Origin: Anaerolineaceae bacterium
GTDB lineage: Bacteria > Chloroflexota > Anaerolineae > Anaerolineales > Anaerolineaceae
Assembly: GCA_017417055.1 (NCBI GenBank)
Contig: JAFPZX010000129.1
Span: 1 to 61,618, forward strand
Reading direction: 5' to 3'
Length of the DNA: 61,618 nt
Below, piece after piece: positions 1 to 61,618 of this stretch. Numbering within the stretch: the first letter of the stretch is position 1; the number at the start of each line of letters is the position of its first letter. The notes below the pieces were generated by a model. The model made no database searches, had not been told where the DNA came from, and saw nothing but the letters and a program-made list of their open reading frames with translations. A program made the position numbers and the translations under genes.

Positions 1-524
1 CAAAGGCACCGGAAGATATTATACGAGATCCATATGTTCTTGAGTTTTTGGGCATAAAACAAAATGCTGATTTTTATGAAAAGGATCTCGAAAATGCGCT
101 GATCAGCGAACTGCAAAACTTTTTGCTTGAGCTTGGACGTGGTTTTTCCTTCGTAGCAAGACAAAAACATATTGATTTGGATGGAGAGCATTTCTATATC
201 GATCTTGTTTTTTATAACTACATTCTGAAATGTTTTGTTCTGATCGATTTAAAGACCGGAAAATTAACACATCAGGACATCGGACAAATGGACTCCTATA
301 TCCGTATTTTTGACGAATTACAAAAAGGAGATGATGACAATCCAACGATTGGTATTATTTTATGCTCTCAGAAAAATGAAGCCATCGCAAGATATTCTGT
401 CCTGAATGATAAAAAACAGCTCTTTGCGTCAAAATATCAGCTTACGCTCCCAACAGCTGAGGAACTTGAAACATATATCGAACGTCAGCGCCGTAAATAT
501 GAGGAGCGGGAGGATATCTTATGA
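1..524 (+). CDS. DUF1016/YhcG-type PD-(D/E)XK nuclease, C-terminal part (5' end outside window)
   Basis: The reading frame is open from the left edge (first full codon at position 3) and lacks its start, so this is the C-terminal part of a larger protein. The residues DPYVLEFLG followed by a nuclease-like core (YIDLVFYN, then FVLIDLKTGKL and DIGQMDSY) match the DUF1016/YhcG family. These proteins have an N-terminal helical domain and a PD-(D/E)XK fold; the D and the DLK of the catalytic centre are visible. Its stop overlaps the hsdS start by four bases (ATGA), so the two are translationally coupled. DUF1016 genes often sit beside type I restriction-modification genes, and hsdM/hsdR would be expected upstream of the window. 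The biochemical role is not established; a DNA-end or recombination-linked nuclease is the usual guess. Confidence 0.85.
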   Translation, partial: KAPEDIIRDPYVLEFLGIKQNADFYEKDLENALISELQNFLLELGRGFSFVARQKHIDLDGEHFYIDLVFYNYILKCFVLIDLKTGKLTHQDIGQMDSYIRIFDELQKGDDDNPTIGIILCSQKNEAIARYSVLNDKKQLFASKYQLTLPTAEELETYIERQRRKYEEREDIL

Positions 525-2110
525 ACGCGCAGCAGCTGAAAAATTCGATTTTACAGATGGCGGTATCGGGGAAGTTAGTGCCGCAGGACCCGGAGGATGA
601 GCCGGCAAGTGTCCTGCTGGAGCGGATCCGCGCGGAAAAGGAAGAACTGATCCGGAGCGGTAAAATCAAGCGGGAAAAGAATCCCTCAGCCATTTTCCGC
701 GGCCCCGACGGTAATTTTTACGAGAAGATCAGCGGCCGGGAACCCGTCAACATCACCGATGAACTCCCCTTCGACATCCCGGATTCCTGGGAGTGGTGTC
801 GAATATCTTCAATATTATCTATAAACCCAAGAAATCAGTTACCAGATGATATAACAGTTGGTTTTATGCCTATGTCTTTATTGGATGATGGATTTTCCAA
901 TCATCATTCTTTCGAAAATCGAAAGTGGAAAGATGTAAAAAGCGGATTTACGCATTTTAGAAATGAAGATGTTGTTATAGCAAAAATTACCCCATGTTTT
1001 CAAAACAGAAAGTCCGCAGTGATGGCAAATTTACCAAATGGATTCGGGGCAGGAACTACAGAATTGCATGTTTTACGTGATGAAACAAATAATTTAAAAA
1101 TGAAATATATATTGCTTTGCTGCAAGACGCAAGCTTTCATTTCTGAAGGTGTTAAATGTTTCACGGGAACAGCAGGACAACAGCGTGTTGGAAAAGACTT
1201 TATAGCAAATTATCTGATTCCTCTCCCTCCTTATGGAGAACAAGTAAGAATTGTTTCAAAAATACAGGAACTTAATGAGCCGTTGAGTCGATATGAGACA
1301 GCTGAAATGATTGAAAAGAAACTAAATAATAGTTTTCCTATCCTGCTCAAGAAATCCATTCTTCAGCAGGCGGTGCAGGGGAAGCTGGTGCCGCAGGACC
1401 CGAATGAGGAACCGGCAGGCGTGCTACTGGAGCGGATCCGCGCTGAGAAGGAAGAACTGATTAAAGCCGGTAAAATCAAGCGGGAAAAGAATCCCTCAGC
1501 CATTTTCCGCGGCCCCGACGGTACCTTTTTTGAAAAAATCGGCAGCCGAGATCCCGTGAACATCACCGACGAACTCCCCTTCGACATCCCCGATTCCTGG
1601 GAGTGGTGCCGAATATCTTCATTATTGTCTGTAAATCCAAGAAACCAATTGCCAGATGATACCATAGTTGGTTTTATGCCTATGCCTTTATTGGAAGATG
1701 GTTTTTCCAATCATCATTCATTCGAAAGCCGAAAATGGAAAGATGTAAAAAGTGGGTTTACACATTTCAGAAATAGAGACGTCGTTATTGCAAAGATTAC
1801 GCCATGTTTTCAAAATAGAAAATCCGCTGTCATGTCAGATTTACCAAATGGACATGGAGCAGGAACAACAGAATTACATGTTTTACGTGATGAAACAAAC
1901 GAATTGAATATGGAATATATATTGTTTTGCTGTAAGACACAGGCTTTCATATCTGGTGGTGTTGAATGTTTTACAGGAACAGCAGGTCAACAGCGTGTAG
2001 GAAAAGACTACATCGCAAATTATCTGATTCCTGTTCCTCCGAAATCTGAGCAATTACGAATTACTCAGGCAATAAATGCGGCGTTTGAAACAATGCGGTC
2101 ACTATGTTGA
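521..2110 (+). CDS. hsdS: Type I restriction-modification specificity subunit (HsdS)
   Basis: HsdS chooses the DNA target of a type I methylase/restriction complex through two target-recognition domains (TRDs) separated by helical spacers. The 529-residue protein begins with a conserved helix (QLKNSILQMAVSGKLVPQDP), which recurs near residue 285 (KSILQQAVQGKLVPQDP). The two TRDs (about 85-245 and 355-515) are nearly the same sequence: both carry WEWCRIS, NPRNQLPDD, GFMPM, RKWKDVKSGFTHFRN, DVVIAKITPCFQNRKSAVM and CFTGTAGQQRVGKD. At DNA level 659-713 and 1469-1523 are identical. Two like TRDs should read a symmetrical bipartite site, which is unusual for HsdS. The gene ends at a TGA; 48 bp further on, in the same frame, lies a second HsdS-type tail (2159-2215). 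Start ATG overlaps the preceding gene. Confidence 0.92.
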   Translation: MNAQQLKNSILQMAVSGKLVPQDPEDEPASVLLERIRAEKEELIRSGKIKREKNPSAIFRGPDGNFYEKISGREPVNITDELPFDIPDSWEWCRISSILSINPRNQLPDDITVGFMPMSLLDDGFSNHHSFENRKWKDVKSGFTHFRNEDVVIAKITPCFQNRKSAVMANLPNGFGAGTTELHVLRDETNNLKMKYILLCCKTQAFISEGVKCFTGTAGQQRVGKDFIANYLIPLPPYGEQVRIVSKIQELNEPLSRYETAEMIEKKLNNSFPILLKKSILQQAVQGKLVPQDPNEEPAGVLLERIRAEKEELIKAGKIKREKNPSAIFRGPDGTFFEKIGSRDPVNITDELPFDIPDSWEWCRISSLLSVNPRNQLPDDTIVGFMPMPLLEDGFSNHHSFESRKWKDVKSGFTHFRNRDVVIAKITPCFQNRKSAVMSDLPNGHGAGTTELHVLRDETNELNMEYILFCCKTQAFISGGVECFTGTAGQQRVGKDYIANYLIPVPPKSEQLRITQAINAAFETMRSLC

Positions 2111-2118
2111 CATCTGAG

Positions 2119-2148
2119 GAGACAGTCCCATAAAGGGACAGTCCCCGG
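2119..2148. repeat. Dispersed palindromic repeat, copy 1
   Basis: An imperfect palindrome with arms GACAGTCCC and GGGACAGTCCCC around a short TATAAAG-like loop. It lies just behind the hsdS stop, between the functional end and the leftover hsdS tail. Sister copies are at 2252, 13052, 13103, 25490, 25540, 27269 and 46261. Confidence 0.8.
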
Positions 2149-2158
2149 ATTATCCCTA

Positions 2159-2215
2159 CAGCAGCGAATCGTTGAAAAAATTGAGGCATTAATGCCGATG
2201 ATCAAAGCGTTGTAA
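2159..2215 (+). pseudogene. Leftover 3' tail of another HsdS
   Basis: Nineteen codons encode QQRIVEKIEALMPMIKAL followed by TAA. This is the usual C-terminal helix of HsdS proteins (EQQRIVEKIEAL type). It is in the same frame as hsdS but lies after its stop and after a dispersed repeat. The simplest reading is that the second TRD of hsdS was replaced by recombination and this is the remnant of the former end. Confidence 0.65.
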
Positions 2216-2251
2216 CTCCGGCACCCACCGGAGTCCCGTCCGGGCTCCTTC

Positions 2252-2281
2252 CGGGGACTGTCCCTTCATGGGACTGTCCCC
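2252..2281. repeat. Dispersed palindromic repeat, copy 2
   Basis: GGGGACTGTCCC, loop TTCAT, then GGGACTGTCCCC. It is the same family as the copy at 2119. Together the two copies bracket the hsdS tail remnant. The rest of 2282-2432 is AT-rich intergenic DNA leading to the next gene. Confidence 0.8.
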
Positions 2282-2432
2282 ACAAACACGGCTGTCCTCC
2301 TGCCTTCATGGACATTAATCGGAATTCGGGGAAAAATTCGCAAGGGCAATTTTGGGCGGGGAATCATTTGTTTTTTTCTGAATTTTTCAATATAAAATAT
2401 AAATAATTTATGACACGAAAAGGAACTGAAGA

Positions 2433-4013
2433 ATGACAGCAATACCCGAACTTCCGAAAAAACTTCTGACGATGATCCGTCAAGGAGAAAACTATCAGAT
2501 TGAATATAAAGAATCATGGAGTGATCTTCCGAGAAGTCTGTTTGACACAGTATGTTCCTTTTCAAATCGTGAGGGTGGAGATATCTTCCTTGGTGTGCAT
2601 GACAGCGGTATAATCACCGGCGTTGATCCCTCCTGCTGTTAAAAACTGATAACAAATTTTATTACGCTGGCCAATAACAAAGATAAACTCTTTCCACCTT
2701 TATACTTGACAGCAACGGAATATATTTATGACTCGCCCGGAAAACATATCGGAATTGATAAAAACAGAAAAACGATAAAAGAGCAGCCGGGACAATATCA
2801 CATTCTGCACATTCACATACCTGTCAGTGCCACAGTAGTCAGACATCGGGGACGAATCTATGACCGCAATGGAGACGCGGATATCGATATCACAGATATA
2901 TCTGATTTCGTTTATCAATGTTATGCAAGAAAACAGAGTACTTATTATGTGAATAGAGTTTATCCATACTGGAAAATATCAGATCTTCGAGATGATTTAA
3001 TAGATAAAGCTCGACGTATGGCTGCTGCAAGGAAAAGAAGAGATAACCGTAGTGAACGCCATCCCTGGGAAAATATGGATAATGAAGAATTACTCCGCAC
3101 ATCCGGGCTGATACTTACAGATGAACAGAATAGAACCGGAATCACTTTGGCAGCTGTTCTGCTTTTTGGAACAGACAATATGATAGCTTCCGCATGTGCT
3201 AATCATAAGACTGACTGTATTTATCGTGTTTATAATACTGACCGTTATGATGACCGTGATGTAATTGACCCGACAAATCTTTTGGATTCCTATGATCGTA
3301 TGTTTGATTTCGGTCAGAAACATCTAAATGACATATTTGTTTTGGATGGGATTCAAAGCATCAGTGCAAGAGATGCAATTCTTCGTGAAATAATCTCCAA
3401 TAGCCTGGCACATCGAGATTACAGTAATGGCTATATTGCAAAGATGATTATTGAAAAAGATCGCATTCTGATGGAAAATGGAAATAAAGCACATGGCATA
3501 GGAGCATTGAATATTGAAACTTTCAAACCGTTTTCAAAGAACCCACCGTTATCGAAAATATTCAGAGAAATCGGATATGCGGATGAACTTGGTTCCGGTA
3601 TGCGCAACAGTTATAAATACACAAGACTATACAGCGGAGCAGAACCAAAATTTATAGAAGGTGATGTTTTTGAAATTATTATTCCACTTACAACCGGATC
3701 AATGATAAAAGTTGGTTCCGGTGCGCAAGTTAGTGCGCAAGTTAGTGCGCAAGTTAGTGCGCAAGTTAGTGCGCAAGTTGATATTGCAAAATTGAACGCT
3801 GAATCGTTGAATTCTCTGCTGCAATTCAGTTGTGTACCCAGAACGAGAGAGGAATTGCAGCAGTTTTGTAAAATCAAATCCAGAGAGTATTTTCGTAAAA
3901 ATATCCTTTCCCCATTAGTTGAGAACGGGTTGCTGCTGCGGACAATTCCCGATAAACCGAACAGTAAAAATCAGAAATATATCTCCTCTCAAAATTGTTC
4001 TTTCAAATCCTGA
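2433..4013 (+). pseudogene. AlbA_2 / HATPase_c_4 (Schlafen-AlbA/RecG-like) ATP-binding regulator, broken by an in-frame stop
   Basis: Positions 2433-2642 encode the start of an AlbA_2 domain (YQIEYKESW, then CSFSNREGGDIFLGVHDSG and ITGVDPS). A TAA at 2640-2642 interrupts the frame. The same frame continues directly behind it (KLITNFITLANNKDKLFPP) and runs to 4013, including the C-terminal HATPase_c_4 part with REIISNSLAHRDYS and GSGMRNSYKYTRLYSG, and a final winged-helix-like stretch. Full length would be about 526 residues. A short insertion/deletion pair around CTGCTGTTAAAA could have turned an A-V-K-K stretch into the stop. A shortened protein could restart at the TTG at 2706. These proteins are usually standalone regulators or TA-like factors; the present copy is probably inactive unless the stop is a sequencing error. 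Confidence 0.8.
3721..3780 (+). repeat. 12-bp in-frame tandem repeat (SAQV codons)
   Basis: The unit AGTGCGCAAGTT occurs about five times and encodes repeated Ser-Ala-Gln-Val in the linker between the ATPase-like domain and the C-terminal helix-turn-helix of the broken AlbA_2 protein. Similar QVTPQV-type linkers are common in this family. Length changes would keep the frame. Confidence 0.85.
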
Positions 4014-4100
4014 TACAATTCATACGCCTTACGGTGAATATTACACAAAAAAGAAGCCGCCCTCATTAGCGGCAGTCAATGAATACAATGAATACTATAA

Positions 4101-4168
4101 TGGGTGATATAGGTCCCGCGACTGATTTGGAAGCGAACACACGGCATAGAGCCGATTTTCGTCACCCA
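4101..4168 (+). other. Possible structured RNA element
   Basis: TGGGTGA at 4101-4107 can pair with TCACCCA at 4162-4168. The enclosed DNA contains an inner hairpin (CGGC, loop ATAGA, GCCG). A TATAAT-like hexamer lies just before it. It falls between a broken regulator gene and a damaged toxin gene. I do not recognise a known RNA family; it could be a terminator-like or leftover structure. Confidence 0.25.
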
Positions 4169-4421
4169 TCTATTTTATAAGTATTTTTTCTGGAAAAGTC
4201 AATATTCAATTTTTTAAACCTGCACTGCGTATTATCCGAACATTTAAATACGGCGTTTCAAGCAATAAATACATTGAATTGAGATCTGTGGGGACTGTCT
4301 TCGCGTGCTTTCTCAGATAATCACGCCTTTCCTCACAAGCGTATTTCCCCCATTCCATGCACACGAATCCGGGACTGATGTGCCTCAGCGATGGTGGAAG
4401 CATATCGGCTGATTGGGAAAT

Positions 4422-4844
4422 CTATTGTTGCAGAACAGGGCGGTGAACACCGGGCAGAATATGGTTCTGCTTTGCTGGAAGAATTATCCTGACCGGTGAA
4501 TTATAGATAAACTTGAAATGGCGTTTTTCCAGCCTGCCTCGGTTTTGACGTTTCTGTTCGCCTCCATCAATAAATGGGAAAATTGCAGCCGCTTTCTGAA
4601 TATATGCGTCTATATCAGTTCCGGGTTTTACAACAATGTCAATATCGGTTGATAATCGCATCGGTTTCGGGAGCAGCAGCATCAGACTGGTTCCACCTTT
4701 AAAAATAAAGTCAAGACCCACTTTTGCCAATGCTTCCAACAAACCGAAAGCAAATAATGAACGCTCGATCAACCCTGAATCCCTTTTGCTTTCCAGCTGC
4801 AATTGTCTAATATGTTCCGGACTATAGTTTTCTTTACTGATCAT
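4422..4844 (-). pseudogene. AbiEii-like nucleotidyltransferase toxin, truncated
   Basis: The first ~110 residues match the AbiEii/DUF1814 toxin: GLDFIFKGGTSLMLL followed by RLSTDIDIVV forms the nucleotidyltransferase motif (GG(T)S...D-I-D). After HFKFIYNSPV the sequence loses resemblance to the family and stops at 4422, so the later catalytic motifs and C-terminal domain (normal length about 280 residues) are missing. The ATG at 4844 follows an AGGA site; an upstream in-frame TTG at 4850 overlaps the antitoxin stop. The frame continues after the stop into an unrelated-looking tail (4403-4206). It is likely a dead toxin beside an intact antitoxin. Confidence 0.75.
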
Positions 4845-4846
4845 CT

Positions 4847-5569
4847 TCAAAAGTCCTGCCTTTTCGGTGCGTATTTATTTAATATGCTTTCGAATTTATC
4901 AGCCGCACCTCTTCTTTTCGCATAACGGATCATTGTGTTTTTATCCAGCAGGAACTGTTCAAAAGCAGTTTGAAATATGCTTTCATATTCACCCTGTGGA
5001 ACGATCTGCGTAAGAAGTTTATCAACTGAAATATCTACTAGGATCTTTTCGAGTCTGCTGTGCCATGGTTTTTCCAAACCTTTGGGAGACTCTGATGGGA
5101 GTCTTCCAACCACGATTTCATTATCCTGAAGATAACGGAAATAATCGTCAGCTTTCGGTTTGAGCATGGTTCTGCCGGGGTATTTCCTTATCAAAGAATC
5201 AAAAACAAAATCCAACATATCGTTTTCCACATATACAAAAATCGTATTATGCGCGATCAGATGGTTCATGAAATCATTAAGTTGAATCAGCTCAAACAGA
5301 CGGAAATCTAAATCGGTGTAATTATCATAAAGAAAATCTGCCACTTGAACAGCTTCTGAAGAATAATCATGTTGGTATATTTTCTTTTCCTGAGCACACG
5401 CATATTGATTCCAGCCGATTCGAATGATTTTACCCTCAGACAACAATTTTCGAAGACTATATACCAAGGCGTCCTCAGATGCTTCCGGGTTTTCCCTTCT
5501 CAGTCTGGATAGCAGCCAATTTCGGGAATATGATCTTCCTGCATGCATCGTATTCGGTAAATATTCCAA
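4847..5569 (-). CDS. AbiEi-like antitoxin/regulator (winged-helix plus DUF6577-type domain)
   Basis: This protein lies directly upstream of, and touches, the AbiEii-like toxin gene, the usual order of type IV AbiE systems. Its N-terminus (about 15-60: SRNWLLSRL, SEDALVYSLRKLLSEGKIIRIG, NQYA) looks like a winged helix. The C-terminal part (about 70-240: QVADFLYDNY, FVYVENDMLDFVFDSLIRKYPGR, EKILVDI) matches antitoxin-like proteins of the DUF6577/AbiEi group. I chose the TTG at 5569 because GGAGG lies ten bases before it; a longer TTG start at 5593 contains that site inside the coding region. The family represses its own operon and neutralises the nucleotidyltransferase. With the toxin truncated, this may be an orphan antitoxin. 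Confidence 0.72.
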   Translation of the reverse strand: MEYLPNTMHAGRSYSRNWLLSRLRRENPEASEDALVYSLRKLLSEGKIIRIGWNQYACAQEKKIYQHDYSSEAVQVADFLYDNYTDLDFRLFELIQLNDFMNHLIAHNTIFVYVENDMLDFVFDSLIRKYPGRTMLKPKADDYFRYLQDNEIVVGRLPSESPKGLEKPWHSRLEKILVDISVDKLLTQIVPQGEYESIFQTAFEQFLLDKNTMIRYAKRRGAADKFESILNKYAPKRQDF

Positions 5570-5656
5570 TATAACATTTCCTCCAAACGCCAAAACAGCT
5601 GTAAATTAATTTTTTTTATATATTCCGCACTTTTATTATAAACAAAGAAAAAGTTT

Positions 5657-5709
5657 TGTTAACACCTAATTAGCAGTATTTTATATTTTCTGCTAATTTG
5701 GTGTTAACA
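5657..5709. promoter_or_regulatory. Long inverted repeat, probable AbiE-type operator
   Basis: Two 20-bp arms, 5657-5676 (TGTTAACACC...) and 5690-5709 (...GGTGTTAACA), match at 19 of 20 positions and are separated by 13 AT-rich bases. The element lies about 90 bp upstream of the antitoxin start. AbiEi antitoxins are known to bind inverted repeats in their own promoter, so autoregulation is the natural guess. It could also influence the divergent radical SAM gene. Confidence 0.6.
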
Positions 5710-5854
5710 AATCAATGCATCATGAAGTCGGATCCTTTGCCAATAACTTATCGATACATATGGGAACAAGCGAAACTCCTGCTCTGAATCACAAGGCATT
5801 ATAATAATATGTAATCTCAAACAGAGGCTTGGCCTGCACGGGAGGAGGTCGATA

Positions 5855-7225
5855 ATGAATCTGAAATATTTTTACCGGAAGGAAGATGATTTCAAACCCG
5901 GAATTTACAAACACATGGTGGATTTCCCTGATGGCGGATGTCTCAAGATGCACCTGCGGGTGGAAGAAGATCTGAACGGGATCTTCTGGCTCAATGGGAA
6001 TGAATCCTTTTACCTGAATGAAAGCGCCTGCTTTTTCACCTGGCTGCTGATCACGCAGAAAAGCAAGCGGGAAGTCAAGCGGCTCATCAGCAACCGATTC
6101 GGTCCCTCCGCGCTTCAGGCCAAAAACGATTTTGAGAACTTCAAACCGCTGATGCAGTCAATCGTTGAGGGAAAGGCAGGAGCGGATGAACTATGCGAAA
6201 GCGGCATTGACCTGGTTACCCCCTTCTCCAGGATCCCCGGCGCACCGTACCGGATGGACCTGGCGCTCACCTATGGCTGCAACAACAACTGCGCTCACTG
6301 TTACAATGAACCCGGGCGGGGAAAGAACGCGTTGGGCTTTGAGCAGTGGAAGCAGGTACTGGATGTGCTGGACAAAATCGCCATCCCGCATGTGGTTTTC
6401 ACCGGCGGTGAACCGACCATCGTGCCGTATCTGGCTGATCTGGTCAGTTATGCCGATCAGCTCGGCATTGTCAGCGGTTTGAACACCAACGGACGGCTGC
6501 TGCGGAATGAGTCCCTTACGGAAAAACTGAAGGCTGCCTCGCTGGATCACGTTCAGGTGACGCTGGAATCGGTCGATCCGGAGATCCACGATGCCATGGT
6601 CGGGGCAAAAGGCGCCTGGGAAGAAACTGTGGCCGGCATCAAAATGGCGGTCAAACATCATATTCATATCAATACTAATACCACCATGCTGACCCATAAC
6701 GCCACACCAGAGGCGATCAATAAACTTTCGGATTTTCTCAGCAGTTTGGGCGTCATGACCATGGGATTGAATGCGCTGATTTATTCCGGAAAAGGGAAAA
6801 ATGTCGACAGCGCGATCCACACCGACCAATTGCAGACGCTGCTGGATGCGGCAAAATCAGCCACGGAACGGAACGGTCAGCGCCTGCTGTGGTATACGCC
6901 TACCCAGTACTGCCACTTTGACCCGGTAACCTCCGGCGTGGGATATAAATCCTGCTCGGCGGCAAAATACAGCATGTGCATTGAGCCGGACGGCAGTGTG
7001 CTCCCCTGCCAGTCCTGGTATGAGCCGGTGGGGAATATCCTGACGGATGACTGGGAATCGATCTGGAATCATCCGCTCTGCCGGCGCCTGCGTTATAAGG
7101 AATATATGCCGGCTTTATGCGCGAGCTGCGGCACCCGTGACATTTGTACCTGCGGCTGCCCGCTGGAGGTCGAAAAGAACGGCGCAGCCATTCATCCCCG
7201 CATCTCCCTGCCGGATTGTTTTTGA
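5855..7225 (+). CDS. Radical SAM/SPASM protein with N-terminal PqqD/RRE-like region
   Basis: The AdoMet-radical cluster motif is at about residues 142-149 (YGCNNNCAHCYNE), followed by FTGGEPT and LNTNGR strands of the TIM barrel. The C-terminus carries SPASM cysteines (KSCSAAKYSMC, LPCQSW, CASCGTRDICTCGCP), which would bind auxiliary Fe-S clusters. Residues 1-100 (FYLNESACFFTWLLITQ, REVKRLISNRFG) look like a PqqD-type leader-peptide-binding region. Such enzymes modify ribosomal peptides or act as quinohemoprotein-type maturases. No precursor-peptide gene is visible on either side. The start is secure: GGAGGAGG sits eight bases before ATG. It appears to be a single-gene unit. Confidence 0.87.
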   Translation: MNLKYFYRKEDDFKPGIYKHMVDFPDGGCLKMHLRVEEDLNGIFWLNGNESFYLNESACFFTWLLITQKSKREVKRLISNRFGPSALQAKNDFENFKPLMQSIVEGKAGADELCESGIDLVTPFSRIPGAPYRMDLALTYGCNNNCAHCYNEPGRGKNALGFEQWKQVLDVLDKIAIPHVVFTGGEPTIVPYLADLVSYADQLGIVSGLNTNGRLLRNESLTEKLKAASLDHVQVTLESVDPEIHDAMVGAKGAWEETVAGIKMAVKHHIHINTNTTMLTHNATPEAINKLSDFLSSLGVMTMGLNALIYSGKGKNVDSAIHTDQLQTLLDAAKSATERNGQRLLWYTPTQYCHFDPVTSGVGYKSCSAAKYSMCIEPDGSVLPCQSWYEPVGNILTDDWESIWNHPLCRRLRYKEYMPALCASCGTRDICTCGCPLEVEKNGAAIHPRISLPDCF

Positions 7226-7422
7226 AAATAGGTAAGTGTTATCTATGCGCAATCCTAAAATGGATACAAGATAGAACCAAATCCGGATTAGGAAACCGTC
7301 ACTGAAATCATTGAGAACACCAGTGACGAAAACAGTTATGTATTGGCCTATTTGAGGATTGAAATCTCTGATTGAAATCTGTAATATATCTTAAAGAAAC
7401 ACTTACTATTTGGTTATTTATT

Positions 7423-7457
7423 AAAGACAGTTCCACCTTATAAGCAGAACTGTCCTT
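7423..7457 (-). terminator. Hairpin terminator behind the Rpn-like gene
   Basis: An inverted repeat (GACAGTTC / GAACTGTC) lies about 40 bp past the stop of the minus-strand gene. In that direction it is followed by TTTAATAAATAA. It could also serve the convergent radical SAM gene. The remaining 7226-7422 shows no gene. Confidence 0.55.
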
Positions 7458-7495
7458 AACAGTTAGTTAACGGATAACCAAAACGATTATTTCAG

Positions 7496-8395
7496 TTATA
7501 TTGAGGCTATTTGAGCAGCAATCTCCTGAATTCTTTCAACAGACAATTGAACTGATGCTGCAATCTCATCCATGGAAAGTTTTCCTATCCTAAGCAAACT
7601 CTGAGCAATTGTTACTCTTTCCCTTTCAGCTGTTTCATTTCTCATCTCTTCGATTACTTTACACATAGTGGAAACTCCTTTCACGTCTTCCTTGAAATAA
7701 CGTACTTTTTCAGCCAGTTCTTTGTAATTCATATCATCAGCATCCGTGCAAAAGAAATCATGCATCAATCGGCCAAGCGCAGTAGACGCATTTTTATCAG
7801 CACCATTCACATAGATGATATGTTCCCCATCATCAAATGGCTCGTCAATATTGATAATACGCCTTTCAACAATATATAAAGGCTCATCTTTACCAATTAC
7901 ATCATTTTCAGTAATCAGAATCACATAGGTTTCCGGCAATTTACTAAAATCATCTCTCGGATGAAGCAAATGCGCATCAAGAATACTTGAATGATATCTT
8001 GCCCGTTTAAATCCTGCTCCTCTATCCGCTCGCTGAATTTCAACATTATATTCGGTACCATCATCATCATCCGCATCAATATCCAACCAGATATCTCTGC
8101 CCAGTAGATTTTTCATTAACTTCTGTGTAGTCACTTTTCTAACATGAATGTCCGGTTTATTCAGGATAATTCTGAGAAGAAGCTCTGCCCCCTCTATGTA
8201 TCCATCAAAACATACATTCATAAAATCATCATCGATCAGGCGAAAACCTCTGATACGCTGAAGATCTTCCTGATGCAGTTTTTCCTTTTCTGCTTCAGAC
8301 ATAATAATTTCGATACCAGAATCAGCAGATTCAATGGCTGCCAATTGTGCTTCAAGTTCTGCTATTTTTCGTTTTAACTCGTATGCTGTCATCAA
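7496..8395 (-). CDS. Rpn-family / PD-(D/E)XK recombination-promoting nuclease
   Basis: The 299-residue protein matches the PDDEXK_2/Rpn group often annotated as PD-(D/E)XK nuclease family transposase. Visible features are FRLIDDDFMNVCF, IRIILNKPD-like and VRKVTTQK. The nuclease core DIWLDIDADDDDGTEYNVEIQ supplies the D...ExQ/K catalytic pair, and GAGFKRARYHSSILDAH follows. The N-terminal 45 residues form a coiled coil (ELKRKIAELEAQLAAIE). The C-terminal stretch (ERVTIAQSLLRIGKLSMDEIAASVQLSVERIQEIA) resembles the small helical tail typical of these proteins. Rpn proteins promote recombination and are often mobile or multicopy. The gene stands alone, with AT-rich flanks and its own terminator. 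Confidence 0.85.
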   Translation of the reverse strand: MMTAYELKRKIAELEAQLAAIESADSGIEIIMSEAEKEKLHQEDLQRIRGFRLIDDDFMNVCFDGYIEGAELLLRIILNKPDIHVRKVTTQKLMKNLLGRDIWLDIDADDDDGTEYNVEIQRADRGAGFKRARYHSSILDAHLLHPRDDFSKLPETYVILITENDVIGKDEPLYIVERRIINIDEPFDDGEHIIYVNGADKNASTALGRLMHDFFCTDADDMNYKELAEKVRYFKEDVKGVSTMCKVIEEMRNETAERERVTIAQSLLRIGKLSMDEIAASVQLSVERIQEIAAQIASI

Positions 8396-8565
8396 ATTAC
8401 CTCATTCTATTGTATCGATCAATTTTCAATACATACAATTACTATCTCTTAACAAAAGAGTATAGTCCAAAAACATGATATTTACAACAGAATCATATTC
8501 TGCAACAATATTGAATGATGTCAAATGAAACTACCTATAACGATATAAACAGTGTCTTTCTATTA

Positions 8566-8600
8566 AAAAGAGGCTGTTCTGATTACAAACAGCCTCTTTC
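8566..8600 (-). terminator. Rho-independent terminator of pgm
   Basis: A perfect 10-bp stem, AGAGGCTGTT / AACAGCCTCT, with a 9-base loop is followed on the minus strand by TTTTTAATAG. It lies about 100 bp past the pgm stop. The region 8396-8565 is AT-rich and shows no gene. Confidence 0.8.
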
Positions 8601-8698
8601 TATAGTAGTTCTCTTAGGTTGCTAATCCCTTTTACAGAACTGCTTACATAAATCTCACTCTGTAAGAAATCAGTTTTGCCACGATAGGTGTCTTATAC

Positions 8699-10402
8699 CT
8701 ACATTCTGCTGGTCAGCAGAGCGTTGGCGGCTTCCCGGAGGGCAGCCATCTTCTGCAGAGAATCGGCTTCGTCGGTTCCCTTGACGGAGAGATACAATTT
8801 CAGTTTCGGTTCGGTGCCGGACGGACGGGCGATCACTTTCGCGCCGCTTTCCGTGCGGAATTCCAACACGTTGGACTTGATCAGACCGGTGTTGTCATTC
8901 TTATAATCAATGCGGCCGGTCACCTTGTCGCCGCCGATTTCAGCAGGCGGGTCATTGCGCAAGGAGTCCATCACCTTACCCATCTGGATCATACCTTCAG
9001 CGCCTTCAAATGCCTTGTTGATCTGTTCGTTGCGGAACCAGCCATACTTGTCATACAGCTTATTGATGGCATCCAGCAGGGTCATCCCCTGAGAAGCGTA
9101 CCAGGCGGCACATTCTACGCACAGCATCACGGCATTGACAGCGTCCTTGTCACGGACGTGCGGGCCGGAGAGGTAACCGTAGCTCTCTTCGAAGCCGAAG
9201 ATGTAGCGTTCCGGATGACCGGCGGATTCCAACAGTGCGATTTGTTCACCGATAAACTTGAAACCGGTGAGCGTGCGGCGCAGTTCCACACCATATTGTT
9301 CCGCGATCGGGGTGACCATATCGGTGGAAACGATAGTCGTCACGGCAACCGGATCCTTCGGCATGGTGCCTTTTTCCGTGCGGTAGCGGCAAATATAATC
9401 CAGAAGCAGAACACCCATTTCATTCCCGGTGATGAGGCGGTAGTCGCCCTTGCCATCCGGGCAGGCAGCGCCCATGCGGTCGCAGTCCGGGTCAGTACCG
9501 ATCATGAGGTCGGCATCTTTTTCACGGACGAGCTTCAAGCCCAGTTCCATCGCTTCACGGATTTCAGGGTTCGGATACGGGCAGGTCGGGAAATGTCCAT
9601 CCGGTTTTTCCTGTTCCGGGACGACGGTGACGTTGGTCACGCCCATCTTGCTCAGCAGCATTTTGACACATTCCAGACCGGCGCCATTCAGCGGGGTATA
9701 GACCAGCTTGAGGTGGGAAACATCATTGCCCGGGCGGAGTGCCAGAACGGCATCAACGAAATCTTCGAGACATTTATCGGGGATAATTTTGATCATTCCC
9801 GCTTCAATGGCTTTGTCATATTCCATTTTCCTGATATCGAAAAACTCATCGGTTTTTTGGCTTGCCGCAAGAACTTTCGCTGCGCCTTCAGGCGGGAACT
9901 GGCAGCCATCAGAACCATAGACTTTGTAGCCGTTATATTTCGACGGATTGTGGCTGGCGGTGATGTTGATACCCGCACCGCATTTGTAATAACGGACTGC
10001 CCAGCTGACAGCCGGAGTTGGAACAAGACGGGGATAGAGATAGGCAGTGATCCCGTTGCCGGCACAGACACAGGCTGCTTCCCGGGCAAACACATCGCTC
10101 TTGATGCGGCTGTCATAGCCAATTGCAACGGAAAGCGGATCACCGGAGGAATGCAGATAGTCGCAAAGCCCCTGTGTTACTTTACGGATAATAAATATGT
10201 TCATGCGGTTTGTTCCCGCACCCAATACACCGCGCAGTCCGCCCGTACCGAAATCCAGATAGGTGTAAAAGCGGTCATAAATCTCTTCCCAATCTTTTTC
10301 CGGATCGAGCGTTTTTAATTCCTCAAGAAGGTCCGGCGCATCTGCAGCATATTGCTCAGCAATATATTCCAGCCATTTGGCAAATACCTCGTTGATATCC
10401 AT
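8699..10402 (-). CDS. pgcA: Phosphoglucomutase/phosphomannomutase (alpha-D-phosphohexomutase)
   Basis: The enzyme interconverts hexose 1- and 6-phosphates, linking glycolysis to cell-wall and storage polysaccharide precursors. All four family motifs are present: the phosphoserine loop ITASHNPSKYNGYK, the Mg-binding loop GTDPDCDRMG, the sugar-binding loop GFEESYGYLSG and the phosphate-binding loop ARPSGTEPKLKLYLSV. The length of about 567 residues fits the PgcA/PGM2-type branch. The ATG at 10402 (MDINEVFAKW) has GGGAG eight bases before it and is preferred over an upstream in-frame ATG at 10462. It is a single-gene transcript ended by the hairpin at 8566. The exact substrate preference is not visible. 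Confidence 0.95.
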   Translation of the reverse strand: MDINEVFAKWLEYIAEQYAADAPDLLEELKTLDPEKDWEEIYDRFYTYLDFGTGGLRGVLGAGTNRMNIFIIRKVTQGLCDYLHSSGDPLSVAIGYDSRIKSDVFAREAACVCAGNGITAYLYPRLVPTPAVSWAVRYYKCGAGINITASHNPSKYNGYKVYGSDGCQFPPEGAAKVLAASQKTDEFFDIRKMEYDKAIEAGMIKIIPDKCLEDFVDAVLALRPGNDVSHLKLVYTPLNGAGLECVKMLLSKMGVTNVTVVPEQEKPDGHFPTCPYPNPEIREAMELGLKLVREKDADLMIGTDPDCDRMGAACPDGKGDYRLITGNEMGVLLLDYICRYRTEKGTMPKDPVAVTTIVSTDMVTPIAEQYGVELRRTLTGFKFIGEQIALLESAGHPERYIFGFEESYGYLSGPHVRDKDAVNAVMLCVECAAWYASQGMTLLDAINKLYDKYGWFRNEQINKAFEGAEGMIQMGKVMDSLRNDPPAEIGGDKVTGRIDYKNDNTGLIKSNVLEFRTESGAKVIARPSGTEPKLKLYLSVKGTDEADSLQKMAALREAANALLTSRM

Positions 10403-10557
10403 GATGAACTCCCTTATTTTTAATGACTTAGTATCATTATACATTGGATTTTTCAGTTTCAAATATGAATTTCAGTGAACTTACAGGATAAAAACAAAAT
10501 TTGCTTCTGTTCAAATTCCCCGCGGCACAATAAATGTCAAAAGCTGGTGTATAATAA

Positions 10558-10599
10558 TTTTTAGTGAATTGTATATCACAGAATTACATTTCACTAAAA
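10558..10599. repeat. 42-bp direct repeat, left copy (brackets the AAA ATPase gene)
   Basis: This copy runs from TTTTTAGTGA to TTTCACTAAAA and matches the copy at 11999-12040 at 36 of 42 positions by eye. The element is itself an imperfect inverted repeat (TTTAGTGAA / TTTCACTAAA). It ends directly at the ribosome-binding site of the gene at 10610. Confidence 0.75.
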
Positions 10600-10609
10600 G
10601 GAGGCGGAA

Positions 10610-11980
10610 ATGTTTATTGGTCGGCAAAAGGAAAAACAACAAATCCAAAATATTCTGGATCAAAACAGCAAAAATGCGATTTTGATTTACGGTAAACGAC
10701 GAGTTGGAAAAAGTTATCTCGTAACAAACATTTTACAGGCATACAACTGCAAAACTATTTATTATGAGTGTATCAATGCCTCGTTAGAAGAAAATCTTAC
10801 TCATTTTGAAAACAGGATCAAGGCTGTTTTTAATAACCGATATCTTCATTTTGAAAGCTTCGAAGATGCGTTTCAATTTCTCGATTCAACCAACGAGAAA
10901 ATCATTATCGTGCTTGATGAATATTCGTATTTAAAAACATCCCGAGAAAAAAAATATGTGGACTCTGTATTCCAGCGGATCATTGACCAAATGAAGGGAA
11001 ATTTGCATCTGATTATTCTTGGCTCCTACGTCAGCATGATGAGAGAACTTCTTGAAGAGGAAAATCCTCTTTTTGGCCGTTTCTCACTGGTCATACACCT
11101 GACCGCTTTTAATTATTTTGATGCTTCACTGTTCTATCATTCAAAATCAATTTACGAAAAACCGGCCTTTTACGCTGTATTTGGAGGAAGTCCATTCGTT
11201 AATTTTGAAATTGATCAGAACAAAGACCTGCGGAGCAATATTATCGGACTGATCTTAAATCCTAACAGCGCTATACGATCTTATCTTGAGCACATTTTAT
11301 TATCTGAGTTATCAAAAATTGGACCGGCAAATATGATACTATCCGCTTTATCAAACGGAAAAAAAAGATATTCAGAAATCGCTGCAAAGGTCAGATCAGA
11401 AACCCCCGGTGCATTGGATAAACAACTGAAAAATTTAATACTGATGGATATTATTTCAAAGAATAATCCCATCAATAAAACGGATGACAGAAAAAAAACC
11501 TTTTATTCCATCTCAGATAATCTCGTACGTTTCTATTACTCTTACATTTTTTCAAATAGAGACATTATCCGCACAATTGGAGAAACAGCATTTTATGATT
11601 TGATGATCCAGCCGACACTGGAAACTTTTATCAGTTATCGCTTCGAAGAGATCGCAAGAGAATATTTCCAAATCATGGTTCAAGATGGAAAAATCAATAA
11701 CGTATATAATATCGGTACTTATTGGTATGACAATCCTTCAGAACGAAAAAACGGTGAATTTGACTGTGTATTGAAACATCGAGACAGCTATTCTTTCTAT
11801 GAAGTAAAATATCATAAAGAACCGATCACCCGGGAACTGTGTGCAAAAGAGGAATCCGAAGTCCGCCATTTGGCAGGCAGCATGAATATTGAAAAAATCG
11901 GATTTATATCTATATCCGGTTATTCATTTTCTTCAGATAAATACGATTTAATCGATGGAGTCAAGCTGTATCACTTTTAG
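10610..11980 (+). CDS. AAA_14/DUF234-type ATPase fused to a PD-(D/E)XK-like domain
   Basis: The protein begins with MFIGRQKEKQQIQNIL and a P-loop (YGKRRVGKSYL, residues 27-37). A Walker B strand follows (KIIIVLDEYSYL, about 98-108). A winged helix lies near 245-300 (KKRYSEIAAKVRSETPGALDKQLKNLILMDII). The C-terminal DUF234 part contains a nuclease-like core (GEFDCVLKHRDSYSFYEVKYHKEP), with D and ExK placed as in PD-(D/E)XK enzymes. These archaeal/bacterial ATPases are widespread and often multicopy, with no proven function. The start has a strong AGGAGG site. The gene is bracketed by 42-bp direct repeats, which suggests a mobile or self-regulated unit. Local base composition is more AT-rich than the neighbouring pgm gene. 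Confidence 0.88.
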   Translation: MFIGRQKEKQQIQNILDQNSKNAILIYGKRRVGKSYLVTNILQAYNCKTIYYECINASLEENLTHFENRIKAVFNNRYLHFESFEDAFQFLDSTNEKIIIVLDEYSYLKTSREKKYVDSVFQRIIDQMKGNLHLIILGSYVSMMRELLEEENPLFGRFSLVIHLTAFNYFDASLFYHSKSIYEKPAFYAVFGGSPFVNFEIDQNKDLRSNIIGLILNPNSAIRSYLEHILLSELSKIGPANMILSALSNGKKRYSEIAAKVRSETPGALDKQLKNLILMDIISKNNPINKTDDRKKTFYSISDNLVRFYYSYIFSNRDIIRTIGETAFYDLMIQPTLETFISYRFEEIAREYFQIMVQDGKINNVYNIGTYWYDNPSERKNGEFDCVLKHRDSYSFYEVKYHKEPITRELCAKEESEVRHLAGSMNIEKIGFISISGYSFSSDKYDLIDGVKLYHF

Positions 11981-11998
11981 TAAATACAGGTAATCACT

Positions 11999-12040
11999 TT
12001 TTTAGTGATTTAGATTTCACAGAATCACTTTTCACTAAAA
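11999..12040. repeat. 42-bp direct repeat, right copy
   Basis: This is the partner of the repeat at 10558. It shares TTTTTAGTGA, CACAGAAT and TTTCACTAAAA. Just upstream, AATCACT / AGTGATT forms an additional hairpin (about 11992-12010), and the gene's last codons contain the related TCACTTTTAGT. Confidence 0.75.
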
Positions 12041-12103
12041 TTTACGCTTTGCATCAGCTTTGAATGATGCATCAAAGGAGCGATACTTTTCTCAAGGCAG
12101 GTT

Positions 12104-12955
12104 CTACTCCTTCAAGACAACAAGCAGGACAGAAGCAAAGATGAGCACCATACCAATGAGCTGAACTGCACCGAATTGTTCACGGTAAAGAATAGCACCG
12201 AAAAGCGCACCGAATACGGACTCCAGCCCCATGATAATAGAGGCTTCCGTCTCGCCGGTGTTCTTTTGCCCAAATGACTGCATGAGGAAAGCGATTCCCA
12301 GCACCAGAATGGCAGAAGCCAGAGCATACGGCCAGCTGGAGGAAATTCCGGTAAGATCATGATGACCTAACGTCAGCCAGACGATCACCTGTAAAATCGC
12401 GGCAGTCAGGAATTCCCCCGCGGTGAAGGAAACGGGATCGCATAGTGCCACAGCCTTATCAACACAGAGAATTTGCAGCGCCCAGAAAATCGACCCGATA
12501 AAAACGATCACATCTCCTTTTGAAATCCGTTCCAGACCATTCCCACCGGTTGTGATGAGGTAAAGACCGGCCAGTGAAATCAGCGCGGCCAGATAGTGAT
12601 GTGCTTTTACCTTGCGGCGCAGAAACAGCCCGCTCATGAAAGGTACAAGGACAATATAAATCGCGGTGATAAAGCTCGCGTTGCCGATGGAGGCTGTTTT
12701 CATCCCGATCTGCTGCATATTGCCCGCGACTGCCATCACTGCACCGGAGAGAATCGTATATTTCAGTCCCTCCCCTTTGGGATATCTGAAACGCGCAACA
12801 AATGCCAGGAACAGCGCCGCAAGAACATACCGCAGAAAATTGAATGTTAATGGGGCTGTAGTTTCATTCCCGACTTTTTGAAAATAATAGCCGAGCCCCC
12901 AGATCATTGAGGCGATGAATAAAACAAAATCGGCAAAGTATCTCTTTGACTTCAT
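12104..12955 (-). CDS. EamA/DMT-superfamily transporter
   Basis: This is an integral membrane exporter of the drug/metabolite transporter type. The 283 residues contain about ten hydrophobic helices in two five-helix EamA repeats. The first repeat begins FADFVLFIASMIWGLGYYFQK and the second GDVIVFIGSIFWALQILC. The family signature near the end of repeat two is visible (ASIIMGLESVFGALFGAILYRE). The substrate cannot be read from sequence; relatives export amino acids, nucleobases or metabolites. An AGGAAG site lies upstream of the ATG. It is transcribed alone, convergent with the ATPase gene. Confidence 0.9.
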   Translation of the reverse strand: MKSKRYFADFVLFIASMIWGLGYYFQKVGNETTAPLTFNFLRYVLAALFLAFVARFRYPKGEGLKYTILSGAVMAVAGNMQQIGMKTASIGNASFITAIYIVLVPFMSGLFLRRKVKAHHYLAALISLAGLYLITTGGNGLERISKGDVIVFIGSIFWALQILCVDKAVALCDPVSFTAGEFLTAAILQVIVWLTLGHHDLTGISSSWPYALASAILVLGIAFLMQSFGQKNTGETEASIIMGLESVFGALFGAILYREQFGAVQLIGMVLIFASVLLVVLKE

Positions 12956-13051
12956 TGGCGGATCTCATTCTTCCTGATAAATGTCAGGTGAAAATTATAA
13001 CCTTTATCACATTAAACTTTTAGAAAAAGGTACGATTCAGAACAAAGTACA

Positions 13052-13082
13052 TGGGGACTGTCCCTTTATGGGACTGTACCCA
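13052..13082. repeat. Dispersed palindromic repeat, copy 3
   Basis: GGGGACTGTCCC, TTTAT, GGGACTGTACCC. It is followed 20 bp later by copy 4, so the 270-bp intergenic region before the FAD-protein gene holds two copies and nothing else recognisable. Confidence 0.8.
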
Positions 13083-13102
13083 CTGCTAAAATCACATCGA
13101 AA

Positions 13103-13131
13103 CGGGGACAGTCCTATAAAAGGACAATCCC
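13103..13131. repeat. Dispersed palindromic repeat, copy 4
   Basis: CGGGGACAGTCC, TATAAA, AGGACAATCCC. This is a slightly decayed member of the same family. The promoter of the long downstream gene series must lie close to this element. Confidence 0.75.
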
Positions 13132-13228
13132 AGGCGAATTGCAAAAGTTGCTCATTTCATATTTTTAAGCTATGCCGTTCGCTGATTTTGAGTTATGATA
13201 TAAGTAGGTATATAGGAGATTGATTTAA

Positions 13229-14062
13229 ATGGCGATTGAAAGAACAGCTGCACAGAAATTACAGGAAGTATCCGCACTGCTTGCCGTGCCGAACAGCCGG
13301 ATCACTGCCGGCGGAACCACCTTCCCGCAAGATCCAGAAGAAGAACTGCATCTTGTGGATATCAGCGCATTGGAAGGGCTTGACAGCATCAAACAAAAAG
13401 GCAGCCGCATCGAAATCGGACCGCTGGTGACATTAAAGACACTGGCAGGAAACAAACTGATCCAGACCCTTGTCCCCGCTCTTGCAGAAGCGGCCGCGAA
13501 CGCGGGAACGGAAGAAATACGCGGCAGCGGCACACTTGGCGGCAATCTTGCTCACCCTCACCCCGGGGACACAGCCGCCGCACTCCTCGCAAGCGGAGCC
13601 AAGCTCACTATTAAAACAGACAGCGATTACAGAGAACTCCTTATCGACAGGTTTTGGGACAAGGACGGGAAAAACGATCTGGAATATGACGAATGGATCA
13701 CCCGCATTACCGTACAAATTCCCAAAGGACCGTTCAGCGGCGCGGCCTTTAGCAAATACGGCCGTTGGGAACAGCCAGCCGAACCAAACATAGCCGCGGC
13801 GGTTCAGCTGACCCTGGATGCAAACAATAAAATAACATCCATCCGCGGTGGACTGCGTCTCGGATCAGCCCTTATCCAGCGGATGTTCCCGCTCGAAAAA
13901 GCACTGAAAAATCAGACCCCAACAGAAGAAAGCATCAGCAAAGCAGTCCGCGCAATGGTTCCCACCGCACAGAATTATATTGACGCAGATATCATTACCC
14001 AAAGTCTCACCCACATCATAAACCGCGCAGCAGACATGGCGCAGGAAAGGCGGGCACTCTGA
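13229..14062 (+). CDS. Orphan FAD-binding subunit of molybdopterin-dehydrogenase type (CoxM/XdhB-like)
   Basis: The 277-residue protein has the FAD_binding_5 layout: ITAGGTTF replaces the usual AGGT(D/N)L loop, and IRGSGTLGGNLAHPHPGDTAAALLASGAKL is the second flavin loop (about residues 95-125). A CO_deh_flav_C-like domain follows from about 170 (FSKYGRWEQPAEPNIAAAVQLTL, IRGGLRLGSALIQRMFPLEKAL). In carbon monoxide or xanthine dehydrogenases this subunit passes electrons between a [2Fe-2S] subunit and FAD. Neither the molybdopterin nor the iron-sulfur subunit is nearby. The gene instead starts a series with a phosphoesterase and an atypical kinase, so its role here is unknown. AGGAG lies ten bases before the ATG. 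Its stop overlaps the next start (CTGA). Confidence 0.8.
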   Translation: MAIERTAAQKLQEVSALLAVPNSRITAGGTTFPQDPEEELHLVDISALEGLDSIKQKGSRIEIGPLVTLKTLAGNKLIQTLVPALAEAAANAGTEEIRGSGTLGGNLAHPHPGDTAAALLASGAKLTIKTDSDYRELLIDRFWDKDGKNDLEYDEWITRITVQIPKGPFSGAAFSKYGRWEQPAEPNIAAAVQLTLDANNKITSIRGGLRLGSALIQRMFPLEKALKNQTPTEESISKAVRAMVPTAQNYIDADIITQSLTHIINRAADMAQERRAL

Positions 14063-14850
14063 AGCACCGTCACCTCGTCATCTCCGATTTACACGAAAAC
14101 TGCGGAGCCCTCAACCGCTTTATTCGTATTGCCCAAAACACACCCGGTAGTTTTGATGATATCTGGCTGCTTGGTGATCTCTTCGGGCACTCGGATGACG
14201 CTACCGGTGAAGAAGAGCTGACACAGCCGGTTCTGAACGCCTTTCAGATTCTTGAAAAATACAAAGGCCCCGCAGTTCGCGGCAATTGGGAGCACTGGCT
14301 CATCCATCCCGAACATGACGCCCGCAGCAAATACCAGGCGAAATACACAGATCAGCTTGTCCAACGGAGAGAACTCCTTTCACAAAGAGGAAACAGAACC
14401 TTGCTGGATTGGATCGCACGCGACACCATCCGCATCCTTCCCGAAATCGGGACCCCTGAATTCACCATGTTTCACGGCTGCTCATATCCCTGCCACCGCA
14501 ACAGTGACTACCAGCCCCACCCCTGTGAATGTTACCTGTTCCCGCGGGATTTGAACATTGTCACCCGCGGCCTGTTCGGGAACCCGGAAAATCTCAAAAC
14601 GCCCCATTTCCTCTTCGGGCACACCCACACCCCCGGTTTCTTCACCTATTCAGTCACCAGCATGAAGAACATGTGGCAATTCTTCACCCCCGACATGCAG
14701 GGACGCGCAATCCGATACGGAGACCCCCGACAGCGTTTCGGCATCAACCCCGGCAGCGCAGGCATCAAAACAGGACGATTTCCACGCACCGCAATCCTGC
14801 TGGACACCTATCAAAAGACCTTCACCTATCTCGTCGACACGGAGGATTAG
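14059..14850 (+). CDS. Calcineurin-like metallophosphoesterase with a probable CTG start
   Basis: All metallophosphatase signatures are present in order: VISDLHEN (D-x-H), WLLGDLFGHS (GD), VRGNWEHWL (GN), MFHGCSYPC (H) and FLFGHTHTPGFF (GHxH). The reading frame has no ATG, GTG or TTG before residue VISDLHEN. The only plausible start is CTG at 14059, giving M-K-H-R-H-L-V-I-S-D-L-H. It has AGGAAAGG eight bases upstream and overlaps the preceding stop as CTGA. Downstream in-frame starts (for example TTG at 14401) would delete the active site. The protein of about 263 residues resembles YfcE-like phosphodiesterases/phosphatases. It sits directly upstream of an atypical kinase gene (three bases apart), so a kinase-phosphatase pairing is suggested. 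Confidence 0.85.
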   Translation: MKHRHLVISDLHENCGALNRFIRIAQNTPGSFDDIWLLGDLFGHSDDATGEEELTQPVLNAFQILEKYKGPAVRGNWEHWLIHPEHDARSKYQAKYTDQLVQRRELLSQRGNRTLLDWIARDTIRILPEIGTPEFTMFHGCSYPCHRNSDYQPHPCECYLFPRDLNIVTRGLFGNPENLKTPHFLFGHTHTPGFFTYSVTSMKNMWQFFTPDMQGRAIRYGDPRQRFGINPGSAGIKTGRFPRTAILLDTYQKTFTYLVDTED

Positions 14851-14853
14851 ACC

Positions 14854-17800
14854 ATGGATCAACACTACTACGACCAAATGATAAACACCATCACAAGCGT
14901 CAATGACAGAACCAAAACCATTCCGCTCAAATACACAGGCCTCAATAAAAAAGGCGGATCCACCCTTGCCTATGAATTCGAAAACCCCGAAACCCACGAA
15001 CGCTACTTTCTGAAGATCACCCCCAACGAAGATAACGGAGGCGGAGAACTTCGCGTCCTCCCCAAAGTCAACCAGCTCTTCAAAAATGAAGTTCTCACAG
15101 AACCCGACGCCATCAAACGTCTCGGATATATCCCCGTTCCCACCATCATTACCGATGATCCCGCTAAATTCAACAGCGAATTTTCCCAACTCTTCAAACC
15201 CGAAGAAAACCTCATCCAGCTGCAGACCGCCGCCCCCGGAGAACACGCAGAACGCGAACTTCCCGAATCCATCACGGACAGACTCTCCATCCTCCTCCCC
15301 TTCGCTAAACTCCTCCGTACCTGCGCCAAAAACAAAATCGCCTATGTCGATATCAAACCCCTCGAGCATCTCTTCTGGATCAAGCAGGCCGGGCAGGTCC
15401 GGATCACGCTCATCGACTGGGGCATTGCCCGGGCAAACGCCGAACCCGCACTGCTTGCCGATGACATCCGGAAATTCTGCCTGATGATGCCCGAAGTCAT
15501 TTACGGAAAGAAAATGGCCGATCTCCAGTATCGCGGAAAGCTGACCTATCCGATCCAGACAGAAAATCGCACCGCACTCACGCCCCTGCTTTCCACCTTC
15601 ACCTTCAACAGTGAACTGCCGCCCCTTTCCTCCGAATACGCAGCCCTCATCAGCGACTTACTCACCGGATCGCTCAACGAACTCCGCGTTCAAAACCGCT
15701 GCGTTTCTATCTGGGACGCCATCATCACCGCACTCGACCAGGCACGTCTGGCGACGCAGAACGCCAGCGCTGATGCACAGGAAAACACCGCCGCACTCAA
15801 AGAACGAGCCCAAGCCGCCCTCAAACAAAACACCCCTCGTGACCTCGCCGCCGCACTCCCCATGCGTCAGATGACCCTCAGCGGACATCCCGGCTGGATC
15901 ACAGCAGCACTCCGCTTTACCCAGGCATGGTATGGCCGTGTCGACCTCATTCCCCATATCGAATTCGATCTCACCGTCAAAGCCGTCGCCGCCGGAGACA
16001 TTCCCGGAGCAGAGAATTCATATGGGCGTCTTCTGGAAATCATCAAAAACAAACTTGCACAGGGACAGACGCAGCCCGAGCTCCGTGAACATATCGGCGT
16101 TTACCTGGAGACCATCAGACAGGCGCTGCAGGCATGGAGTTACATGGACCGGTATGAGAAAAAACAGCTCACCGACGCACAATTCCTGCAGGAGCTCAGC
16201 ACATCCACACTGCGCGTAAGCGACCCCATCCTTTCCGATGTCTATTACAGCATCAAAGAAGGAAAAAACGAAGCATCCATCCCCGCCCCCAACCGCATCG
16301 ACCAACCCCAAAGCCCCGCCGCTCAAACTGTGAACCGCAGCACGGAAAAAGAACAGGTCACCCCCCAAAAAACGCCCCATCAGAAAACAGACAAACCCAA
16401 AGAACAAAAGGCACAACAGCCCATCGAACCCAAACCGGACACCACTGAAAAAAGCAGCGATCCGCTCATCGACAACGTCATTAAAACCGCCAACGCACTC
16501 AGACTCGAAGCCGACCGCACCGAGAACTTCAACATGCTGCGGCCCACCGGGTTCTTCCAGCGCCTCAATGACCTCTGCATGAACAACCGCAGCGCATTTG
16601 AGAATCGGGAAGTGCGGAAGGCGACAGACCCCCTCCTGGCCTCCATCATCGACAGGATCGACCTGTGGAGCCAGAACATCCGCCCCGAGAAATACTTCGT
16701 CACCCAGGAAGCCGTCGACTCCATCGACTGGATCCAACTCGTTTCTCCCATCGTTTATACCGCCCCGATCTTTTATGAAGCCCGGGAGACCGTACTCGGA
16801 GCAGTCGTCAAGAGCCGTCTCAGCGAGATTTTCCAGTCCATTTACTATTCCCTCGCCAAAGAACAGACCGCCGGCGAGCCTCCCGAGATCCTGCAGAAAG
16901 TGGGACAAATCAAGATCCTGCGCAAGCGTCTCGACATGGAAAACCTCAACTACATCCGTTCCCTCATCGACCGCGGAGAATTTGAAGCCGCCAACCAGGT
17001 CATCAACCTCCACTATTCCGAATCACCCTATACCTTCGACCAGCTCAACAACGAAATCAGCATGAAGCGGAAAGAACAAGCCGACCAGAAGACCCTTTCC
17101 ATCATTGATTCCGTCCTCAATGACCTCAGCTCCAACGATACCAAACTCCAAACAGCCCGGCACCTGAACAGCCCCAAATCCGCAGCCATGGTTTCCGACC
17201 GCTTCTTCACCTTCAAGAACCGCGGAACCCAGCTGTTTGATTTACAGGATGAATTGTCAAGGACGAAAAACGCGATCCAGGAACAGAAGAAGACCATCCG
17301 TTCCATGCGCATTCTTTCCATTGGGGCACTCCTCGCCGCAATAATCACCGCGGTAATCGCCGCCCTTCTGCTCCTTTCCACCAACAACAGGAACAACCAG
17401 CTCCAATCCAGCCTGAACATCATCGGAACCTCCGCCGCGCAATACCAAACAGAGAACAACACGCTCCTGCAATCCATCGCGCTCACGGCAGCGGTTCAGC
17501 CCCAATTTCCTACCCCCGTTCCCACTGTTATTCCCACACCCACGATGATCCCGACACTTGCCCCGATAACGGCTGAGGAAAATGTGGAAGAGATTATCAT
17601 GAGAGAACCCACCGCTATCCCCACGCAGACGATGTCTCCGGCGGATCAGCGTCTTGAAAGTCTCATCGGGAAGAATGCCACATTGACACTCAGCCCAACA
17701 ATACAACTCTACAGCACCAGCGCACTCACAACCCAACTCGGAACCGTATTTTCCTATACTAACCCCATCACAGGCCGCGTCGTCTCCTATGATGACCGCA

Positions 17801-18054
17801 CCATCAACATTGTCGTCCCCTTCAACATCGGACGCAGCCAGGTCGCCACATCCAACAACACCGACGTCAACGCCCAAACCTACGTCCGCCTCTATTCCAA
17901 CGTCCCTTCGGAAACCCAGCAGATTTTTGTTACCACCGGCATCGTCTCACTTGCCGAACCTGTAACGGACTGCACCGATTCGAACAAGTCTTTCTGCCAT
18001 GGCACTTTCTCCATCTGGCTGGATCGGACGCTGGCAGAGAGCAGTCTTCAGTAA
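14854..18054 (+). CDS. Atypical protein-kinase-like protein with one membrane helix and extracytoplasmic C-terminal domain
   Basis: The N-terminus (about 20-290) has a kinase-like layout. A Gly-rich start (NKKGGSTLAYEF) is followed by a lysine strand (RYFLKIT, K54), E65, a catalytic loop (IAYVDIKPLEHLFW, D166) where HRD is replaced by Y-V-D, and a metal loop (LIDWGIAR, D188) with DWG for DFG. Residues about 300-815 are helical, with a charged Pro/Gln-rich linker near 470-540. A transmembrane helix lies at about 818-841 (ILSIGALLAAIITAVIAALL). Outside it are a Thr/Pro stalk (PTPVPTVIPTPTMIPTLAP) and a beta-rich C-terminal domain of about 140 residues. GGAGG before the start overlaps the previous stop region. 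The substrate is unknown; the upstream phosphoesterase and downstream helical protein are the obvious candidate partners. Confidence 0.7.
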   Translation: MDQHYYDQMINTITSVNDRTKTIPLKYTGLNKKGGSTLAYEFENPETHERYFLKITPNEDNGGGELRVLPKVNQLFKNEVLTEPDAIKRLGYIPVPTIITDDPAKFNSEFSQLFKPEENLIQLQTAAPGEHAERELPESITDRLSILLPFAKLLRTCAKNKIAYVDIKPLEHLFWIKQAGQVRITLIDWGIARANAEPALLADDIRKFCLMMPEVIYGKKMADLQYRGKLTYPIQTENRTALTPLLSTFTFNSELPPLSSEYAALISDLLTGSLNELRVQNRCVSIWDAIITALDQARLATQNASADAQENTAALKERAQAALKQNTPRDLAAALPMRQMTLSGHPGWITAALRFTQAWYGRVDLIPHIEFDLTVKAVAAGDIPGAENSYGRLLEIIKNKLAQGQTQPELREHIGVYLETIRQALQAWSYMDRYEKKQLTDAQFLQELSTSTLRVSDPILSDVYYSIKEGKNEASIPAPNRIDQPQSPAAQTVNRSTEKEQVTPQKTPHQKTDKPKEQKAQQPIEPKPDTTEKSSDPLIDNVIKTANALRLEADRTENFNMLRPTGFFQRLNDLCMNNRSAFENREVRKATDPLLASIIDRIDLWSQNIRPEKYFVTQEAVDSIDWIQLVSPIVYTAPIFYEARETVLGAVVKSRLSEIFQSIYYSLAKEQTAGEPPEILQKVGQIKILRKRLDMENLNYIRSLIDRGEFEAANQVINLHYSESPYTFDQLNNEISMKRKEQADQKTLSIIDSVLNDLSSNDTKLQTARHLNSPKSAAMVSDRFFTFKNRGTQLFDLQDELSRTKNAIQEQKKTIRSMRILSIGALLAAIITAVIAALLLLSTNNRNNQLQSSLNIIGTSAAQYQTENNTLLQSIALTAAVQPQFPTPVPTVIPTPTMIPTLAPITAEENVEEIIMREPTAIPTQTMSPADQRLESLIGKNATLTLSPTIQLYSTSALTTQLGTVFSYTNPITGRVVSYDDRTINIVVPFNIGRSQVATSNNTDVNAQTYVRLYSNVPSETQQIFVTTGIVSLAEPVTDCTDSNKSFCHGTFSIWLDRTLAESSLQ

Positions 18055-18064
18055 ATGAAAAAGC

Positions 18065-18092
18065 AAGAATGAAGAATGAAGAAGTAAGAAGT
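18065..18092 (+). repeat. Heptanucleotide tandem repeat (AAGAATG/AAGAAGT)
   Basis: Four perfectly phased 7-bp units: AAGAATG twice, then AAGAAGT twice. They begin eleven bases after the kinase-gene stop. It is one of several heptamer arrays of different sequence in this window. Confidence 0.8.
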
Positions 18093-18140
18093 GTCGAGAC
18101 ATGAACAGCGAAGGACTTGCCAGCTATTCAGACATATAAA

Positions 18141-18175
18141 TTATTTCTTATTTCTTATTTCCGATTTCTGATTTA
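18141..18175 (+). repeat. Heptanucleotide tandem repeat (TTATTTC)
   Basis: Five phased 7-bp units: TTATTTC three times, then CGATTTC and TGATTTA. They end just before the GGAGAG ribosome-binding site of the next gene. This is the second heptamer array in the same 134-bp intergenic space. Confidence 0.8.
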
Positions 18176-18188
18176 GATTGGAGAGAAC

Positions 18189-21100
18189 ATGGACAAAACA
18201 ACAAAAGAAGCAGCTATCAAGCAAAATATCATCCAGCTTATCCTCAAATGGAAGCTCAGTTCCGCGGAGGTTGAGATTCAGAAGAATGAATACTCGCTTT
18301 CAGATCCCACCCGCCGGGAATTGAAGGCACTCCTCGATGAATATCGCGGATACGACAAAATCATGTTCTCAGTTCAGGAAAACTGCGATAAGAACCCCGT
18401 CACTGCCCGGATGATGATGGGACGGATTCCCCATGATATCCTCATCACGCATCCATCCTACCGGCGGGTGAACGGGAAGCTGCAGAAGAAGGATGATGAC
18501 ACACGCATCAAGGCGGCCATGAAGAAGCTGGATGAGGCGGACCGCTTTATACGGGTGGAAATGGACCAGCCGAAGGGCGAGGATGCGCTGGAAGCGGCGA
18601 AAGATATTTATCCGAATTGGGTAGAGAATCAGGGAGTCCGCGACCGCATTGAAGAACTTTCCCGCCTCTCCGGCATTCTCGGAGAAGGACTCTGGATTCA
18701 ACAGGAAATCAGTGCCCTGCGGGAAACCGGAGGACAGGCAGCCTATCAACGCGCCCTCGAACTTCTGAATCAATACGAGACCCTCGATCTCGAATCCCTC
18801 GGAATCAAACTCTTTGACGTAGAAGAAGAACGCGAAGCACTCCTCCGCATGATGGTCCGCGCGGACGGATCCTCCTGGACCTATCGACTCACCCCTTCCG
18901 CTTCACAGGAGATCATCCGGCTGGAACAGTCGATCCGCTCGCTGGAGGATGCGGAGAATAAGAATCTGCGGGTTTTGATCAATAATAATTCGCGTCTGCT
19001 GACGGTATTGATTCAGGAGTATGAGAAACTGGAGCCGGATTCCGAACAGGCCATCCAGGCGCAGGGACGTATTGCGGAACTGCGGGAGAAGAACCAGCGT
19101 CTCCAAACCGATATCCTGGCGGAAGTCGCCAACCGTTCCGAAGAATACTGCCGCCAGGCCTGGGATGCCCTGCGCGAAGGAGAACTCGGAGCCGCCGAAT
19201 CCAACATCCGCATGGCTGCCGAAACCGGAAAACCCGCAGGAGCCGGCGAAGATGATTATCTCGGTGAAGTTCCTCTTCCTACCTCCGTTTCCGACGAAAT
19301 CAACAAACTCCAGGGAAAACTCAAAGAAGCACAGGAAACCCGTGCCCGCGTACGCAAAGAAATCGAAGAAATCCGAAAGCAATTCTACAACGAAGACGAC
19401 CTCACACTCAATAAACTCTTCTCCTGGAAGACGACATTGGACAACTGCGTACGCGACGATCCCCATGCTCCCGGACTCGAACAACTCCATCAGGAAATCC
19501 GCGAGCGCTACAGCGCTTCCGTCAGCTACCTCATGGAACGCACAGCCTTCGACATCGACAACGACCTACAGAAAGGCGATCCTCAAGGCGCAGCGGCCCG
19601 TCTCGACACCGTCACCCCTTACTTCAGCACCGACGAACAAAAAGATTTCATGACCCGGCAGCTCAAGAAGATCAACCGCGCAGAAGGCGTTTCCCGCAAA
19701 TCCCAATCCATGATGGACGAACTCACCCGCTTGAGCGACCAGGCGGTTAACTCCCTCGTGTGTACCGATGGAGACCTCGAAAGCGCCAAAAACCTCGCCA
19801 AATCCATCAAAGACCTTTACGGAGAAGAAGAAAGCGCTCAGCCTCCCGAAAACGCCGCCGCCATTCAGCGGATTTTGACCAGGATGCAGATTCTGCATGA
19901 TTCTGCCGAACAAATCAGCATTTTCAAAGCCCTTTCCGCATCCGGTCCCACCCCCGATGCCATCCAAAGCGCTGAAGGCCTCGAAGGCAGCCCCCTTTAT
20001 GAACTTCCCGCTGTCAAGACCCTCCTTGCCTCGTTCTGGAGAGGCGCCGGCTTATCCGATAAATCCACCGAGGCCGACAAAAGCGCATACTTTGCCCGCG
20101 CATCCCGAATCGCCCAGGAAAGCGGGAATGCGGACCTTCAGCGTGAGATTTCTGCGACGATCACGGGATTCAATGAACGGAATGACAGGGGTCGTCAGAT
20201 CAATCTGATTTTGGAAAGCCTGCAAGGGTTCTATGACCTCGGCAATTATGCCGCAGGTGTGGACTTTATCAATAATAAGGTGAGCGCGGAGGAACGCAGT
20301 GATCAGCAGGTTCAGATTTTGGCGGATAAGATTGAACAGGCGTACCGCATCGAACAGGCGGATCGGCTGCAAAAGGAAGCCAGAGAAGCTTTTGAACGGG
20401 ACGAGCTCATCAAGGCAGAAGAACTGATCGGGCAGGCGCTGGAGTTCTTTTATACGGTTGAGGGAGCTCAGCTGCAGAAATCGATTGTTTCGAAGCGGGA
20501 GGATGAGGAGAAGGACGTCCGGGAGCTGCAATCATTTTTAGATGCCGACTTCGGAACCAACGTCACCCTCGATGAAAAAGGTGCCGCGCAGGTCCGTTAT
20601 ATCCGTGAACGCCTCCAGCGTGTTGACAAGCGGAACATCCGCGACCTTGAACTGCTCGGAAAGATTGGAGAGCTCGAATCCGCGGTAAACCAGCTGATTG
20701 ATCAGGAAACCACAGAATTTGTCCAGATGCAGACATCGTTCCGGAATCAACTGCTCTCCGGCCCCGAAGGGCTTGGAGAAGCGGCAGACATCCTCAAACG
20801 GATCGAAGCGCGAAGCTGGATCAATAATTACCGTTCCGAAATCATGGGCATGAAGGCGGAGCTGGGTACGGTTGAGCGGATGTACAGTTCCCTGAGGACA
20901 GTGATTGATCAGGCGGATGGATTTGCCCGGATGGGAGACTTCCGTTCTGCCAAGCGAATCCTGAGTTCCTTCACCAATGAGAATCTGCAGAGTTATCCGG
21001 GGTGGCTGGGTGCCATGAAGGAAGGGGCGGAACGGCGGATCGATGCGTTGGATGCGAAGTATCAGGAGGTGCAGCGGATATTTGATCCGAATCGGAATCG

Positions 21101-21743
21101 GACAGATACAATCGTTGCGCGTCTGGATGAGATTTTCGCTGCCAGTCTTCCTGACGGGGAGAAGATTTTCCAGTTGGAGACGGAATTGCAGCACCAGCGG
21201 CTGATTCTTGAGAAGGAAATCGGTGTGGATCGGGAGAGCAATCCGTATTTGAGAGCATTGACGTATCTGGATGAGGTGATGCGGTGGGCGGAAATGATCA
21301 CTGAGTTTGATTTCGGTATCGAGTTCCCGCAGGAGGTGTTTTCTGTGGAGCCGCTTTATCAGATCCGCAGGGTAGGAAAGACGTTGTACGAGACGATTCC
21401 GCCGCTGTTGATCGAGATTCAGCCGACGCTTGCGCGGGAAAATAAGTGGCTGGAACGGCGGACGCGAGTCCGTCAGGCGCTGCAGGTGATCAATGGGTGT
21501 TATGTGGGGCCGGGGAAGATCCGCAGTTCGCGTATGCATGAGGTGGAAGAGGAAATCGATAAGATCACGATGATCGCTCTGCTTGATGCGGAGAAGAAGG
21601 CGCTGGATGGGACAGTGGATGTGATTCGCAAATACCGGAGGAGAAGGAGCCTGCTGATCGCTGCAGGAATTTCGCTGGTGATCATCCTTGCCGCACTGTA
21701 TTATTTTCTGCCCTGGATCGCTGAGCAGCTGGGGATTGGATAA
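18189..21743 (+). CDS. Giant helical (coiled-coil/TPR-like) protein with C-terminal membrane anchor, function unknown
   Basis: The 1184 residues are almost entirely charged, predicted helical sequence with many heptad-like and repeat-like stretches (for example RIAELREKNQRLQTDILAEV and KEAQETRARVRKEIEEIRKQ). No catalytic motif is visible. A single hydrophobic helix near the end (about 1158-1180: LLIAAGISLVIILAALYYFL) follows a basic stretch (RKYRRRRS). The bulk should therefore be cytoplasmic, with a tail anchor. The N-terminal part contains solenoid-like repeats with conserved tryptophans, compatible with TPR-type scaffolding. It follows the kinase gene by 134 bp and precedes a glycosyltransferase. 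A scaffold or substrate of the kinase is a reasonable inference, not shown. No family is recognised. Confidence 0.8.
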   Translation: MDKTTKEAAIKQNIIQLILKWKLSSAEVEIQKNEYSLSDPTRRELKALLDEYRGYDKIMFSVQENCDKNPVTARMMMGRIPHDILITHPSYRRVNGKLQKKDDDTRIKAAMKKLDEADRFIRVEMDQPKGEDALEAAKDIYPNWVENQGVRDRIEELSRLSGILGEGLWIQQEISALRETGGQAAYQRALELLNQYETLDLESLGIKLFDVEEEREALLRMMVRADGSSWTYRLTPSASQEIIRLEQSIRSLEDAENKNLRVLINNNSRLLTVLIQEYEKLEPDSEQAIQAQGRIAELREKNQRLQTDILAEVANRSEEYCRQAWDALREGELGAAESNIRMAAETGKPAGAGEDDYLGEVPLPTSVSDEINKLQGKLKEAQETRARVRKEIEEIRKQFYNEDDLTLNKLFSWKTTLDNCVRDDPHAPGLEQLHQEIRERYSASVSYLMERTAFDIDNDLQKGDPQGAAARLDTVTPYFSTDEQKDFMTRQLKKINRAEGVSRKSQSMMDELTRLSDQAVNSLVCTDGDLESAKNLAKSIKDLYGEEESAQPPENAAAIQRILTRMQILHDSAEQISIFKALSASGPTPDAIQSAEGLEGSPLYELPAVKTLLASFWRGAGLSDKSTEADKSAYFARASRIAQESGNADLQREISATITGFNERNDRGRQINLILESLQGFYDLGNYAAGVDFINNKVSAEERSDQQVQILADKIEQAYRIEQADRLQKEAREAFERDELIKAEELIGQALEFFYTVEGAQLQKSIVSKREDEEKDVRELQSFLDADFGTNVTLDEKGAAQVRYIRERLQRVDKRNIRDLELLGKIGELESAVNQLIDQETTEFVQMQTSFRNQLLSGPEGLGEAADILKRIEARSWINNYRSEIMGMKAELGTVERMYSSLRTVIDQADGFARMGDFRSAKRILSSFTNENLQSYPGWLGAMKEGAERRIDALDAKYQEVQRIFDPNRNRTDTIVARLDEIFAASLPDGEKIFQLETELQHQRLILEKEIGVDRESNPYLRALTYLDEVMRWAEMITEFDFGIEFPQEVFSVEPLYQIRRVGKTLYETIPPLLIEIQPTLARENKWLERRTRVRQALQVINGCYVGPGKIRSSRMHEVEEEIDKITMIALLDAEKKALDGTVDVIRKYRRRRSLLIAAGISLVIILAALYYFLPWIAEQLGIG

Positions 21744-21771
21744 GTAAGAAGGAAGAAGTAAGAAGGAAGAA
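21744..21771 (+). repeat. Heptanucleotide tandem repeat (GTAAGAA/GGAAGAA)
   Basis: Four phased units alternate GTAAGAA and GGAAGAA. They begin immediately after the stop codon of the helical-protein gene. The last GGAAGAA unit also forms the Shine-Dalgarno site of the next gene. Confidence 0.8.
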
Positions 21772-21773
21772 TT

Positions 21774-22694
21774 ATGAGCAAAACCGCGGTGTTGATTCCT
21801 TGTTATAACGAATCGCAGACGATTGAAAAGGTGGTGCTGGATTTCAAACGGGTGCTGCCGGATGCGGATATTTACGTCTACGATAATAATTCAACGGACG
21901 GGTCGGATGAGATCGCGCGGAAGGCGGGCGCCATCGTGCGTTATGAGTACCGGCAGGGGAAGGGGAATGTGCTGCGTTCGATGTTCAGTGATATCGAAGC
22001 GGACTGCTATATCATGGTGGACGCTGATGATACGTATCCGGCAGAAAATGCACCGGAAATGGAGAAGCTGATTCTGGAAGGCCGTGCGGATATGGTGATC
22101 GGGGACCGCTTGAATACAACTTATTTTGAGGAGAATAAACGTCCTTTTCATGACTTCGGCAATAAACTGGTCCGCTGGCTGGTGAATCATCTGTTTGATG
22201 GGAATCTGCAGGATATCATGACGGGGTACCGTGCCATGAACCGCAAATTCGTGAAGGAGTATCCGCTGCTTTCAAAGGGCTTTGAGGTGGAAACGGAAAT
22301 GTCGCTGTTCGCACTGGACGGGAATTATCTGGTCCGTGAGATCCCGGTGGAGTATCGGGACCGTCCGGCAGGCAGTGAATCAAAGCTGAATACGTTTTCG
22401 GATGGGTTCCGTGTTCTGAAGATGATCGTGATGCTGTTCCGCGATTATAAGCCGCTGGTGTTCTTCAATGTGCTGGCGGGTATCTGTTTTGTTTTGGGTA
22501 CGGTTCTGGTCATCCCCGTGCTGCGTGATTATGCCAGGACGCATCTGGTAGAGCGTTTCCCGACGCTTTTCGTCAGCATCTTCCTCTATATCGCCACGCT
22601 GATGTTTTTCTGTTCGGGGATGATCCTGGATGTGCTGAAAAATAATCTCCGCAAAACGCGGGAAACAATCGCCAAGCAAATTCAGCATAAATAA
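21774..22694 (+). CDS. Family 2 glycosyltransferase (dolichyl/polyprenyl-phosphate sugar transferase-like)
   Basis: A GT-A fold transferase: VLIPCYNESQTIEKVV opens the Rossmann half, DNNSTDGS follows, and VDADDTYPAE carries the metal-binding DxD. GDRL and GFEVETEM match the DPM1/DPG-synthase branch of GT2. Two hydrophobic helices at the C-terminus (about 232-254 and 268-290) anchor it in the membrane. Likely reaction: transfer of a sugar from a nucleotide sugar to a polyprenyl phosphate or lipid. The only ribosome-binding site is the last heptamer of the upstream tandem repeat. It ends the long forward gene series that starts at 13229; whether it belongs functionally is unclear. Confidence 0.9.
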   Translation: MSKTAVLIPCYNESQTIEKVVLDFKRVLPDADIYVYDNNSTDGSDEIARKAGAIVRYEYRQGKGNVLRSMFSDIEADCYIMVDADDTYPAENAPEMEKLILEGRADMVIGDRLNTTYFEENKRPFHDFGNKLVRWLVNHLFDGNLQDIMTGYRAMNRKFVKEYPLLSKGFEVETEMSLFALDGNYLVREIPVEYRDRPAGSESKLNTFSDGFRVLKMIVMLFRDYKPLVFFNVLAGICFVLGTVLVIPVLRDYARTHLVERFPTLFVSIFLYIATLMFFCSGMILDVLKNNLRKTRETIAKQIQHK

Positions 22695-22698
22695 AAAC

Positions 22699-22726
22699 TT
22701 TACAAACACGCATAAATGCGTATAAT
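22699..22726 (+). promoter_or_regulatory. hicAB promoter with palindromic operator
   Basis: TTTACA (22699) and TATAAT (22721) are 16 bp apart. A perfect palindrome, ACGCAT-AA-ATGCGT (22708-22721), fills the spacer. HicB antitoxins repress their own promoter through such palindromes. Confidence 0.65.
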
Positions 22727-22751
22727 TATTGTAAACGAAAGAAAATAAGAA

Positions 22752-22936
22752 ATGAAACGGCGTGACCTTATCAAATTGCTTGAAGAGAACGGGTTTGTTT
22801 TTATTCGAAATGGCGGAAATCACGATATATATATAAAAGGGGTGAAGAAAAAGAAGTTGTTGAGAGACATAATGAAATACCGGAAATGCTTGTAAGGAAG
22901 ATAATTAAACGAAGAAATCTTGTGAAGAAAAATTGA
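22752..22936 (+). pseudogene. hicA: hicA toxin gene, frameshifted
   Basis: The first frame reads MKRRDLIKLLEENGFVFIR then GGNHDIYIKG, the N-terminal half of HicA with its catalytic histidine (G-G-N-H-D). The second half (VVERHNEIPEML, then VRKIIKRRNL) is in another frame. The switch occurs in an A-rich run near 22840-22850 (GAAGAAAAAGAAG). An intact gene would encode about 60 residues, the normal HicA mRNA-interferase size. As written, the toxin ends early at TAA near 22891 and should be inactive. Slippage on the A-run could in principle restore it. Confidence 0.8.
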
Positions 22937-22951
22937 GTAAAGGAAAGCATT

Positions 22952-23353
22952 ATGAAAAATGTATATCCAGTTTTAATTCAGGAAGATATCAAGGAGAACT
23001 GTTTTATTGTTGATATTCCGGATTTTGATATCAGTACATGGGGAAAAACTTTCTTTGACGCTATCGAAAACGCCCGTGATGCAATCGGGTTAGCAGGGAT
23101 TACCATGGAAGATGACGGGGAAGAGTTACCGATGCCATCTGCAGTATCTCATATTGAAAAAGAATCGGATTCTGATATTGTTACTTTTGTAGATGTTGAT
23201 TTTGAACAATATCGAAAAGAAAATGATTCAAGAGCTGTCAGAAAGAATTGTACAATTCCTTATTGGCTTGAGGTACAGGCAGACAAAGCCGGGCTGAATT
23301 ACAGTGCGATTCTGCAATCAGGATTAAAAATGGCACTGGGAATCAATGCATAA
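22952..23353 (+). CDS. hicB: HicB-family antitoxin
   Basis: HicB proteins neutralise HicA and repress the operon. The N-terminal half has the RNase-H-like HicB fold (YPVLIQEDIKENCFIVDIPDF, TWGKTFFDAIENARDAIGLA). The C-terminal stretch (IPYWLEVQADKAGLNYSAILQSGLKMALGI) is the DNA-binding ribbon-helix-helix/Arc-like end. The gene is intact at 133 residues and lies sixteen bases after the frameshifted hicA. It probably persists as a self-repressing orphan antitoxin under the palindromic promoter at 22699. Confidence 0.88.
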   Translation: MKNVYPVLIQEDIKENCFIVDIPDFDISTWGKTFFDAIENARDAIGLAGITMEDDGEELPMPSAVSHIEKESDSDIVTFVDVDFEQYRKENDSRAVRKNCTIPYWLEVQADKAGLNYSAILQSGLKMALGINA

Positions 23354-23468
23354 TATCAACAAGACGGACAGCCTTTTTGTTATGGAAATGCTGTGGCATG
23401 CAATGGAGATATTCACCGGTAAGATGCAGACCGTGCTTGATTGGATTCAGCCGGAGCTGCTTCACTGA
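23346..23468 (+). CDS. Small hypothetical ORF overlapping the hicB end
   Basis: Forty codons start with an ATG that overlaps the hicB stop by eight bases. They encode a Met- and hydrophobic-rich peptide (SLFVMEMLWHAMEIFTGK). No family is recognised and there is no clear ribosome-binding site. It could be a coupled small protein or chance. Confidence 0.22.
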   Translation: MHNINKTDSLFVMEMLWHAMEIFTGKMQTVLDWIQPELLH

Positions 23469-23501
23469 CGCAATCCGATCTGAATTGATACACTCAAATA
23501 G

Positions 23502-23583
23502 AAATAAACGCACGGAAACGCACGATAAACGCACGCGTGCGTTTTTTTATTATTGATTAAACGCACGAATCGTGTTAATATTG
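23502..23583. repeat. 82-bp direct repeat, left copy, with AAACGCACG iterons
   Basis: This copy is essentially identical to 25258-25338, differing by one T in a T-run and one A/G change. It contains four direct AAACGCACG motifs and one inverted copy (CGTGCGTTT). ACGCACGCGTGCGT in the middle is a perfect palindrome. It carries the promoter of the bracketed gene. Confidence 0.88.
23553..23581 (+). promoter_or_regulatory. Promoter of the AlbA_2 regulator gene
   Basis: TTGATT and TAATAT are exactly 17 bp apart, and one AAACGCACG motif lies in the spacer. A protein bound to the motif would block RNA polymerase, so autorepression by the bracketed gene product is likely. Confidence 0.6.
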
Positions 23584-23604
23584 TTTTGGAAAGGGCCGGC
23601 AGAT

Positions 23605-25263
23605 ATGAGAACAATTCCAGACAAAGAAAATCTTACAGTTGAATTCAAAAGCGATCGTACAGGCTACAGTGACAATGATTTGATCGATGAAATTGTTGGA
23701 ATGACCAATACAAAGGGCGGTGATTTATATTTAGGTGTAGAAGATGATGGGCGCATAACCGGTATTCATAAAAAACATCACGATCCTAATGGTGCGGCTG
23801 CGTTAATTGCAAACAAAACAGTTCCTTCGCTTTCAGTTCGCGCTGAATTAATCGATGAAGAAGGGAAAAATGTTTTGTGGATCCGGATACCGATGAGTAA
23901 AACAATCGTTGCAACCAGTGACGGCAAATTGCTGCGCAGAAGGCTGAAAATTGACGGCACACCTGAAAATATCCCTCTATACCCATATGAAATCGCAAAT
24001 AGATTATCGGAACTGAGTTTACTGGATTATTCCGCACAGCCAATTACGGATGCCTGTGTCGATGATTTTGATCCGAATGAAAGAACAAAACTCAGAAATA
24101 TCATTAAGTTCCGTAAAGGTGAGAAAAACTTGCTTGAACTTTCAGATGAAGAACTGGATAAGGCGCTCCAATTTGTCAAGGAAGAGCATGGTGTTCTTTA
24201 TCCTACGATTACCGGTTTATTATTGATTGGGAAAAAGGAAAAAATTCAGCAATTCATTCCAACCGCGAAAGAATCATTTCAGGTACTGGTTGGAACACAG
24301 GTAAAACTTAACGAAGAATATTCAGAACCATTGCTTTCAGTTTTCGAAAAATTTGAAAACTATATGAAAGCCTGGAATCCTGAGAGAGAAATGGAATACG
24401 GATTGTTCAGGGTTCCGATTCCTGAATTTTCCGAAGCAGCTTTTCGTGAAGGGGTTATCAATGCTTTTTGCCACAGGGATTATACGATTCTGCAATCTGT
24501 ACGCGTTGCAATTGAAGATGAGGGATTGACGATCAGCAGTCCCGGAGGATTTATTGATGGGATTAATCTTGAAAATCTGCTTACGGTTGAACCGCGAAGC
24601 CGAAACCCGGTACTTGCGGATGCATTGAAGCGGATCGGTCTGGCGGAAAAAACCGGCCGGGGCATCGACCGTATTTATGAGGGGTCAATCATATATGGCA
24701 GACCGCTTCCCGATTACTCGGAGTCAACCACGCAATATGTAAAACTTTTTATCCAGCGGTCAGAACCGGATTTGCCATTTACAAAAATGATATCAAATGA
24801 AGAATTAAGACTGAACCGATCTTTACCGATTAATTCACTGTTGATATTATCATCTCTTCAAAAAATGCGCAGAGCTTCGATCCATGAATTATCTGGGCTG
24901 ATCCACATTAATGAGAATCGTATAAAATCCAATGTTGAAAAACTGGTAGAAGTTGGTTTAGTTGAAGCGACAGGAAGCGGGAAAAACCGTGAATATATGT
25001 TAAGTTCCTCGGTTTACAATTCGCAAGGGAATACTGCCGGATACGTGAGGCAGACAGGGATATCTTCTGTACGATACGAGGAAATGATTATGAAGTTAGC
25101 CCAACAGCAGAATGGGCAGGTCTCTCGCGAAGATGTAAGGAAACTTCTTGGGGTTACTTCATCGCAGGCATATCGAATCCTGAAAAAGCTATCAGATAAT
25201 CATGAACTGGAATTGAACGGATCCGGACGGAACGCACATTATATTATTTCCAAACACAAATAA
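23605..25263 (+). CDS. AlbA_2 / HATPase_c_4 regulator (RecG-like, Schlafen AlbA-type)
   Basis: The N-terminal AlbA_2 domain (ENLTVEFKSDRTGYSDNDLIDEIVGMTNTKGGDLYLGVEDDG) is linked to a HATPase_c_4 domain near 280-400 (EAAFREGVINAFCHRDY, TISSPGGFIDGI, RNPVLADALKRIGLAEKTGRGIDRIYEGS). Two winged-helix-like ends follow (SLQKMRRASIHELSGLIHINENRIKSNVEKLVEVGLV and GQVSREDVRKLLGVTSSQAYRILKKLSD). The start is the ATG at 23605 with GGAAAGGG upstream. The gene is intact, unlike its relative at 2433. It is bracketed by 81-82 bp repeats holding AAACGCACG motifs, the left one overlapping its promoter. This suggests it is an autoregulated transcription factor. Known function in the family is poorly defined; TA-like and anti-phage contexts are common. 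Confidence 0.88.
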   Translation: MRTIPDKENLTVEFKSDRTGYSDNDLIDEIVGMTNTKGGDLYLGVEDDGRITGIHKKHHDPNGAAALIANKTVPSLSVRAELIDEEGKNVLWIRIPMSKTIVATSDGKLLRRRLKIDGTPENIPLYPYEIANRLSELSLLDYSAQPITDACVDDFDPNERTKLRNIIKFRKGEKNLLELSDEELDKALQFVKEEHGVLYPTITGLLLIGKKEKIQQFIPTAKESFQVLVGTQVKLNEEYSEPLLSVFEKFENYMKAWNPEREMEYGLFRVPIPEFSEAAFREGVINAFCHRDYTILQSVRVAIEDEGLTISSPGGFIDGINLENLLTVEPRSRNPVLADALKRIGLAEKTGRGIDRIYEGSIIYGRPLPDYSESTTQYVKLFIQRSEPDLPFTKMISNEELRLNRSLPINSLLILSSLQKMRRASIHELSGLIHINENRIKSNVEKLVEVGLVEATGSGKNREYMLSSSVYNSQGNTAGYVRQTGISSVRYEEMIMKLAQQQNGQVSREDVRKLLGVTSSQAYRILKKLSDNHELELNGSGRNAHYIISKHK

Positions 25264-25338
25264 ACGCACGGAAACGCACGATAAACGCACGCGTGCGTTT
25301 TTTATTATTGATTAAACGCACGAATCGTGTTAATGTTG
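25258..25338. repeat. 81-bp direct repeat, right copy
   Basis: This is the partner of 23502-23583. It begins three codons before the end of the bracketed gene and continues past its stop. The -10 hexamer is TAATGT here, a weaker promoter than in the left copy. Confidence 0.88.
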
Positions 25339-25401
25339 AAATTTAAAAGTTGCTATACAAGCCTTTTTGGCGCCGGTAAGAGACATAAGTGCTCTATACA
25401 C

Positions 25402-25425
25402 GGGACAGGCCTTCGGGCCTGTCCC
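25402..25425. other. Perfect GC-rich hairpin with TTCG loop
   Basis: GGGACAGGCC, TTCG, GGCCTGTCCC form a 10-bp stem with a stable tetraloop and no T-tract. The arm ends (GGGACAG / CTGTCCC) resemble the dispersed palindrome family, so it may be a compact relative. Confidence 0.65.
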
Positions 25426-25489
25426 ACTGCTGAGGACTGAATTGCTGTATTTTTTAAACTTATCCTTTATAATTGTTTAACATGGGGAT

Positions 25490-25520
25490 GGGGACTGTCC
25501 CATAAAGAAACAAACCCCGG
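25490..25520. repeat. Dispersed palindromic repeat, copy 5 (decayed)
   Basis: The left arm GGGGACTGTCCCATAAAG is intact; the right arm is decayed (AAACAAACCCC). It lies upstream of the type III methylase gene. Confidence 0.65.
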
Positions 25521-25539
25521 ATATTTGGCGTATGAGGAT

Positions 25540-25570
25540 GGGGACAGTCCCATAAAGGGATAGTCCCCGG
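25540..25570. repeat. Dispersed palindromic repeat, copy 6
   Basis: GGGGACAGTCCC, ATAAA, GGGATAGTCCCC. It is placed 32 bp before the methylase start, in the region that should contain its promoter or leader. Confidence 0.8.
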
Positions 25571-25601
25571 ATAACAACCCGGAAAACAGGGAGAGGTGCG
25601 G

Positions 25602-27233
25602 ATGCCGACATTGGAATGGATCGGGAAGAGCAAGGTGGTGAACCATCATCTGGATGTGCCCTACTGCGTGCTGGAACGGAAGTACAGCTATGACGCGGAA
25701 GGACAGCATGAGGCAGACAACGGCTCTGAAAACATGATCATCCACGGGGACAACCTCACCGCGCTCAAATCCCTGCTGCCGCGCTTCGAAGGGAAGGTCA
25801 AGTGCATTTACATCGACCCGCCCTATAACACCGGCAACGAGAACTGGATCTACAACGACAACGTCAACGATCCCCGCATCCGCGAATGGCTGAATAAAGT
25901 GGTAGGAAAGGAAGGTGAAGACCTCTCCCGCCACGACAAATGGCTCTGCATGATGTACCCCCGCCTCCGTCTGCTGCAAAAACTCTTAGCGGATGACGGA
26001 TTAATAGCTGTTTCTATTAATGATACGGAATTATTCAATCTCGGTTATCTGATGAACGATATATTTGGAGTAAACAATCTTTTAGCCTGTGCGCCACTCC
26101 GTTCTGAACCCAGTGGAGGCAAAGATAAAACCGTATTACGAACCGGGCATGAATATATATTGTTTTACTGTAATGGAGATCAAAGTTCTCTTTCAAAAGA
26201 AGAAAAATCAACTGGTGAATTGAATCTTCGGGATAAAAAGGGTGCATACAGAAAAGGTCGTGAATTAAGAAAATGGGGTGCGACCTCAGATCGTAAAGAT
26301 CGTCCAAATTTATGGTTTGGTATAAAAAATCCAAATGGAGAGATAGTCTATCCATATAAAAATGATGGAACCGAAGGATATTGGCGTTGGGGTAGAGATC
26401 ACAAAGGAATGGCTGAAATATTAGATGATCCTGATTTAGCCCATTGGGAATATTGTCAATATGATGAAGGTATAACAGTAAATGGGGAAACACACAGATG
26501 GGTTCCTTATGAGAAAATCAGAGATTCTAAAAAATCGTTCGGGTGGAATAGTTGGCTCGATGGTTATGGTACAAATGCTGACGCCACAGAAGTGATTAAA
26601 AATATTTTTGGATCAAAAATTTTCGAAACACCTAAACCATTATCTCTCATTGAATGGATCATTTCTTTACAAAGTGATGATAATGCCCTCATTCTCGACT
26701 CCTTTGCCGGATCAGGGACAACCGCGCACGCGGTTTTGAACATGAACAAGGCCGACGGCGGGAAGCGCCGCTTTATCCTGATTGAGATGGAAGATTATGC
26801 CGACGCCATCACCGCCGAGCGCGTCAAACGTGTCATCAAGGGGTACGGGGAAGGCAAAAAGGCCGTGGAAGGCACCGGCGGTGACTTTTCCTTCTATGAG
26901 CTGGGCGTCCCCGTTTTCAGCGGCGGCAGCCTCAACGAAGCCGCCGGGACCGATGAGATCCGCAAATATATCTGGTACACGGAAACTCGTCAGGAGCTGC
27001 AATCAGCAAAAGCAAATGAACCGTATTTTCTGGGAATCCATTTCGACACCGCTTACTACTTCTGTTATGAACCCGGGCAGCAGACTTCTCTGAACCTCGA
27101 TTTCCTGAGCACCATCAAAACCCGCACTGAGTCCTACGTGATCTACGCCGACCGCTGCTTTCTCAGCGACGACCAGCTGGACCGATTTCACATCACCTTC
27201 AAAAAAATCCCCCGCGACATCCCCCGCGTTTAA
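25602..27233 (+). CDS. mod: Type III restriction-modification DNA methyltransferase (Mod), N6-adenine, beta class
   Basis: The enzyme methylates adenine within an asymmetric site and provides sequence recognition for the Res nuclease. Motif IV DPPYNTG (about residue 71) precedes motif I FAGSGTTAHAV (about 367), the beta-class order. Between them is a variable target-recognition region of about 220 residues (about 140-360) that is more AT-rich than the flanks, consistent with domain swapping. I chose the ATG at 25602 behind GGGAGAGG over a GTG two codons upstream. Its Res partner is 1.3 kb downstream, separated by two opposite-strand genes and a TA remnant. Dispersed palindromes lie on both sides of this gene. 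Confidence 0.93.
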   Translation: MPTLEWIGKSKVVNHHLDVPYCVLERKYSYDAEGQHEADNGSENMIIHGDNLTALKSLLPRFEGKVKCIYIDPPYNTGNENWIYNDNVNDPRIREWLNKVVGKEGEDLSRHDKWLCMMYPRLRLLQKLLADDGLIAVSINDTELFNLGYLMNDIFGVNNLLACAPLRSEPSGGKDKTVLRTGHEYILFYCNGDQSSLSKEEKSTGELNLRDKKGAYRKGRELRKWGATSDRKDRPNLWFGIKNPNGEIVYPYKNDGTEGYWRWGRDHKGMAEILDDPDLAHWEYCQYDEGITVNGETHRWVPYEKIRDSKKSFGWNSWLDGYGTNADATEVIKNIFGSKIFETPKPLSLIEWIISLQSDDNALILDSFAGSGTTAHAVLNMNKADGGKRRFILIEMEDYADAITAERVKRVIKGYGEGKKAVEGTGGDFSFYELGVPVFSGGSLNEAAGTDEIRKYIWYTETRQELQSAKANEPYFLGIHFDTAYYFCYEPGQQTSLNLDFLSTIKTRTESYVIYADRCFLSDDQLDRFHITFKKIPRDIPRV

Positions 27234-27268
27234 AGCACACGAGGTCAGCTCTCTTGCTGCCGCGCAGC

Positions 27269-27298
27269 CGGGGTTTGTCCCTTTATGGGACAGTCCCA
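27269..27298. repeat. Dispersed palindromic repeat, copy 7
   Basis: GGGTTTGTCCC, TTTAT, GGGACAGTCCC, 36 bp behind the mod stop. Copies 5-6 before and copy 7 after mod bracket the methylase gene. Confidence 0.78.
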
Positions 27299-27444
27299 TA
27301 ACGTGGCCAAGCATTGTTCATACTTGAAATTATCTTATTCATTGTGCTTTCTGGTAATCCAATCCGGAAAATGGCAGAAGCACGTGTAATTCTCGTATTT
27401 TCCAAAAATGGATTTCGGCATATTGCCATATGCTAAGACCTTCT

Positions 27445-27813
27445 TTAATCTTGTTCATAAATCGGATGACGGAAATCTTCATCATCCATCCAGACGATCT
27501 CTTTTTGAACCTCTCGGAAAGCTTTTCCTTCAAAAATATTTGCATATAGGAAATTTCTTTTGATTTTTTCCATATCTTTGTCACGTACATCATAAACGAT
27601 CTTGTAATCAACAAGATTATCATCTTTTGTGCGATAACTGCGGTAACAGGTTTCATCTGTGATTTCAACTTTCCAGCGGCGCACTTGGAATGAATAATCC
27701 GAGGTCTCTTCATTCCACCAGCCCTCACACCAATAAAGATAACCGTTATAAAACAATTCCGCTTCACTGTACCAACCGGTGTCTAAAAATTGCTTCAGTG
27801 ATCCATTAATCAT
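27445..27813 (-). CDS. Hypothetical protein, second gene of a two-gene unit
   Basis: The protein of about 122 residues (from ATG at 27813) overlaps the preceding stop as ATGA, so the two genes are coupled. It is aromatic- and acid-rich (GWYSEAELFYNGYLYWCEGWWNEE, broken by DYSFQVRRWKVEITDE). No known family or catalytic motif is recognised. Its compact acidic character would suit an antitoxin or immunity protein for the gene before it, but this is only an inference. It interrupts a type III restriction locus on the opposite strand. Confidence 0.55.
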   Translation of the reverse strand: MINGSLKQFLDTGWYSEAELFYNGYLYWCEGWWNEETSDYSFQVRRWKVEITDETCYRSYRTKDDNLVDYKIVYDVRDKDMEKIKRNFLYANIFEGKAFREVQKEIVWMDDEDFRHPIYEQD

Positions 27814-28007
27814 ATTCCGTATATCTCCCAATATTTTTTATACTTTTTTATTTTTTCAGCTGTTAATGGCATCGCCGGGACACGACTTAAATCAGGTCTA
27901 AAAGTATGCATATGCAGCACAGGTTCCCCTTGTTTACCGGAAATTTTCGGCTCCGGATGATAGGCTATTTCCCAAACAGGCCGTTTTTCTTCATTATAAA
28001 CTCTCAT
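27810..28007 (-). CDS. Hypothetical small protein, first gene of a two-gene unit
   Basis: Sixty-five residues from ATG at 28007. The frame is open upstream to about 28080 and reads plausible protein (CRIFICENKYGFIKE), so the true start may be earlier or lost. Visible features are YNEEKRPVWEIAYHPEP, PVLHMHTFRP and a basic end (LTAEKIKKYKKYWEIYG). The layout vaguely recalls small toxin domains of polymorphic-toxin or phage-associated proteins, but I cannot assign a family. Its stop overlaps the next start. Confidence 0.45.
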   Translation of the reverse strand: MRVYNEEKRPVWEIAYHPEPKISGKQGEPVLHMHTFRPDLSRVPAMPLTAEKIKKYKKYWEIYGI

Positions 28008-28174
28008 TTCTTTAATGAAACCATATTTGTTTTCACAAATAAAAATTCTGCATCCCTTGGATACGCGCTTTAGAATATTGAATTTTTATGATAAAATATT
28101 GATAAAATATAGCATCTTCAAGGGTCGTTTCCAGGGACTACTCTGAATAGATACGATAAAACACGGAGCCTACT

Positions 28175-28438
28175 ATGATTCAAATCAAACCCGTTTCCGA
28201 TTTACGAAATAAATTCTCTGAAATTGAAACGATTGTTAATAACGGAGAACCGGTTTTTCTGACAAAAAACGGCTATGGGGCGATGGTCGTTCTCAGTCTG
28301 GAGGAATATTCAAACCTGACAGGAAATATCGAAAAAGCATTGATCCAGGCTGAAACCGCTGCTGAGTCAAATCCGACGCGTTACACCCGCGATGAGGTTT
28401 ATTCCATGCTTAAGGATCGGATTAATGCAGCAAGATAA
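28175..28438 (+). CDS. Phd/YefM-type antitoxin
   Basis: The 87-residue protein matches the prevent-host-death antitoxin fold: PVSDLRNKFSEIETIVNNGEPVFLTKNGYGAMVVLSLEEYSNL forms the DNA-binding N-terminal half. The C-terminal tail (SNPTRYTRDEVYSMLKDRINAAR) would wrap the toxin. It overlaps the start of a truncated ParE-like toxin by 14 bp, the normal TA arrangement. It lies inside the type III restriction locus, directly before res. With the toxin cut short it is probably a leftover. Confidence 0.88.
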   Translation: MIQIKPVSDLRNKFSEIETIVNNGEPVFLTKNGYGAMVVLSLEEYSNLTGNIEKALIQAETAAESNPTRYTRDEVYSMLKDRINAAR

Positions 28439-28532
28439 TTTCAGGCTGGAATTTATCCCCTTATTTTATGAAGACATGGGTGAAATCGTCGATTATATAG
28501 CAAGCACATTAAGGAATAGGCCTCCCCTGTAA
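28425..28532 (+). pseudogene. ParE/RelE-type toxin, truncated after about 35 residues
   Basis: The frame reads FRLEFIPLFYEDMGEIVDYI then ASTLRN, the first helices of a ParE-like toxin (family length about 95-105). It then stops at TAA 28530-28532, twelve bases before res. The missing two thirds carry the toxic C-terminus, so it should be inactive. The break point marks a deletion or rearrangement that joined the TA module to res. Confidence 0.72.
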
Positions 28533-28543
28533 AAGAGGTTTGA

Positions 28544-31207
28544 ATGGAACTGAAATCATATCAAAAAAAGGTACTCAGCGATCTCTCCGCCTATCTGGAT
28601 GCGGTGAACGAGACCGCGAACCTGCGCAAAGCCTGGGATAAATTCTGGAATGACAAGGATATCGCCGTAGGCTGGGAAGGCATTCCTCAGTACCGATACA
28701 CCATTCCCCATGTCCCGCACATCTGCCTCAAAGTTCCAACCGGCGGCGGCAAAACCTTTATCGCATGCTCCGCCGTCAAACCCATTTTTGACCATCTCCC
28801 TGCGGGAAAGCCAAAAGTCGTGATCTGGCTGGTCCCTTCCGAATCCATTCTCACCCAAACCATCCTGACCCTGTCTGATCCGGAGCATCCCTACCGGCAG
28901 CGTCTGAACAAAGACTTCTCCGGCAGGGTCGGCGTCTACAGCAAAGAAGCACTCCTCACCGGGCAGAACTTCTCCCCGGACACGGTACGCGAAATGCTGA
29001 CCGTCTGCGTGCTTTCCTACGCCTCCCTGCGCATTGACAACCGGAAAAAAGATGTGCGCAAGGTCTATCAGGAAAACGGGAACCTGATGCGTTTCGCGGA
29101 AGCCTTCGCGGATCGGCAAGCCCTGCTTGCAGACACGCCCGATACCGCCCTGATTCAGGTGCTGCGGAAACTTGAACCCGTGGTGATTGTTGATGAAAGT
29201 CACAACGCCGGTTCGGAGCTGAGCATTGAAATGCTCAAACGCCTGAACCCGTCCCACATTCTGGAGCTCACTGCCACCCCGCGTCAATCCTCCAACATCC
29301 TCTGCTATGTCGATGCACGGGAACTGAAGCGGGAAAACATGGTCAAGCTGCCGGTAATCGTTTACAACCGCTCATCCCGCCAGACCGTCATCAGCGACGC
29401 CATCCGGCTGCGCGGCAACCTGGAGCAGCAGGCAAAAGCCGAGCGAAAGGCCGGCGGCGCCTACATCCGCCCGATCGTCCTCTTTCAGGCCCAGCCCAAC
29501 ATCGGTGAAGACAGCGCGACTTTTGAAAAACTGCGGAAGATGCTCATTGAAAGCGGGATCCCGGCAGAACAAATCGCGGTCAAGACCTCCGAGATCAATG
29601 AATTGGGAAAGACGGACCTGATGCGGGAAGACTGCCCGATCCGTTATATTATTACGGTCAACGCGCTCAAAGAAGGCTGGGACTGTCCCTTTGCCTACAT
29701 TCTGGCCTCCCTGGCAAACAAAAGCTCACAAATTGACGTCGAGCAGATTCTCGGACGCATTCTGCGGCAGCCGTATGCCCGCGCGCATCAGGCGCCGCTG
29801 CTCAACACCTCTTTTGTGCTGACCTGTTCCAATGCTTTTCAATCCGTTCTGAACAACATCATCAAAGCGCTCAACCGCTCCGGATTCAGCAAAAAGGATT
29901 ACATGCTTCCGCAGGCAGCAGCGCAGCCGGATCCGGTGCCGGCAGCCGTCGGGACAAGTTCACCCGCTTCTGGAAAAATCGAAGAAGAACCGGAAAGCTG
30001 CGGATTTGATGACATTGATCCGGCAGAAATCAAAAGCATGATCGAACCGCAGGAACCAAACACCTCCGGTTCCGAACAGCAGGCTGCATCAGACCCGGGA
30101 GATCAGAACGACGAACTTTCCGCGATGATTTCTTCCGCAATCGAACAGGTAACGAATTACACAGATGCAGCAAATCAGGAAAATACGGACGAACCGTTCG
30201 GAGGGGAGATCAGTGACATGGTGAAATCCTGCAAAATCCAGCGAAAATTCAGGGAAGAAGTGAAGGATCTCCGAATCCCGCAGTTCGTCATGCCCAGGCC
30301 GTTTGATATTTTCGGCGGCGACATGCTGCTGGAGCCGGAACAGCTCAGTGAAAATTTTTCACTCAGTGGACAGGATGCGATCGTCAGCTTTGATATTGAT
30401 TCATCCGGACAGATCTACAAAATCGACCTGGATGAGGAGAATGACGAGGCGATTCCCAAATCCTACAAAGCCGAACAGCGGGAAAGCGACTATATCCGTT
30501 CCCAGCTGCAAAACAAAGCACCGAAAGAACGGATCAGCCAATGTGCCCGTTTTATCGCGGACCAGATTAATAAAAATGACCGACTCAATACTTCTGACGT
30601 AAGAGATTACGTGATGCGGGTCATCAACGGCATGAACGAGGATGATCTGGCAGCCATGGAGACTTCCATTCCCCTTTATGCGCAAAAGATCCGCGAAAAA
30701 ATTGAAAATCTGGAAGATGCACACCGTGCCAATACCTTCCGCCTTTGGCTGGAAAGCGGGAAAATCACAGTCAAACCGATGTATAAACTTCCGGAAGCCA
30801 TCACGCCCTCCGATGTTATAGACAGCATCCCGAAATCGCTTTATGAAGCGGAGAAAAACGATCTCAACAACTTTGAATGGGACGTTGCGATGAAAATCGC
30901 GGCATTGAATAACGTCCGCTGGTGGCACCGCAACATTGACCGCAAAGGCTTCCGCCTGAATGGCCCTGTAAAGAATCACTATCCTGATTTTCTGGTGATG
31001 ACCGAATCCGGGAAGCTGGTTCTGGTTGAAACAAAAGGGGATTACCTTATCAACGATGACAGTAAGGAAAAGGTATCCCTCGGCAGAAGCTGGCAGAACA
31101 AAGCCGGTGAAAATTACCGTTACTTCATGGTTTTTCAGGATGTCAAACCTGACTGGGACGGTGCATTTACCCTGGATGACTTTTTGAAAATCATGAAAGC
31201 GTTGTGA
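28544..31207 (+). CDS. res: Type III restriction-modification helicase-nuclease (Res)
   Basis: Res hydrolyses ATP and cuts DNA with Mod when two unmethylated sites are found. Superfamily-2 motifs are present: motif I VPTGGGKT (about 64-71), motif II VDESH (about 215-219), motif III TATPR (about 242-246), and motif VI-like QILGRILRQPYAR (about 405). The C-terminal endonuclease core is visible (YPDFLVM, then LVLVETKGDYL, about 812-833), with D and ExK. A low-complexity acidic insertion occupies about 465-560 (IEEEPESCGFDDIDPAE...). The 887-residue length fits. It overlaps the convergent transporter gene by 17 bp at its 3' end. The start has AGAGG upstream. Confidence 0.93.
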   Translation: MELKSYQKKVLSDLSAYLDAVNETANLRKAWDKFWNDKDIAVGWEGIPQYRYTIPHVPHICLKVPTGGGKTFIACSAVKPIFDHLPAGKPKVVIWLVPSESILTQTILTLSDPEHPYRQRLNKDFSGRVGVYSKEALLTGQNFSPDTVREMLTVCVLSYASLRIDNRKKDVRKVYQENGNLMRFAEAFADRQALLADTPDTALIQVLRKLEPVVIVDESHNAGSELSIEMLKRLNPSHILELTATPRQSSNILCYVDARELKRENMVKLPVIVYNRSSRQTVISDAIRLRGNLEQQAKAERKAGGAYIRPIVLFQAQPNIGEDSATFEKLRKMLIESGIPAEQIAVKTSEINELGKTDLMREDCPIRYIITVNALKEGWDCPFAYILASLANKSSQIDVEQILGRILRQPYARAHQAPLLNTSFVLTCSNAFQSVLNNIIKALNRSGFSKKDYMLPQAAAQPDPVPAAVGTSSPASGKIEEEPESCGFDDIDPAEIKSMIEPQEPNTSGSEQQAASDPGDQNDELSAMISSAIEQVTNYTDAANQENTDEPFGGEISDMVKSCKIQRKFREEVKDLRIPQFVMPRPFDIFGGDMLLEPEQLSENFSLSGQDAIVSFDIDSSGQIYKIDLDEENDEAIPKSYKAEQRESDYIRSQLQNKAPKERISQCARFIADQINKNDRLNTSDVRDYVMRVINGMNEDDLAAMETSIPLYAQKIREKIENLEDAHRANTFRLWLESGKITVKPMYKLPEAITPSDVIDSIPKSLYEAEKNDLNNFEWDVAMKIAALNNVRWWHRNIDRKGFRLNGPVKNHYPDFLVMTESGKLVLVETKGDYLINDDSKEKVSLGRSWQNKAGENYRYFMVFQDVKPDWDGAFTLDDFLKIMKAL

Positions 31208-32699
31208 GGAGCAAAACGGCGGCGATGACGAGCGGGACGGTGACGGTGTCGTACTTGCCGGGGGTGAGCAGCTCAGTGAGCGTGCCGAACAGGGCTGCCG
31301 TGAAAGCGCAAAAGAGGGCTTTTGTCAGCGGCATCTTTTGAAGGAAAAACAAAACACCGAATCCGCACAAAAAGGAGACGATCAGCATAGACAGGCTGCC
31401 TTCCCATGATTTTTTACCCTCCGCAATTTGTGGAACTTTGTGTTTTCCGAAGGGGACGCCAATCAATGCCGCAGCCGCGTCGCCGGTTCCCCACATCAGG
31501 ATGGCAGCGGCGGCGGTATAGCGCTGTCCGAAAATTCCCCATGCAATGGTGATGACAACGGCGAACATAAAGAACAGCATCAGCAGACTGGCTTTGATTT
31601 CCCCGGGTTCCTTTTGAACAAAGAATTTATCATACAAGGGCTGTTTTTCAAACGCGGCCAATATTGGATATATCAAAATCGCGAGAATCACGGAAGTCAG
31701 CGCAGCCGCAGGCCAGCTTTTTGCCGTCAGGGTCATGATGGTAACGCATGTAACGCCCACAATATGCAGCAGCTTCCGAAAAATGAAAGAAGGCAATGAT
31801 GTGAATAAACGAATCGGCAGCAGGATCATCACGCTGGGTATGATATAGGCAGCCAGGTTCCGAATGCAAAGCAGAATCTCACCAGGGAGACTGCTTTGGG
31901 AAAGAACATCCCAATATCTCAGTATCAGCATTGATGCCCCAAGGATCGTGAGAAAAACACCGGTGACCAGTCCAACCGTGCGGTTGTTGACCCGGTTGGC
32001 AAACCGGGCTGAAATCAGGGACGCGGTTGTGGTGACAGCGACACAAAGGAGCAAAACAGGCCATTTTTCCAATATGATGGCGGGATGAATCAGAATGTGG
32101 CTGATCGAGGCGATCAGCGCGGTGAAGGTCATGATAAAGGTACTGGTTCCAACCGCGGTTTTCAACTCCATACCGAGAAACATTGTAAAGACAACGAGCA
32201 TCATCATGCCGCCGCCGGTCCCGACAAATCCGGTTCCGAAACCAATTGTCAGACCGAAAAATATGGAAATCAGGATTCCTTTCCAATCCAGTTTTTTCCC
32301 TTTGTTCGCGGATTCACGGGAGCTTGTATCGGGTTTTATCAAAAAGCGAATACCGATGAAAAAAGTCAGGAAAAGCGTGAAGTTCCCCAGTACGACATTT
32401 CCCGCACGGAAGGCGGCATAACTGCCGACAGTGCACATGCACAGGATGCACAGCATCATCAGCCATCCTCGTTTGAGATCGATGTTTTTGTGTTTTGCGT
32501 AAGTATAAGCAGTCACCGCAGAACCCAGAACGTCCGAAGCCAGCGCAATAGCGGTCGCCTGGTAAGCTCCGGTTTCACCGGAAAAGGATGGACACAGCAC
32601 GATCAGGATAGGGACCATCACGGTCGCGGCGGAAAGTCCCGCCAACCCGGTTCCGATTCCTGCGCCAATGGATGCTATGATGTACCAGAAATATTCCAT
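31191..32699 (-). CDS. TauE/SafE (TSUP) permease fused to a polyprenol/phytol-kinase-like membrane domain
   Basis: Residues 1-270 form a TSUP-type anion exporter with the two family repeats (IGAGIGTGLAGLSAATVMVPIL and GFGTGFVGTGGGMMMLVVF). From about 305 a second membrane domain begins with RKLLHIVGV. It contains WGTGDAAAALIGVPFGKHKVP, GKKSWEGSLSMLIVSF and KYDTVTVPLVIAA. These are hallmarks of the CTP-dependent dolichol/phytol kinase and CDP-diglyceride synthase-like family. Normal lengths are about 250 and 200 residues, so the 502-residue product is a true fusion. The substrate of either half is not readable. A lipid-phosphate-linked sulfur-anion transport role is speculation. Confidence 0.78.
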   Translation of the reverse strand: MEYFWYIIASIGAGIGTGLAGLSAATVMVPILIVLCPSFSGETGAYQATAIALASDVLGSAVTAYTYAKHKNIDLKRGWLMMLCILCMCTVGSYAAFRAGNVVLGNFTLFLTFFIGIRFLIKPDTSSRESANKGKKLDWKGILISIFFGLTIGFGTGFVGTGGGMMMLVVFTMFLGMELKTAVGTSTFIMTFTALIASISHILIHPAIILEKWPVLLLCVAVTTTASLISARFANRVNNRTVGLVTGVFLTILGASMLILRYWDVLSQSSLPGEILLCIRNLAAYIIPSVMILLPIRLFTSLPSFIFRKLLHIVGVTCVTIMTLTAKSWPAAALTSVILAILIYPILAAFEKQPLYDKFFVQKEPGEIKASLLMLFFMFAVVITIAWGIFGQRYTAAAAILMWGTGDAAAALIGVPFGKHKVPQIAEGKKSWEGSLSMLIVSFLCGFGVLFFLQKMPLTKALFCAFTAALFGTLTELLTPGKYDTVTVPLVIAAVLLLTTLS

Positions 32700-32766
32700 G
32701 TATTTGTTCCTTTATCCTGAATCCATCAGGACATGTCCGATTTTATGCTTTGTGCCATATGAACAC

Positions 32767-32800
32767 AAATCAGTTGACTGATTTGATTATATGATATTAT
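32767..32800 (+). promoter_or_regulatory. Palindromic operator over a promoter between divergent genes
   Basis: AAATCAGT-TG-ACTGATTT (32767-32784) is a perfect inverted repeat that covers a TTGACT hexamer (32774). TATTAT follows at 32795, a short 15-bp spacing. It may control the nitroreductase gene and/or the divergent permease gene. Confidence 0.45.
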
Positions 32801-32846
32801 TGATTATACAACGTTCAAATCATAAATAACTTCGAGGGAGGGATTT

Positions 32847-33437
32847 ATGGAAGCCTTGGAAGCGATTTTAACAAGACGCAGTACAAGAAAGTATCAACCG
32901 GAACTTCCGGACCAATTATTGATCGAGAAAGTTATTGAGGCTGGCAGGTATGCTCCGAGCGGCGGAAACAGCCAGACAACTCATTTTATTATTATCACAA
33001 AGCCCGATATCTTAGATGAGATAGCCTGGATCGTTCAAACCGCCTTCGCAAAGATGCAGATTCAGCCGAATACCTATCAATCACTGCAGAACTCTATTAA
33101 TGCTTCGAAACGGGGAAATTATATTTTCCACTACAACACACCGGTGCTGATCGTGACTGCAAACAAAAAGGGGTATGGAAACGCGATGGCGGATTCCGCC
33201 TGTGCGCTGGAGAACATGATGATCGCGGCAAATGCATTGGACCTTGGTTCCTGCTGGATCAATCAGCTGCATTGGCTGGATGAGGATGAAGCAGTTCGGG
33301 AATATTTCTATGGACTCGGACTGGAAGAAGATGAGACTGTCACCGGTGCGCTGGCTCTCGGCTATCCCGCTGACGGTCTGCCGAACCGGAAGGCTCTGCC
33401 AAGGACGGGTAATCCCGTGACATGGGTGATGAATTGA
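32847..33437 (+). CDS. Nitroreductase-family flavoprotein
   Basis: The FMN-dependent NAD(P)H oxidoreductase fold is clear from RRSTRKYQPELP at the start (phosphate/FMN-binding arginines), AGRYAPSGGNSQTTHFIII, DSACALENMMIAANALDLGSCWI and GALALGYPADGLPNRKALPR near the end. The length of 196 residues is normal. Such enzymes reduce nitro compounds, quinones or flavin; the physiological substrate is unknown. The start has GAGGGAGGG upstream. Its stop overlaps the next start (TGATG), so the following membrane-protein gene is cotranslated. A palindromic operator lies upstream. Confidence 0.92.
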   Translation: MEALEAILTRRSTRKYQPELPDQLLIEKVIEAGRYAPSGGNSQTTHFIIITKPDILDEIAWIVQTAFAKMQIQPNTYQSLQNSINASKRGNYIFHYNTPVLIVTANKKGYGNAMADSACALENMMIAANALDLGSCWINQLHWLDEDEAVREYFYGLGLEEDETVTGALALGYPADGLPNRKALPRTGNPVTWVMN

Positions 33438-34090
33438 TGAACACATTGAAAAAAGCTTTTATTTTGAATCTCTGTATTTTTGTGTTGGAGGTTTTTGCCA
33501 TCACCTGGATCATGACCGCAGCCGGTAATGGCGTCCTTTCCGGCGGGAAGCTCCGGGCACTGCGCTATTTTACGGTGGATTCCAACATCCTCATGGGTCT
33601 CTTTTCCCTTTGGGCGGCAGTTGATCAGGGGATGGTTTTGAAAGGGAAAAGACGTGAAGTTTCAACGATCTCCTATGTGCTTAAGCTGACAGGAACGGTT
33701 GGCGTGACACTTACAATGTTCGTAACGATATTCTTTCTGGGCCCAACCATTGGCCGGAGAAGCGGGTTCTTTTCCCTGTTTGCCGAAAGTAATTTCTTTC
33801 TCCATCTGGTCAACCCGGTGCTGAGCATCGTCACGTTTTTGTGCTTTGAAAAGACGAATAAAATCGCGTTCAAACATACCTTTACCGCCATCATTCCGCT
33901 GGTGATTTATGCTGTTTATTATGTGAGGGAAGTCCTCACGCATATGACCGATGGCGTTATCCAAAAAGGCTATGATTGGTATGGATTCTTCGCTTTTGGG
34001 TTTAAGACTGCCAACATCATCCTGCCGCTGCTCCTCCTCGTCACCTGGCTCATCAGCTTCGTGCTCTGGAAACTGAACCGGCGAAAATAA
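33437..34090 (+). CDS. Pr6Pr/FAR-17a (AIG1-like) membrane protein
   Basis: The 217-residue integral membrane protein has about six hydrophobic helices. Visible family-like features are RYFTVDSNILMGLFSLWAA in the second helix pair, HLVNPVLSIVTFLCFE, IIPLVIYAVYYVREVL and the C-terminal NIILPLLLLVTWLISF. This layout matches the Pr6Pr/AIG1-like group, related to eukaryotic androgen-induced fatty-acid-ester hydrolases. The function in bacteria is unknown. Translation starts in the nitroreductase stop (TGATG). Confidence 0.6.
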   Translation: MNTLKKAFILNLCIFVLEVFAITWIMTAAGNGVLSGGKLRALRYFTVDSNILMGLFSLWAAVDQGMVLKGKRREVSTISYVLKLTGTVGVTLTMFVTIFFLGPTIGRRSGFFSLFAESNFFLHLVNPVLSIVTFLCFEKTNKIAFKHTFTAIIPLVIYAVYYVREVLTHMTDGVIQKGYDWYGFFAFGFKTANIILPLLLLVTWLISFVLWKLNRRK

Positions 34091-34112
34091 TAATTTACAT
34101 AAGTAATGTATG

Positions 34113-34138
34113 ATTTTGGCAGATGTATCTGCCAAAAT
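34113..34138 (+). terminator. Hairpin terminator after the nitroreductase operon
   Basis: A perfect 11-bp inverted repeat (ATTTTGGCAGA / TCTGCCAAAAT) with a TGTA loop lies 23 bp past the stop. The region 34139-34302 that follows is AT-rich and holds no gene. Confidence 0.65.
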
Positions 34139-34302
34139 TGATTAGTATGTAAAGCTCTGCCGGATATTAAAAACACAGTGAAACACTGATTATTTTAGAT
34201 TGAATCAAAGTGGTCTGTTTGAGTCAACAGAACAGGTTACAACAACTCATTTATTATGAAATTGTCTTTAATCAGTATTTTTTAGCTTGATAATTTTCGT
34301 TG

Positions 34303-34330
34303 TTGACAAGTTTATCATTTAGATTATAAT
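34303..34330 (+). promoter_or_regulatory. Strong sigma-70-type promoter of the Abi_2 leader
   Basis: Consensus TTGACA (34303) and TATAAT (34325) are 16 bp apart. Transcription would begin near 34337, about 64 bases before the Abi_2 start codon. Confidence 0.75.
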
Positions 34331-34336
34331 ATATAT

Positions 34337-34388
34337 AGACTGATATACCAGTTTGTCCTCCGGTGTCCTTCGGGCCCGGGGGCTTTTT
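34337..34388 (+). ncRNA. Structured leader / possible small RNA of the Abi_2 gene
   Basis: Between the promoter and the abi gene lies a short GC-rich hairpin. The left arm CCTCCGGTGTCC (34357-34368) pairs with GGCCCGGGGG (34373-34382) across a TTCG tetraloop, with two bulged T residues. A TTTTT run follows (34384-34388). This has the form of a rho-independent terminator, so most transcripts would be RNAs of about 50 nt, with read-through giving the toxin mRNA. Abi_2/AbiF-type HEPN proteins have been reported with adjacent small RNAs (from memory). The assignment here is an inference from position and structure. Confidence 0.55.
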
Positions 34389-34400
34389 ATAAAGGCAGTT

Positions 34401-35363
34401 ATGACAGATAAAAAATTCAAAACACACAGACAACAGTTGAATATTCTGCGATCACGTGGAATGGTAATCGGAAAAGGTACGCAAGGATCAAGAGTAATCC
34501 AGATACTTAAGTGTGAAAATTATTATAACGTTATTAATGGCTATAAAGAATTATTCTTATCGCAAACTGCGACTCCTGATGCAGATGAACAATATAAAAC
34601 CGGTACGACATTTGATGAAGTATATGCGCTATACAAATTTGACAGAGAATTAAGAATCCTTTATTTACAATATATATTGAAAATTGAAAACACCTTCAAA
34701 ACTGTAATTGCACATGAATTTTCAGCTTTGTATGGTCATGATAATTATCTGAAAATTGAAAATTTTGATATTTCTACAGAACAAAAATTATCGTCAGTTA
34801 TTCAAATGATTGGGGATATACAGCAGGAATTAGCCCGACAAATGAGTAAACATCATAATGCTGTTACACATTATATGACACAATATGGTTATATCCCTCT
34901 GTGGGTTCTTGTGAATGTATTGACATTTGGAAAAATAGAAAAGTTTTATAAAAACATGAAACAAGCAGATAAGGTGACCATATCCAGACAGTTCAGACTT
35001 CAACCTGATGAACTTGCAAAATTCATGCATATGCTGACCCTTGCCAGAAATAAATGTGCTCACGACGAAAGATTTTTTGACATACGTTTCAAAGAACGCA
35101 TTCATACCAGAAGTATATCCAATTTTTCAGTTCTGGGAATTGTCAGAGCTCCGGACGGGTCCTTTACTTCTGGAACGAACGATGCTTATGCAATCTTGAT
35201 AATGTTTGCATTATTACTTAGTAAATCAGAACTGAAAGATTTTGTGACCTCTATAAAAACACTCTTTAAAAATTTGAATAAAAAGCTGCATGTAATCTCA
35301 ATAATCGATGTTATGAATGTTATGGGATTTGGTTTGTCCTGGGAAAATTTGACTCAATTATAA
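34401..35363 (+). CDS. Abi_2 family abortive-infection protein (AbiD/AbiF-like HEPN ribonuclease)
   Basis: The 320-residue protein shows the Abi_2 layout: QLNILRSRGMVIGKGTQGS and LKCENYYNVINGYKELFL at the N-terminus, FDEVYALYKFDRELRILYLQ and KIENTFKTVIAHEFS in the middle, and GYIPLWVLVNVLTFGKIEKFY. The HEPN catalytic signature ARNKCAHDERFFD (R-x4-H, about residues 216-221) follows. HEPN proteins of this type cut RNA and stop phage growth by shutting down the cell. I chose the ATG at 34401; an upstream TTG frame runs through the terminator-like hairpin and is unlikely. It has its own consensus promoter and structured leader, and is AT-rich compared with the flanking housekeeping genes. Confidence 0.88.
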   Translation: MTDKKFKTHRQQLNILRSRGMVIGKGTQGSRVIQILKCENYYNVINGYKELFLSQTATPDADEQYKTGTTFDEVYALYKFDRELRILYLQYILKIENTFKTVIAHEFSALYGHDNYLKIENFDISTEQKLSSVIQMIGDIQQELARQMSKHHNAVTHYMTQYGYIPLWVLVNVLTFGKIEKFYKNMKQADKVTISRQFRLQPDELAKFMHMLTLARNKCAHDERFFDIRFKERIHTRSISNFSVLGIVRAPDGSFTSGTNDAYAILIMFALLLSKSELKDFVTSIKTLFKNLNKKLHVISIIDVMNVMGFGLSWENLTQL

Positions 35364-35415
35364 AGTAAATTTTATTAGATTTGATGAGATTCATTTTAAT
35401 CGAATTCTATACAGG

Positions 35416-36843
35416 ATGAATAAAGCGATGGAACTCAAAATCGAACGGTTGGCGAATAACGGGAAGGGTGTCGGAAAAGCTCCGGACGGGAAGACGGTTT
35501 TTGTCTCCGGAGCGGTGCCGGGAGATCTGCTGCGTGTGGCGGTGACCGCGGAGCGCAGCCGCTTTTATGAGGCGGAGATTCGCGGGATCATTGAACCATC
35601 TGCGGACCGCATCTCGGTCGATTGCTCGGAGCAGGAACGCTGCGGGGGCTGCTGTTTCCGCCAGATGAGGTATGAGACGGAACTGGAAGCGAAAACCGGC
35701 TTTGTACGTGATGCCTTCCGTCGTATCGGCGGGTTTGATGAGCTGCCTATCGAGCCGATTCTGCCCTCTCAAATGATGGAAGCCTACCGCAACAAGGCGG
35801 AGTTTGCTATCGGTACAGACGCAGAGGGAAAGCTCTTTGCCGGGTTCTATTCCGAAAACACACACCGGGTGATTCCGGTCCCGAACTGCCGGATCGTCCC
35901 GGAAGATTTTCTTAAGATTTCTGAATATTTTGTTAATGTATTGTATCTTAAAGAAAATGCGAATAATTTCTGTGGAGTCGGGAGGACAGTTCCCCTCGTT
36001 CCTCGGGAGAACCGTCCCCGAGCCTCAATGAATCAATGCTTCCCTGCTGATATTCTTCACCACCTTGTGCTGCGCCGGAGCGGACTGACCGGGGAGATCA
36101 TGCTGATCATCGTTTCTGCTGCTGATAGTTTCCCCGGTGACAAGCAAGCAGCGGAAAAGGTTCGGGAGCTGTTCCCGGCGGTCACATCCGTGATCCTGAA
36201 CATCAATCCCGATCCCAAAGGCCCCGTATTGGGTCCACGGAACCGGGTCTTGAGCGGTGCCGGGTGTATAAAAGACCAAATCTGCGGCGTTCCGGTGGAG
36301 ATCGGTCCGCTTTCCTTCTTCCAGGTCAATACCCCGGCGGCTGAAACGTTGTACCACACCGCCGCGGAATTCGCGCAGGTCCGTCCGGAAGATGTGGTGC
36401 TGGATCTTTACTGCGGGATGGGCACCATCGGTCTTTCCCTGGCGGCGAACTGCCGTCTGCTCATCGGCGGGGAGATCATCCCCGAGGCGGTCGAAAGTGC
36501 CAGGCGCAATGCCGCCGCCATGGGGCTCAAAAACACCCGCTTTCTCTGCGGAGATGCCGCGGAAATTGCCGAAACCCTGATCCGCGAAAACATCCATCCC
36601 ACACTCATCATCGTCGACCCGCCGCGCAAAGGCTGCTCTCCCGAAACCCTGAATGCCGTCCTGACCCTGAACCCCGACCGCATCGTCATGGTGTCCTGCG
36701 ATCCCGCCACTGCCGCCCGTGACTGCCGCACCTTATCCGACGCCGGTTACCAACTCTCCCGCCTCCGCCCCGCGGACCTCTTCCCGAGAACCAGGCATGT
36801 GGAAGTAGTAGTCTCGATGTCTCGAGCCGGGTCGAAACTATAG
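35416..36843 (+). CDS. rlmD: 23S rRNA (uracil-C5)-methyltransferase, RlmD/RumA family
   Basis: The enzyme methylates uracil in 23S rRNA using S-adenosylmethionine. An N-terminal TRAM domain (about 1-55: KIERLANNGKGVGKAPDGKTVFV) precedes the [4Fe-4S] cysteines (CSEQERCGGCCFRQMRYE). The methyltransferase domain carries FFQVNTPAAETLY, LDLYCGMGTIGLSLA (SAM loop), VDPPRKGCSPETL and VSCDPATAARD, with the catalytic cysteine in SCDP. Between residues about 170 and 210 there is an AT-rich stretch and an in-frame palindromic insertion (GVGRTVPLVPRENRPRASM) absent from typical members. The conserved HLVLRRSG resumes right after it. It is probably still functional because the insertion is in frame. Confidence 0.92.
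   Translation: MNKAMELKIERLANNGKGVGKAPDGKTVFVSGAVPGDLLRVAVTAERSRFYEAEIRGIIEPSADRISVDCSEQERCGGCCFRQMRYETELEAKTGFVRDAFRRIGGFDELPIEPILPSQMMEAYRNKAEFAIGTDAEGKLFAGFYSENTHRVIPVPNCRIVPEDFLKISEYFVNVLYLKENANNFCGVGRTVPLVPRENRPRASMNQCFPADILHHLVLRRSGLTGEIMLIIVSAADSFPGDKQAAEKVRELFPAVTSVILNINPDPKGPVLGPRNRVLSGAGCIKDQICGVPVEIGPLSFFQVNTPAAETLYHTAAEFAQVRPEDVVLDLYCGMGTIGLSLAANCRLLIGGEIIPEAVESARRNAAAMGLKNTRFLCGDAAEIAETLIRENIHPTLIIVDPPRKGCSPETLNAVLTLNPDRIVMVSCDPATAARDCRTLSDAGYQLSRLRPADLFPRTRHVEVVVSMSRAGSKL
35979..36022 (+). repeat. Palindromic insertion inside rlmD (relative of the dispersed repeat)
   Basis: GGGAGGACAGTTCCCC and GGGAGAACCGTCCCCG form an imperfect inverted repeat around CTCGTTCCTC. It resembles the dispersed GGGACAGTCCC family and encodes extra residues in frame. 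Confidence 0.6.
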
Positions 36844-36939
36844 AATTGTTGTCAAATTGTTCTACCAATATTCGATAGCCGGTATCTTGAATTCTTTCAT
36901 CAAAAAGAATATAATGTCAGTGTAAGTGAGGACATCTTA

Positions 36940-38256
36940 ATGAATGATTATAACTTCGGAAATTATATTTATAAGCTTCGGATTCAGGCAGGGCTTTCAC
37001 AGTCAGAATTAGGTGCTTATCTTGGCGTAACCAATAAGGCAGTATCTAAATGGGAAGTTGGCAAAGCAAAACCGGGCGTGGACACTATTCGGAAACTTGC
37101 TGCGCTTTTTGGTGTCAGCGTAGACGAGCTGCTGAAAAAGAGAAATGGGGCAAAAGCGGTTGAAGTTACAAAAATTGTAATTACCGGCGGACCATGCGCC
37201 GGTAAATCGACAGCAATGAGCTGGGTACAGAATGCTTTTACTCAAATGGGCTACACTGTTCTGTTTGTCCCGGAAACTGCGACGGAACTTATCACAGGCG
37301 GTGTTGCTCCCTGGACATGCGGTTCGAACAGAGAATATCAGCAGTGTCAGTTCCGTCTGCAGCTTGAAAAAGAGAATGTCTTTGAATATGCGGCAAAAAC
37401 GATGAATGCCACCAAGGTATTGATCGTCTGCGATCGTGGAGCTCTGGACAATAAAGCCTATATGGACAACCTTGAATTTACGCAGGTGTTGGAGTTACTT
37501 GGCACGAACGAGATCGAATTGCGGGATAATTATGATGCAGTATTTCACCTTGTTACAGCTGCAAAGGGGGCAGAAGAGTTTTATACAACTGCGAATAATG
37601 CGGCAAGAACAGAGACAGTTGAGGAAGCCGCAGCGCTTGATGATAAATTAATCTCGGCATGGACTGGTCATCCGCATTTTCGTGTGATAGATAATACCAC
37701 CAACTTTAAAGACAAGATGCGCCGGCTGATTGCGGAAATCTCGTCATTCCTCGGAGAACCTGAACCGTTCGAAGTTGAGCGTAAATTCCTTATAGAATAT
37801 CCTGATATAAAATGGCTTGATTCTTTAACCAACTGTCAACGCATCGAAATAATTCAAACATATCTGAAGTCGGATCGTGATGAAGAAATCCGCGTACGTC
37901 AACGTGGATTAGAAGGGCATTATATTTACTTTCAGACAATCAAGCGTAAAGTCAGCGAAATTAAGCGTGTAGAGATTGAACGCCGCCTGTCCGAAAGCGA
38001 GTATATACGTCTTTTGATGAATGCGGACACGACCAGGAGACAGATACGCAAGGATCGCTACTGTCTTACATATGAGAATCAATATTTTGAGATTGACGTC
38101 TATCCGTTCTGGGATGACAAGGCAATTGTTGAAATCGAACTATGCGATGAAAATGCAGAAATCACATTTCCGAATCAAATAAAAGTGATTAAAGAGGTTA
38201 CAAGTGATGAATCATTCAAAAATGCTTCGTTAGCACTAAGAGAAAGGGGTAATTAA
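36940..38256 (+). CDS. XRE helix-turn-helix + AAA_28 ATPase + CYTH-domain fusion protein
   Basis: Residues 1-68 are an XRE DNA-binding domain (YKLRIQAGLSQSELGAYLGV, TNKAVSKWEVGKAKPGVDTIRKLA). Residues about 77-265 form an AAA_28 kinase-like NTPase with P-loop GGPCAGKST (83-91) and a VCDRGALDNKAYM strand. Residues about 275-435 are a CYTH domain with the metal/triphosphate motif EVERK (E-x-E-x-K), IRVRQRG, KRVEIERRLS and FEIDVYPFW. CYTH proteins hydrolyse or bind triphosphorylated compounds such as thiamine triphosphate or inorganic triphosphate. AAA_28-CYTH pairs also occur in eukaryotic TTD14-like proteins. A promoter-binding sensor of a triphosphate metabolite is a plausible reading. The next gene follows without a gap. 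Confidence 0.82.
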   Translation: MNDYNFGNYIYKLRIQAGLSQSELGAYLGVTNKAVSKWEVGKAKPGVDTIRKLAALFGVSVDELLKKRNGAKAVEVTKIVITGGPCAGKSTAMSWVQNAFTQMGYTVLFVPETATELITGGVAPWTCGSNREYQQCQFRLQLEKENVFEYAAKTMNATKVLIVCDRGALDNKAYMDNLEFTQVLELLGTNEIELRDNYDAVFHLVTAAKGAEEFYTTANNAARTETVEEAAALDDKLISAWTGHPHFRVIDNTTNFKDKMRRLIAEISSFLGEPEPFEVERKFLIEYPDIKWLDSLTNCQRIEIIQTYLKSDRDEEIRVRQRGLEGHYIYFQTIKRKVSEIKRVEIERRLSESEYIRLLMNADTTRRQIRKDRYCLTYENQYFEIDVYPFWDDKAIVEIELCDENAEITFPNQIKVIKEVTSDESFKNASLALRERGN

Positions 38257-38892
38257 ATGAGCATATTTGATAAGCTGTTTTCTAAGAAAAAAACAACCGA
38301 TAAGGTCGAAGAAAAGACAACTAATAACAATCTGGAGGCGGTACAAAAAATCTTGCAGAAACAAAAGCAGAACTATCAGGAGGCAGCAAATGGAATGATC
38401 AGAAAGGAACCGGTTTCGGATCAGGAACTTATGCAATATTTTGCTGAGTATTTTGCGCCAAATATAGAATTCTATTCTTTACCGGGCAGTCCTAAGTACC
38501 AAGCGTATTTTAATGCAATCAACAAAGCAAAGCAGGAAATGCTTAATGCTCCTTCACTATACAATGAAGCGACAGGTCGTCAAACAGAGGGGTTATTGGA
38601 TATGATCAATAATCCTGTTCCCGGTGTCTCAAATATGTATGTGTGTGGATTAATATATTGCATGGGTAAGTATTCTGTAATCAAGCAAGCCATTTTTTGT
38701 GTGGATTTTCTCCAGCAATTGCCAAACTGTATTGCGTTATATCTGCTGCTAATTGCGCAAAAGGAACCTGAGGAAAAGAGAACACAGTTACTGGATACCG
38801 GTGATGGTGTTGATCCTACCCCGTTGAAAGCTGTTATTGATTCGCTTCATATATTGGATCCGTCGTGGAATCCGACATTTTTTTTAATATAG
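38257..38892 (+). CDS. Hypothetical protein cotranslated with the XRE-AAA-CYTH gene
   Basis: The 211-residue protein starts immediately after the preceding TAA, so the two form an operon. It opens with a charged, basic helix (FDKLFSKKKTTDKVEEKTTN). A mixed globular part follows (SDQELMQYFAEYFAPNIEFYSLPGSPKYQAYFNAINKAKQ). A hydrophobic segment near 130-165 (MYVCGLIYCMGKYSVIKQAIFCVDFLQQLPNCIALYLLLIA) looks more like buried helices than a membrane span. No family is recognised. Adjacency suggests it works with the CYTH protein. Confidence 0.6.
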   Translation: MSIFDKLFSKKKTTDKVEEKTTNNNLEAVQKILQKQKQNYQEAANGMIRKEPVSDQELMQYFAEYFAPNIEFYSLPGSPKYQAYFNAINKAKQEMLNAPSLYNEATGRQTEGLLDMINNPVPGVSNMYVCGLIYCMGKYSVIKQAIFCVDFLQQLPNCIALYLLLIAQKEPEEKRTQLLDTGDGVDPTPLKAVIDSLHILDPSWNPTFFLI

Positions 38893-38928
38893 ATTTTCAG
38901 GCTAATGTTCAATCTATTACAGATATAA

Positions 38929-39063
38929 GGTCATGACATTTTTAGTACAACCGCGCGGCAGTACGATAGTTTCTGTTATACCATTGACATCAATACCGGT
39001 GTCTCAAGGCATGTGGAGACGTGTGTATTATTGACCAAACTTCATGAAGGTGAAGTATCATAA
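38929..39063 (+). pseudogene. Possible remnant of an RlmD-like C-terminus
   Basis: An open frame without a start ends with CYTIDINTGVSRHVETCVLL then TKLHEGEVS and a stop. The stretch SRHVETCVLL is like the end of RlmD/RumA-type methyltransferases (typically HVETVVLL). If so, a second copy has been almost entirely deleted. The match is short and tentative. Confidence 0.3.
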
Positions 39064-39135
39064 TCGTTGAAGATTTTTTGCCGAAAACGGCAAATTTCTT
39101 CACTGGAGGATTCATAAACAGAGTAAAGGGGGAAT

Positions 39136-40032
39136 ATGGATAATATTGAGATTTTCACTGATTCACAAAACAGAATACACGGAAATCGGGAATTACTCAA
39201 AAGAACTGAAGCATCAATTCGTAATACTTCTGTTATCAATGAAGGGTTTCTATCAAATAAAACCCCTTATTTTTCTGACTGTCATGTTTTTTTTGAGGAA
39301 AACCTGACTTTAATTTCAGCATATAAATTCACTGACAAAGGATTGAAAACTGCCATTCTGAATTTTGCCAACCCGGTAGAACCGGGAGGCGGGGTTCTTC
39401 GAGGAGCTTCAGCTCAGGAAGAATATTTGTGTCGTGCAAGTAATTTATATCCATGCTTAATCAGTGAGCAAGCTAAGGACTTTTATATTAAGCATAATAA
39501 AATTTTGAAACACAATCAATTCAAAAGTGTGTTTTTGGCTACCGACATGCTGATTTATTCTCCGGATATTACTTTTTTTCGGGAAGATAAAAATTATTAT
39601 CCGGATATTGAATGCAACCCTTCTCAGGAGTATTCAGCATATTGGCGGTCTGTTGATGTTATCACCTGTGCTGCACCTTTCTTTAGCGAATCCGGTTATA
39701 TATTACCGGACGGCGATTTATACCATCTATTCTGCCGAAGAATCCAAAACATTTTCGAAGCGGCAATTGATCACAATGTTGAAGCTTTAATTCTTGGTGC
39801 ATTTGGGTGCGGAGCTTTTCATAATCCGCCAACTGTTGTAGCAAAAGCATTTCAATCTGTTCTTATGAAAGACCGTTATTTACATGCGTTCTCTAATGTT
39901 GTATTTGCTGTGAAAAGGAGTGGGTGGTTTAGCGAAAATATTGAGGCCTTTGAAATAGCGTTTCAAAAATTTCCTCCAACAGGTGAATATGTATTTAGTC
40001 CGGAAAGAAACAAGCGCCGATTTTTTGAATGA
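39136..40032 (+). CDS. TIGR02452-family poly(ADP-ribose) glycohydrolase-like macrodomain protein
   Basis: The signature of bacterial poly(ADP-ribose) glycohydrolases is clear at about residues 76-100: LNFANPVEPGGGVLRGASAQEEYLCR, which fits GGG-X(6-8)-QEE with the catalytic Glu pair. VFLATDMLIYSPDI and the late strand VEALILGAFGCGAFHNPP complete the macrodomain-like fold. The enzyme would remove ADP-ribose chains or ADP-ribose from proteins or nucleic acids. No ADP-ribosyltransferase is visible nearby. A strong GGGGG-type ribosome-binding site precedes the ATG. A GNAT acetyltransferase gene follows 47 bp later. Confidence 0.87.
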   Translation: MDNIEIFTDSQNRIHGNRELLKRTEASIRNTSVINEGFLSNKTPYFSDCHVFFEENLTLISAYKFTDKGLKTAILNFANPVEPGGGVLRGASAQEEYLCRASNLYPCLISEQAKDFYIKHNKILKHNQFKSVFLATDMLIYSPDITFFREDKNYYPDIECNPSQEYSAYWRSVDVITCAAPFFSESGYILPDGDLYHLFCRRIQNIFEAAIDHNVEALILGAFGCGAFHNPPTVVAKAFQSVLMKDRYLHAFSNVVFAVKRSGWFSENIEAFEIAFQKFPPTGEYVFSPERNKRRFFE

Positions 40033-40079
40033 ATAGTGACAAATACAGCTGTGTGACGATTCCAACCATAAGGAAATGT

Positions 40080-40559
40080 ATGATCAGATTTGAGGAAATA
40101 ACAAACAAGAATATTTGGAAAGTATGTGCTTTGGAACCTTTTGAGAACCAAAAAGATTTCGTTGCGGAAAACATACAGAGCCTGGCAGAAGCTTTCGCCA
40201 CGAGAAATGAAGGCAATAACGCTTTACCGCTGGCGGTTTATAATGATGATGTACTGGTTGGGTTTGTCATGATCGGAAAAGGAACCGTCGGAAACGAAGA
40301 AGAGAGTGATCTGATTAAAGAAAACTACAGCGTTTGGAGATTGATGATCGACAAACGATATCAGGGACAGGGTCTGGGAAAACAAACTTTAGATGCTGTG
40401 ATAGCGTTGATCCGTACATTCCCATTTGGCGAGGCAAAAAAAGTCTGGCTGTCTTATGAACCGGAAAACACCAGGGCAAAAACAATTTATCAAAGGTACG
40501 GCTTTGTGGAAAACGGAGAAATGTGCGGCGATGAAATCGTAGCGGTATTTGAGCTTTGA
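40080..40559 (+). CDS. GNAT N-acetyltransferase
   Basis: The acetyl-CoA binding motif A is present (VWRLMIDKRYQGQGLGKQTLDAVI, R/Q-x-x-G-x-G/A). ENTRAKTIYQRYGFVENGEM near the end is the typical GNAT motif B. The N-terminus FEEITNKNIWKVCALEPFENQKDFVAEN resembles diamine/spermidine acetyltransferases (BltD/SpeG-like), so a polyamine substrate is possible. I chose the ATG at 40080 with AAGGAAA upstream; an earlier ATG at 40029 would overlap the preceding gene. Length is about 159 residues. Confidence 0.85.
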   Translation: MIRFEEITNKNIWKVCALEPFENQKDFVAENIQSLAEAFATRNEGNNALPLAVYNDDVLVGFVMIGKGTVGNEEESDLIKENYSVWRLMIDKRYQGQGLGKQTLDAVIALIRTFPFGEAKKVWLSYEPENTRAKTIYQRYGFVENGEMCGDEIVAVFEL

Positions 40560-40638
40560 TCCTGATCTGCTTTATTTCTCAAAAAGGCAGTTTTCTAATC
40601 ACATCTATTGTTTCCAAAGCACGAACTTGCGGCATGTG

Positions 40639-40666
40639 TTGGAATTGCGGAAAATTGCTTTATAAT
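40639..40666 (+). promoter_or_regulatory. Promoter of the PH-domain protein gene
   Basis: TTGGAA (40639) and TATAAT (40661) are 16 bp apart, 47 bp before the start codon. Confidence 0.5.
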
Positions 40667-40712
40667 ATGGCACAGTAACGGTTCAAAATCCAAATTGACG
40701 CAGAGGTGATGT

Positions 40713-41222
40713 ATGAGTTTTCTTGAAACAAATATCGGAAAAAAATCAGAAATTTTGGTAAAGGCAAATTACAGCCGCGTGATTTTGGTGCCCATTATTG
40801 CACAGGGAGCGCTTATCGCTTTGATTGGTTATCTCATCAAAACTTTTGATCTCTATCTGTTAAAGGTCACGATTGAATCGCTCGGGGTGAATGTATCGGA
40901 AGATTTATTTACTCTTTTGGGAAATTTGATATTTATCATCTTTCTGATTTACGGAATCATTTTGGCCGTGGTTAAGGTCATTCGCACGACCGGGATCGAA
41001 TTGGCTGCTACAAAAGACCTGCTGGTTGGAAGATATGGGAAAGACGCAATGCGCGTTCCGCTGGAAAAAGTTGAAAACTTTGCTATTTATAAAAACATAA
41101 TCGGAAAAATCTTCAATTTCGGAACAGTTTATATCGGGACACCTTCCGTATCGATGAAGTTCCCCTTTATCGCTGAGCCTGAAAAATTCAGAGATTCCGT
41201 CCTTGAACTGCAGAAAAAATAA
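40713..41222 (+). CDS. bPH_2-type membrane PH-domain protein
   Basis: Two hydrophobic helices (about 22-45: SRVILVPIIAQGALIALIGYLI, and about 68-92: LLGNLIFIIFLIYGIILAVVK) are followed by a bacterial pleckstrin-homology-like domain (ELAATKDLLVGRYGKDAMRVPLEKVENFAIYKNIIGKIFNFGTVYIGTP). The layout is that of YdbS/bPH_2 proteins of unknown function, often stress- or envelope-associated. It is transcribed alone from the promoter at 40639 and ended by a hairpin at 41309. Confidence 0.82.
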   Translation: MSFLETNIGKKSEILVKANYSRVILVPIIAQGALIALIGYLIKTFDLYLLKVTIESLGVNVSEDLFTLLGNLIFIIFLIYGIILAVVKVIRTTGIELAATKDLLVGRYGKDAMRVPLEKVENFAIYKNIIGKIFNFGTVYIGTPSVSMKFPFIAEPEKFRDSVLELQKK

Positions 41223-41308
41223 TTATTGAACCGGTCACCGGTTCTGGAATAGGAAAGTACAGATTCAGGTAATCCAAACCGGTAAGAAAATCCATTATAA
41301 AAATTCGT

Positions 41309-41336
41309 CAAAAAGGTAGAATTCTACCTTTTTTTG
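41309..41336 (+). terminator. Rho-independent terminator
   Basis: AAAAAGGTAGAATTCTACCTTTTT is a 24-bp perfect palindrome followed by a run of T. It lies about 90 bp after the PH-domain gene. Confidence 0.7.
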
Positions 41337-41639
41337 ATTAATCAATGCTTCCTTAATTTACCTGATCCGCGTTTTAAAGTAAAAATTGAAATTTCGTACA
41401 AAATTCCGCTAAAACATTTCGCATTTTCGTGCAAACCATCCTATAAACATATCGTAATTTCGGTTGACTGAAGTGAGTGTATATGATAATACCGCAATGT
41501 CACACACAAGCGTTTAGTCCTGCTGTACCGGCTGCGCGGCAGCATCAGGGCAGACCTCGTGTGCATCACAGCAATGTTAACAGACGGTTGAATGATAACA
41601 TTTTATTTGAACTTATTTAATTTCTAATTAAATTTTTAC
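41337..41639. other. Gene-free intergenic stretch with a GC-rich hairpin patch
   Basis: Mostly AT-rich DNA with no plausible gene. A GC-rich patch near 41518-41570 contains GCTGC-GCG-GCAGC nested in CCTG / CAGG. It looks inserted relative to the surroundings and may be a decayed repeat. Confidence 0.4.
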
Positions 41640-41668
41640 TTGACATTCTAATTATTTTGTGCTATTAT
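41640..41668 (+). promoter_or_regulatory. Consensus promoter of the coiled-coil protein gene
   Basis: TTGACA (41640) and TATTAT (41663) are exactly 17 bp apart, in AT-rich DNA about 35 bp before the start codon. Confidence 0.75.
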
Positions 41669-41704
41669 ATTTTATAATAAAACAGAAAGGAAAGTTGAGC
41701 ACAA

Positions 41705-42865
41705 ATGGCAGCGGCAGCAAGTTTGAAACGGATGAGCGAAATGACGCCGGAAGAGCTGAAAAAGCTTTTCGGGATGTCTGAACTGCCCGCTTCCCCGAAA
41801 GACTTAGACCCGAAAAAACTGCCGTTCGAAGATTTGGAACAATTCAGTTATGAAGATCTGGGTTTTGAAGAAGCTGCAAACCAGCTTTGGAATCATGTGT
41901 CGATCATGCATTATCATGCCGCAACCTACAACCGGCATTCCGAATGGTTCCCGATCGCTTGTGCTCAGCTTGAAAAAGATATCCGTCTGATGGGCAGCTT
42001 CTGTCTCACAAAAGCAGTCCTTGAAAAAAGCGGCCAGTCATTCCCCTCTCTGGAAAACATGAAGCTCAAAGAGTTTTACGGGCTGACATGCTTTTATTTC
42101 CGCAAATGCGGGAAAGCTTTTGACGATCTTTATGCTGCGACCGGACTCATCAGCCTGCAAATGCATCAGTGGGAAATGCGCTGGTATACGCTTGGTGAAC
42201 GACTGAAAGCCACACAGGCAAAGATCGAAAAAATTCTCTCGGACAAAATCAAGATCGACAGCCTGCTGGAACGTGAGGAAATATACAAAAAGGAAAAAAC
42301 GCAGGATGCTCAGCAGGAAAAAACACAAAACACTCAGCAGAATGAACCGCAAAAGGAGAAAAAACCGCTGGAGTTATGGCAGCATGCTCTGCCGATGATC
42401 GGAACCTATGCCCGGCAAATCACGCGGGAACGGATAGAGGAAGACCGCATCTATTGTTTCAACAAAAAGATTGAACTGATGAAGGCGCAATCTGAGCTGT
42501 CTTACGCAAAAGAAGACGCGAGAAGAGCCAGAGAAGACGCCAAAGAGGCACGGCAAAAAGAAAAAGCCGCACGGGCATCCAAATCTCACCGGAATCAGAC
42601 TGCTGAGCCGCCTGCATCTGATGAAAATCAATCGCAGAACCCACTGCAGCAAAAAATAAAGGAAACCGGGATGACACTTCCCGAACTGCGGGCAGTTTTA
42701 ATGAAAAAAGCAGAAATCCGAGGTGAAGGAAGCCAGATCATGCAAATCGCAGGTGATCCGCCGGAGCTCCTGCTCGAACGCTGGGAGCGTTACCGGAGGG
42801 AGGACACGAAGCATCGTCCACCCGCCTGCAGTCCCGGACATAAGAAGAAAAAGAAGAGAAAGTAG
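41705..42865 (+). CDS. Hypothetical charged/coiled-coil protein
   Basis: The 386 residues show no recognised family. Residues 1-50 are a Glu/Lys/Pro-rich helix-turn stretch (MTPEELKKLFGMSELPASPKDLDPKKLP). Residues about 55-165 form a globular helical part with several Trp and Cys (QLWNHVSIMHYHAATYNRHSEWFPIACAQLEKD). After about 185 the protein is very charged and Gln-rich (KEKTQDAQQEKTQNTQQNEPQKEKK), then coiled coil (SYAKEDARRAREDAKEARQKEKAARA). It ends in a basic tail (GHKKKKKRK). The stop codon lies inside a heptamer tandem array. It is a single gene with its own consensus promoter; nucleic-acid binding is possible from the basic tail. Confidence 0.75.
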   Translation: MAAAASLKRMSEMTPEELKKLFGMSELPASPKDLDPKKLPFEDLEQFSYEDLGFEEAANQLWNHVSIMHYHAATYNRHSEWFPIACAQLEKDIRLMGSFCLTKAVLEKSGQSFPSLENMKLKEFYGLTCFYFRKCGKAFDDLYAATGLISLQMHQWEMRWYTLGERLKATQAKIEKILSDKIKIDSLLEREEIYKKEKTQDAQQEKTQNTQQNEPQKEKKPLELWQHALPMIGTYARQITRERIEEDRIYCFNKKIELMKAQSELSYAKEDARRAREDAKEARQKEKAARASKSHRNQTAEPPASDENQSQNPLQQKIKETGMTLPELRAVLMKKAEIRGEGSQIMQIAGDPPELLLERWERYRREDTKHRPPACSPGHKKKKKRK

Positions 42866-42903
42866 TTCGTAGTTGGTAGTTGGTAGTTAGTGGTTGGTGA
42901 GTA
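42862..42903 (+). repeat. Heptanucleotide tandem repeat (GTAGTTG)
   Basis: Six phased 7-bp units: GTAGTTC, GTAGTTG twice, GTAGTTA, GTGGTTG and GTGAGTA. The array overlaps the stop codon (TAG) of the upstream gene. Confidence 0.85.
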
Positions 42904-42948
42904 AAGGCCGAAGTTGGGTGATTTCGGCTGTTTTGGGTTGAATTTTAT

Positions 42949-42983
42949 ACTTCTTACTCCTTATTACTTACTTCTTACTCCTT
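42949..42983 (+). repeat. Heptanucleotide tandem repeat (ACTTCTT/ACTCCTT)
   Basis: Five phased units: ACTTCTT, ACTCCTT, ATTACTT, ACTTCTT, ACTCCTT. It lies 30 bp upstream of the metK promoter. Confidence 0.82.
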
Positions 42984-43012
42984 TTCCCTATTCACTTTTT
43001 GTTAAAAGTTGT

Positions 43013-43041
43013 TTGACAAAGTACGGGAAGTGTGTTTTAAT
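43013..43041 (+). promoter_or_regulatory. metK promoter
   Basis: TTGACA (43013) and TTTAAT (43036) are 17 bp apart, just before the SAM riboswitch. Confidence 0.75.
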
Positions 43042-43068
43042 CATCTTAAGAAATTCGCCCCTGAGGCG

Positions 43069-43176
<108 letters not shown>

Positions 43177-43200
43177 GGCACGGACACATGAACTGCGTGA

Positions 43201-43230
43201 GCCCCCTTAGAATCCAAGGGGGCTTTTACT
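43201..43230 (+). terminator. Riboswitch-controlled transcription terminator
   Basis: GCCCCCTT, loop AGAATCC, AAGGGGGC, then TTTTACTTT. It forms the OFF state of the SAM-I expression platform. Confidence 0.9.
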
Positions 43231-43250
43231 TTGATAGGAGAGAAAAAACT

Positions 43251-44457
<1,207 letters not shown>

Positions 44458-44459
<2 letters not shown>

Positions 44460-44485
44460 CAGTCAGCAGTCAGTGACCAGCAGTC
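44458..44485 (+). repeat. Heptanucleotide tandem repeat (AGCAGTC)
   Basis: Four phased units: AGCAGTC twice, AGTGACC, AGCAGTC. The first unit shares two bases with the metK stop codon. Confidence 0.82.
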
Positions 44486-44523
44486 GTTTTTCTGACAACT
44501 ATATATACAATATTCATAAGTAC

Positions 44524-44562
44524 AAAAGGAGCTGCCGAATTCAAAATTGGCAGCTCCTTTTT
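44524..44562 (+). terminator. metK terminator
   Basis: AAAAGGAGCTGCC and GGCAGCTCCTTTTT form a 13-bp stem around a 12-base loop, with a T-tract. It is well formed. Confidence 0.88.
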
Positions 44563-44619
44563 GTCTAACATATACGAAATTGTATTTTTATAAAGCGAAT
44601 ATAATCAGAACCCGGTGAC

Positions 44620-44680
44620 GCACATAAGGACTGGCACAATTGTGTCGGCTTCGCGTCACAAGATGCCAGTCCCCATGTGC
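44620..44680. repeat. Large inverted repeat between metK and the M32 peptidase gene
   Basis: GCACAT plus GGACTGGCA (44620-44636) match TGCCAGTCC plus ATGTGC (44664-44680). The 27-base loop contains CACAATTGTG, a palindrome in its own right, and GGCTTCGCGTC. It may be a second dispersed repeat type or a bidirectional terminator. Confidence 0.6.
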
Positions 44681-44697
44681 TCCGTCCTGAATAGATA

Positions 44698-46209
44698 CTA
44701 CAGAGCGTAAATTTCGCTGTACTTTTCTTTAAGGTAATTACAATAATATGACGGTGTAAATTTTGCTCCGCAGTACTGTTCAAACAGCGGGATGGGATCC
44801 ATCAGACAGCCATACTGGAAAACATGCTCCCTCAGCCAGTCAACGACCGGTTTCAGGTCACCCTTCGCGCAGCACGCTTCCACATCCACATCCTGCTTCA
44901 TCCGTTCGCACATCTGCGCGCCATAGGCATTCCCCAGCGCATAGGTCGGGAAGTAGCCGAACATCCCGCCGCTCCAGTGTGTGTCCTGCAAAACGCCTTT
45001 ACTGTCATTCGGGACGTCAATTCCCAGATATTCCTTCATTTTCGCGTTCCAAACCTGCGGCAGATCTTTGACTTCGATCTCCCGGTTGATCAGTCCCTTT
45101 TCGATTTCATATCTCAGCATAATGTGCAGGCAGTAGGTCAGCTCATCCGCTTCTGTACGGATCAGAGAAGGCTGTGCGATATTGACCGCTTTATAAAACT
45201 CGTACGGAACAACATCTTTAAACTGTTCCGGGAACAATTCTTTCATCTTTGGCAGAATAAAATCACAAAAGCCGCGGGAACGTCCGATGATGTTTTCAAA
45301 AAAGCGGGAAATGCTTTCATGAATACTCGAGGAAGCACCGGAAGCCAATGCAGTAAAGCGCAGATCATCACCGGTGTGCAGCTCATAGAGCGCATGTCCG
45401 CCTTCATGCATCACAGAATAAAAGGAGCTCATGACCTCATTGAGATGATAATGGGTCGTGATACGGACATCATCTTTGTTGAACTCCAGCGTAAAAGGAT
45501 GTTCGGTCTCCGTAATGGCGCAGTGATTGCGGTCAATTGTCAGGACGTCCATCAGGTAATCGGAAAGTTCGCGCTGTTTTTCGATTGGCGCCTCCTGATG
45601 CAGGAAATACGTCCGCGGCTGCCGGCCATGTTCCGTGATCTGATGGACCAGCGGGACAATTGTCTTTTTAATTTCAGCAAAGAAATTATCCAGGAAGTCT
45701 TCCGTCAAGCCGTATTCATAATCATCGAGCAGCACCTCGTAAGGCTTCTTTTTGTGTTCCGGATCGCGGTATTCGATAAAGCGCAGCTGGGAGGCAACGA
45801 TCTTTTCAAGATACGGCGCAAAGGAGGCGAAATCATTCTCCTGCTTCGCCTTCACCCAGACATTCTGAGCTTCCGAGACAAGCACATCATAGGCCACATA
45901 TTCATCCTGTGGGATGGCCTTCATATGATCATAGTCCCGCTTCAGGTATTCCACCCGGCGGGCATCCCGGGCAGAAAGTTCTGCCTTTCGTTCGGAAAGC
46001 GCCCGGAGCAACTCACCGGTTTTTTCCGAAGCAAACGCGGAATATTGTTCCCTGCTCAGATATTCCATTACCGCGCTGCGGCCGACGGTCGTGTCATGAG
46101 GAGCGGCTGTGTTCGCGTCCAGTTCTACCAGGGCAGACAGGTGATGAAACACGTAAAGCGACCGTTCCAGTTCGTCTAATTGCCTGACTAATTCTTCTGT
46201 ATTTTGCAT
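44698..46209 (-). CDS. M32-family metallocarboxypeptidase (thermostable carboxypeptidase 1-like)
   Basis: The 503-residue enzyme removes C-terminal amino acids. The zinc motif HEXXH is present as MHEGGHALYE. The downstream ligand region includes SSSIHESISRFFENIIGRSRGF and IRTEADELTYCLHIMLRYEIEKGL, and the DTHWSGGMFGYFPTYALGNAYGAQ signature is near the C-terminus. These are all diagnostic of family M32. Length and order are normal. The ATG at 46209 has AGGAG upstream. It is transcribed alone on the minus strand. Confidence 0.95.
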   Translation of the reverse strand: MQNTEELVRQLDELERSLYVFHHLSALVELDANTAAPHDTTVGRSAVMEYLSREQYSAFASEKTGELLRALSERKAELSARDARRVEYLKRDYDHMKAIPQDEYVAYDVLVSEAQNVWVKAKQENDFASFAPYLEKIVASQLRFIEYRDPEHKKKPYEVLLDDYEYGLTEDFLDNFFAEIKKTIVPLVHQITEHGRQPRTYFLHQEAPIEKQRELSDYLMDVLTIDRNHCAITETEHPFTLEFNKDDVRITTHYHLNEVMSSFYSVMHEGGHALYELHTGDDLRFTALASGASSSIHESISRFFENIIGRSRGFCDFILPKMKELFPEQFKDVVPYEFYKAVNIAQPSLIRTEADELTYCLHIMLRYEIEKGLINREIEVKDLPQVWNAKMKEYLGIDVPNDSKGVLQDTHWSGGMFGYFPTYALGNAYGAQMCERMKQDVDVEACCAKGDLKPVVDWLREHVFQYGCLMDPIPLFEQYCGAKFTPSYYCNYLKEKYSEIYAL

Positions 46210-46260
46210 TTATTGATTCTCCTTGTATCGATCAGAGATTCTTGTTGTGTTCCGGCTATG

Positions 46261-46288
46261 GGTTCAGTCCCATAAAGGGACAATCCCC
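46261..46288. repeat. Dispersed palindromic repeat, copy 8
   Basis: GGTTCAGTCCC, ATAAA, GGGACAATCCCC. It is a lone copy between the methyltransferase and M32 peptidase genes, showing the family is not limited to defence loci. Confidence 0.75.
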
Positions 46289-46316
46289 TGCTGAGAGACC
46301 TGATCGATACGGTTCT

Positions 46317-47213
46317 TTATTCCAGACGGAAATTATAGATCCCGTCCACGATTGGGTAAACCCTGCCGCAGTCCGGGCAGCTCATCGCTTCTTTGGATTC
46401 AATCAGATGTATGCTTCCGCAGGCGGGACATTTGAAGACCGGCGCGTTTGGATCATAATGGGTGCCTGTGGTCTGTGTGCATTTCAGAAACACGCTGGGG
46501 CTGAGCTTGACACCGGACAGAACATCCTGCAGGACATTTTCTGCCTTCAACATCCAGTCAAGATTCTTTGGATTGTTCTTCAAGGCCCCAATGCGCAGGT
46601 TGGAAACGGAAAGCGCTCGGTCAATGGTAAACCCATGTGCTTCCAGTGTTTCTTTGATCGTTTCCGGATGATTATCGTAATTCAGTTTGACGAACTCCAC
46701 CTGCTCTTTGGTGAAGGGATTCCATTTCTGTTTTCCGGTCAGCCATCGCAAAATTGCCTTGACGTTCCGCTTATTGGCAAATTCCAGAATAAAGACAGCA
46801 TCCTTTTCAAGAACCCTCTGGATCTCCGCCATTGCCGGGTCAATTTCTGAAAGGTGATGGATCACGCGGATCATGGTTGCGCCGTCAAAAACATTGTCAT
46901 TATAGGGAAGGTGATAAACATCAGCCGCGGCATATACCAGCCGGTCGGATTCGCCCAGCCGCTGCTTTGCCTGCTGCATCTGCGTCAGGGCATAATCGAA
47001 GAGATAGATCTTCTCGTAACCGCTGTAACGCGGGGTATTGCGGCCGGCACCCGCACCGATTTCCAGCATGCGCTTCCCGGATTTCGGCAGCAGTTTTTTG
47101 AATGCAATATCTTCCGACCGGTCTTCATAAGCACGGTTGGCATCATCCCAGAATGCTTTCTGGTAATCCGATCCGTCATAAACACAAAAATCCGGGGTTT
47201 TGTTTTCTGCCAT
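46317..47213 (-). CDS. SAM-dependent methyltransferase with C-terminal zinc ribbon
   Basis: A class I methyltransferase: MLEIGAGAGRNTPRYSG is motif I, followed by YLFDYALTQMQQAKQRLG, YHLPYNDNVFDGATMIRVIHHL and PAMAEIQRVLEKDAVFILEFANK. At the C-terminus a zinc ribbon (CPACGSIHLIESKEAMSCPDCGRVYPIVDGIYNF) resembles Trm112-like/UbiE-fusion ribbons. The substrate is unknown; a small molecule or tRNA/protein is possible. The start ATG at 47213 has GGAGG four bases upstream. It lies directly downstream of the SRP RNA gene and may be read from it at a low level. Confidence 0.85.
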   Translation of the reverse strand: MAENKTPDFCVYDGSDYQKAFWDDANRAYEDRSEDIAFKKLLPKSGKRMLEIGAGAGRNTPRYSGYEKIYLFDYALTQMQQAKQRLGESDRLVYAAADVYHLPYNDNVFDGATMIRVIHHLSEIDPAMAEIQRVLEKDAVFILEFANKRNVKAILRWLTGKQKWNPFTKEQVEFVKLNYDNHPETIKETLEAHGFTIDRALSVSNLRIGALKNNPKNLDWMLKAENVLQDVLSGVKLSPSVFLKCTQTTGTHYDPNAPVFKCPACGSIHLIESKEAMSCPDCGRVYPIVDGIYNFRLE

Positions 47214-47242
47214 GCTGCCTCCGCTTTGAATTAAAAAAATAC

Positions 47243-47347
47243 GTCCGGACAGGTTTGCCGGCGGCGCCCAGTAGATCTGCCTTATTGCTGCTTCCTCTCG
47301 GACCTGACAAGGTTCGACAGTCCCCGCCGCGCCGGTCCCGCCCGAAC
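47243..47347 (-). ncRNA. ffs: Signal recognition particle RNA, small bacterial type
   Basis: On the minus strand the conserved apical loop is plain: TGTCAGGTCC, GAGAGGAAGCAGCA and ATAAGG. The ends pair (GTTCGGGCGGG with CCTGTCCGGAC). A TATGAT -10 hexamer lies seven bases upstream, and a T-run (ATTTTTTTAA) follows the stem. Size is about 105 nt. It binds Ffh and is essential for membrane-protein targeting. Confidence 0.93.
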
Positions 47348-47422
47348 GCACTATAATCATACCATAATTTTTGAAAAAAACAAAACCGGGAACAGGATTC
47401 TGCTAAGAAAAATGATTAATTG

Positions 47423-48454
47423 TTATTGTTCGGTGTATTCTTTTGATGCGGTATAGGGAGAAAGAAGTCCGCTCAGCATGTCTGCATAAGCTCTTCGCAG
47501 AACTTCGGCTTTGCCTTCGGAAAATTCTTCTGTCAGCTCTCCCGGCGTAATGGACAGAACAAGCGGCTGCGTGCCTTGTGTCTCCCCGGCAAGAGAGCGG
47601 GAGATCACCTGCATCAGCGTCCCTGACCAGTCAAAATTAATCGATGCCAGCCAGTTTCCTTCCAACCCGGCAGGCGGAGCAGATACACCGAGCATCTGAA
47701 TATTCAATGAAACCAGTTTTTGCAGCAAAGCTTCAGAAATTGCCTCATCAGAAAGAAACGCGGTATAGATAAAACTTTTCTGCGCTTCATCGAACTGCGC
47801 ACTCCAGCTGTCCGGTGAAGATGAACCGGGAAGAGAAACAACCAGTGGGAAACTGACGTAAGGCGCCAGGGAAGAGCGGCAGTTTCCGCACATGTAATGC
47901 GCCCCGTTCAAAAAGGCTTCTTCCGCATGAGATCCCCACACCGGAGAGTCATTGGGAATCAGCCCAACAGAACGCCAGTCATAAGCATTCTCAGTCAGGG
48001 CCAGTCCGGCCAGGAATGGGAGGAATGCTTCATCGTATTGAATAGTCCAGGCATTGTTGATAGCGTTCCCGGGAGGAGCGATCACAATAAACCGGGTTTG
48101 CGGGAACCGGTCTGTCAGGGAAGAAAGAGCCGTCGGTTCTTTTGCAAAAATCACAAAATCCGTGTCATTTTCGATAGCATCTTCGCCGGTGATCGTCATA
48201 CAGTCATACCCGGCGCAGATCGTATCCAACGCCTTTGTGAGCGATTCCGTAACGCCGGGAACCTCATCCGATGGAATAAAAGCGATTTTTTCCCGCTGAG
48301 GGAGCGGTGTTGGCGTTTCAGTTGGTTCTGGAGTATCTTCAACGACCGGTTCCGGTGTGTTCGTTGGTACAACGGTCACTCGCTGCGGCATGTTGCAGCT
48401 CGCGGCCATTAGAGCCAGTAAAATCCCTGCAAAAAACACCTGAAGCTTTTTCAT
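47423..48454 (-). CDS. Lipoprotein with periplasmic-binding-protein-like (BMP/PnrA-type) domain
   Basis: A signal peptide with lipobox (FFAGILLALMAASCNMPQ; Cys20) is followed by a Pro/Thr linker (VPTNTPEPVVEDTPEPTETPTP). The rest (IAFIPSDEVPGVTESLTKALDTI, DFVIFAKEPTALSSL, FIVIAPPG, WTIQYDEAFLPFLAGLALTE, VGLIPNDSPVWG) follows the BMP/PnrA-like substrate-binding layout, but weakly. It would be tethered to the outer face of the membrane. Ligand unknown. No ABC permease is nearby. It follows the MBL-fold gene by five bases and is likely cotranscribed. Confidence 0.72.
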   Translation of the reverse strand: MKKLQVFFAGILLALMAASCNMPQRVTVVPTNTPEPVVEDTPEPTETPTPLPQREKIAFIPSDEVPGVTESLTKALDTICAGYDCMTITGEDAIENDTDFVIFAKEPTALSSLTDRFPQTRFIVIAPPGNAINNAWTIQYDEAFLPFLAGLALTENAYDWRSVGLIPNDSPVWGSHAEEAFLNGAHYMCGNCRSSLAPYVSFPLVVSLPGSSSPDSWSAQFDEAQKSFIYTAFLSDEAISEALLQKLVSLNIQMLGVSAPPAGLEGNWLASINFDWSGTLMQVISRSLAGETQGTQPLVLSITPGELTEEFSEGKAEVLRRAYADMLSGLLSPYTASKEYTEQ

Positions 48455-48459
48455 CCGAT

Positions 48460-49365
48460 TTAATCAGCCTCATCCTCCGAAGCATTTTCCGATTCCGGTT
48501 CATTGGAACCAAAGACGATTTCGTCAATATTCATATAATTCCGGCGGAAATAATGATGCAGGCCATAGGACAGGCGCTCAACCATTTCACCCATGCGGTC
48601 TTTTTTGATTTTGAAAAAGGAATCAATTTCCAGTTGGGCAATCAGCGAATCGATGCGCTCATCACTTTCGCTTACAGCTGCATAATCGATCAGGCAGGTC
48701 TGCGCTTTTGTAAGAAAAGCTTTCATTGTCTGGATATCTGACTTTTCGATGAGACCATTCCGCCCACCGACAATCAGGCAGCCCTCATTATAACGCTGTT
48801 CAAGCTCATCCAGTGCGCCCAACCATGGTCCGATTTCCGCAGTATGAAGAAACGGAACCTGATTCACGACAACCGTATCCCCCACAAAAATAACTTTCCG
48901 CGCAGGGATTTCCACCCAGGTAGATCCGTAAGAAGGACCCGGATGGGACTGCAGGTCAATATGAAGATCACTTTGATGAAGATCAAGACGTTGTGAAAAA
49001 ACGATTTCAGGATAGATCCAACGGAAGCCATTTTGGATCTTGATTCGTTCCCACTCGCAGCCGGAATTTTGACTGATCGGTTTGAAGGTGACCGGCCTGC
49101 ACTGATATATATTATGCGTCTGTTCATGGGCAATGATCGTACATTCCAGATAGCGGGAACCGATCGTTCGATCATGGTTCACATCCAGAAGAATCACTTG
49201 CTGTGGAATCTTTTTTCTTGCGGTAGCGGCGATGCGCCAAAGTCTCGCATGCTCAGGGAGCAGCGGTGCATCGATATAAATCACCCGGTCAGGCTGGACG
49301 ATTGCCCCCAGCGTTACACCGGTGTATTCGGTTTCAATGATTATGTTTTCTGCAATTTGTTTCAT
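48460..49365 (-). CDS. Metallo-beta-lactamase-fold protein, active site degenerate
   Basis: The N-terminus (NIIIETEYTGVTLGAIVQPDRVIYIDAPLLPEHARLW) and the GDTVV strand fit an MBL fold. The usual metal motif HxHxDH is replaced by LDVNHDRTIG, with only one His and one Asp in place. The SHPGPSYGST stretch and a later Gly loop follow. The enzyme may bind no metal or a different one. The C-terminus ends in a very acidic tail (SNEPESENASEDEAD). It is the first gene of a two-gene unit with the lipoprotein. Function unknown. Confidence 0.7.
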   Translation of the reverse strand: MKQIAENIIIETEYTGVTLGAIVQPDRVIYIDAPLLPEHARLWRIAATARKKIPQQVILLDVNHDRTIGSRYLECTIIAHEQTHNIYQCRPVTFKPISQNSGCEWERIKIQNGFRWIYPEIVFSQRLDLHQSDLHIDLQSHPGPSYGSTWVEIPARKVIFVGDTVVVNQVPFLHTAEIGPWLGALDELEQRYNEGCLIVGGRNGLIEKSDIQTMKAFLTKAQTCLIDYAAVSESDERIDSLIAQLEIDSFFKIKKDRMGEMVERLSYGLHHYFRRNYMNIDEIVFGSNEPESENASEDEAD

Positions 49366-49468
49366 TCAAATATTTTCCCTGTACCGCTATATTCTATCAA
49401 AATTACGCTTTTCAGGAAAAAATAAATGATTTTTACGAAAAAGTTTATAAGGGGAATCCTGTACCACT

Positions 49469-50371
49469 TCAATCTGCCAATGGCAGACTGAAGTAGATTT
49501 CTCGGAGATGTTTTTCTGCAGCAATCTGTTTTTTTTGTACACCGGAGGTAGTTCTTGCGACTGTTCCGACATATGATCGCAATGGAACTGCCTTACCTTC
49601 TGTCAACAGACGCCCTGTCAATAAATACTGCTCCTGTTCTGACAAAGAAAAAAAGGCAGTCCATATTCTCTCCAACATGTTCTCTCTGTCAATACGATCC
49701 TCAATATCTTCAGCGGTTACAGCATCGTCATCAGCGATTGTCTCACCAAACTCAATGTCAGAATCTTCCGTGTCTACAGAACTCTGCAGGCTTTTTCCAG
49801 GAGCAGACGCGCACAGCAGCTGAACAGCATCTTCCTCTTCCATGTTCAGTATTTTTGCCGCATAGCTGAGACTCTCAAATTCTGTCAACTGTTTTAATTC
49901 GTGAATCAGCGACAGTTTTTCTTCCGGAATACGTACTGTGTAGCCGTTTTTCGCATTTTCACGCATCAATTCATTTTTGATACAGCGATGCACATAAGTA
50001 CCAAAACGGCTTCCATGCTCCCAATTATATGTTCTGGCACAGCTGCAAATTACTTTCATAGCGATTTGCATGTAATCTTCATAATCATTCAGTCCGTATG
50101 GATTCTTCCGCACTGCTTCCGCGGCGAACTTAGAAGCCCGCGGCAGATTTGACAGAACCAGCCGATTGTATGCTTCTTCACCAGCTTGAATAGTTTCTTC
50201 TAAGTAACATCTTTTTCCTCCAGAAAGATTTTCTTCAGAAAGTTGTTTTTTCGCAGCCTCTCCGGCAAGAATCTGTTTGGAAAGATATTTCTCTTCTTCT
50301 GCACTCAAACTGATGATGTTCCGGGAATTTTTTTCTTCAAATCCATTCATAAAAAAATAATGTTTATTCAT
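49469..50371 (-). CDS. Sigma-70 family RNA polymerase sigma factor
   Basis: Region 2 is recognisable at about residues 75-135: LPRASKFAAEAVRKNPYGLNDYEDYMQIAMKVICSCARTYNWEHGSRFGTYVHRCIKNELMRE. Region 3-like sequence follows (RIPEEKLSLIHELKQL). Region 4 is diverged (FSLSEQEQYLLTGRLL; RTTSGVQKKQIAAEKHLREIYF). An acidic insertion lies between (TEDSDIEFGETIADDDAVTAEDIED). The protein of about 300 residues lacks region 1, so it is an alternative sigma factor, possibly for a stress or development programme. No anti-sigma factor is adjacent. Confidence 0.82.
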   Translation of the reverse strand: MNKHYFFMNGFEEKNSRNIISLSAEEEKYLSKQILAGEAAKKQLSEENLSGGKRCYLEETIQAGEEAYNRLVLSNLPRASKFAAEAVRKNPYGLNDYEDYMQIAMKVICSCARTYNWEHGSRFGTYVHRCIKNELMRENAKNGYTVRIPEEKLSLIHELKQLTEFESLSYAAKILNMEEEDAVQLLCASAPGKSLQSSVDTEDSDIEFGETIADDDAVTAEDIEDRIDRENMLERIWTAFFSLSEQEQYLLTGRLLTEGKAVPLRSYVGTVARTTSGVQKKQIAAEKHLREIYFSLPLAD

Positions 50372-50958
50372 ATTGTCTCCTCCATGTTTAATACAAACGT
50401 TTTGAGCAAATTATTTCTAAATAATGGAAAAGTGACTGTTATAAAATCTCCAGTCACTTATCGGAAATATATTATTAGATTTCATTCAGACCGTATTGTA
50501 TAAAGAAAAACCGCTTTCTGATAACAGAAAACTTTGATCGATTCGATTGGCTTGGAATTAAAGATTAAATTTTCAAGGTTCACATTGATAAGACTGTCTT
50601 TACAAAATCGGCTGCTATGTGTTTATGTTTATCCACGATCGAAAAACAATTTTTATAATTGCAAATTATAGAGAGCACGAAAAACAAATATTCTTTTACT
50701 TCTAAAAATATGAAGCAGTCAATTTTTTATATGGCAGCTTTTCTTTAGATACTGTAGTTTTTATGATAGCGTCAAATCTATTTTTTTTTGCAGTAATTTA
50801 AAAATTGAAATCATATGTCTTTATTTAAGCAATTACGTTTTCCAAAACTATTGTCATATTTATAATGGAAACAAAACCTCCTGTAGTATACTTATTTCTT
50901 GTAACGAGGGACGTTGATGAGAAAAAAGAAATCTGCGTCATGAAAATAAAAAAATTCC
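50372..50958. other. Long AT-rich gene-free region upstream of sigma factor and tRNA operon
   Basis: About 590 bp of very AT-rich DNA with no supported gene. It contains AAGTGACTG / CAGTCACTT (50430-50459), an inverted repeat with a 12-base loop upstream of the sigma-factor gene, and many short A/T runs. Promoters for both directions are expected here. Confidence 0.6.
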
Positions 50959-50986
50959 TTGACAAAAAAGACACCCCTGTTATAAT
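50959..50986 (+). promoter_or_regulatory. Promoter of the tRNA-tuf operon
   Basis: Consensus TTGACA (50959) and TATAAT (50981) are 16 bp apart, 30 bp before tRNA-Thr. Confidence 0.8.
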
Positions 50987-51015
50987 GATGTGCGCGAATG
51001 GAAAAAATCCATTGC

Positions 51016-51088
51016 GCCGACATAGCTCAGTTGGCAGAGCGGCCGCCTTGTAAGCGGCAGGTCATCGGTTCGAGTCCGATTGTCGGCT
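51016..51088 (+). tRNA. tRNA-Thr (anticodon UGU)
   Basis: The acceptor GCCGACA pairs with TGTCGGC. The D-loop AGCTCAGTTGGCAGAGC, anticodon loop CTTGTAA and T-arm GGTTCGAGTCC are all present. Confidence 0.95.
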
Positions 51089-51162
51089 CAGTTGTAAGCT
51101 TATTAGTGTCCTTGAATCTTTCAAAGATGCTAACGAACTGACAACAGTTCAAAATAACAAAT

Positions 51163-51245
51163 GGTGAGTTACCCAAGTGGCCAACGGGGTCTGACTGTAA
51201 ATCAGATAGCAGAAGCTTTCGGAGGTTCGAATCCTTCACTCACCA
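51163..51245 (+). tRNA. tRNA-Tyr (anticodon GUA)
   Basis: Acceptor GGTGAGT/ACTCACC, anticodon stem-loop GACTGTAAATC, a long class II variable arm, and T-arm GGTTCGAATCC. It is 83 bases long, as expected for a class II tRNA. Confidence 0.95.
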
Positions 51246-51318
51246 CTGATTTCTCAAGAGAAGCTGGCTGAAGCCGGCTCTCTTAATGAAAATCAGCATT
51301 AGGCAATTAGTTCTTTAA

Positions 51319-51391
51319 GCCCTAATAGCTCAGTTGGTAGAGCGCACCCTTGGTAAGGGTGAGGTCATCGGTTCGAATCCGATTTAGGGCT
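51319..51391 (+). tRNA. tRNA-Thr (anticodon GGU)
   Basis: Acceptor GCCCTAA/TTAGGGC, anticodon loop TTGGTAA, T-arm GGTTCGAATCC. The arrangement Thr-Tyr-Thr before tuf parallels the thrU-tyrU-glyT-thrT-tufB order of enteric bacteria, but without tRNA-Gly. Confidence 0.95.
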
Positions 51392-51443
51392 CTTTTTGCC
51401 CGTATTCTACAGGTTACCATTTATAAATAATTAGGGAGTAAAA

Positions 51444-52646
51444 ATGGCAAAACAACATTTTGACCGAAGCAAGCCCCACCTGAATGTGGGCACAATGGGT
51501 CACATTGACCATGGTAAAACCACCCTGACCGCAGCCATCACAAAATACTGCGCACTGCTGGGTGGAGCTGACTTCCGCGCTTATGACCAGATCGACAACG
51601 CCCCGGAAGAAAAAGCCCGTGGTATCACCATCAACATTGCTCATGTTGAATATGAAACCGCCAACCGCCACTATGCTCATGTTGATATGCCGGGTCACCG
51701 CGACTATATTAAGAACATGATCACTGGTGCAGCCCAGGTCGATGGGGCTATCCTCGTCGTCGCAGCTCCTGATGGCCCGATGCCGCAGACCAAAGAACAC
51801 GTCCTGCTGGCCCGCCAGGTGGAAGTCCCCTGCATTCTGATCTTCCTGAACAAGACCGATCAGATGGATGACCCCGAACTGCTGGAACTGGTTGAAATGG
51901 AACTTCGTGAAATGCTCGACGGCTATGGCTTCCCGGGCGACGAAACCCCGATCATCCGCGGCTCCGCTCTGCTGGCTCTGGAATCCGAAAGCACCGATCC
52001 GAACGACCCGGTGTACAAACCGATCAAAGACCTGCTCGACGCAGTTGACACCTACATTCCGCTTCCGGAACGTGAAACCGACAAACCCTTCATGATGCCG
52101 ATCGAAGACGTTTTCTCCATCAAGGGTCGTGGTACAGTTGTTACCGGTCGTGTTGAACGCGGTACCATCAAGATCTCTGATCCTGTTGAAATCGTCGGTC
52201 TGCGCGAAAAGTCCATGAACTCCGTCTGCACAGGCGTTGAAATGTTCCACAAGATCGTGGATCAGGGTGAAGCCGGTGACAATCTAGGTCTGCTGCTCCG
52301 CGGTATTGAACGTACCGATGTTGAACGCGGTATGGTTGTTGCGAAACCTGGTTCAATCCACCCGCACACCAAATTCAAGGCTCAGGTGTACGTCCTGAAG
52401 CGTGAAGAAGGTGGCCGCCACAAGCCGTTCTTTAATGGCTACCGCCCGCAGTTCTACATCCGTACCATGGATGTGACCGGTAACATCTCTCTGCCGGAAG
52501 GCACCGAAATGGTTATGCCCGGTGACAACGTCGTCATGGAAGTCGAACTGATCGTCCCGGTCGCTCTGGAAAAGGGTTCCAAATTCGCTATCCGCGAAGG
52601 TGGTCTGACCGTTGGTGCCGGTACCGTTACCGAAATCATCGCGTAA
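51444..52646 (+). CDS. tuf: Translation elongation factor Tu
   Basis: EF-Tu brings aminoacyl-tRNA to the ribosome. The G1 loop is GHIDHGKTT, the G3 region is DMPGHRDY and G4 is NKTD; domains 2 and 3 follow ([21 protein letters not shown]-like RPQFY). G3 differs from the near-universal DCPGHADY: Cys is replaced by Met and Ala by Arg. The signature [21 protein letters not shown] is typical of Chloroflexota. Length 400 is normal. It lies behind three tRNA genes in one operon and is followed by a hairpin and rpmG. Confidence 0.97.
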
Positions 52647-52659
52647 TTGATTGTAATGT

Positions 52660-52689
52660 ACAGTGCCGGTTGGCATGAACCGGCACTGT
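52660..52689 (+). terminator. Hairpin between tuf and rpmG (attenuator)
   Basis: A perfect 12-bp stem (ACAGTGCCGGTT / AACCGGCACTGT) with a GGCATG loop. It has no T-tract, so it probably stabilises tuf mRNA or partly attenuates. Confidence 0.6.
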
Positions 52690-52740
52690 TATCTTGAAAA
52701 AAGAGGAGTGTTCGGCCGGGAGGCCGGATGAACAAGTAAA

Positions 52741-52911
52741 ATGGCATCAAAGAAGAAAGATATCCGCCCCGTGATTACGCTTGCCTGCACTGAATGCAAG
52801 GAACGCAATTACACGACTCAGAAGAATCGTCGTAATGACCCCGGCAGAATGGAACTGAACAAATACTGCAGCCGCTGCCGCAAGCACACACTGCATCGGG
52901 AGACGAAATAA
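52741..52911 (+). CDS. rpmG: Ribosomal protein L33
   Basis: The 56-residue protein has two CxxC knuckles ([11 protein letters not shown] and [16 protein letters not shown]), the zinc-binding form of L33. Its usual neighbours, tRNA-Trp, secE and nusG, follow directly. GAGG-type bases precede the ATG. Confidence 0.96.
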
Positions 52912-52932
52912 TCATTTCGTTTTGGGGAATTT

Positions 52933-52962
52933 CAAGTCTGTGATATAATAGATGCAGACTTG
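52933..52962 (+). promoter_or_regulatory. Inverted repeat around a TATAAT box before tRNA-Trp
   Basis: CAAGTCTG (52933-52940) and CAGACTTG (52955-52962) are a perfect inverted repeat that brackets TATAAT (52944-52949). A second promoter for tRNA-Trp, secE and nusG with a possible operator is suggested. Confidence 0.4.
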
Positions 52963-52966
52963 TTAT

Positions 52967-53040
52967 AGGTGAATAGCTCAATTAGGCAGAGCGCCTGTCT
53001 CCAAAACAGGAGGTTGTGGGTTCGATTCCTGCTTCACCTG
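52967..53040 (+). tRNA. tRNA-Trp (anticodon CCA)
   Basis: Acceptor AGGTGAA/TTCACCT, anticodon loop CTCCAAA, T-arm GGGTTCGATTCC. It is located between rpmG and secE, as in many bacteria. Confidence 0.95.
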
Positions 53041-53051
53041 CTAAATTGGAA

Positions 53052-53076
53052 GCGCCGCTGAACAAGCGGCGTTTTA
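53052..53076 (+). terminator. Short hairpin after tRNA-Trp
   Basis: CGCCGCT, loop GAACA, AGCGGCG, then TTTT. It is a weak terminator or processing signal before secE. Confidence 0.5.
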
Positions 53077-53112
53077 ATCATAAAAAAAAGAATCGCTTTT
53101 AAGGAGTAATTC

Positions 53113-53343
53113 ATGGCAGATTCCAAATCCCAAAAAGATAACAAACCGGTCGCTCAAAAGCCGAACAAGATCCAGAAGTGGTGGAGAGAAACTGTTGGCG
53201 AGCTTCGCAAGGTCACCTGGCCTACCAAAGAAGAAGCTTTGAAAATGACCAAAATCGTTATCATTGTTGTTCTGGCTACCGCTGTTTTTCTCGGTGTAGT
53301 GGATTTTGTTTTCTCACGGCTTGTTGGTTTGCTGCTCGGATAA
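53113..53343 (+). CDS. secE: Preprotein translocase subunit SecE
   Basis: This is a small essential subunit of the SecYEG channel. The 76 residues contain the conserved IQKWWRETVGELRKVTWPTKEEALKMTKIV helix and one membrane span (VIIVVLATAVFLGVVDFVFSRLV). Length and position before nusG are normal. AAGGAG precedes the ATG. Confidence 0.95.
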   Translation: MADSKSQKDNKPVAQKPNKIQKWWRETVGELRKVTWPTKEEALKMTKIVIIVVLATAVFLGVVDFVFSRLVGLLLG

Positions 53344-53358
53344 TAAGGACTCCCGGTT

Positions 53359-54087
53359 ATGAGTACGAATGAATTTGACGAACTTGATGATATGATCGAA
53401 CAGACTGACCTCTCTTTACAGGATGAGGACGGATTCGATCCGGATTTAATTCCGGAAGACGGCTATTTTGAACAGACCGCCAAAAAAGGTTCATCAAAAA
53501 AATCTTCGCGTTCTAACAAACAGCCTGTCCTTTCCGAAGAAGATGAAAAGATCGAAAGCGTCGATGAGGTCTATTGGTACGTCGTTCACTGCTATTCCGG
53601 TTATGAAAACAAAGTCTGCCATAACCTGGAACAGCGCATTGAAACGATGGGCATGAAAGACATGATTTTTGACGTTATCGTCCCGCAGCAGGAAGAAATT
53701 GAGATCAGAGATGGCAAGCGCAAGACCATCAAACGGAACATTTTCCCGGGCTACGTGCTTGTACAGATGAAAATGACCGAACAATCCTGGTTCATCGTCC
53801 GCAATACACCGGGCGTAACTGGTTTTATCGGTATGGGCAAACAGCCGACTCCGCTTCGTCCGGAAGAAGCCCGTGAAATCTTCAAACGTGCTGAAGCTGA
53901 AGCGCCGCATCTGAATGTTACTTTCAAAGAAGGCGAAAAAGTCCGCATCATCGATGGCCCATTCAACGATTTCACAGGTGTGGTCTCTTCTTATGATATG
54001 GAAAAGACCAAGGTTCGTGTGATGGTCAATTTCTTCGGCCGGGAAACACCGGTTGAGCTTGACTTTTTACAGGTTGAAAAGTCATAA
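53359..54087 (+). CDS. nusG: Transcription termination/antitermination factor NusG
   Basis: NusG binds RNA polymerase and couples transcription to translation. The NGN domain starts at about residue 68 (YWYVVHCYSGYENKVCHNLEQRIE). It contains FPGYVLVQMKM and NTPGVTGFIG, and the KOW motif is GEKVRIIDGPFNDFTGVV. An acidic N-terminal extension of about 65 residues (EFDELDDMIEQTDLSLQDED) is longer than in most bacteria. It follows secE by 15 bp. Confidence 0.95.
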   Translation: MSTNEFDELDDMIEQTDLSLQDEDGFDPDLIPEDGYFEQTAKKGSSKKSSRSNKQPVLSEEDEKIESVDEVYWYVVHCYSGYENKVCHNLEQRIETMGMKDMIFDVIVPQQEEIEIRDGKRKTIKRNIFPGYVLVQMKMTEQSWFIVRNTPGVTGFIGMGKQPTPLRPEEAREIFKRAEAEAPHLNVTFKEGEKVRIIDGPFNDFTGVVSSYDMEKTKVRVMVNFFGRETPVELDFLQVEKS

Positions 54088-54179
54088 ATTACGTGTAACC
54101 TTCCCCGGTTGTGTTATACTTCTGGGGCTGAATTTTGTGGAAGGGCTTAATGCCCGTTATTACCACCAAGGAGTTTATT

Positions 54180-54605
54180 GTGGCAAAGAAATTAAAAGCT
54201 GTTGTAAAGTTAAATTTGACTGCCGGTAAAGCCAATCCTGCACCTCCGGTAGGTCCTGCGTTAGCCAGCCATGGTATCAACATCATGGCCTTCTGTAAGG
54301 AATACAATGCCCGTACCCAGAACCGTGCGGGTGAAGTGCTCCCTGCTGAAATTACCATTTTTACTGATGGCTCCTTCACCTTCGTGTTGAAGACTCCTCC
54401 GGCTTCTTATCTTCTGAAGAAAGCCGCCGGTATTGAAACCGCCTCTGCGACCGGCTCTAAAGTCAAGGTTGCTAAGCTCACACGCGCTCAGATTCGTGAA
54501 ATCGCTGAAACGAAATTCAAGGATATGAACGCCCCGACCATCGAAGGCGCGATCAAACAGATCGAAGGTACTGCCCGTAACATGGGCATTCAGGTAGTTG
54601 ACTAA
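54180..54605 (+). CDS. rplK: Ribosomal protein L11
   Basis: The 141-residue protein carries the L11 signature ([33 protein letters not shown]) and C-terminal RNA-binding end ([19 protein letters not shown]). It contacts 23S rRNA at the GTPase centre. The start is GTG at 54180 behind AAGGAG; a longer ATG frame from 54135 overlaps the leader and is unlikely. It is cotranscribed with rplA. Confidence 0.96.
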
Positions 54606-54655
54606 CAAAAAGTGGGAGAGTGGGTTTCCCTCGATTGGACCACAAGGAGTATTAA

Positions 54656-55375
54656 ATGGCAAAGCACGGTAAAAAATTTTTAGAAGCTTCAAAGAAAGTT
54701 GATCGCCAGAAGTATTATACTGTCAAGGAAGCGATCGATCTTGCAAAAGAAACCAGCGTAACGAAATTCGATTCTACCATCGAAGTTCACATGAAGACCG
54801 GTTTGGATCCACGCCAGGCTGATCAGCAGATTCGCGACGTTGTCGTTCTGCCGAATGGTTTGGGTAAGACCGTCCGTGTCCTCGTTTTCTGCCAGGGTGA
54901 AGGTGTTGCCAAAGCCCAGGAAGGCGGCGCTGATTATATCGCTGACAGTGACGAATGGATCCAGAAAATCCAGCAGGGTTTCGCGGATTTCGATGTCGCG
55001 ATCGCTACACCGGATATGATGGCGAAAGCCGGCCGTTTGGGTCGTGTCCTTGGCCCTCGCGGTTTGATGCCGAACCCGAAAGCCGGTACCGTCTGCGCAG
55101 CAGCTGATCTGCCGCGTGTGATTAAAGAAGCGAAAGCCGGTCGTGTTGAGTTTCGTCTCGACAAGTCCGCTAACCTCCATGTGCCGGTTGGCAAATCCTC
55201 CTTCGGCGCAGATAAGCTCTATGAAAACGTTGCAGCTTATCTGGATGCTGTCAAGAAGGCGAAACCGTCAGGCGCAAAAGGCCAGTTCATCAAGCGCGTT
55301 ACGATTTCTTCAACAATGGGTCCCGGGATCCGTGTTGACCTGACCAACGCCCTGAACCTCGGTGCACTGGAATAA
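54656..55375 (+). CDS. rplA: Ribosomal protein L1
   Basis: L1 forms the ribosome stalk and can repress its own operon. Family motifs are visible: [80 protein letters not shown] and the [11 protein letters not shown] strand. Length 239 is normal. AAGGAG precedes the ATG. It is followed by a terminator rather than rplJ-rplL. Confidence 0.96.
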
Positions 55376-55396
55376 TCAAATTTCAGTTTGAAATCA

Positions 55397-55428
55397 AAAA
55401 GAGTGGCCGTAAAAGCCGCTCTTTTTTT
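55397..55428 (+). terminator. Terminator of the rplKA operon
   Basis: AGAGTGGC, loop CGTAAAA, GCCGCTCT, then seven T. Its place directly after rplA shows that rplJL are not in this operon. Confidence 0.85.
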
Positions 55429-55434
55429 ATTATT

Positions 55435-55533
55435 GAAGAATGAAGATTGATGTATAATTATATATATAGCAAATATATTATCTACTTAATCCATTCAATT
55501 TCTTATCTTGTATTTCTTTATTCTTCCTTCTTC
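55435..55533 (+). repeat. Heptamer-like arrays before the HIT gene
   Basis: GAAGAAT, GAAGATT, GATGTAT (55435-55455) and TTTCTTA, TCTTGTA, TTTCTTT, ATTCTTC, CTTCTTC (55499-55533) are phased 7-bp series, more decayed than the other arrays. Between them lies an AT-rich spacer. Confidence 0.55.
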
Positions 55534-55556
55534 ACTTTAGAAAGGATTAATTCTAA

Positions 55557-56048
55557 ATGGAAACAATGTGGGCGCCCTGGCGTAGTGAATACATAAATAA
55601 TAATAATGATACAGAAAAACCAAATAATATCTGCGTATTCTGTGACGCTTTGACGACGACGGATGATCATGAACGTCATATCATTTACCGTGGAGAGTAC
55701 GCTTTTGTTATATTGAACAAGTTCCCCTACAATAATGGACACATGCTGGTAATGCCGAAGCGTCATATCAGTCGGCCGGATATGATGACGGACCAGGAAC
55801 GCTATGAAATCATGAACCTGATCGTGAAAGCGCAGATTGTTTTATATCAGGTATATAATCCGCATGGCGTAAATATCGGCGCGAACATTGGTGAAGCTGC
55901 CGGTGCCGGAATTGCGCAGCATATGCACTTTCATGTCCTTCCCCGCTGGAACGCGGACGCAAACTTTATGACGACAGTAGCAAACACGCGGGTTATCCCT
56001 GAATCACTTGATGAGACCTGGGTAAAGATCCGCAAAGCTTGGAATTAG
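55557..56048 (+). CDS. HIT-family hydrolase (Ap4A/nucleotide hydrolase-like)
   Basis: The histidine triad is present as AQHMHFHVLPRW. The N-terminal metal-like cysteines (CVFCDAL) and GHMLVMPKRHISRP complete the HIT fold. The 163-residue protein probably splits dinucleoside polyphosphates or nucleotide-phosphoramidates. The start MWAPWRSEYI is typical of the branch with an MWAPWR N-terminus. AAAGGA precedes the ATG. It is a single gene with a strong terminator. Confidence 0.93.
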   Translation: METMWAPWRSEYINNNNDTEKPNNICVFCDALTTTDDHERHIIYRGEYAFVILNKFPYNNGHMLVMPKRHISRPDMMTDQERYEIMNLIVKAQIVLYQVYNPHGVNIGANIGEAAGAGIAQHMHFHVLPRWNADANFMTTVANTRVIPESLDETWVKIRKAWN

Positions 56049-56050
56049 AG

Positions 56051-56091
56051 AAAAAGATGACAAAAGAATGTTCCTTTTGTCATCTTTTTTT
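56051..56091 (+). terminator. HIT-gene terminator
   Basis: GATGACAAAAG and CTTTTGTCATC form an 11-bp stem, followed by a T-run. It begins just after the stop. Confidence 0.88.
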
Positions 56092-56193
56092 GATAATTAC
56101 TTTCTTAATTTATTATTTTTTGAAAAGTAATTTTATCATTGTAATGAGAGAATAAAGGATTAGCGGTAAAATAAGCTAATGGAGTAACCTAAA

Positions 56194-57219
56194 GTGAGTA
56201 AACTATCTGCGATCAAGAGGGTAAAATTGTTGGCTTATTCGCTAGCTGTATTATTCCTCATAGTTCATATAGTTATGTATTTTATCTTCCGGCAAAATAA
56301 TGTTCCGCCGATGGAGATATTAAACCTTATCAGTATTATATTTTATGTTTTAATGCTGATGTTGATCCTAAATAATCAATTATGTGAATTTGTCGTTGCT
56401 ACATTTTTAGAAATAAATATCCATATGGGAGCGGCTATTTACTATACCGGTTGGAACAGCGGTTTTCAGGTAACGCTAATAGGCATTTGTGTTTTACTGG
56501 CTTATAGTGAATACGTCGGAAGATCACAGCATTTGAAATATATTCGCTTTGTTTTACTCGCACCAGTCGCTATGATTACATATCTGGCCGGATTTTATAT
56601 CAGTTTAAAACGGCCTGCTCCTTATGCTCTTCCAGAAAATGTGAGTATTTTCTTTCAGGTTGCCTGGGCGATTATTGTATTCTTGTGCATATTTGTGGTT
56701 ATGCAGATTTTTGTTTATTATGCCGTGGCTTCTCAGGAAGAATTGACATACGAAGCAATGCACGATAAGCTGACAGGTTTGCCCAATCGCTTATACATGT
56801 CTGAATATCTTCAAAAAGTTTTTCAGAGACCAGTTGATGAAGCGTATTGGCTCGCAATCATCGATTTGGATGATTTTAAATTAATAAATGATACTTATGG
56901 TCACAACTGCGGTGATTACGTTTTGGTAACTATCGCGAATCTGATAAAATCACCCGGTATCGAGGTCTGCCGATGGGGTGGCGAAGAATTTTTGCTGAGC
57001 GGGAAAAAAGTTAATTACGGTCCTGTCGCTTTACTGCAGCAAATCCGGCAATCTGTTCATGATTATAATTTTGAATTTGATGGGTATAAACTGCATGTTA
57101 CGATGACCATTGGTATGGCATGGAGAGAACCTGGTATGTCGCTTGACCAATGGATTAGTACCGCTGATAAAAAGCTTTATGAAGGTAAGGCTGCAGGAAA
57201 AGACAGGCTTTGTTTATAG
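56194..57219 (+). CDS. Membrane-bound diguanylate cyclase (GGDEF)
   Basis: About six hydrophobic helices fill residues 5-180 (MASE-like sensor). The GGDEF domain follows from about 190: EAMHDKLTGLPNRLYMSEYL, WLAIIDLDDFKLINDTYGHNCGDYVL, and the active-site loop CRWGGEEFLLSG (GGEEF form, catalytically competent). It would make cyclic di-GMP in response to a membrane signal. No RxxD inhibitory site is visible before the motif. Translation starts at GTG with GGAG upstream. The next gene encodes a matching phosphodiesterase. Confidence 0.92.
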   Translation: MSKLSAIKRVKLLAYSLAVLFLIVHIVMYFIFRQNNVPPMEILNLISIIFYVLMLMLILNNQLCEFVVATFLEINIHMGAAIYYTGWNSGFQVTLIGICVLLAYSEYVGRSQHLKYIRFVLLAPVAMITYLAGFYISLKRPAPYALPENVSIFFQVAWAIIVFLCIFVVMQIFVYYAVASQEELTYEAMHDKLTGLPNRLYMSEYLQKVFQRPVDEAYWLAIIDLDDFKLINDTYGHNCGDYVLVTIANLIKSPGIEVCRWGGEEFLLSGKKVNYGPVALLQQIRQSVHDYNFEFDGYKLHVTMTIGMAWREPGMSLDQWISTADKKLYEGKAAGKDRLCL

Positions 57220-57396
57220 ATTCTTTTGTTAGTTCTCATATTGGAACAGTCTAAGTCTGCACTTTTTGCTGCCGCAGCACCAACACAAAAAACAACACTG
57301 TGTCTTACGATATTGGAATCTGAAATTAACACACTTTTTATAATTGGAAGCAAACTTGTAAGTATATAAGAACGGTCTTACGGAGGGAAATAGAGA

Positions 57397-59058
57397 ATGG
57401 ATTATTATACTCTGTTTGAAAAACTGACTGAATTGATGACCAGCCTGGATGGGTTTAATATTCCTGAAATATTCTCCACACTTGCACAGTTATGTAAAAC
57501 ATTGCATATATCCAAAGGTGTAACCAGTTTTTACCAAAATCCAGTGATGGAAAAAAAGGACATAGGTGAATACTTTGTCTGTTATGACAGTGGTGAGGAC
57601 CATATTCTTGTCTCTTCCCTGCGTGTTGTTACTCCGGCACAAATCGTTATCAAATGTGATGTCTATCAGGCCAAAGGATCGGATCCTTTGACAGATGACG
57701 AACGGCGGAAAGTGGAAATTATCCAGCGCATGATGCTGACCTACATGAACCGCAGCCGGCAGGAGGAGATCATTGAACGGCTGATGTATTATGGCGATGA
57801 CGGTTTCCACAACCTGCGCTTTTTCTATTCCGAAATCATGCGATTAAAGGGAATAGGACAACTTGCAGGAAAAACCGCGATCCGTATCAACCTGAAGCAT
57901 TTTACTTATGTCAATGATCGGTACGGAATGAAAACAGGCGATTTTGTGATGCATGGCTACTGCCGGATGCTAACCAATGCTTTTCAAGACACCGGTACGC
58001 TTTGCCGCCTTGGCGGAGACAATTTTGTAGCCATATTCGACACGAATTTACTGCCGGACGTAGAAAAAGTTCTGCGGGGTATTCCTGTCCCTTTGGATGA
58101 GATAGGCACTCGACGTGTTGAAATTTCCGCTGTAGCTGGTATTTTCCGCATTAAAGATCAGGATGAGATAGAAGACCCGGGTTTCGTAATGGGACGCATT
58201 GTCAACGCTTATCTGATCGCAAAGCGGGAATACACCAACGACATTATTTACTATTCAGACGTGTTCCAAATCGAAAAGGAAAAAGAGCTTCACATTCAAA
58301 GTTCTTTTAACACCGGGTTGGAAAAGGAAGAATTCCTGGTCTACTACCAGCCGAAAGTGGATATCACGACGAGAAACCTGATCGGAGCTGAGGCTTTATG
58401 CCGCTGGAATCATAACGGTACCATCATCCCGCCGCTGGATTTTATCCCTGTTCTGGAACGAGGAATGGATATCTGTCGGCTTGATTTTTATATGCTGGAT
58501 CATGTCTGCCGCGACCTCAGAAAATGGCTGGATGCCGGTTTTCCTGTGGTCAGGGTGTCGATCAATTTTTCCCGCCGTCATATGATGGACCCGTACCTGT
58601 TCCGGCATATCGTTGAAGTTATTGATGCACACGAAGTTCCTCATAAACTGGTTGAAATTGAACTCACCGAAACCACAACGGACGTGGAATTCCGGGATCT
58701 TAAACGCGTTGTCAGCCAGCTGCAAGATGCGGGTATATTTGTTTCAGTGGATGATTTTGGCGTCGGGTATTCTTCACTCAATCTCATCAAGCAGATTCCC
58801 TGGGATGTCCTGAAGCTTGACAAAAGCATTCTGCCAGCGAAAGGAGAAGACCAGGACCGCGGCGACAGGATGTTTGCACATATCATTGCGATGGCTCATG
58901 AGATCGGGTTAAAATGTGTGGCTGAGGGTGTAGAAACCGAAGAACAGCTGGACGTGATGAAGCGTTATGGCTGCCACATCGCCCAGGGCTTCCTTTTTGA
59001 CAGACCACTGCCCGTTGCAGAATTTGAAGCGCGATTGTCCTCCGGATCCTATGTCTGA
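57397..59058 (+). CDS. Degenerate-GGDEF/EAL cyclic-di-GMP phosphodiesterase
   Basis: The N-terminal ~125 residues may be a sensor. A GGDEF domain (about 150-290) has a degenerate signature, LGGDNFVAIFD, so it is probably regulatory. The EAL domain (about 305-550) is intact: YYQPKVDITTRNLIGAEALCRW, INFSRRH, VEIELTETT, VDDFGVGYSSLNLI, LDKSIL and AEGVETEEQ. It should hydrolyse cyclic di-GMP. The gene lies 178 bp behind the diguanylate cyclase gene, with separate regulation likely. A GGAGGG site precedes the ATG. Confidence 0.92.
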   Translation: MDYYTLFEKLTELMTSLDGFNIPEIFSTLAQLCKTLHISKGVTSFYQNPVMEKKDIGEYFVCYDSGEDHILVSSLRVVTPAQIVIKCDVYQAKGSDPLTDDERRKVEIIQRMMLTYMNRSRQEEIIERLMYYGDDGFHNLRFFYSEIMRLKGIGQLAGKTAIRINLKHFTYVNDRYGMKTGDFVMHGYCRMLTNAFQDTGTLCRLGGDNFVAIFDTNLLPDVEKVLRGIPVPLDEIGTRRVEISAVAGIFRIKDQDEIEDPGFVMGRIVNAYLIAKREYTNDIIYYSDVFQIEKEKELHIQSSFNTGLEKEEFLVYYQPKVDITTRNLIGAEALCRWNHNGTIIPPLDFIPVLERGMDICRLDFYMLDHVCRDLRKWLDAGFPVVRVSINFSRRHMMDPYLFRHIVEVIDAHEVPHKLVEIELTETTTDVEFRDLKRVVSQLQDAGIFVSVDDFGVGYSSLNLIKQIPWDVLKLDKSILPAKGEDQDRGDRMFAHIIAMAHEIGLKCVAEGVETEEQLDVMKRYGCHIAQGFLFDRPLPVAEFEARLSSGSYV

Positions 59059-59332
59059 TTATCAATTCGAAGCTGTGCTGCACGAACTTCCGGATGTTGG
59101 CGGTGCTTATGTTATTTTTCCATGGGATATCCGCAGAGAATTCGGCAAAGGGAGAGTTAAGGTTCACGCGGAATTCGACGGGATCCCCTATGACGGGAGC
59201 ATTGTCAACATGGGCGTAAAAGACGAGAATGGCGAGATTTGCTATATTCTCGGCGTTCTAAAATCCATTCGTCAAAAGCTGAATAAAAAGAATGGAGATA
59301 CGATTCATGTATCGATTACTGAACGAAAATGA
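59051..59332 (+). CDS. DUF1905-family protein
   Basis: The 93-residue protein has the DUF1905 beta-barrel layout (YQFEAVLHELPDVGGAYVIFPWDIRREFG, GRVKVHAEFDGIPYDGSIVNMG, YILGVLKSIRQKLNKKNGDTIHVSI). Its ATG overlaps the end of the EAL gene by eight bases, so it is cotranslated. Function of the family is unknown; it is often fused to YdeI-like domains. Confidence 0.8.
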   Translation: MSDYQFEAVLHELPDVGGAYVIFPWDIRREFGKGRVKVHAEFDGIPYDGSIVNMGVKDENGEICYILGVLKSIRQKLNKKNGDTIHVSITERK

Positions 59333-59407
59333 CCATCCGTCTAAAGCACTTAGAGCTGGTTCTGATGATGTCCCGAGACTAACACCATGAAAGAAAGGAT
59401 TGCAGAC

Positions 59408-60391
59408 ATGGCAAACAAGAATGAGATCTCGATAACAGATATTGAAAATATCCGCATCGGACAAACGGAAAATAAAGAAGCCGGTACCGGATTGACGGTA
59501 TTCATCAGCAAAAATGGCATGGCAGCCGGTCTGGATGTCCGTGGCGGCGGCCCCGCTTCTCGGGAAAGCGAACTGCTCAAACCGTTGGCTGCAGCCCAGA
59601 TGATTCATGCGATCGTTCTCTCCGGGGGCAGTGCCTTTGGACTGGGAGCAGCCAATGGCGTGATGGAATATCTTGAGGAACATGGGATCGGCTTTGATGT
59701 GGCTGTCACGAAAGTTCCTCTGGTAGTGCAATCAGATCTGTTTGACCTCACTGTGGGTGATCCGATGATTCGCCCGGATGCCGCAATGGGTTATGAAGCC
59801 GCGAAGCACGCTATGGAAGATCCGAATTACCGTGACGGAAATTACGGTGCCGGCTGCGGTGCTACAGTTGGCAAATTCGGAGGCATGGAACGCTGCATGA
59901 AATCCGGCATCGGTTCTTATGCGATTCAGATTGGTGATCTGAAAATCGGTGCTGTGGTTGCGGTCAATGCCATCGGCGACATCTTTGACTGGAAAACCGG
60001 ACAGAAGATTGCCGGATTACTAACGGAAGACGGGACTTCCTTTGCCAACACCATGGAACTGCTGACGAAAAGCATTGAAGTCAAAGAAAACCGCTTTGTC
60101 GAAAATACCACGCTCGGTGTGATCATCACAAATGCTTCCTTTAATAAGAGCCAGCTTTGTAAGATTGCCGGTATGGCGCATGACGGCTATGCCCGCAGCA
60201 TACGCCCGGTCCACACTTCGGTTGACGGGGACACCATCTATGCACTGTCGGTCGGTGAGATCAGCGCGGATCAGGATCTTGTCGGATCTCTTGCTGCTGA
60301 GGTTATGAGCGAGGCCATACTCCGCGCAGTCAACAGCGCTGAATCTGCCTATGGCTTTCCCTCTGTAAGAGAAATAAGAGACAGGAAATGA
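59408..60391 (+). CDS. P1-family peptidase (DmpA/L-aminopeptidase-like)
   Basis: This is an N-terminal-nucleophile hydrolase that processes itself and removes N-terminal amino acids or cleaves amides. Visible features are ITDIENIRIGQTENKEAGTGLTVF, VRGGGPASRESELLKPLAAAQMIHAIVLSGGSAFGLGAANGVMEYLEE, GYEAAKHA and the nucleophile region VENTTLGVIITN (Thr). MAHDGYARSIRPVHTSVDGDTIYALS matches the family C-terminus. The ATG at 59408 with AAAGGA is preferred over one at 59387. Its stop overlaps the next start. Confidence 0.9.
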   Translation: MANKNEISITDIENIRIGQTENKEAGTGLTVFISKNGMAAGLDVRGGGPASRESELLKPLAAAQMIHAIVLSGGSAFGLGAANGVMEYLEEHGIGFDVAVTKVPLVVQSDLFDLTVGDPMIRPDAAMGYEAAKHAMEDPNYRDGNYGAGCGATVGKFGGMERCMKSGIGSYAIQIGDLKIGAVVAVNAIGDIFDWKTGQKIAGLLTEDGTSFANTMELLTKSIEVKENRFVENTTLGVIITNASFNKSQLCKIAGMAHDGYARSIRPVHTSVDGDTIYALSVGEISADQDLVGSLAAEVMSEAILRAVNSAESAYGFPSVREIRDRK

Positions 60392-60882
60392 ACAGCGTTT
60401 TCTTTAAAAATCTCGAAACCGAGGAGGAAATTCAACAAAAGGCCTATGTCAGCTGGAAGTGCTGGCAAGAGGCTTATGCCGGGCTTCTCGATCAATCTTT
60501 TTTGGATACCCTGACCCTCGACAGAAATCTGAGAAACGCGCAGAACTGGAAAGACAATACAATCATTGCTAAAGACGGCGACCGTGTTATCGGGTTTGTC
60601 GTCTGCGGACCCTGCCGGGATGAGGATCTTCCAGACGCGGGAGAAGTCTATGCGATTTATATCCTATCCGAATATTATGATCAAAAGATAGGTTATCGGC
60701 TGATGCTTGCGGCATTGGATCGGCTGAAAGATTATTCAAAGACAGTCGTCTGGGTCTTGAAAGAAAACAAACGCGCGATCCGCTTTTATCTTCGCTGTGG
60801 TTTCCATTTTGACGGGAAAGAGAAAGAGCTGCCGCTTGGGAAACCTGTGACAGATGTGAGAATGGTTCTTTATGAAAATTAA
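60388..60882 (+). CDS. GNAT N-acetyltransferase
   Basis: Acetyl-CoA-dependent acetylase of 164 residues: VIGFVVCGPCRDEDLPDAGEVYAIYILSEYYDQKIGYRLMLAALDRL contains motif A (D-Q-K-I-G-Y, a variant of Q-x-x-G-x-G/A). VLKENKRAIRFYLRCGFHFDGKE contains motif B. The substrate is unknown. The start overlaps the preceding peptidase gene by four bases, and its end overlaps the next gene, so three genes are coupled. Confidence 0.87.
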   Translation: MNSVFFKNLETEEEIQQKAYVSWKCWQEAYAGLLDQSFLDTLTLDRNLRNAQNWKDNTIIAKDGDRVIGFVVCGPCRDEDLPDAGEVYAIYILSEYYDQKIGYRLMLAALDRLKDYSKTVVWVLKENKRAIRFYLRCGFHFDGKEKELPLGKPVTDVRMVLYEN

Positions 60883-61219
60883 CGAATATCAGGAACTTGC
60901 ATTGCGTACACTAAATTCGAATCTTTCACAAAAAGATGTGCTCATCAACGGCGTGATGGGACTCTGTGGGGAATCCGGTGAGGCGATCGATATTGTCAAA
61001 AAGCATCTGGCACAGGGCCATCCGCTGGATAAAGAGGCTCTGGCGATGGAACTGGGCGATATCGCATGGTATCTGGCTGAAACTGCCTATGCAATCGGTT
61101 ATCCGCTTGAAGACATTCTGCGGATGAATATCAATAAACTTCTTGCACGCTATCCGGAAGGATTCAGCACAGATCGTTCCATAAACCGGGAGCAGCAAAA
61201 AATGGATTACTCTGATTAG
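60872..61219 (+). CDS. MazG-like nucleotide pyrophosphohydrolase
   Basis: The 115-residue protein has the MazG-like helix bundle: NEYQELALRTL, LINGVMGLCGESGEAIDIVKKHL (E-x-x-E metal site) and LAMELGDIAWYLAETAYAIGY (E-x-x-D). It would hydrolyse non-canonical or surplus nucleoside triphosphates. It overlaps the acetyltransferase gene by 11 bp. The standalone small MazG-like type is also found in phages, but the context here is chromosomal. Confidence 0.87.
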   Translation: MKINEYQELALRTLNSNLSQKDVLINGVMGLCGESGEAIDIVKKHLAQGHPLDKEALAMELGDIAWYLAETAYAIGYPLEDILRMNINKLLARYPEGFSTDRSINREQQKMDYSD

Positions 61220-61353
61220 GAAAAAAATGTCCACTATACCAAGTCAGTGACCCAGCTCCGGCTTTGAATCCCAAATCGAGCGAATACTGTTCACTAAATA
61301 TAACCTCTTATAGCGCTGAAAGCCCCCTTTCAACGCTCTTTCAAAATCTATCA

Positions 61354-61395
61354 CTATTGTCTATATCCTATTGCCTATTGCCTATATCCTATTGC
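61354..61395 (+). repeat. Heptanucleotide tandem repeat (CTATTGC/CTATATC)
   Basis: Six phased units: CTATTGT, CTATATC, CTATTGC twice, CTATATC and CTATTGC. It lies between two convergent genes and is one of the longest arrays in the window. Confidence 0.88.
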
Positions 61396-61417
61396 CTAAA
61401 AACCGGCACCTGAAACC

Positions 61418-61618
61418 TTAACCACTGTCCATCCTGTCAAAATATCCCCGAAATGCCTGAGCCAGATCTTTTTCCAATCTGCAGAATTCCGGATCCGCAA
61501 GCAGCTGCCGCATTTCCTCTTCTGTAAAACAGATTGAATCCTCTTCAGACCCTGCGCTTCTTTTCATTGCACACATGATGACTTCAAGATATGCTGGTGG
61601 TTCTGTGTAGAGCGAAGG
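61418..61618 (-). CDS. Hypothetical protein, C-terminal part (5' end outside window)
   Basis: A frame of 66 codons is open from the right edge and ends at TAA (61418-61420). It encodes plausible acidic protein sequence (MKRSAGSEEDSICFTEEEMRQLL and ADPEFCRLEKDLAQAFRGYFDRMDSG). No family can be named from this piece. Confidence 0.45.
   Translation of the reverse strand, partial: PSLYTEPPAYLEVIMCAMKRSAGSEEDSICFTEEEMRQLLADPEFCRLEKDLAQAFRGYFDRMDSG

Follow-up and report, generated by a model that had tools for sequence, protein, structure and literature searches.

The window, that is, the whole stretch of 61,618 nucleotides analysed here, carries an intact abi gene for a 320-aa protein, preceded by a promoter, a hairpin and a U-tract (Table 1). 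The promoter, with TTGACA at 34303-34308 and TATAAT at 34325-34330, matches the consensus claimed in the initial annotation and is the sole 12/12 site among 12 promoter-like sites between 33000 and 37000, a region in which shuffled sequences feature a mean of 6.2 (sd 2.5) such sites at 9/12 or better; terminator-like sites number 9 there, compared to 4.1 (sd 2.2) in shuffles. The hairpin and T-run described shortly before abi are likewise present. The T5 run ends (34388) 12 nt before the ATG (34401), the hairpin can be read as doubling as the stem of an intrinsic terminator, and the stretch 34331-34389 folds with -24.6 kcal/mol (z -3.84, none of 200 shuffles as good); three alternative cuts containing the hairpin gave z scores from -1.96 to -2.80. 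Among homologues, the U-tract is interrupted in one (L015). The predicted transcript would extend from about 34337, a start inferred from the -10 box, to about 34388, and its length of ~52 nt agrees with the ~50 nt proposed earlier. A small 5' hairpin (34337-34354) was dropped as part of the RNA; its sequence differs in homologues and L002 folds otherwise. As judged from conservation, the conserved unit is thus 34347-34383 plus the U-tract, which refines the first description.

Table 1. Features of the abi locus, with positions in the window.
Feature	Position	Strand	Basis
Sigma-70-type promoter TTGACA-16-TATAAT	34303..34330	+	12/12 consensus match
5' part of predicted transcript, small hairpin in the window	34337..34354	+	fold
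Conserved class I RNA element, 37 nt, proposed RNA antitoxin	34347..34383	+	conservation upstream of abi
Unpaired GWWYG element (GUUUG in the window; GAACG in class II)	34351..34355	+	conservation
Hairpin: 7 bp, bulged U, 4 bp, UUC loop	34357..34382	+	pairing and covariation
U-tract of intrinsic terminator (T5)	34384..34388	+	sequence; kept in homologues
Likely ribosome-binding site AAAGG	34391..34395	+	by eye
abi gene, Abi_2 / AbiD-F HEPN RNase, proposed toxin	34401..35363	+	
HEPN catalytic motif R-N-K-C-A-H, residues 216-221	35046..35063	+	alignment

The encoded protein belongs to Pfam Abi_2 (E 7.9e-49, 166.9 bits against a curated cut-off of 25.6) and features an intact R-x4-H motif, both as claimed before, and it is also recognized by the PADLOC model AbiD (203.7 bits, 1.1e-60); NCBIfam gave no match at E 0.001. 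The motif residues R216, N217, C219, A220 and H221 are invariant across 22 aligned proteins. In addition to the HEPN motif, the AbiF fold was found: the 'Abi family protein' 8vz6 was matched by phmmer at 1.5e-21, and a comparison by VIA-align on candidates from Foldseek matched the window protein to the fold of the PbAbiF-ncRNA complex (PDB 8vz6), for which passages of PMC12373285 and PMC12737573 give a description.

Further genes and RNAs of the window include a type III restriction-modification pair (25596-31207), consisting of a methylase-like ORF (25596-27233, by eye) and, at 28544-31207, a Res subunit (ResIII Pfam, PADLOC REase_III 6.5e-84). A protein combining HTH, AAA_28 and CYTH domains (36940-38256) and a PARG-like catalytic-domain protein (39136-40032; PF10021, 3e-28) are encoded downstream of abi, the latter a few genes away. 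Besides, a SAM riboswitch (43069-43176, +) and a bacterial small SRP RNA (47244-47343, -) are present.

A protein-first scan of genome contigs revealed 16 relatives of the window protein, whose genomes all contain the RNA. One of them (L013) begins inside the gene and thus offers no upstream DNA, which left 15 for inspection of the leader. The sequence GCCAGTTTGTCCTCCGGTGTCCTTCGGGCCCGGGGGC lies directly before abi in all 15 with 0-3 mismatches, the window copy deviating from it by one; in three of the 15 (L005, L016, L017) the abi gene is broken. The initial annotation had staked its reading on conservation of the hairpin near homologues, and the hairpin is near-invariant in 15/15. In a comparison of 17 class I loci whose genes are intact (136 pairs), the 37-nt RNA features a mean pairwise identity of 97.8% (minimum 89.2%), whereas third codon positions of the same pairs are 45.1% identical, which means that a recent spread of the whole locus is no explanation. 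The DNA further upstream of the RNA is 29.4% identical (ungapped, 136 pairs). Going by these alignments, strong selection acts on the 37-nt RNA in its own right.

Scanning with the hairpin core and model R1 revealed a second type of the RNA, class II (GAACGUACUCCGGUGUCCUUCGGGCCCGGGGUC), in which an A-U closing pair replaces the C-G pair of class I. The covariation check that had been proposed for the leader was passed across 32 distinct copies of both classes, out of 37 distinct sequences (L048, which is cut, L057, which is weak with one insertion, as well as L054, L060 and L093 were omitted). In this alignment 99.1% of cells are paired, three pairs feature changes on both sides (14 cells), the covariation score reaches 0.163 against 0.066 in shuffles with 0/500 as high, and structures slid along the alignment collapse. 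Moreover, the unpaired G5 and G9 of the GWWYG element are invariant. For class I alone the covariation is not significant (58/500 shuffles), because so little varies. A stem register with G9-C37 and a bulged U13 was rejected as consensus, pairing 89.6% of cells versus 99.1%. Despite this lower cell pairing, single-sequence folds of class I prefer a slipped register at the stem base, so that the exact pairs there are only provisional.

The promoter is conserved along with the RNA. In 20 of 21 class I loci a -10 box with one mismatch or none is placed 18-22 nt before G5, L101 having none, and an exact TTGACA is found 16-17 nt upstream of the -10 box in 17 of the 21. In abi-linked class II loci the -10 box ends 5-6 nt before G5 in 10/12 (0.67 expected, p at most 0.00025), this spacing having been picked after the class I result so that the p values are post hoc; it would place the start site approximately at the first base of the conserved RNA.

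Model R1 matches 2/147 genomes in the window's own family, 9/397 in the family of G190, which is a different family, and, at E 0.01, 12/246 genomes from the order of G199, whose 13 matches include five doubtful ones below 30 bits; model R2 matches 9/391 genomes in the class of G190, some weakly. These scans used stricter filters, by which weak matches are lost. Among the 16 relatives, 11 are labelled Lachnospiraceae, Roseburia, Butyrivibrio or Herbinix, and within the window's family the RNA was found only in the window and in a genome of the same genus (G006), which has no abi beside it and no Abi_2 genome-wide (PF07751). This toxin-free copy (L030:1501-1544) adjoins an ATPase-like and an RloB-like ORF (by eye). 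Segments over the abi gene feature 30-37% GC compared to mostly 42-62% on both flanks, with a further drop beyond 38000 in the window, and the RNA-abi unit looks horizontally acquired. No relative came out of the protein scan of the viral contigs, which missed one of 74% identity (L059) that DNA scans detected; peptide scans thus miss relatives and the 16 are a sample. For the window-type RNA, be it class I or class II, no good match was present in a named phage collection (50,697 records) or a plasmid collection (72,556 records), which speaks against a very wide spread. Abi relatives of P0001 are held by 261 plasmid records, none at 60% identity or more. Weak model matches (L086-L089) were regarded as chance terminators and not counted as RNAs, L102 and L104 were unconfirmed as RNA copies on inspection, and the supposed orphan RNAs L048 and L049 are both contig ends.

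A survey of the Abi_2 family revealed further leader types. Abi_2 was found at E 0.001 in 47/150 genomes from the family of G190, and the window-type RNA in one of 30 fetched Abi_2 loci (L165, from the same family). Inspection of 27 of these loci by eye (L143, L144 and L158 were unparsed) identified a promoter-hairpin-terminator leader of another type in 21 and no such leader in the stretch inspected in five; the RF03085 cut-off was reached by one of 20 scanned loci (L155). A leader type 'B' precedes Abi_2 in L138, L142, L146, L149, L152, L156, L157 and L161 (by eye), with the sequence CAGTGATCGCGTTGCAGAAACCTGTGAGGCCTGCGACC in L142 and L146. The five scanned members (L138, L142, L146, L149, L152) gave no Rfam match, and type 'B' is likely another undescribed antitoxin RNA. 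A type 'C' was observed in L148, L150, L160 and L162, reading AACAGAGTTGCCCGAAG...GGGGACCAGGCTGAG in L148 and L150, the two members scanned, again with no Rfam match. A maximum-likelihood tree of 52 proteins places class II (L054 excepted), type B and type C in supported groups; class I proteins group together, joined by one long-branched row, and abiF-like leaders are scattered over several groups within one larger branch. The tree indicates that protein groups match leader-RNA types, a match which is indicative as leader labels were set by simple patterns. In L054 (1493-2575) a class II RNA precedes an Abi_2 protein of a distant group, possibly by a swap of the antitoxin RNA between toxins.

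The RNA is also found apart from the toxin gene. Pattern scans of IMG/VR identified 27 viral records with the window-type RNA, of which 11 match PF07751, one (L060) ends inside the abi gene and 15 feature the RNA without Abi_2; as viral records are often fragments, a missing Abi_2 is no proof of absence, and as the search patterns favour near-consensus RNAs, the proportions should not be taken as population frequencies. Still, five of these 15 records have lengths of 34 to 85 kb. After merging related records (L058 with L064 and L072, L067 with L074, L094 with L095), about 11 contexts were left. PHROGs assigned for 27 chosen neighbours place integrases near the RNA in L067, L068 and L076, HNH in L071 and L094, head genes around it in L069, and glycosyltransferase and RuvC-like genes on its flanks in L092. 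In L065 a tRNA-Ile ends immediately before G5 of the RNA. With the same spacing, likewise picked post hoc, a -10 box lies 5-6 nt before the RNA in five of the 11 contexts (0.25 expected), L071 additionally featuring an upstream TTGACA-17-TATACT promoter. In cellular genomes, the RNA occurs with neither an adjacent abi nor any Abi_2 in L030, L053, L056 and L081, and in L080 it follows a tRNA-Gly with no adjacent abi, the genome (G613) having Abi_2 elsewhere.

Copies of this kind might be dead remains of former abi modules, which fits some of them, mostly cellular: L055 features a short abi-like start followed by a stop, L101 retains weak abi fragments, in L030 and L085 stems or T-run are changed, and L103 and L105 are degraded. 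For the phage copies this origin is unlikely, since tblastn with nine abi proteins in 12 phage loci (from 300 nt upstream of the RNA to 1500 nt downstream at the most, and only ~340 nt downstream in L092) gave no meaningful abi remnant, L069 yielding one chance-level match, since the RNA is at consensus in most of these loci, and since it abuts the tRNA end exactly in L065. It is even conceivable that the hairpin began as a control element of phage late operons and that the abi leader mimics it, so that phage antitermination in the course of an infection switches the toxin on, as a phrog_36 transcription regulator lies upstream of the RNA in 4/11 contexts (L063, L071, L079, L094) and the RNA precedes terminase genes in L058, L063, L065 and L079. 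The element is sporadic, however, being found in none of 21 loci of terS relatives of L058 (27-55% identical) and in neither of two relatives (73%) of the L094 phage, L107 and L108, of which the latter has similar flanks as far as a preceding hairpin. Elsewhere the RNA is located next to integrases, amid head genes or right after a tRNA, and five of the 11 contexts have -10 boxes of their own, which together make such an origin quite improbable.

The same question was extended to the abiF-like RNAs. A 5' pattern from abiF-like leaders found 29 IMG/VR records, of which one contains Abi_2, and records of 175, 156 and 137 kb do without it. Many of the 28 Abi_2-free records have common flanks, which leaves about 19 contexts (by eye), and most of the abiF-like viral RNAs are without a clear U-tract. 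The RF03085 cut-off was passed by 12 of 17 scanned records. Likewise, the complete genome of the T7-like Aeromonas phage vB_AhaP_PT2 contains an RF03085 RNA (44.4 bits) between connector and capsid-assembly genes and no Abi_2; of four scanned phages it alone passed, blastn matches in SBSphiJ1, vB_SauM_VL10 and phiSHEF4 being below the cut-off. Beside or among tRNA genes, abiF-like RNAs were observed in long viral records without Abi_2 (L166:626-670, L167:519-562, L188:1830-1848), the last one below the RF03085 cut-off. In L031 (1484-1528) an RF03085 RNA precedes, as judged by eye, a pair of HigB/HigA-like genes and not Abi_2. An abiF RNA in cyanophage S-CREM1 and in three phage genomes in Rfam is reported in PMC9964418, the relevant passages of which treat it as an sRNA and draw no link to AbiF toxins. 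For ToxIN, PMC3475682 reports that a phage RNA mimics the antitoxin.

Whether phages broadly carry stand-alone AbiF-type antitoxin RNAs as decoys against HEPN abortive-infection toxins is, in our estimate, an evenly balanced matter. If true, this would be a general RNA counter-defence, in which the type of leader RNA predicts which phage escapes which Abi toxin, and the toxin-free phage copies offer a testable case for RNA mimicry against AbiF-type defence, as in ToxIN. A region of phage sk1 reportedly protects phage 712 from AbiF, going by the title of a paper by Rince and co-workers from the year 2000, and decoy RNAs might explain this protection; phage sk1, scanned with the RF03085 model, yielded nothing at E up to 10, a result that weighs neither for nor against decoys. 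A search of titles and abstracts, with most subscription journals and bioRxiv outside its scope, found no published description of the window-type RNA or of decoy abiF RNAs.

According to these lines of evidence, there is good reason for confidence that the locus constitutes a toxin-antitoxin module of the abortive-infection kind, with an AbiF-type HEPN toxin and an RNA-hairpin antitoxin, and the leader hairpin very likely acts as antidote to the abi toxin. The RNA-antitoxin module first proposed for this locus is supported by the leader in 15/15 relatives, the covariation, the position of the promoter, the PbAbiF match and the parallel to AbiFCd/RCd22 as given in passages of PMC12373285. It is very improbable that the hairpin is a cis-acting attenuator only, which holds down transcription of abi and does nothing as a free RNA, for although a terminator-like hairpin sits before the start codon and down-regulation in cis through the terminator belongs to the mechanism reported for RCd22 (passages of PMC12373285), a terminator needs no fixed sequence, yet the GWWYG element, bulge and loop are near-invariant at 45% identity of third positions, and copies without abi exist, 5/11 phage contexts featuring a -10 box that would start transcription at the RNA.

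As an RNA-antitoxin module, the locus would mainly produce, from its strong single promoter, an RNA of ~50 nt ending at its own hairpin-terminator, and occasional read-through would yield the mRNA of the AbiF-type HEPN ribonuclease. The short RNA may thereby keep the toxin low in cis by termination, and the free RNA may bind and inhibit the HEPN dimer, mainly through its single-stranded GWWYG element and the bulged UCCGGUGUCC-UUC-GGGCCCGG hairpin. Phage infection would upset the supply or stability of the RNA and leave toxin unbound, and the unbound RNase would cut cellular RNA, so that growth stops; toxicity, trigger and phage defence at this locus, like the strength of termination, are predicted features of this model.

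The closest worked system is AbiFCd/RCd22 of the Clostridioides difficile prophage phi027, for which passages of PMC12373285 describe a toxin and an RNA antitoxin acting in cis and trans. As far as these passages go, both systems share an Abi_2 HEPN protein with an RN-x-CAH motif and an upstream RNA from a SigA-type promoter with a terminator before the gene. RCd22 is 88-132 nt long and contains two abiF (RF03085) motifs, its terminator being separate (PMC12373285, same passages), whereas here one hairpin of ~37 nt is conserved motif and terminator at once. PbAbiF (8vz6), compared on the protein alone, is 29% identical to the window protein. Like the RF03085 RNA, the window RNA is a hairpin of ~37 nt upstream of Abi_2 genes, and both are found in phage records without Abi_2 by PF07751. 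The two differ in sequence: RF03085 is absent from the window RNA at gathering and at E up to 10 and gave no match in the window's genome (stricter filters), and no Rfam family fits, the best being NsiR1 with 17.1 bits against 39. As is typical of AbiF RNA-antitoxin systems, the locus has a structured and conserved RNA ahead of its toxin gene, and we regard its assignment to them as highly probable, tempered by the single hairpin compared to the two motifs of RCd22, by the blindness of RF03085 to this RNA and by the exception of L054. Cas13 presumably descends from systems of the AbiF RNA-antitoxin kind; unlike Cas13, the locus combines a protein of 320 aa with an adjacent RNA that is fixed. 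ToxN, the toxin of ToxIN, is not known to be a HEPN protein. The layout resembles type III systems in that a terminator lies between RNA and toxin gene under a shared upstream promoter; a tandem-repeat antitoxin array was not found, the window and each of the 15 relatives holding a single RNA copy. ToxIN, a type III toxin-antitoxin system, likewise pairs an RNA antitoxin with an RNase toxin, and the escape of phages by pseudo-ToxI is a model for the phage copies described here, with the difference that ToxI is a repeat array forming pseudoknots and the window RNA a single hairpin (PMC3475682). An RNA-antitoxin type unrecognized by Rfam would be added to the AbiF systems, with a very compact layout in which antitoxin and terminator are the same hairpin of ~37 nt.
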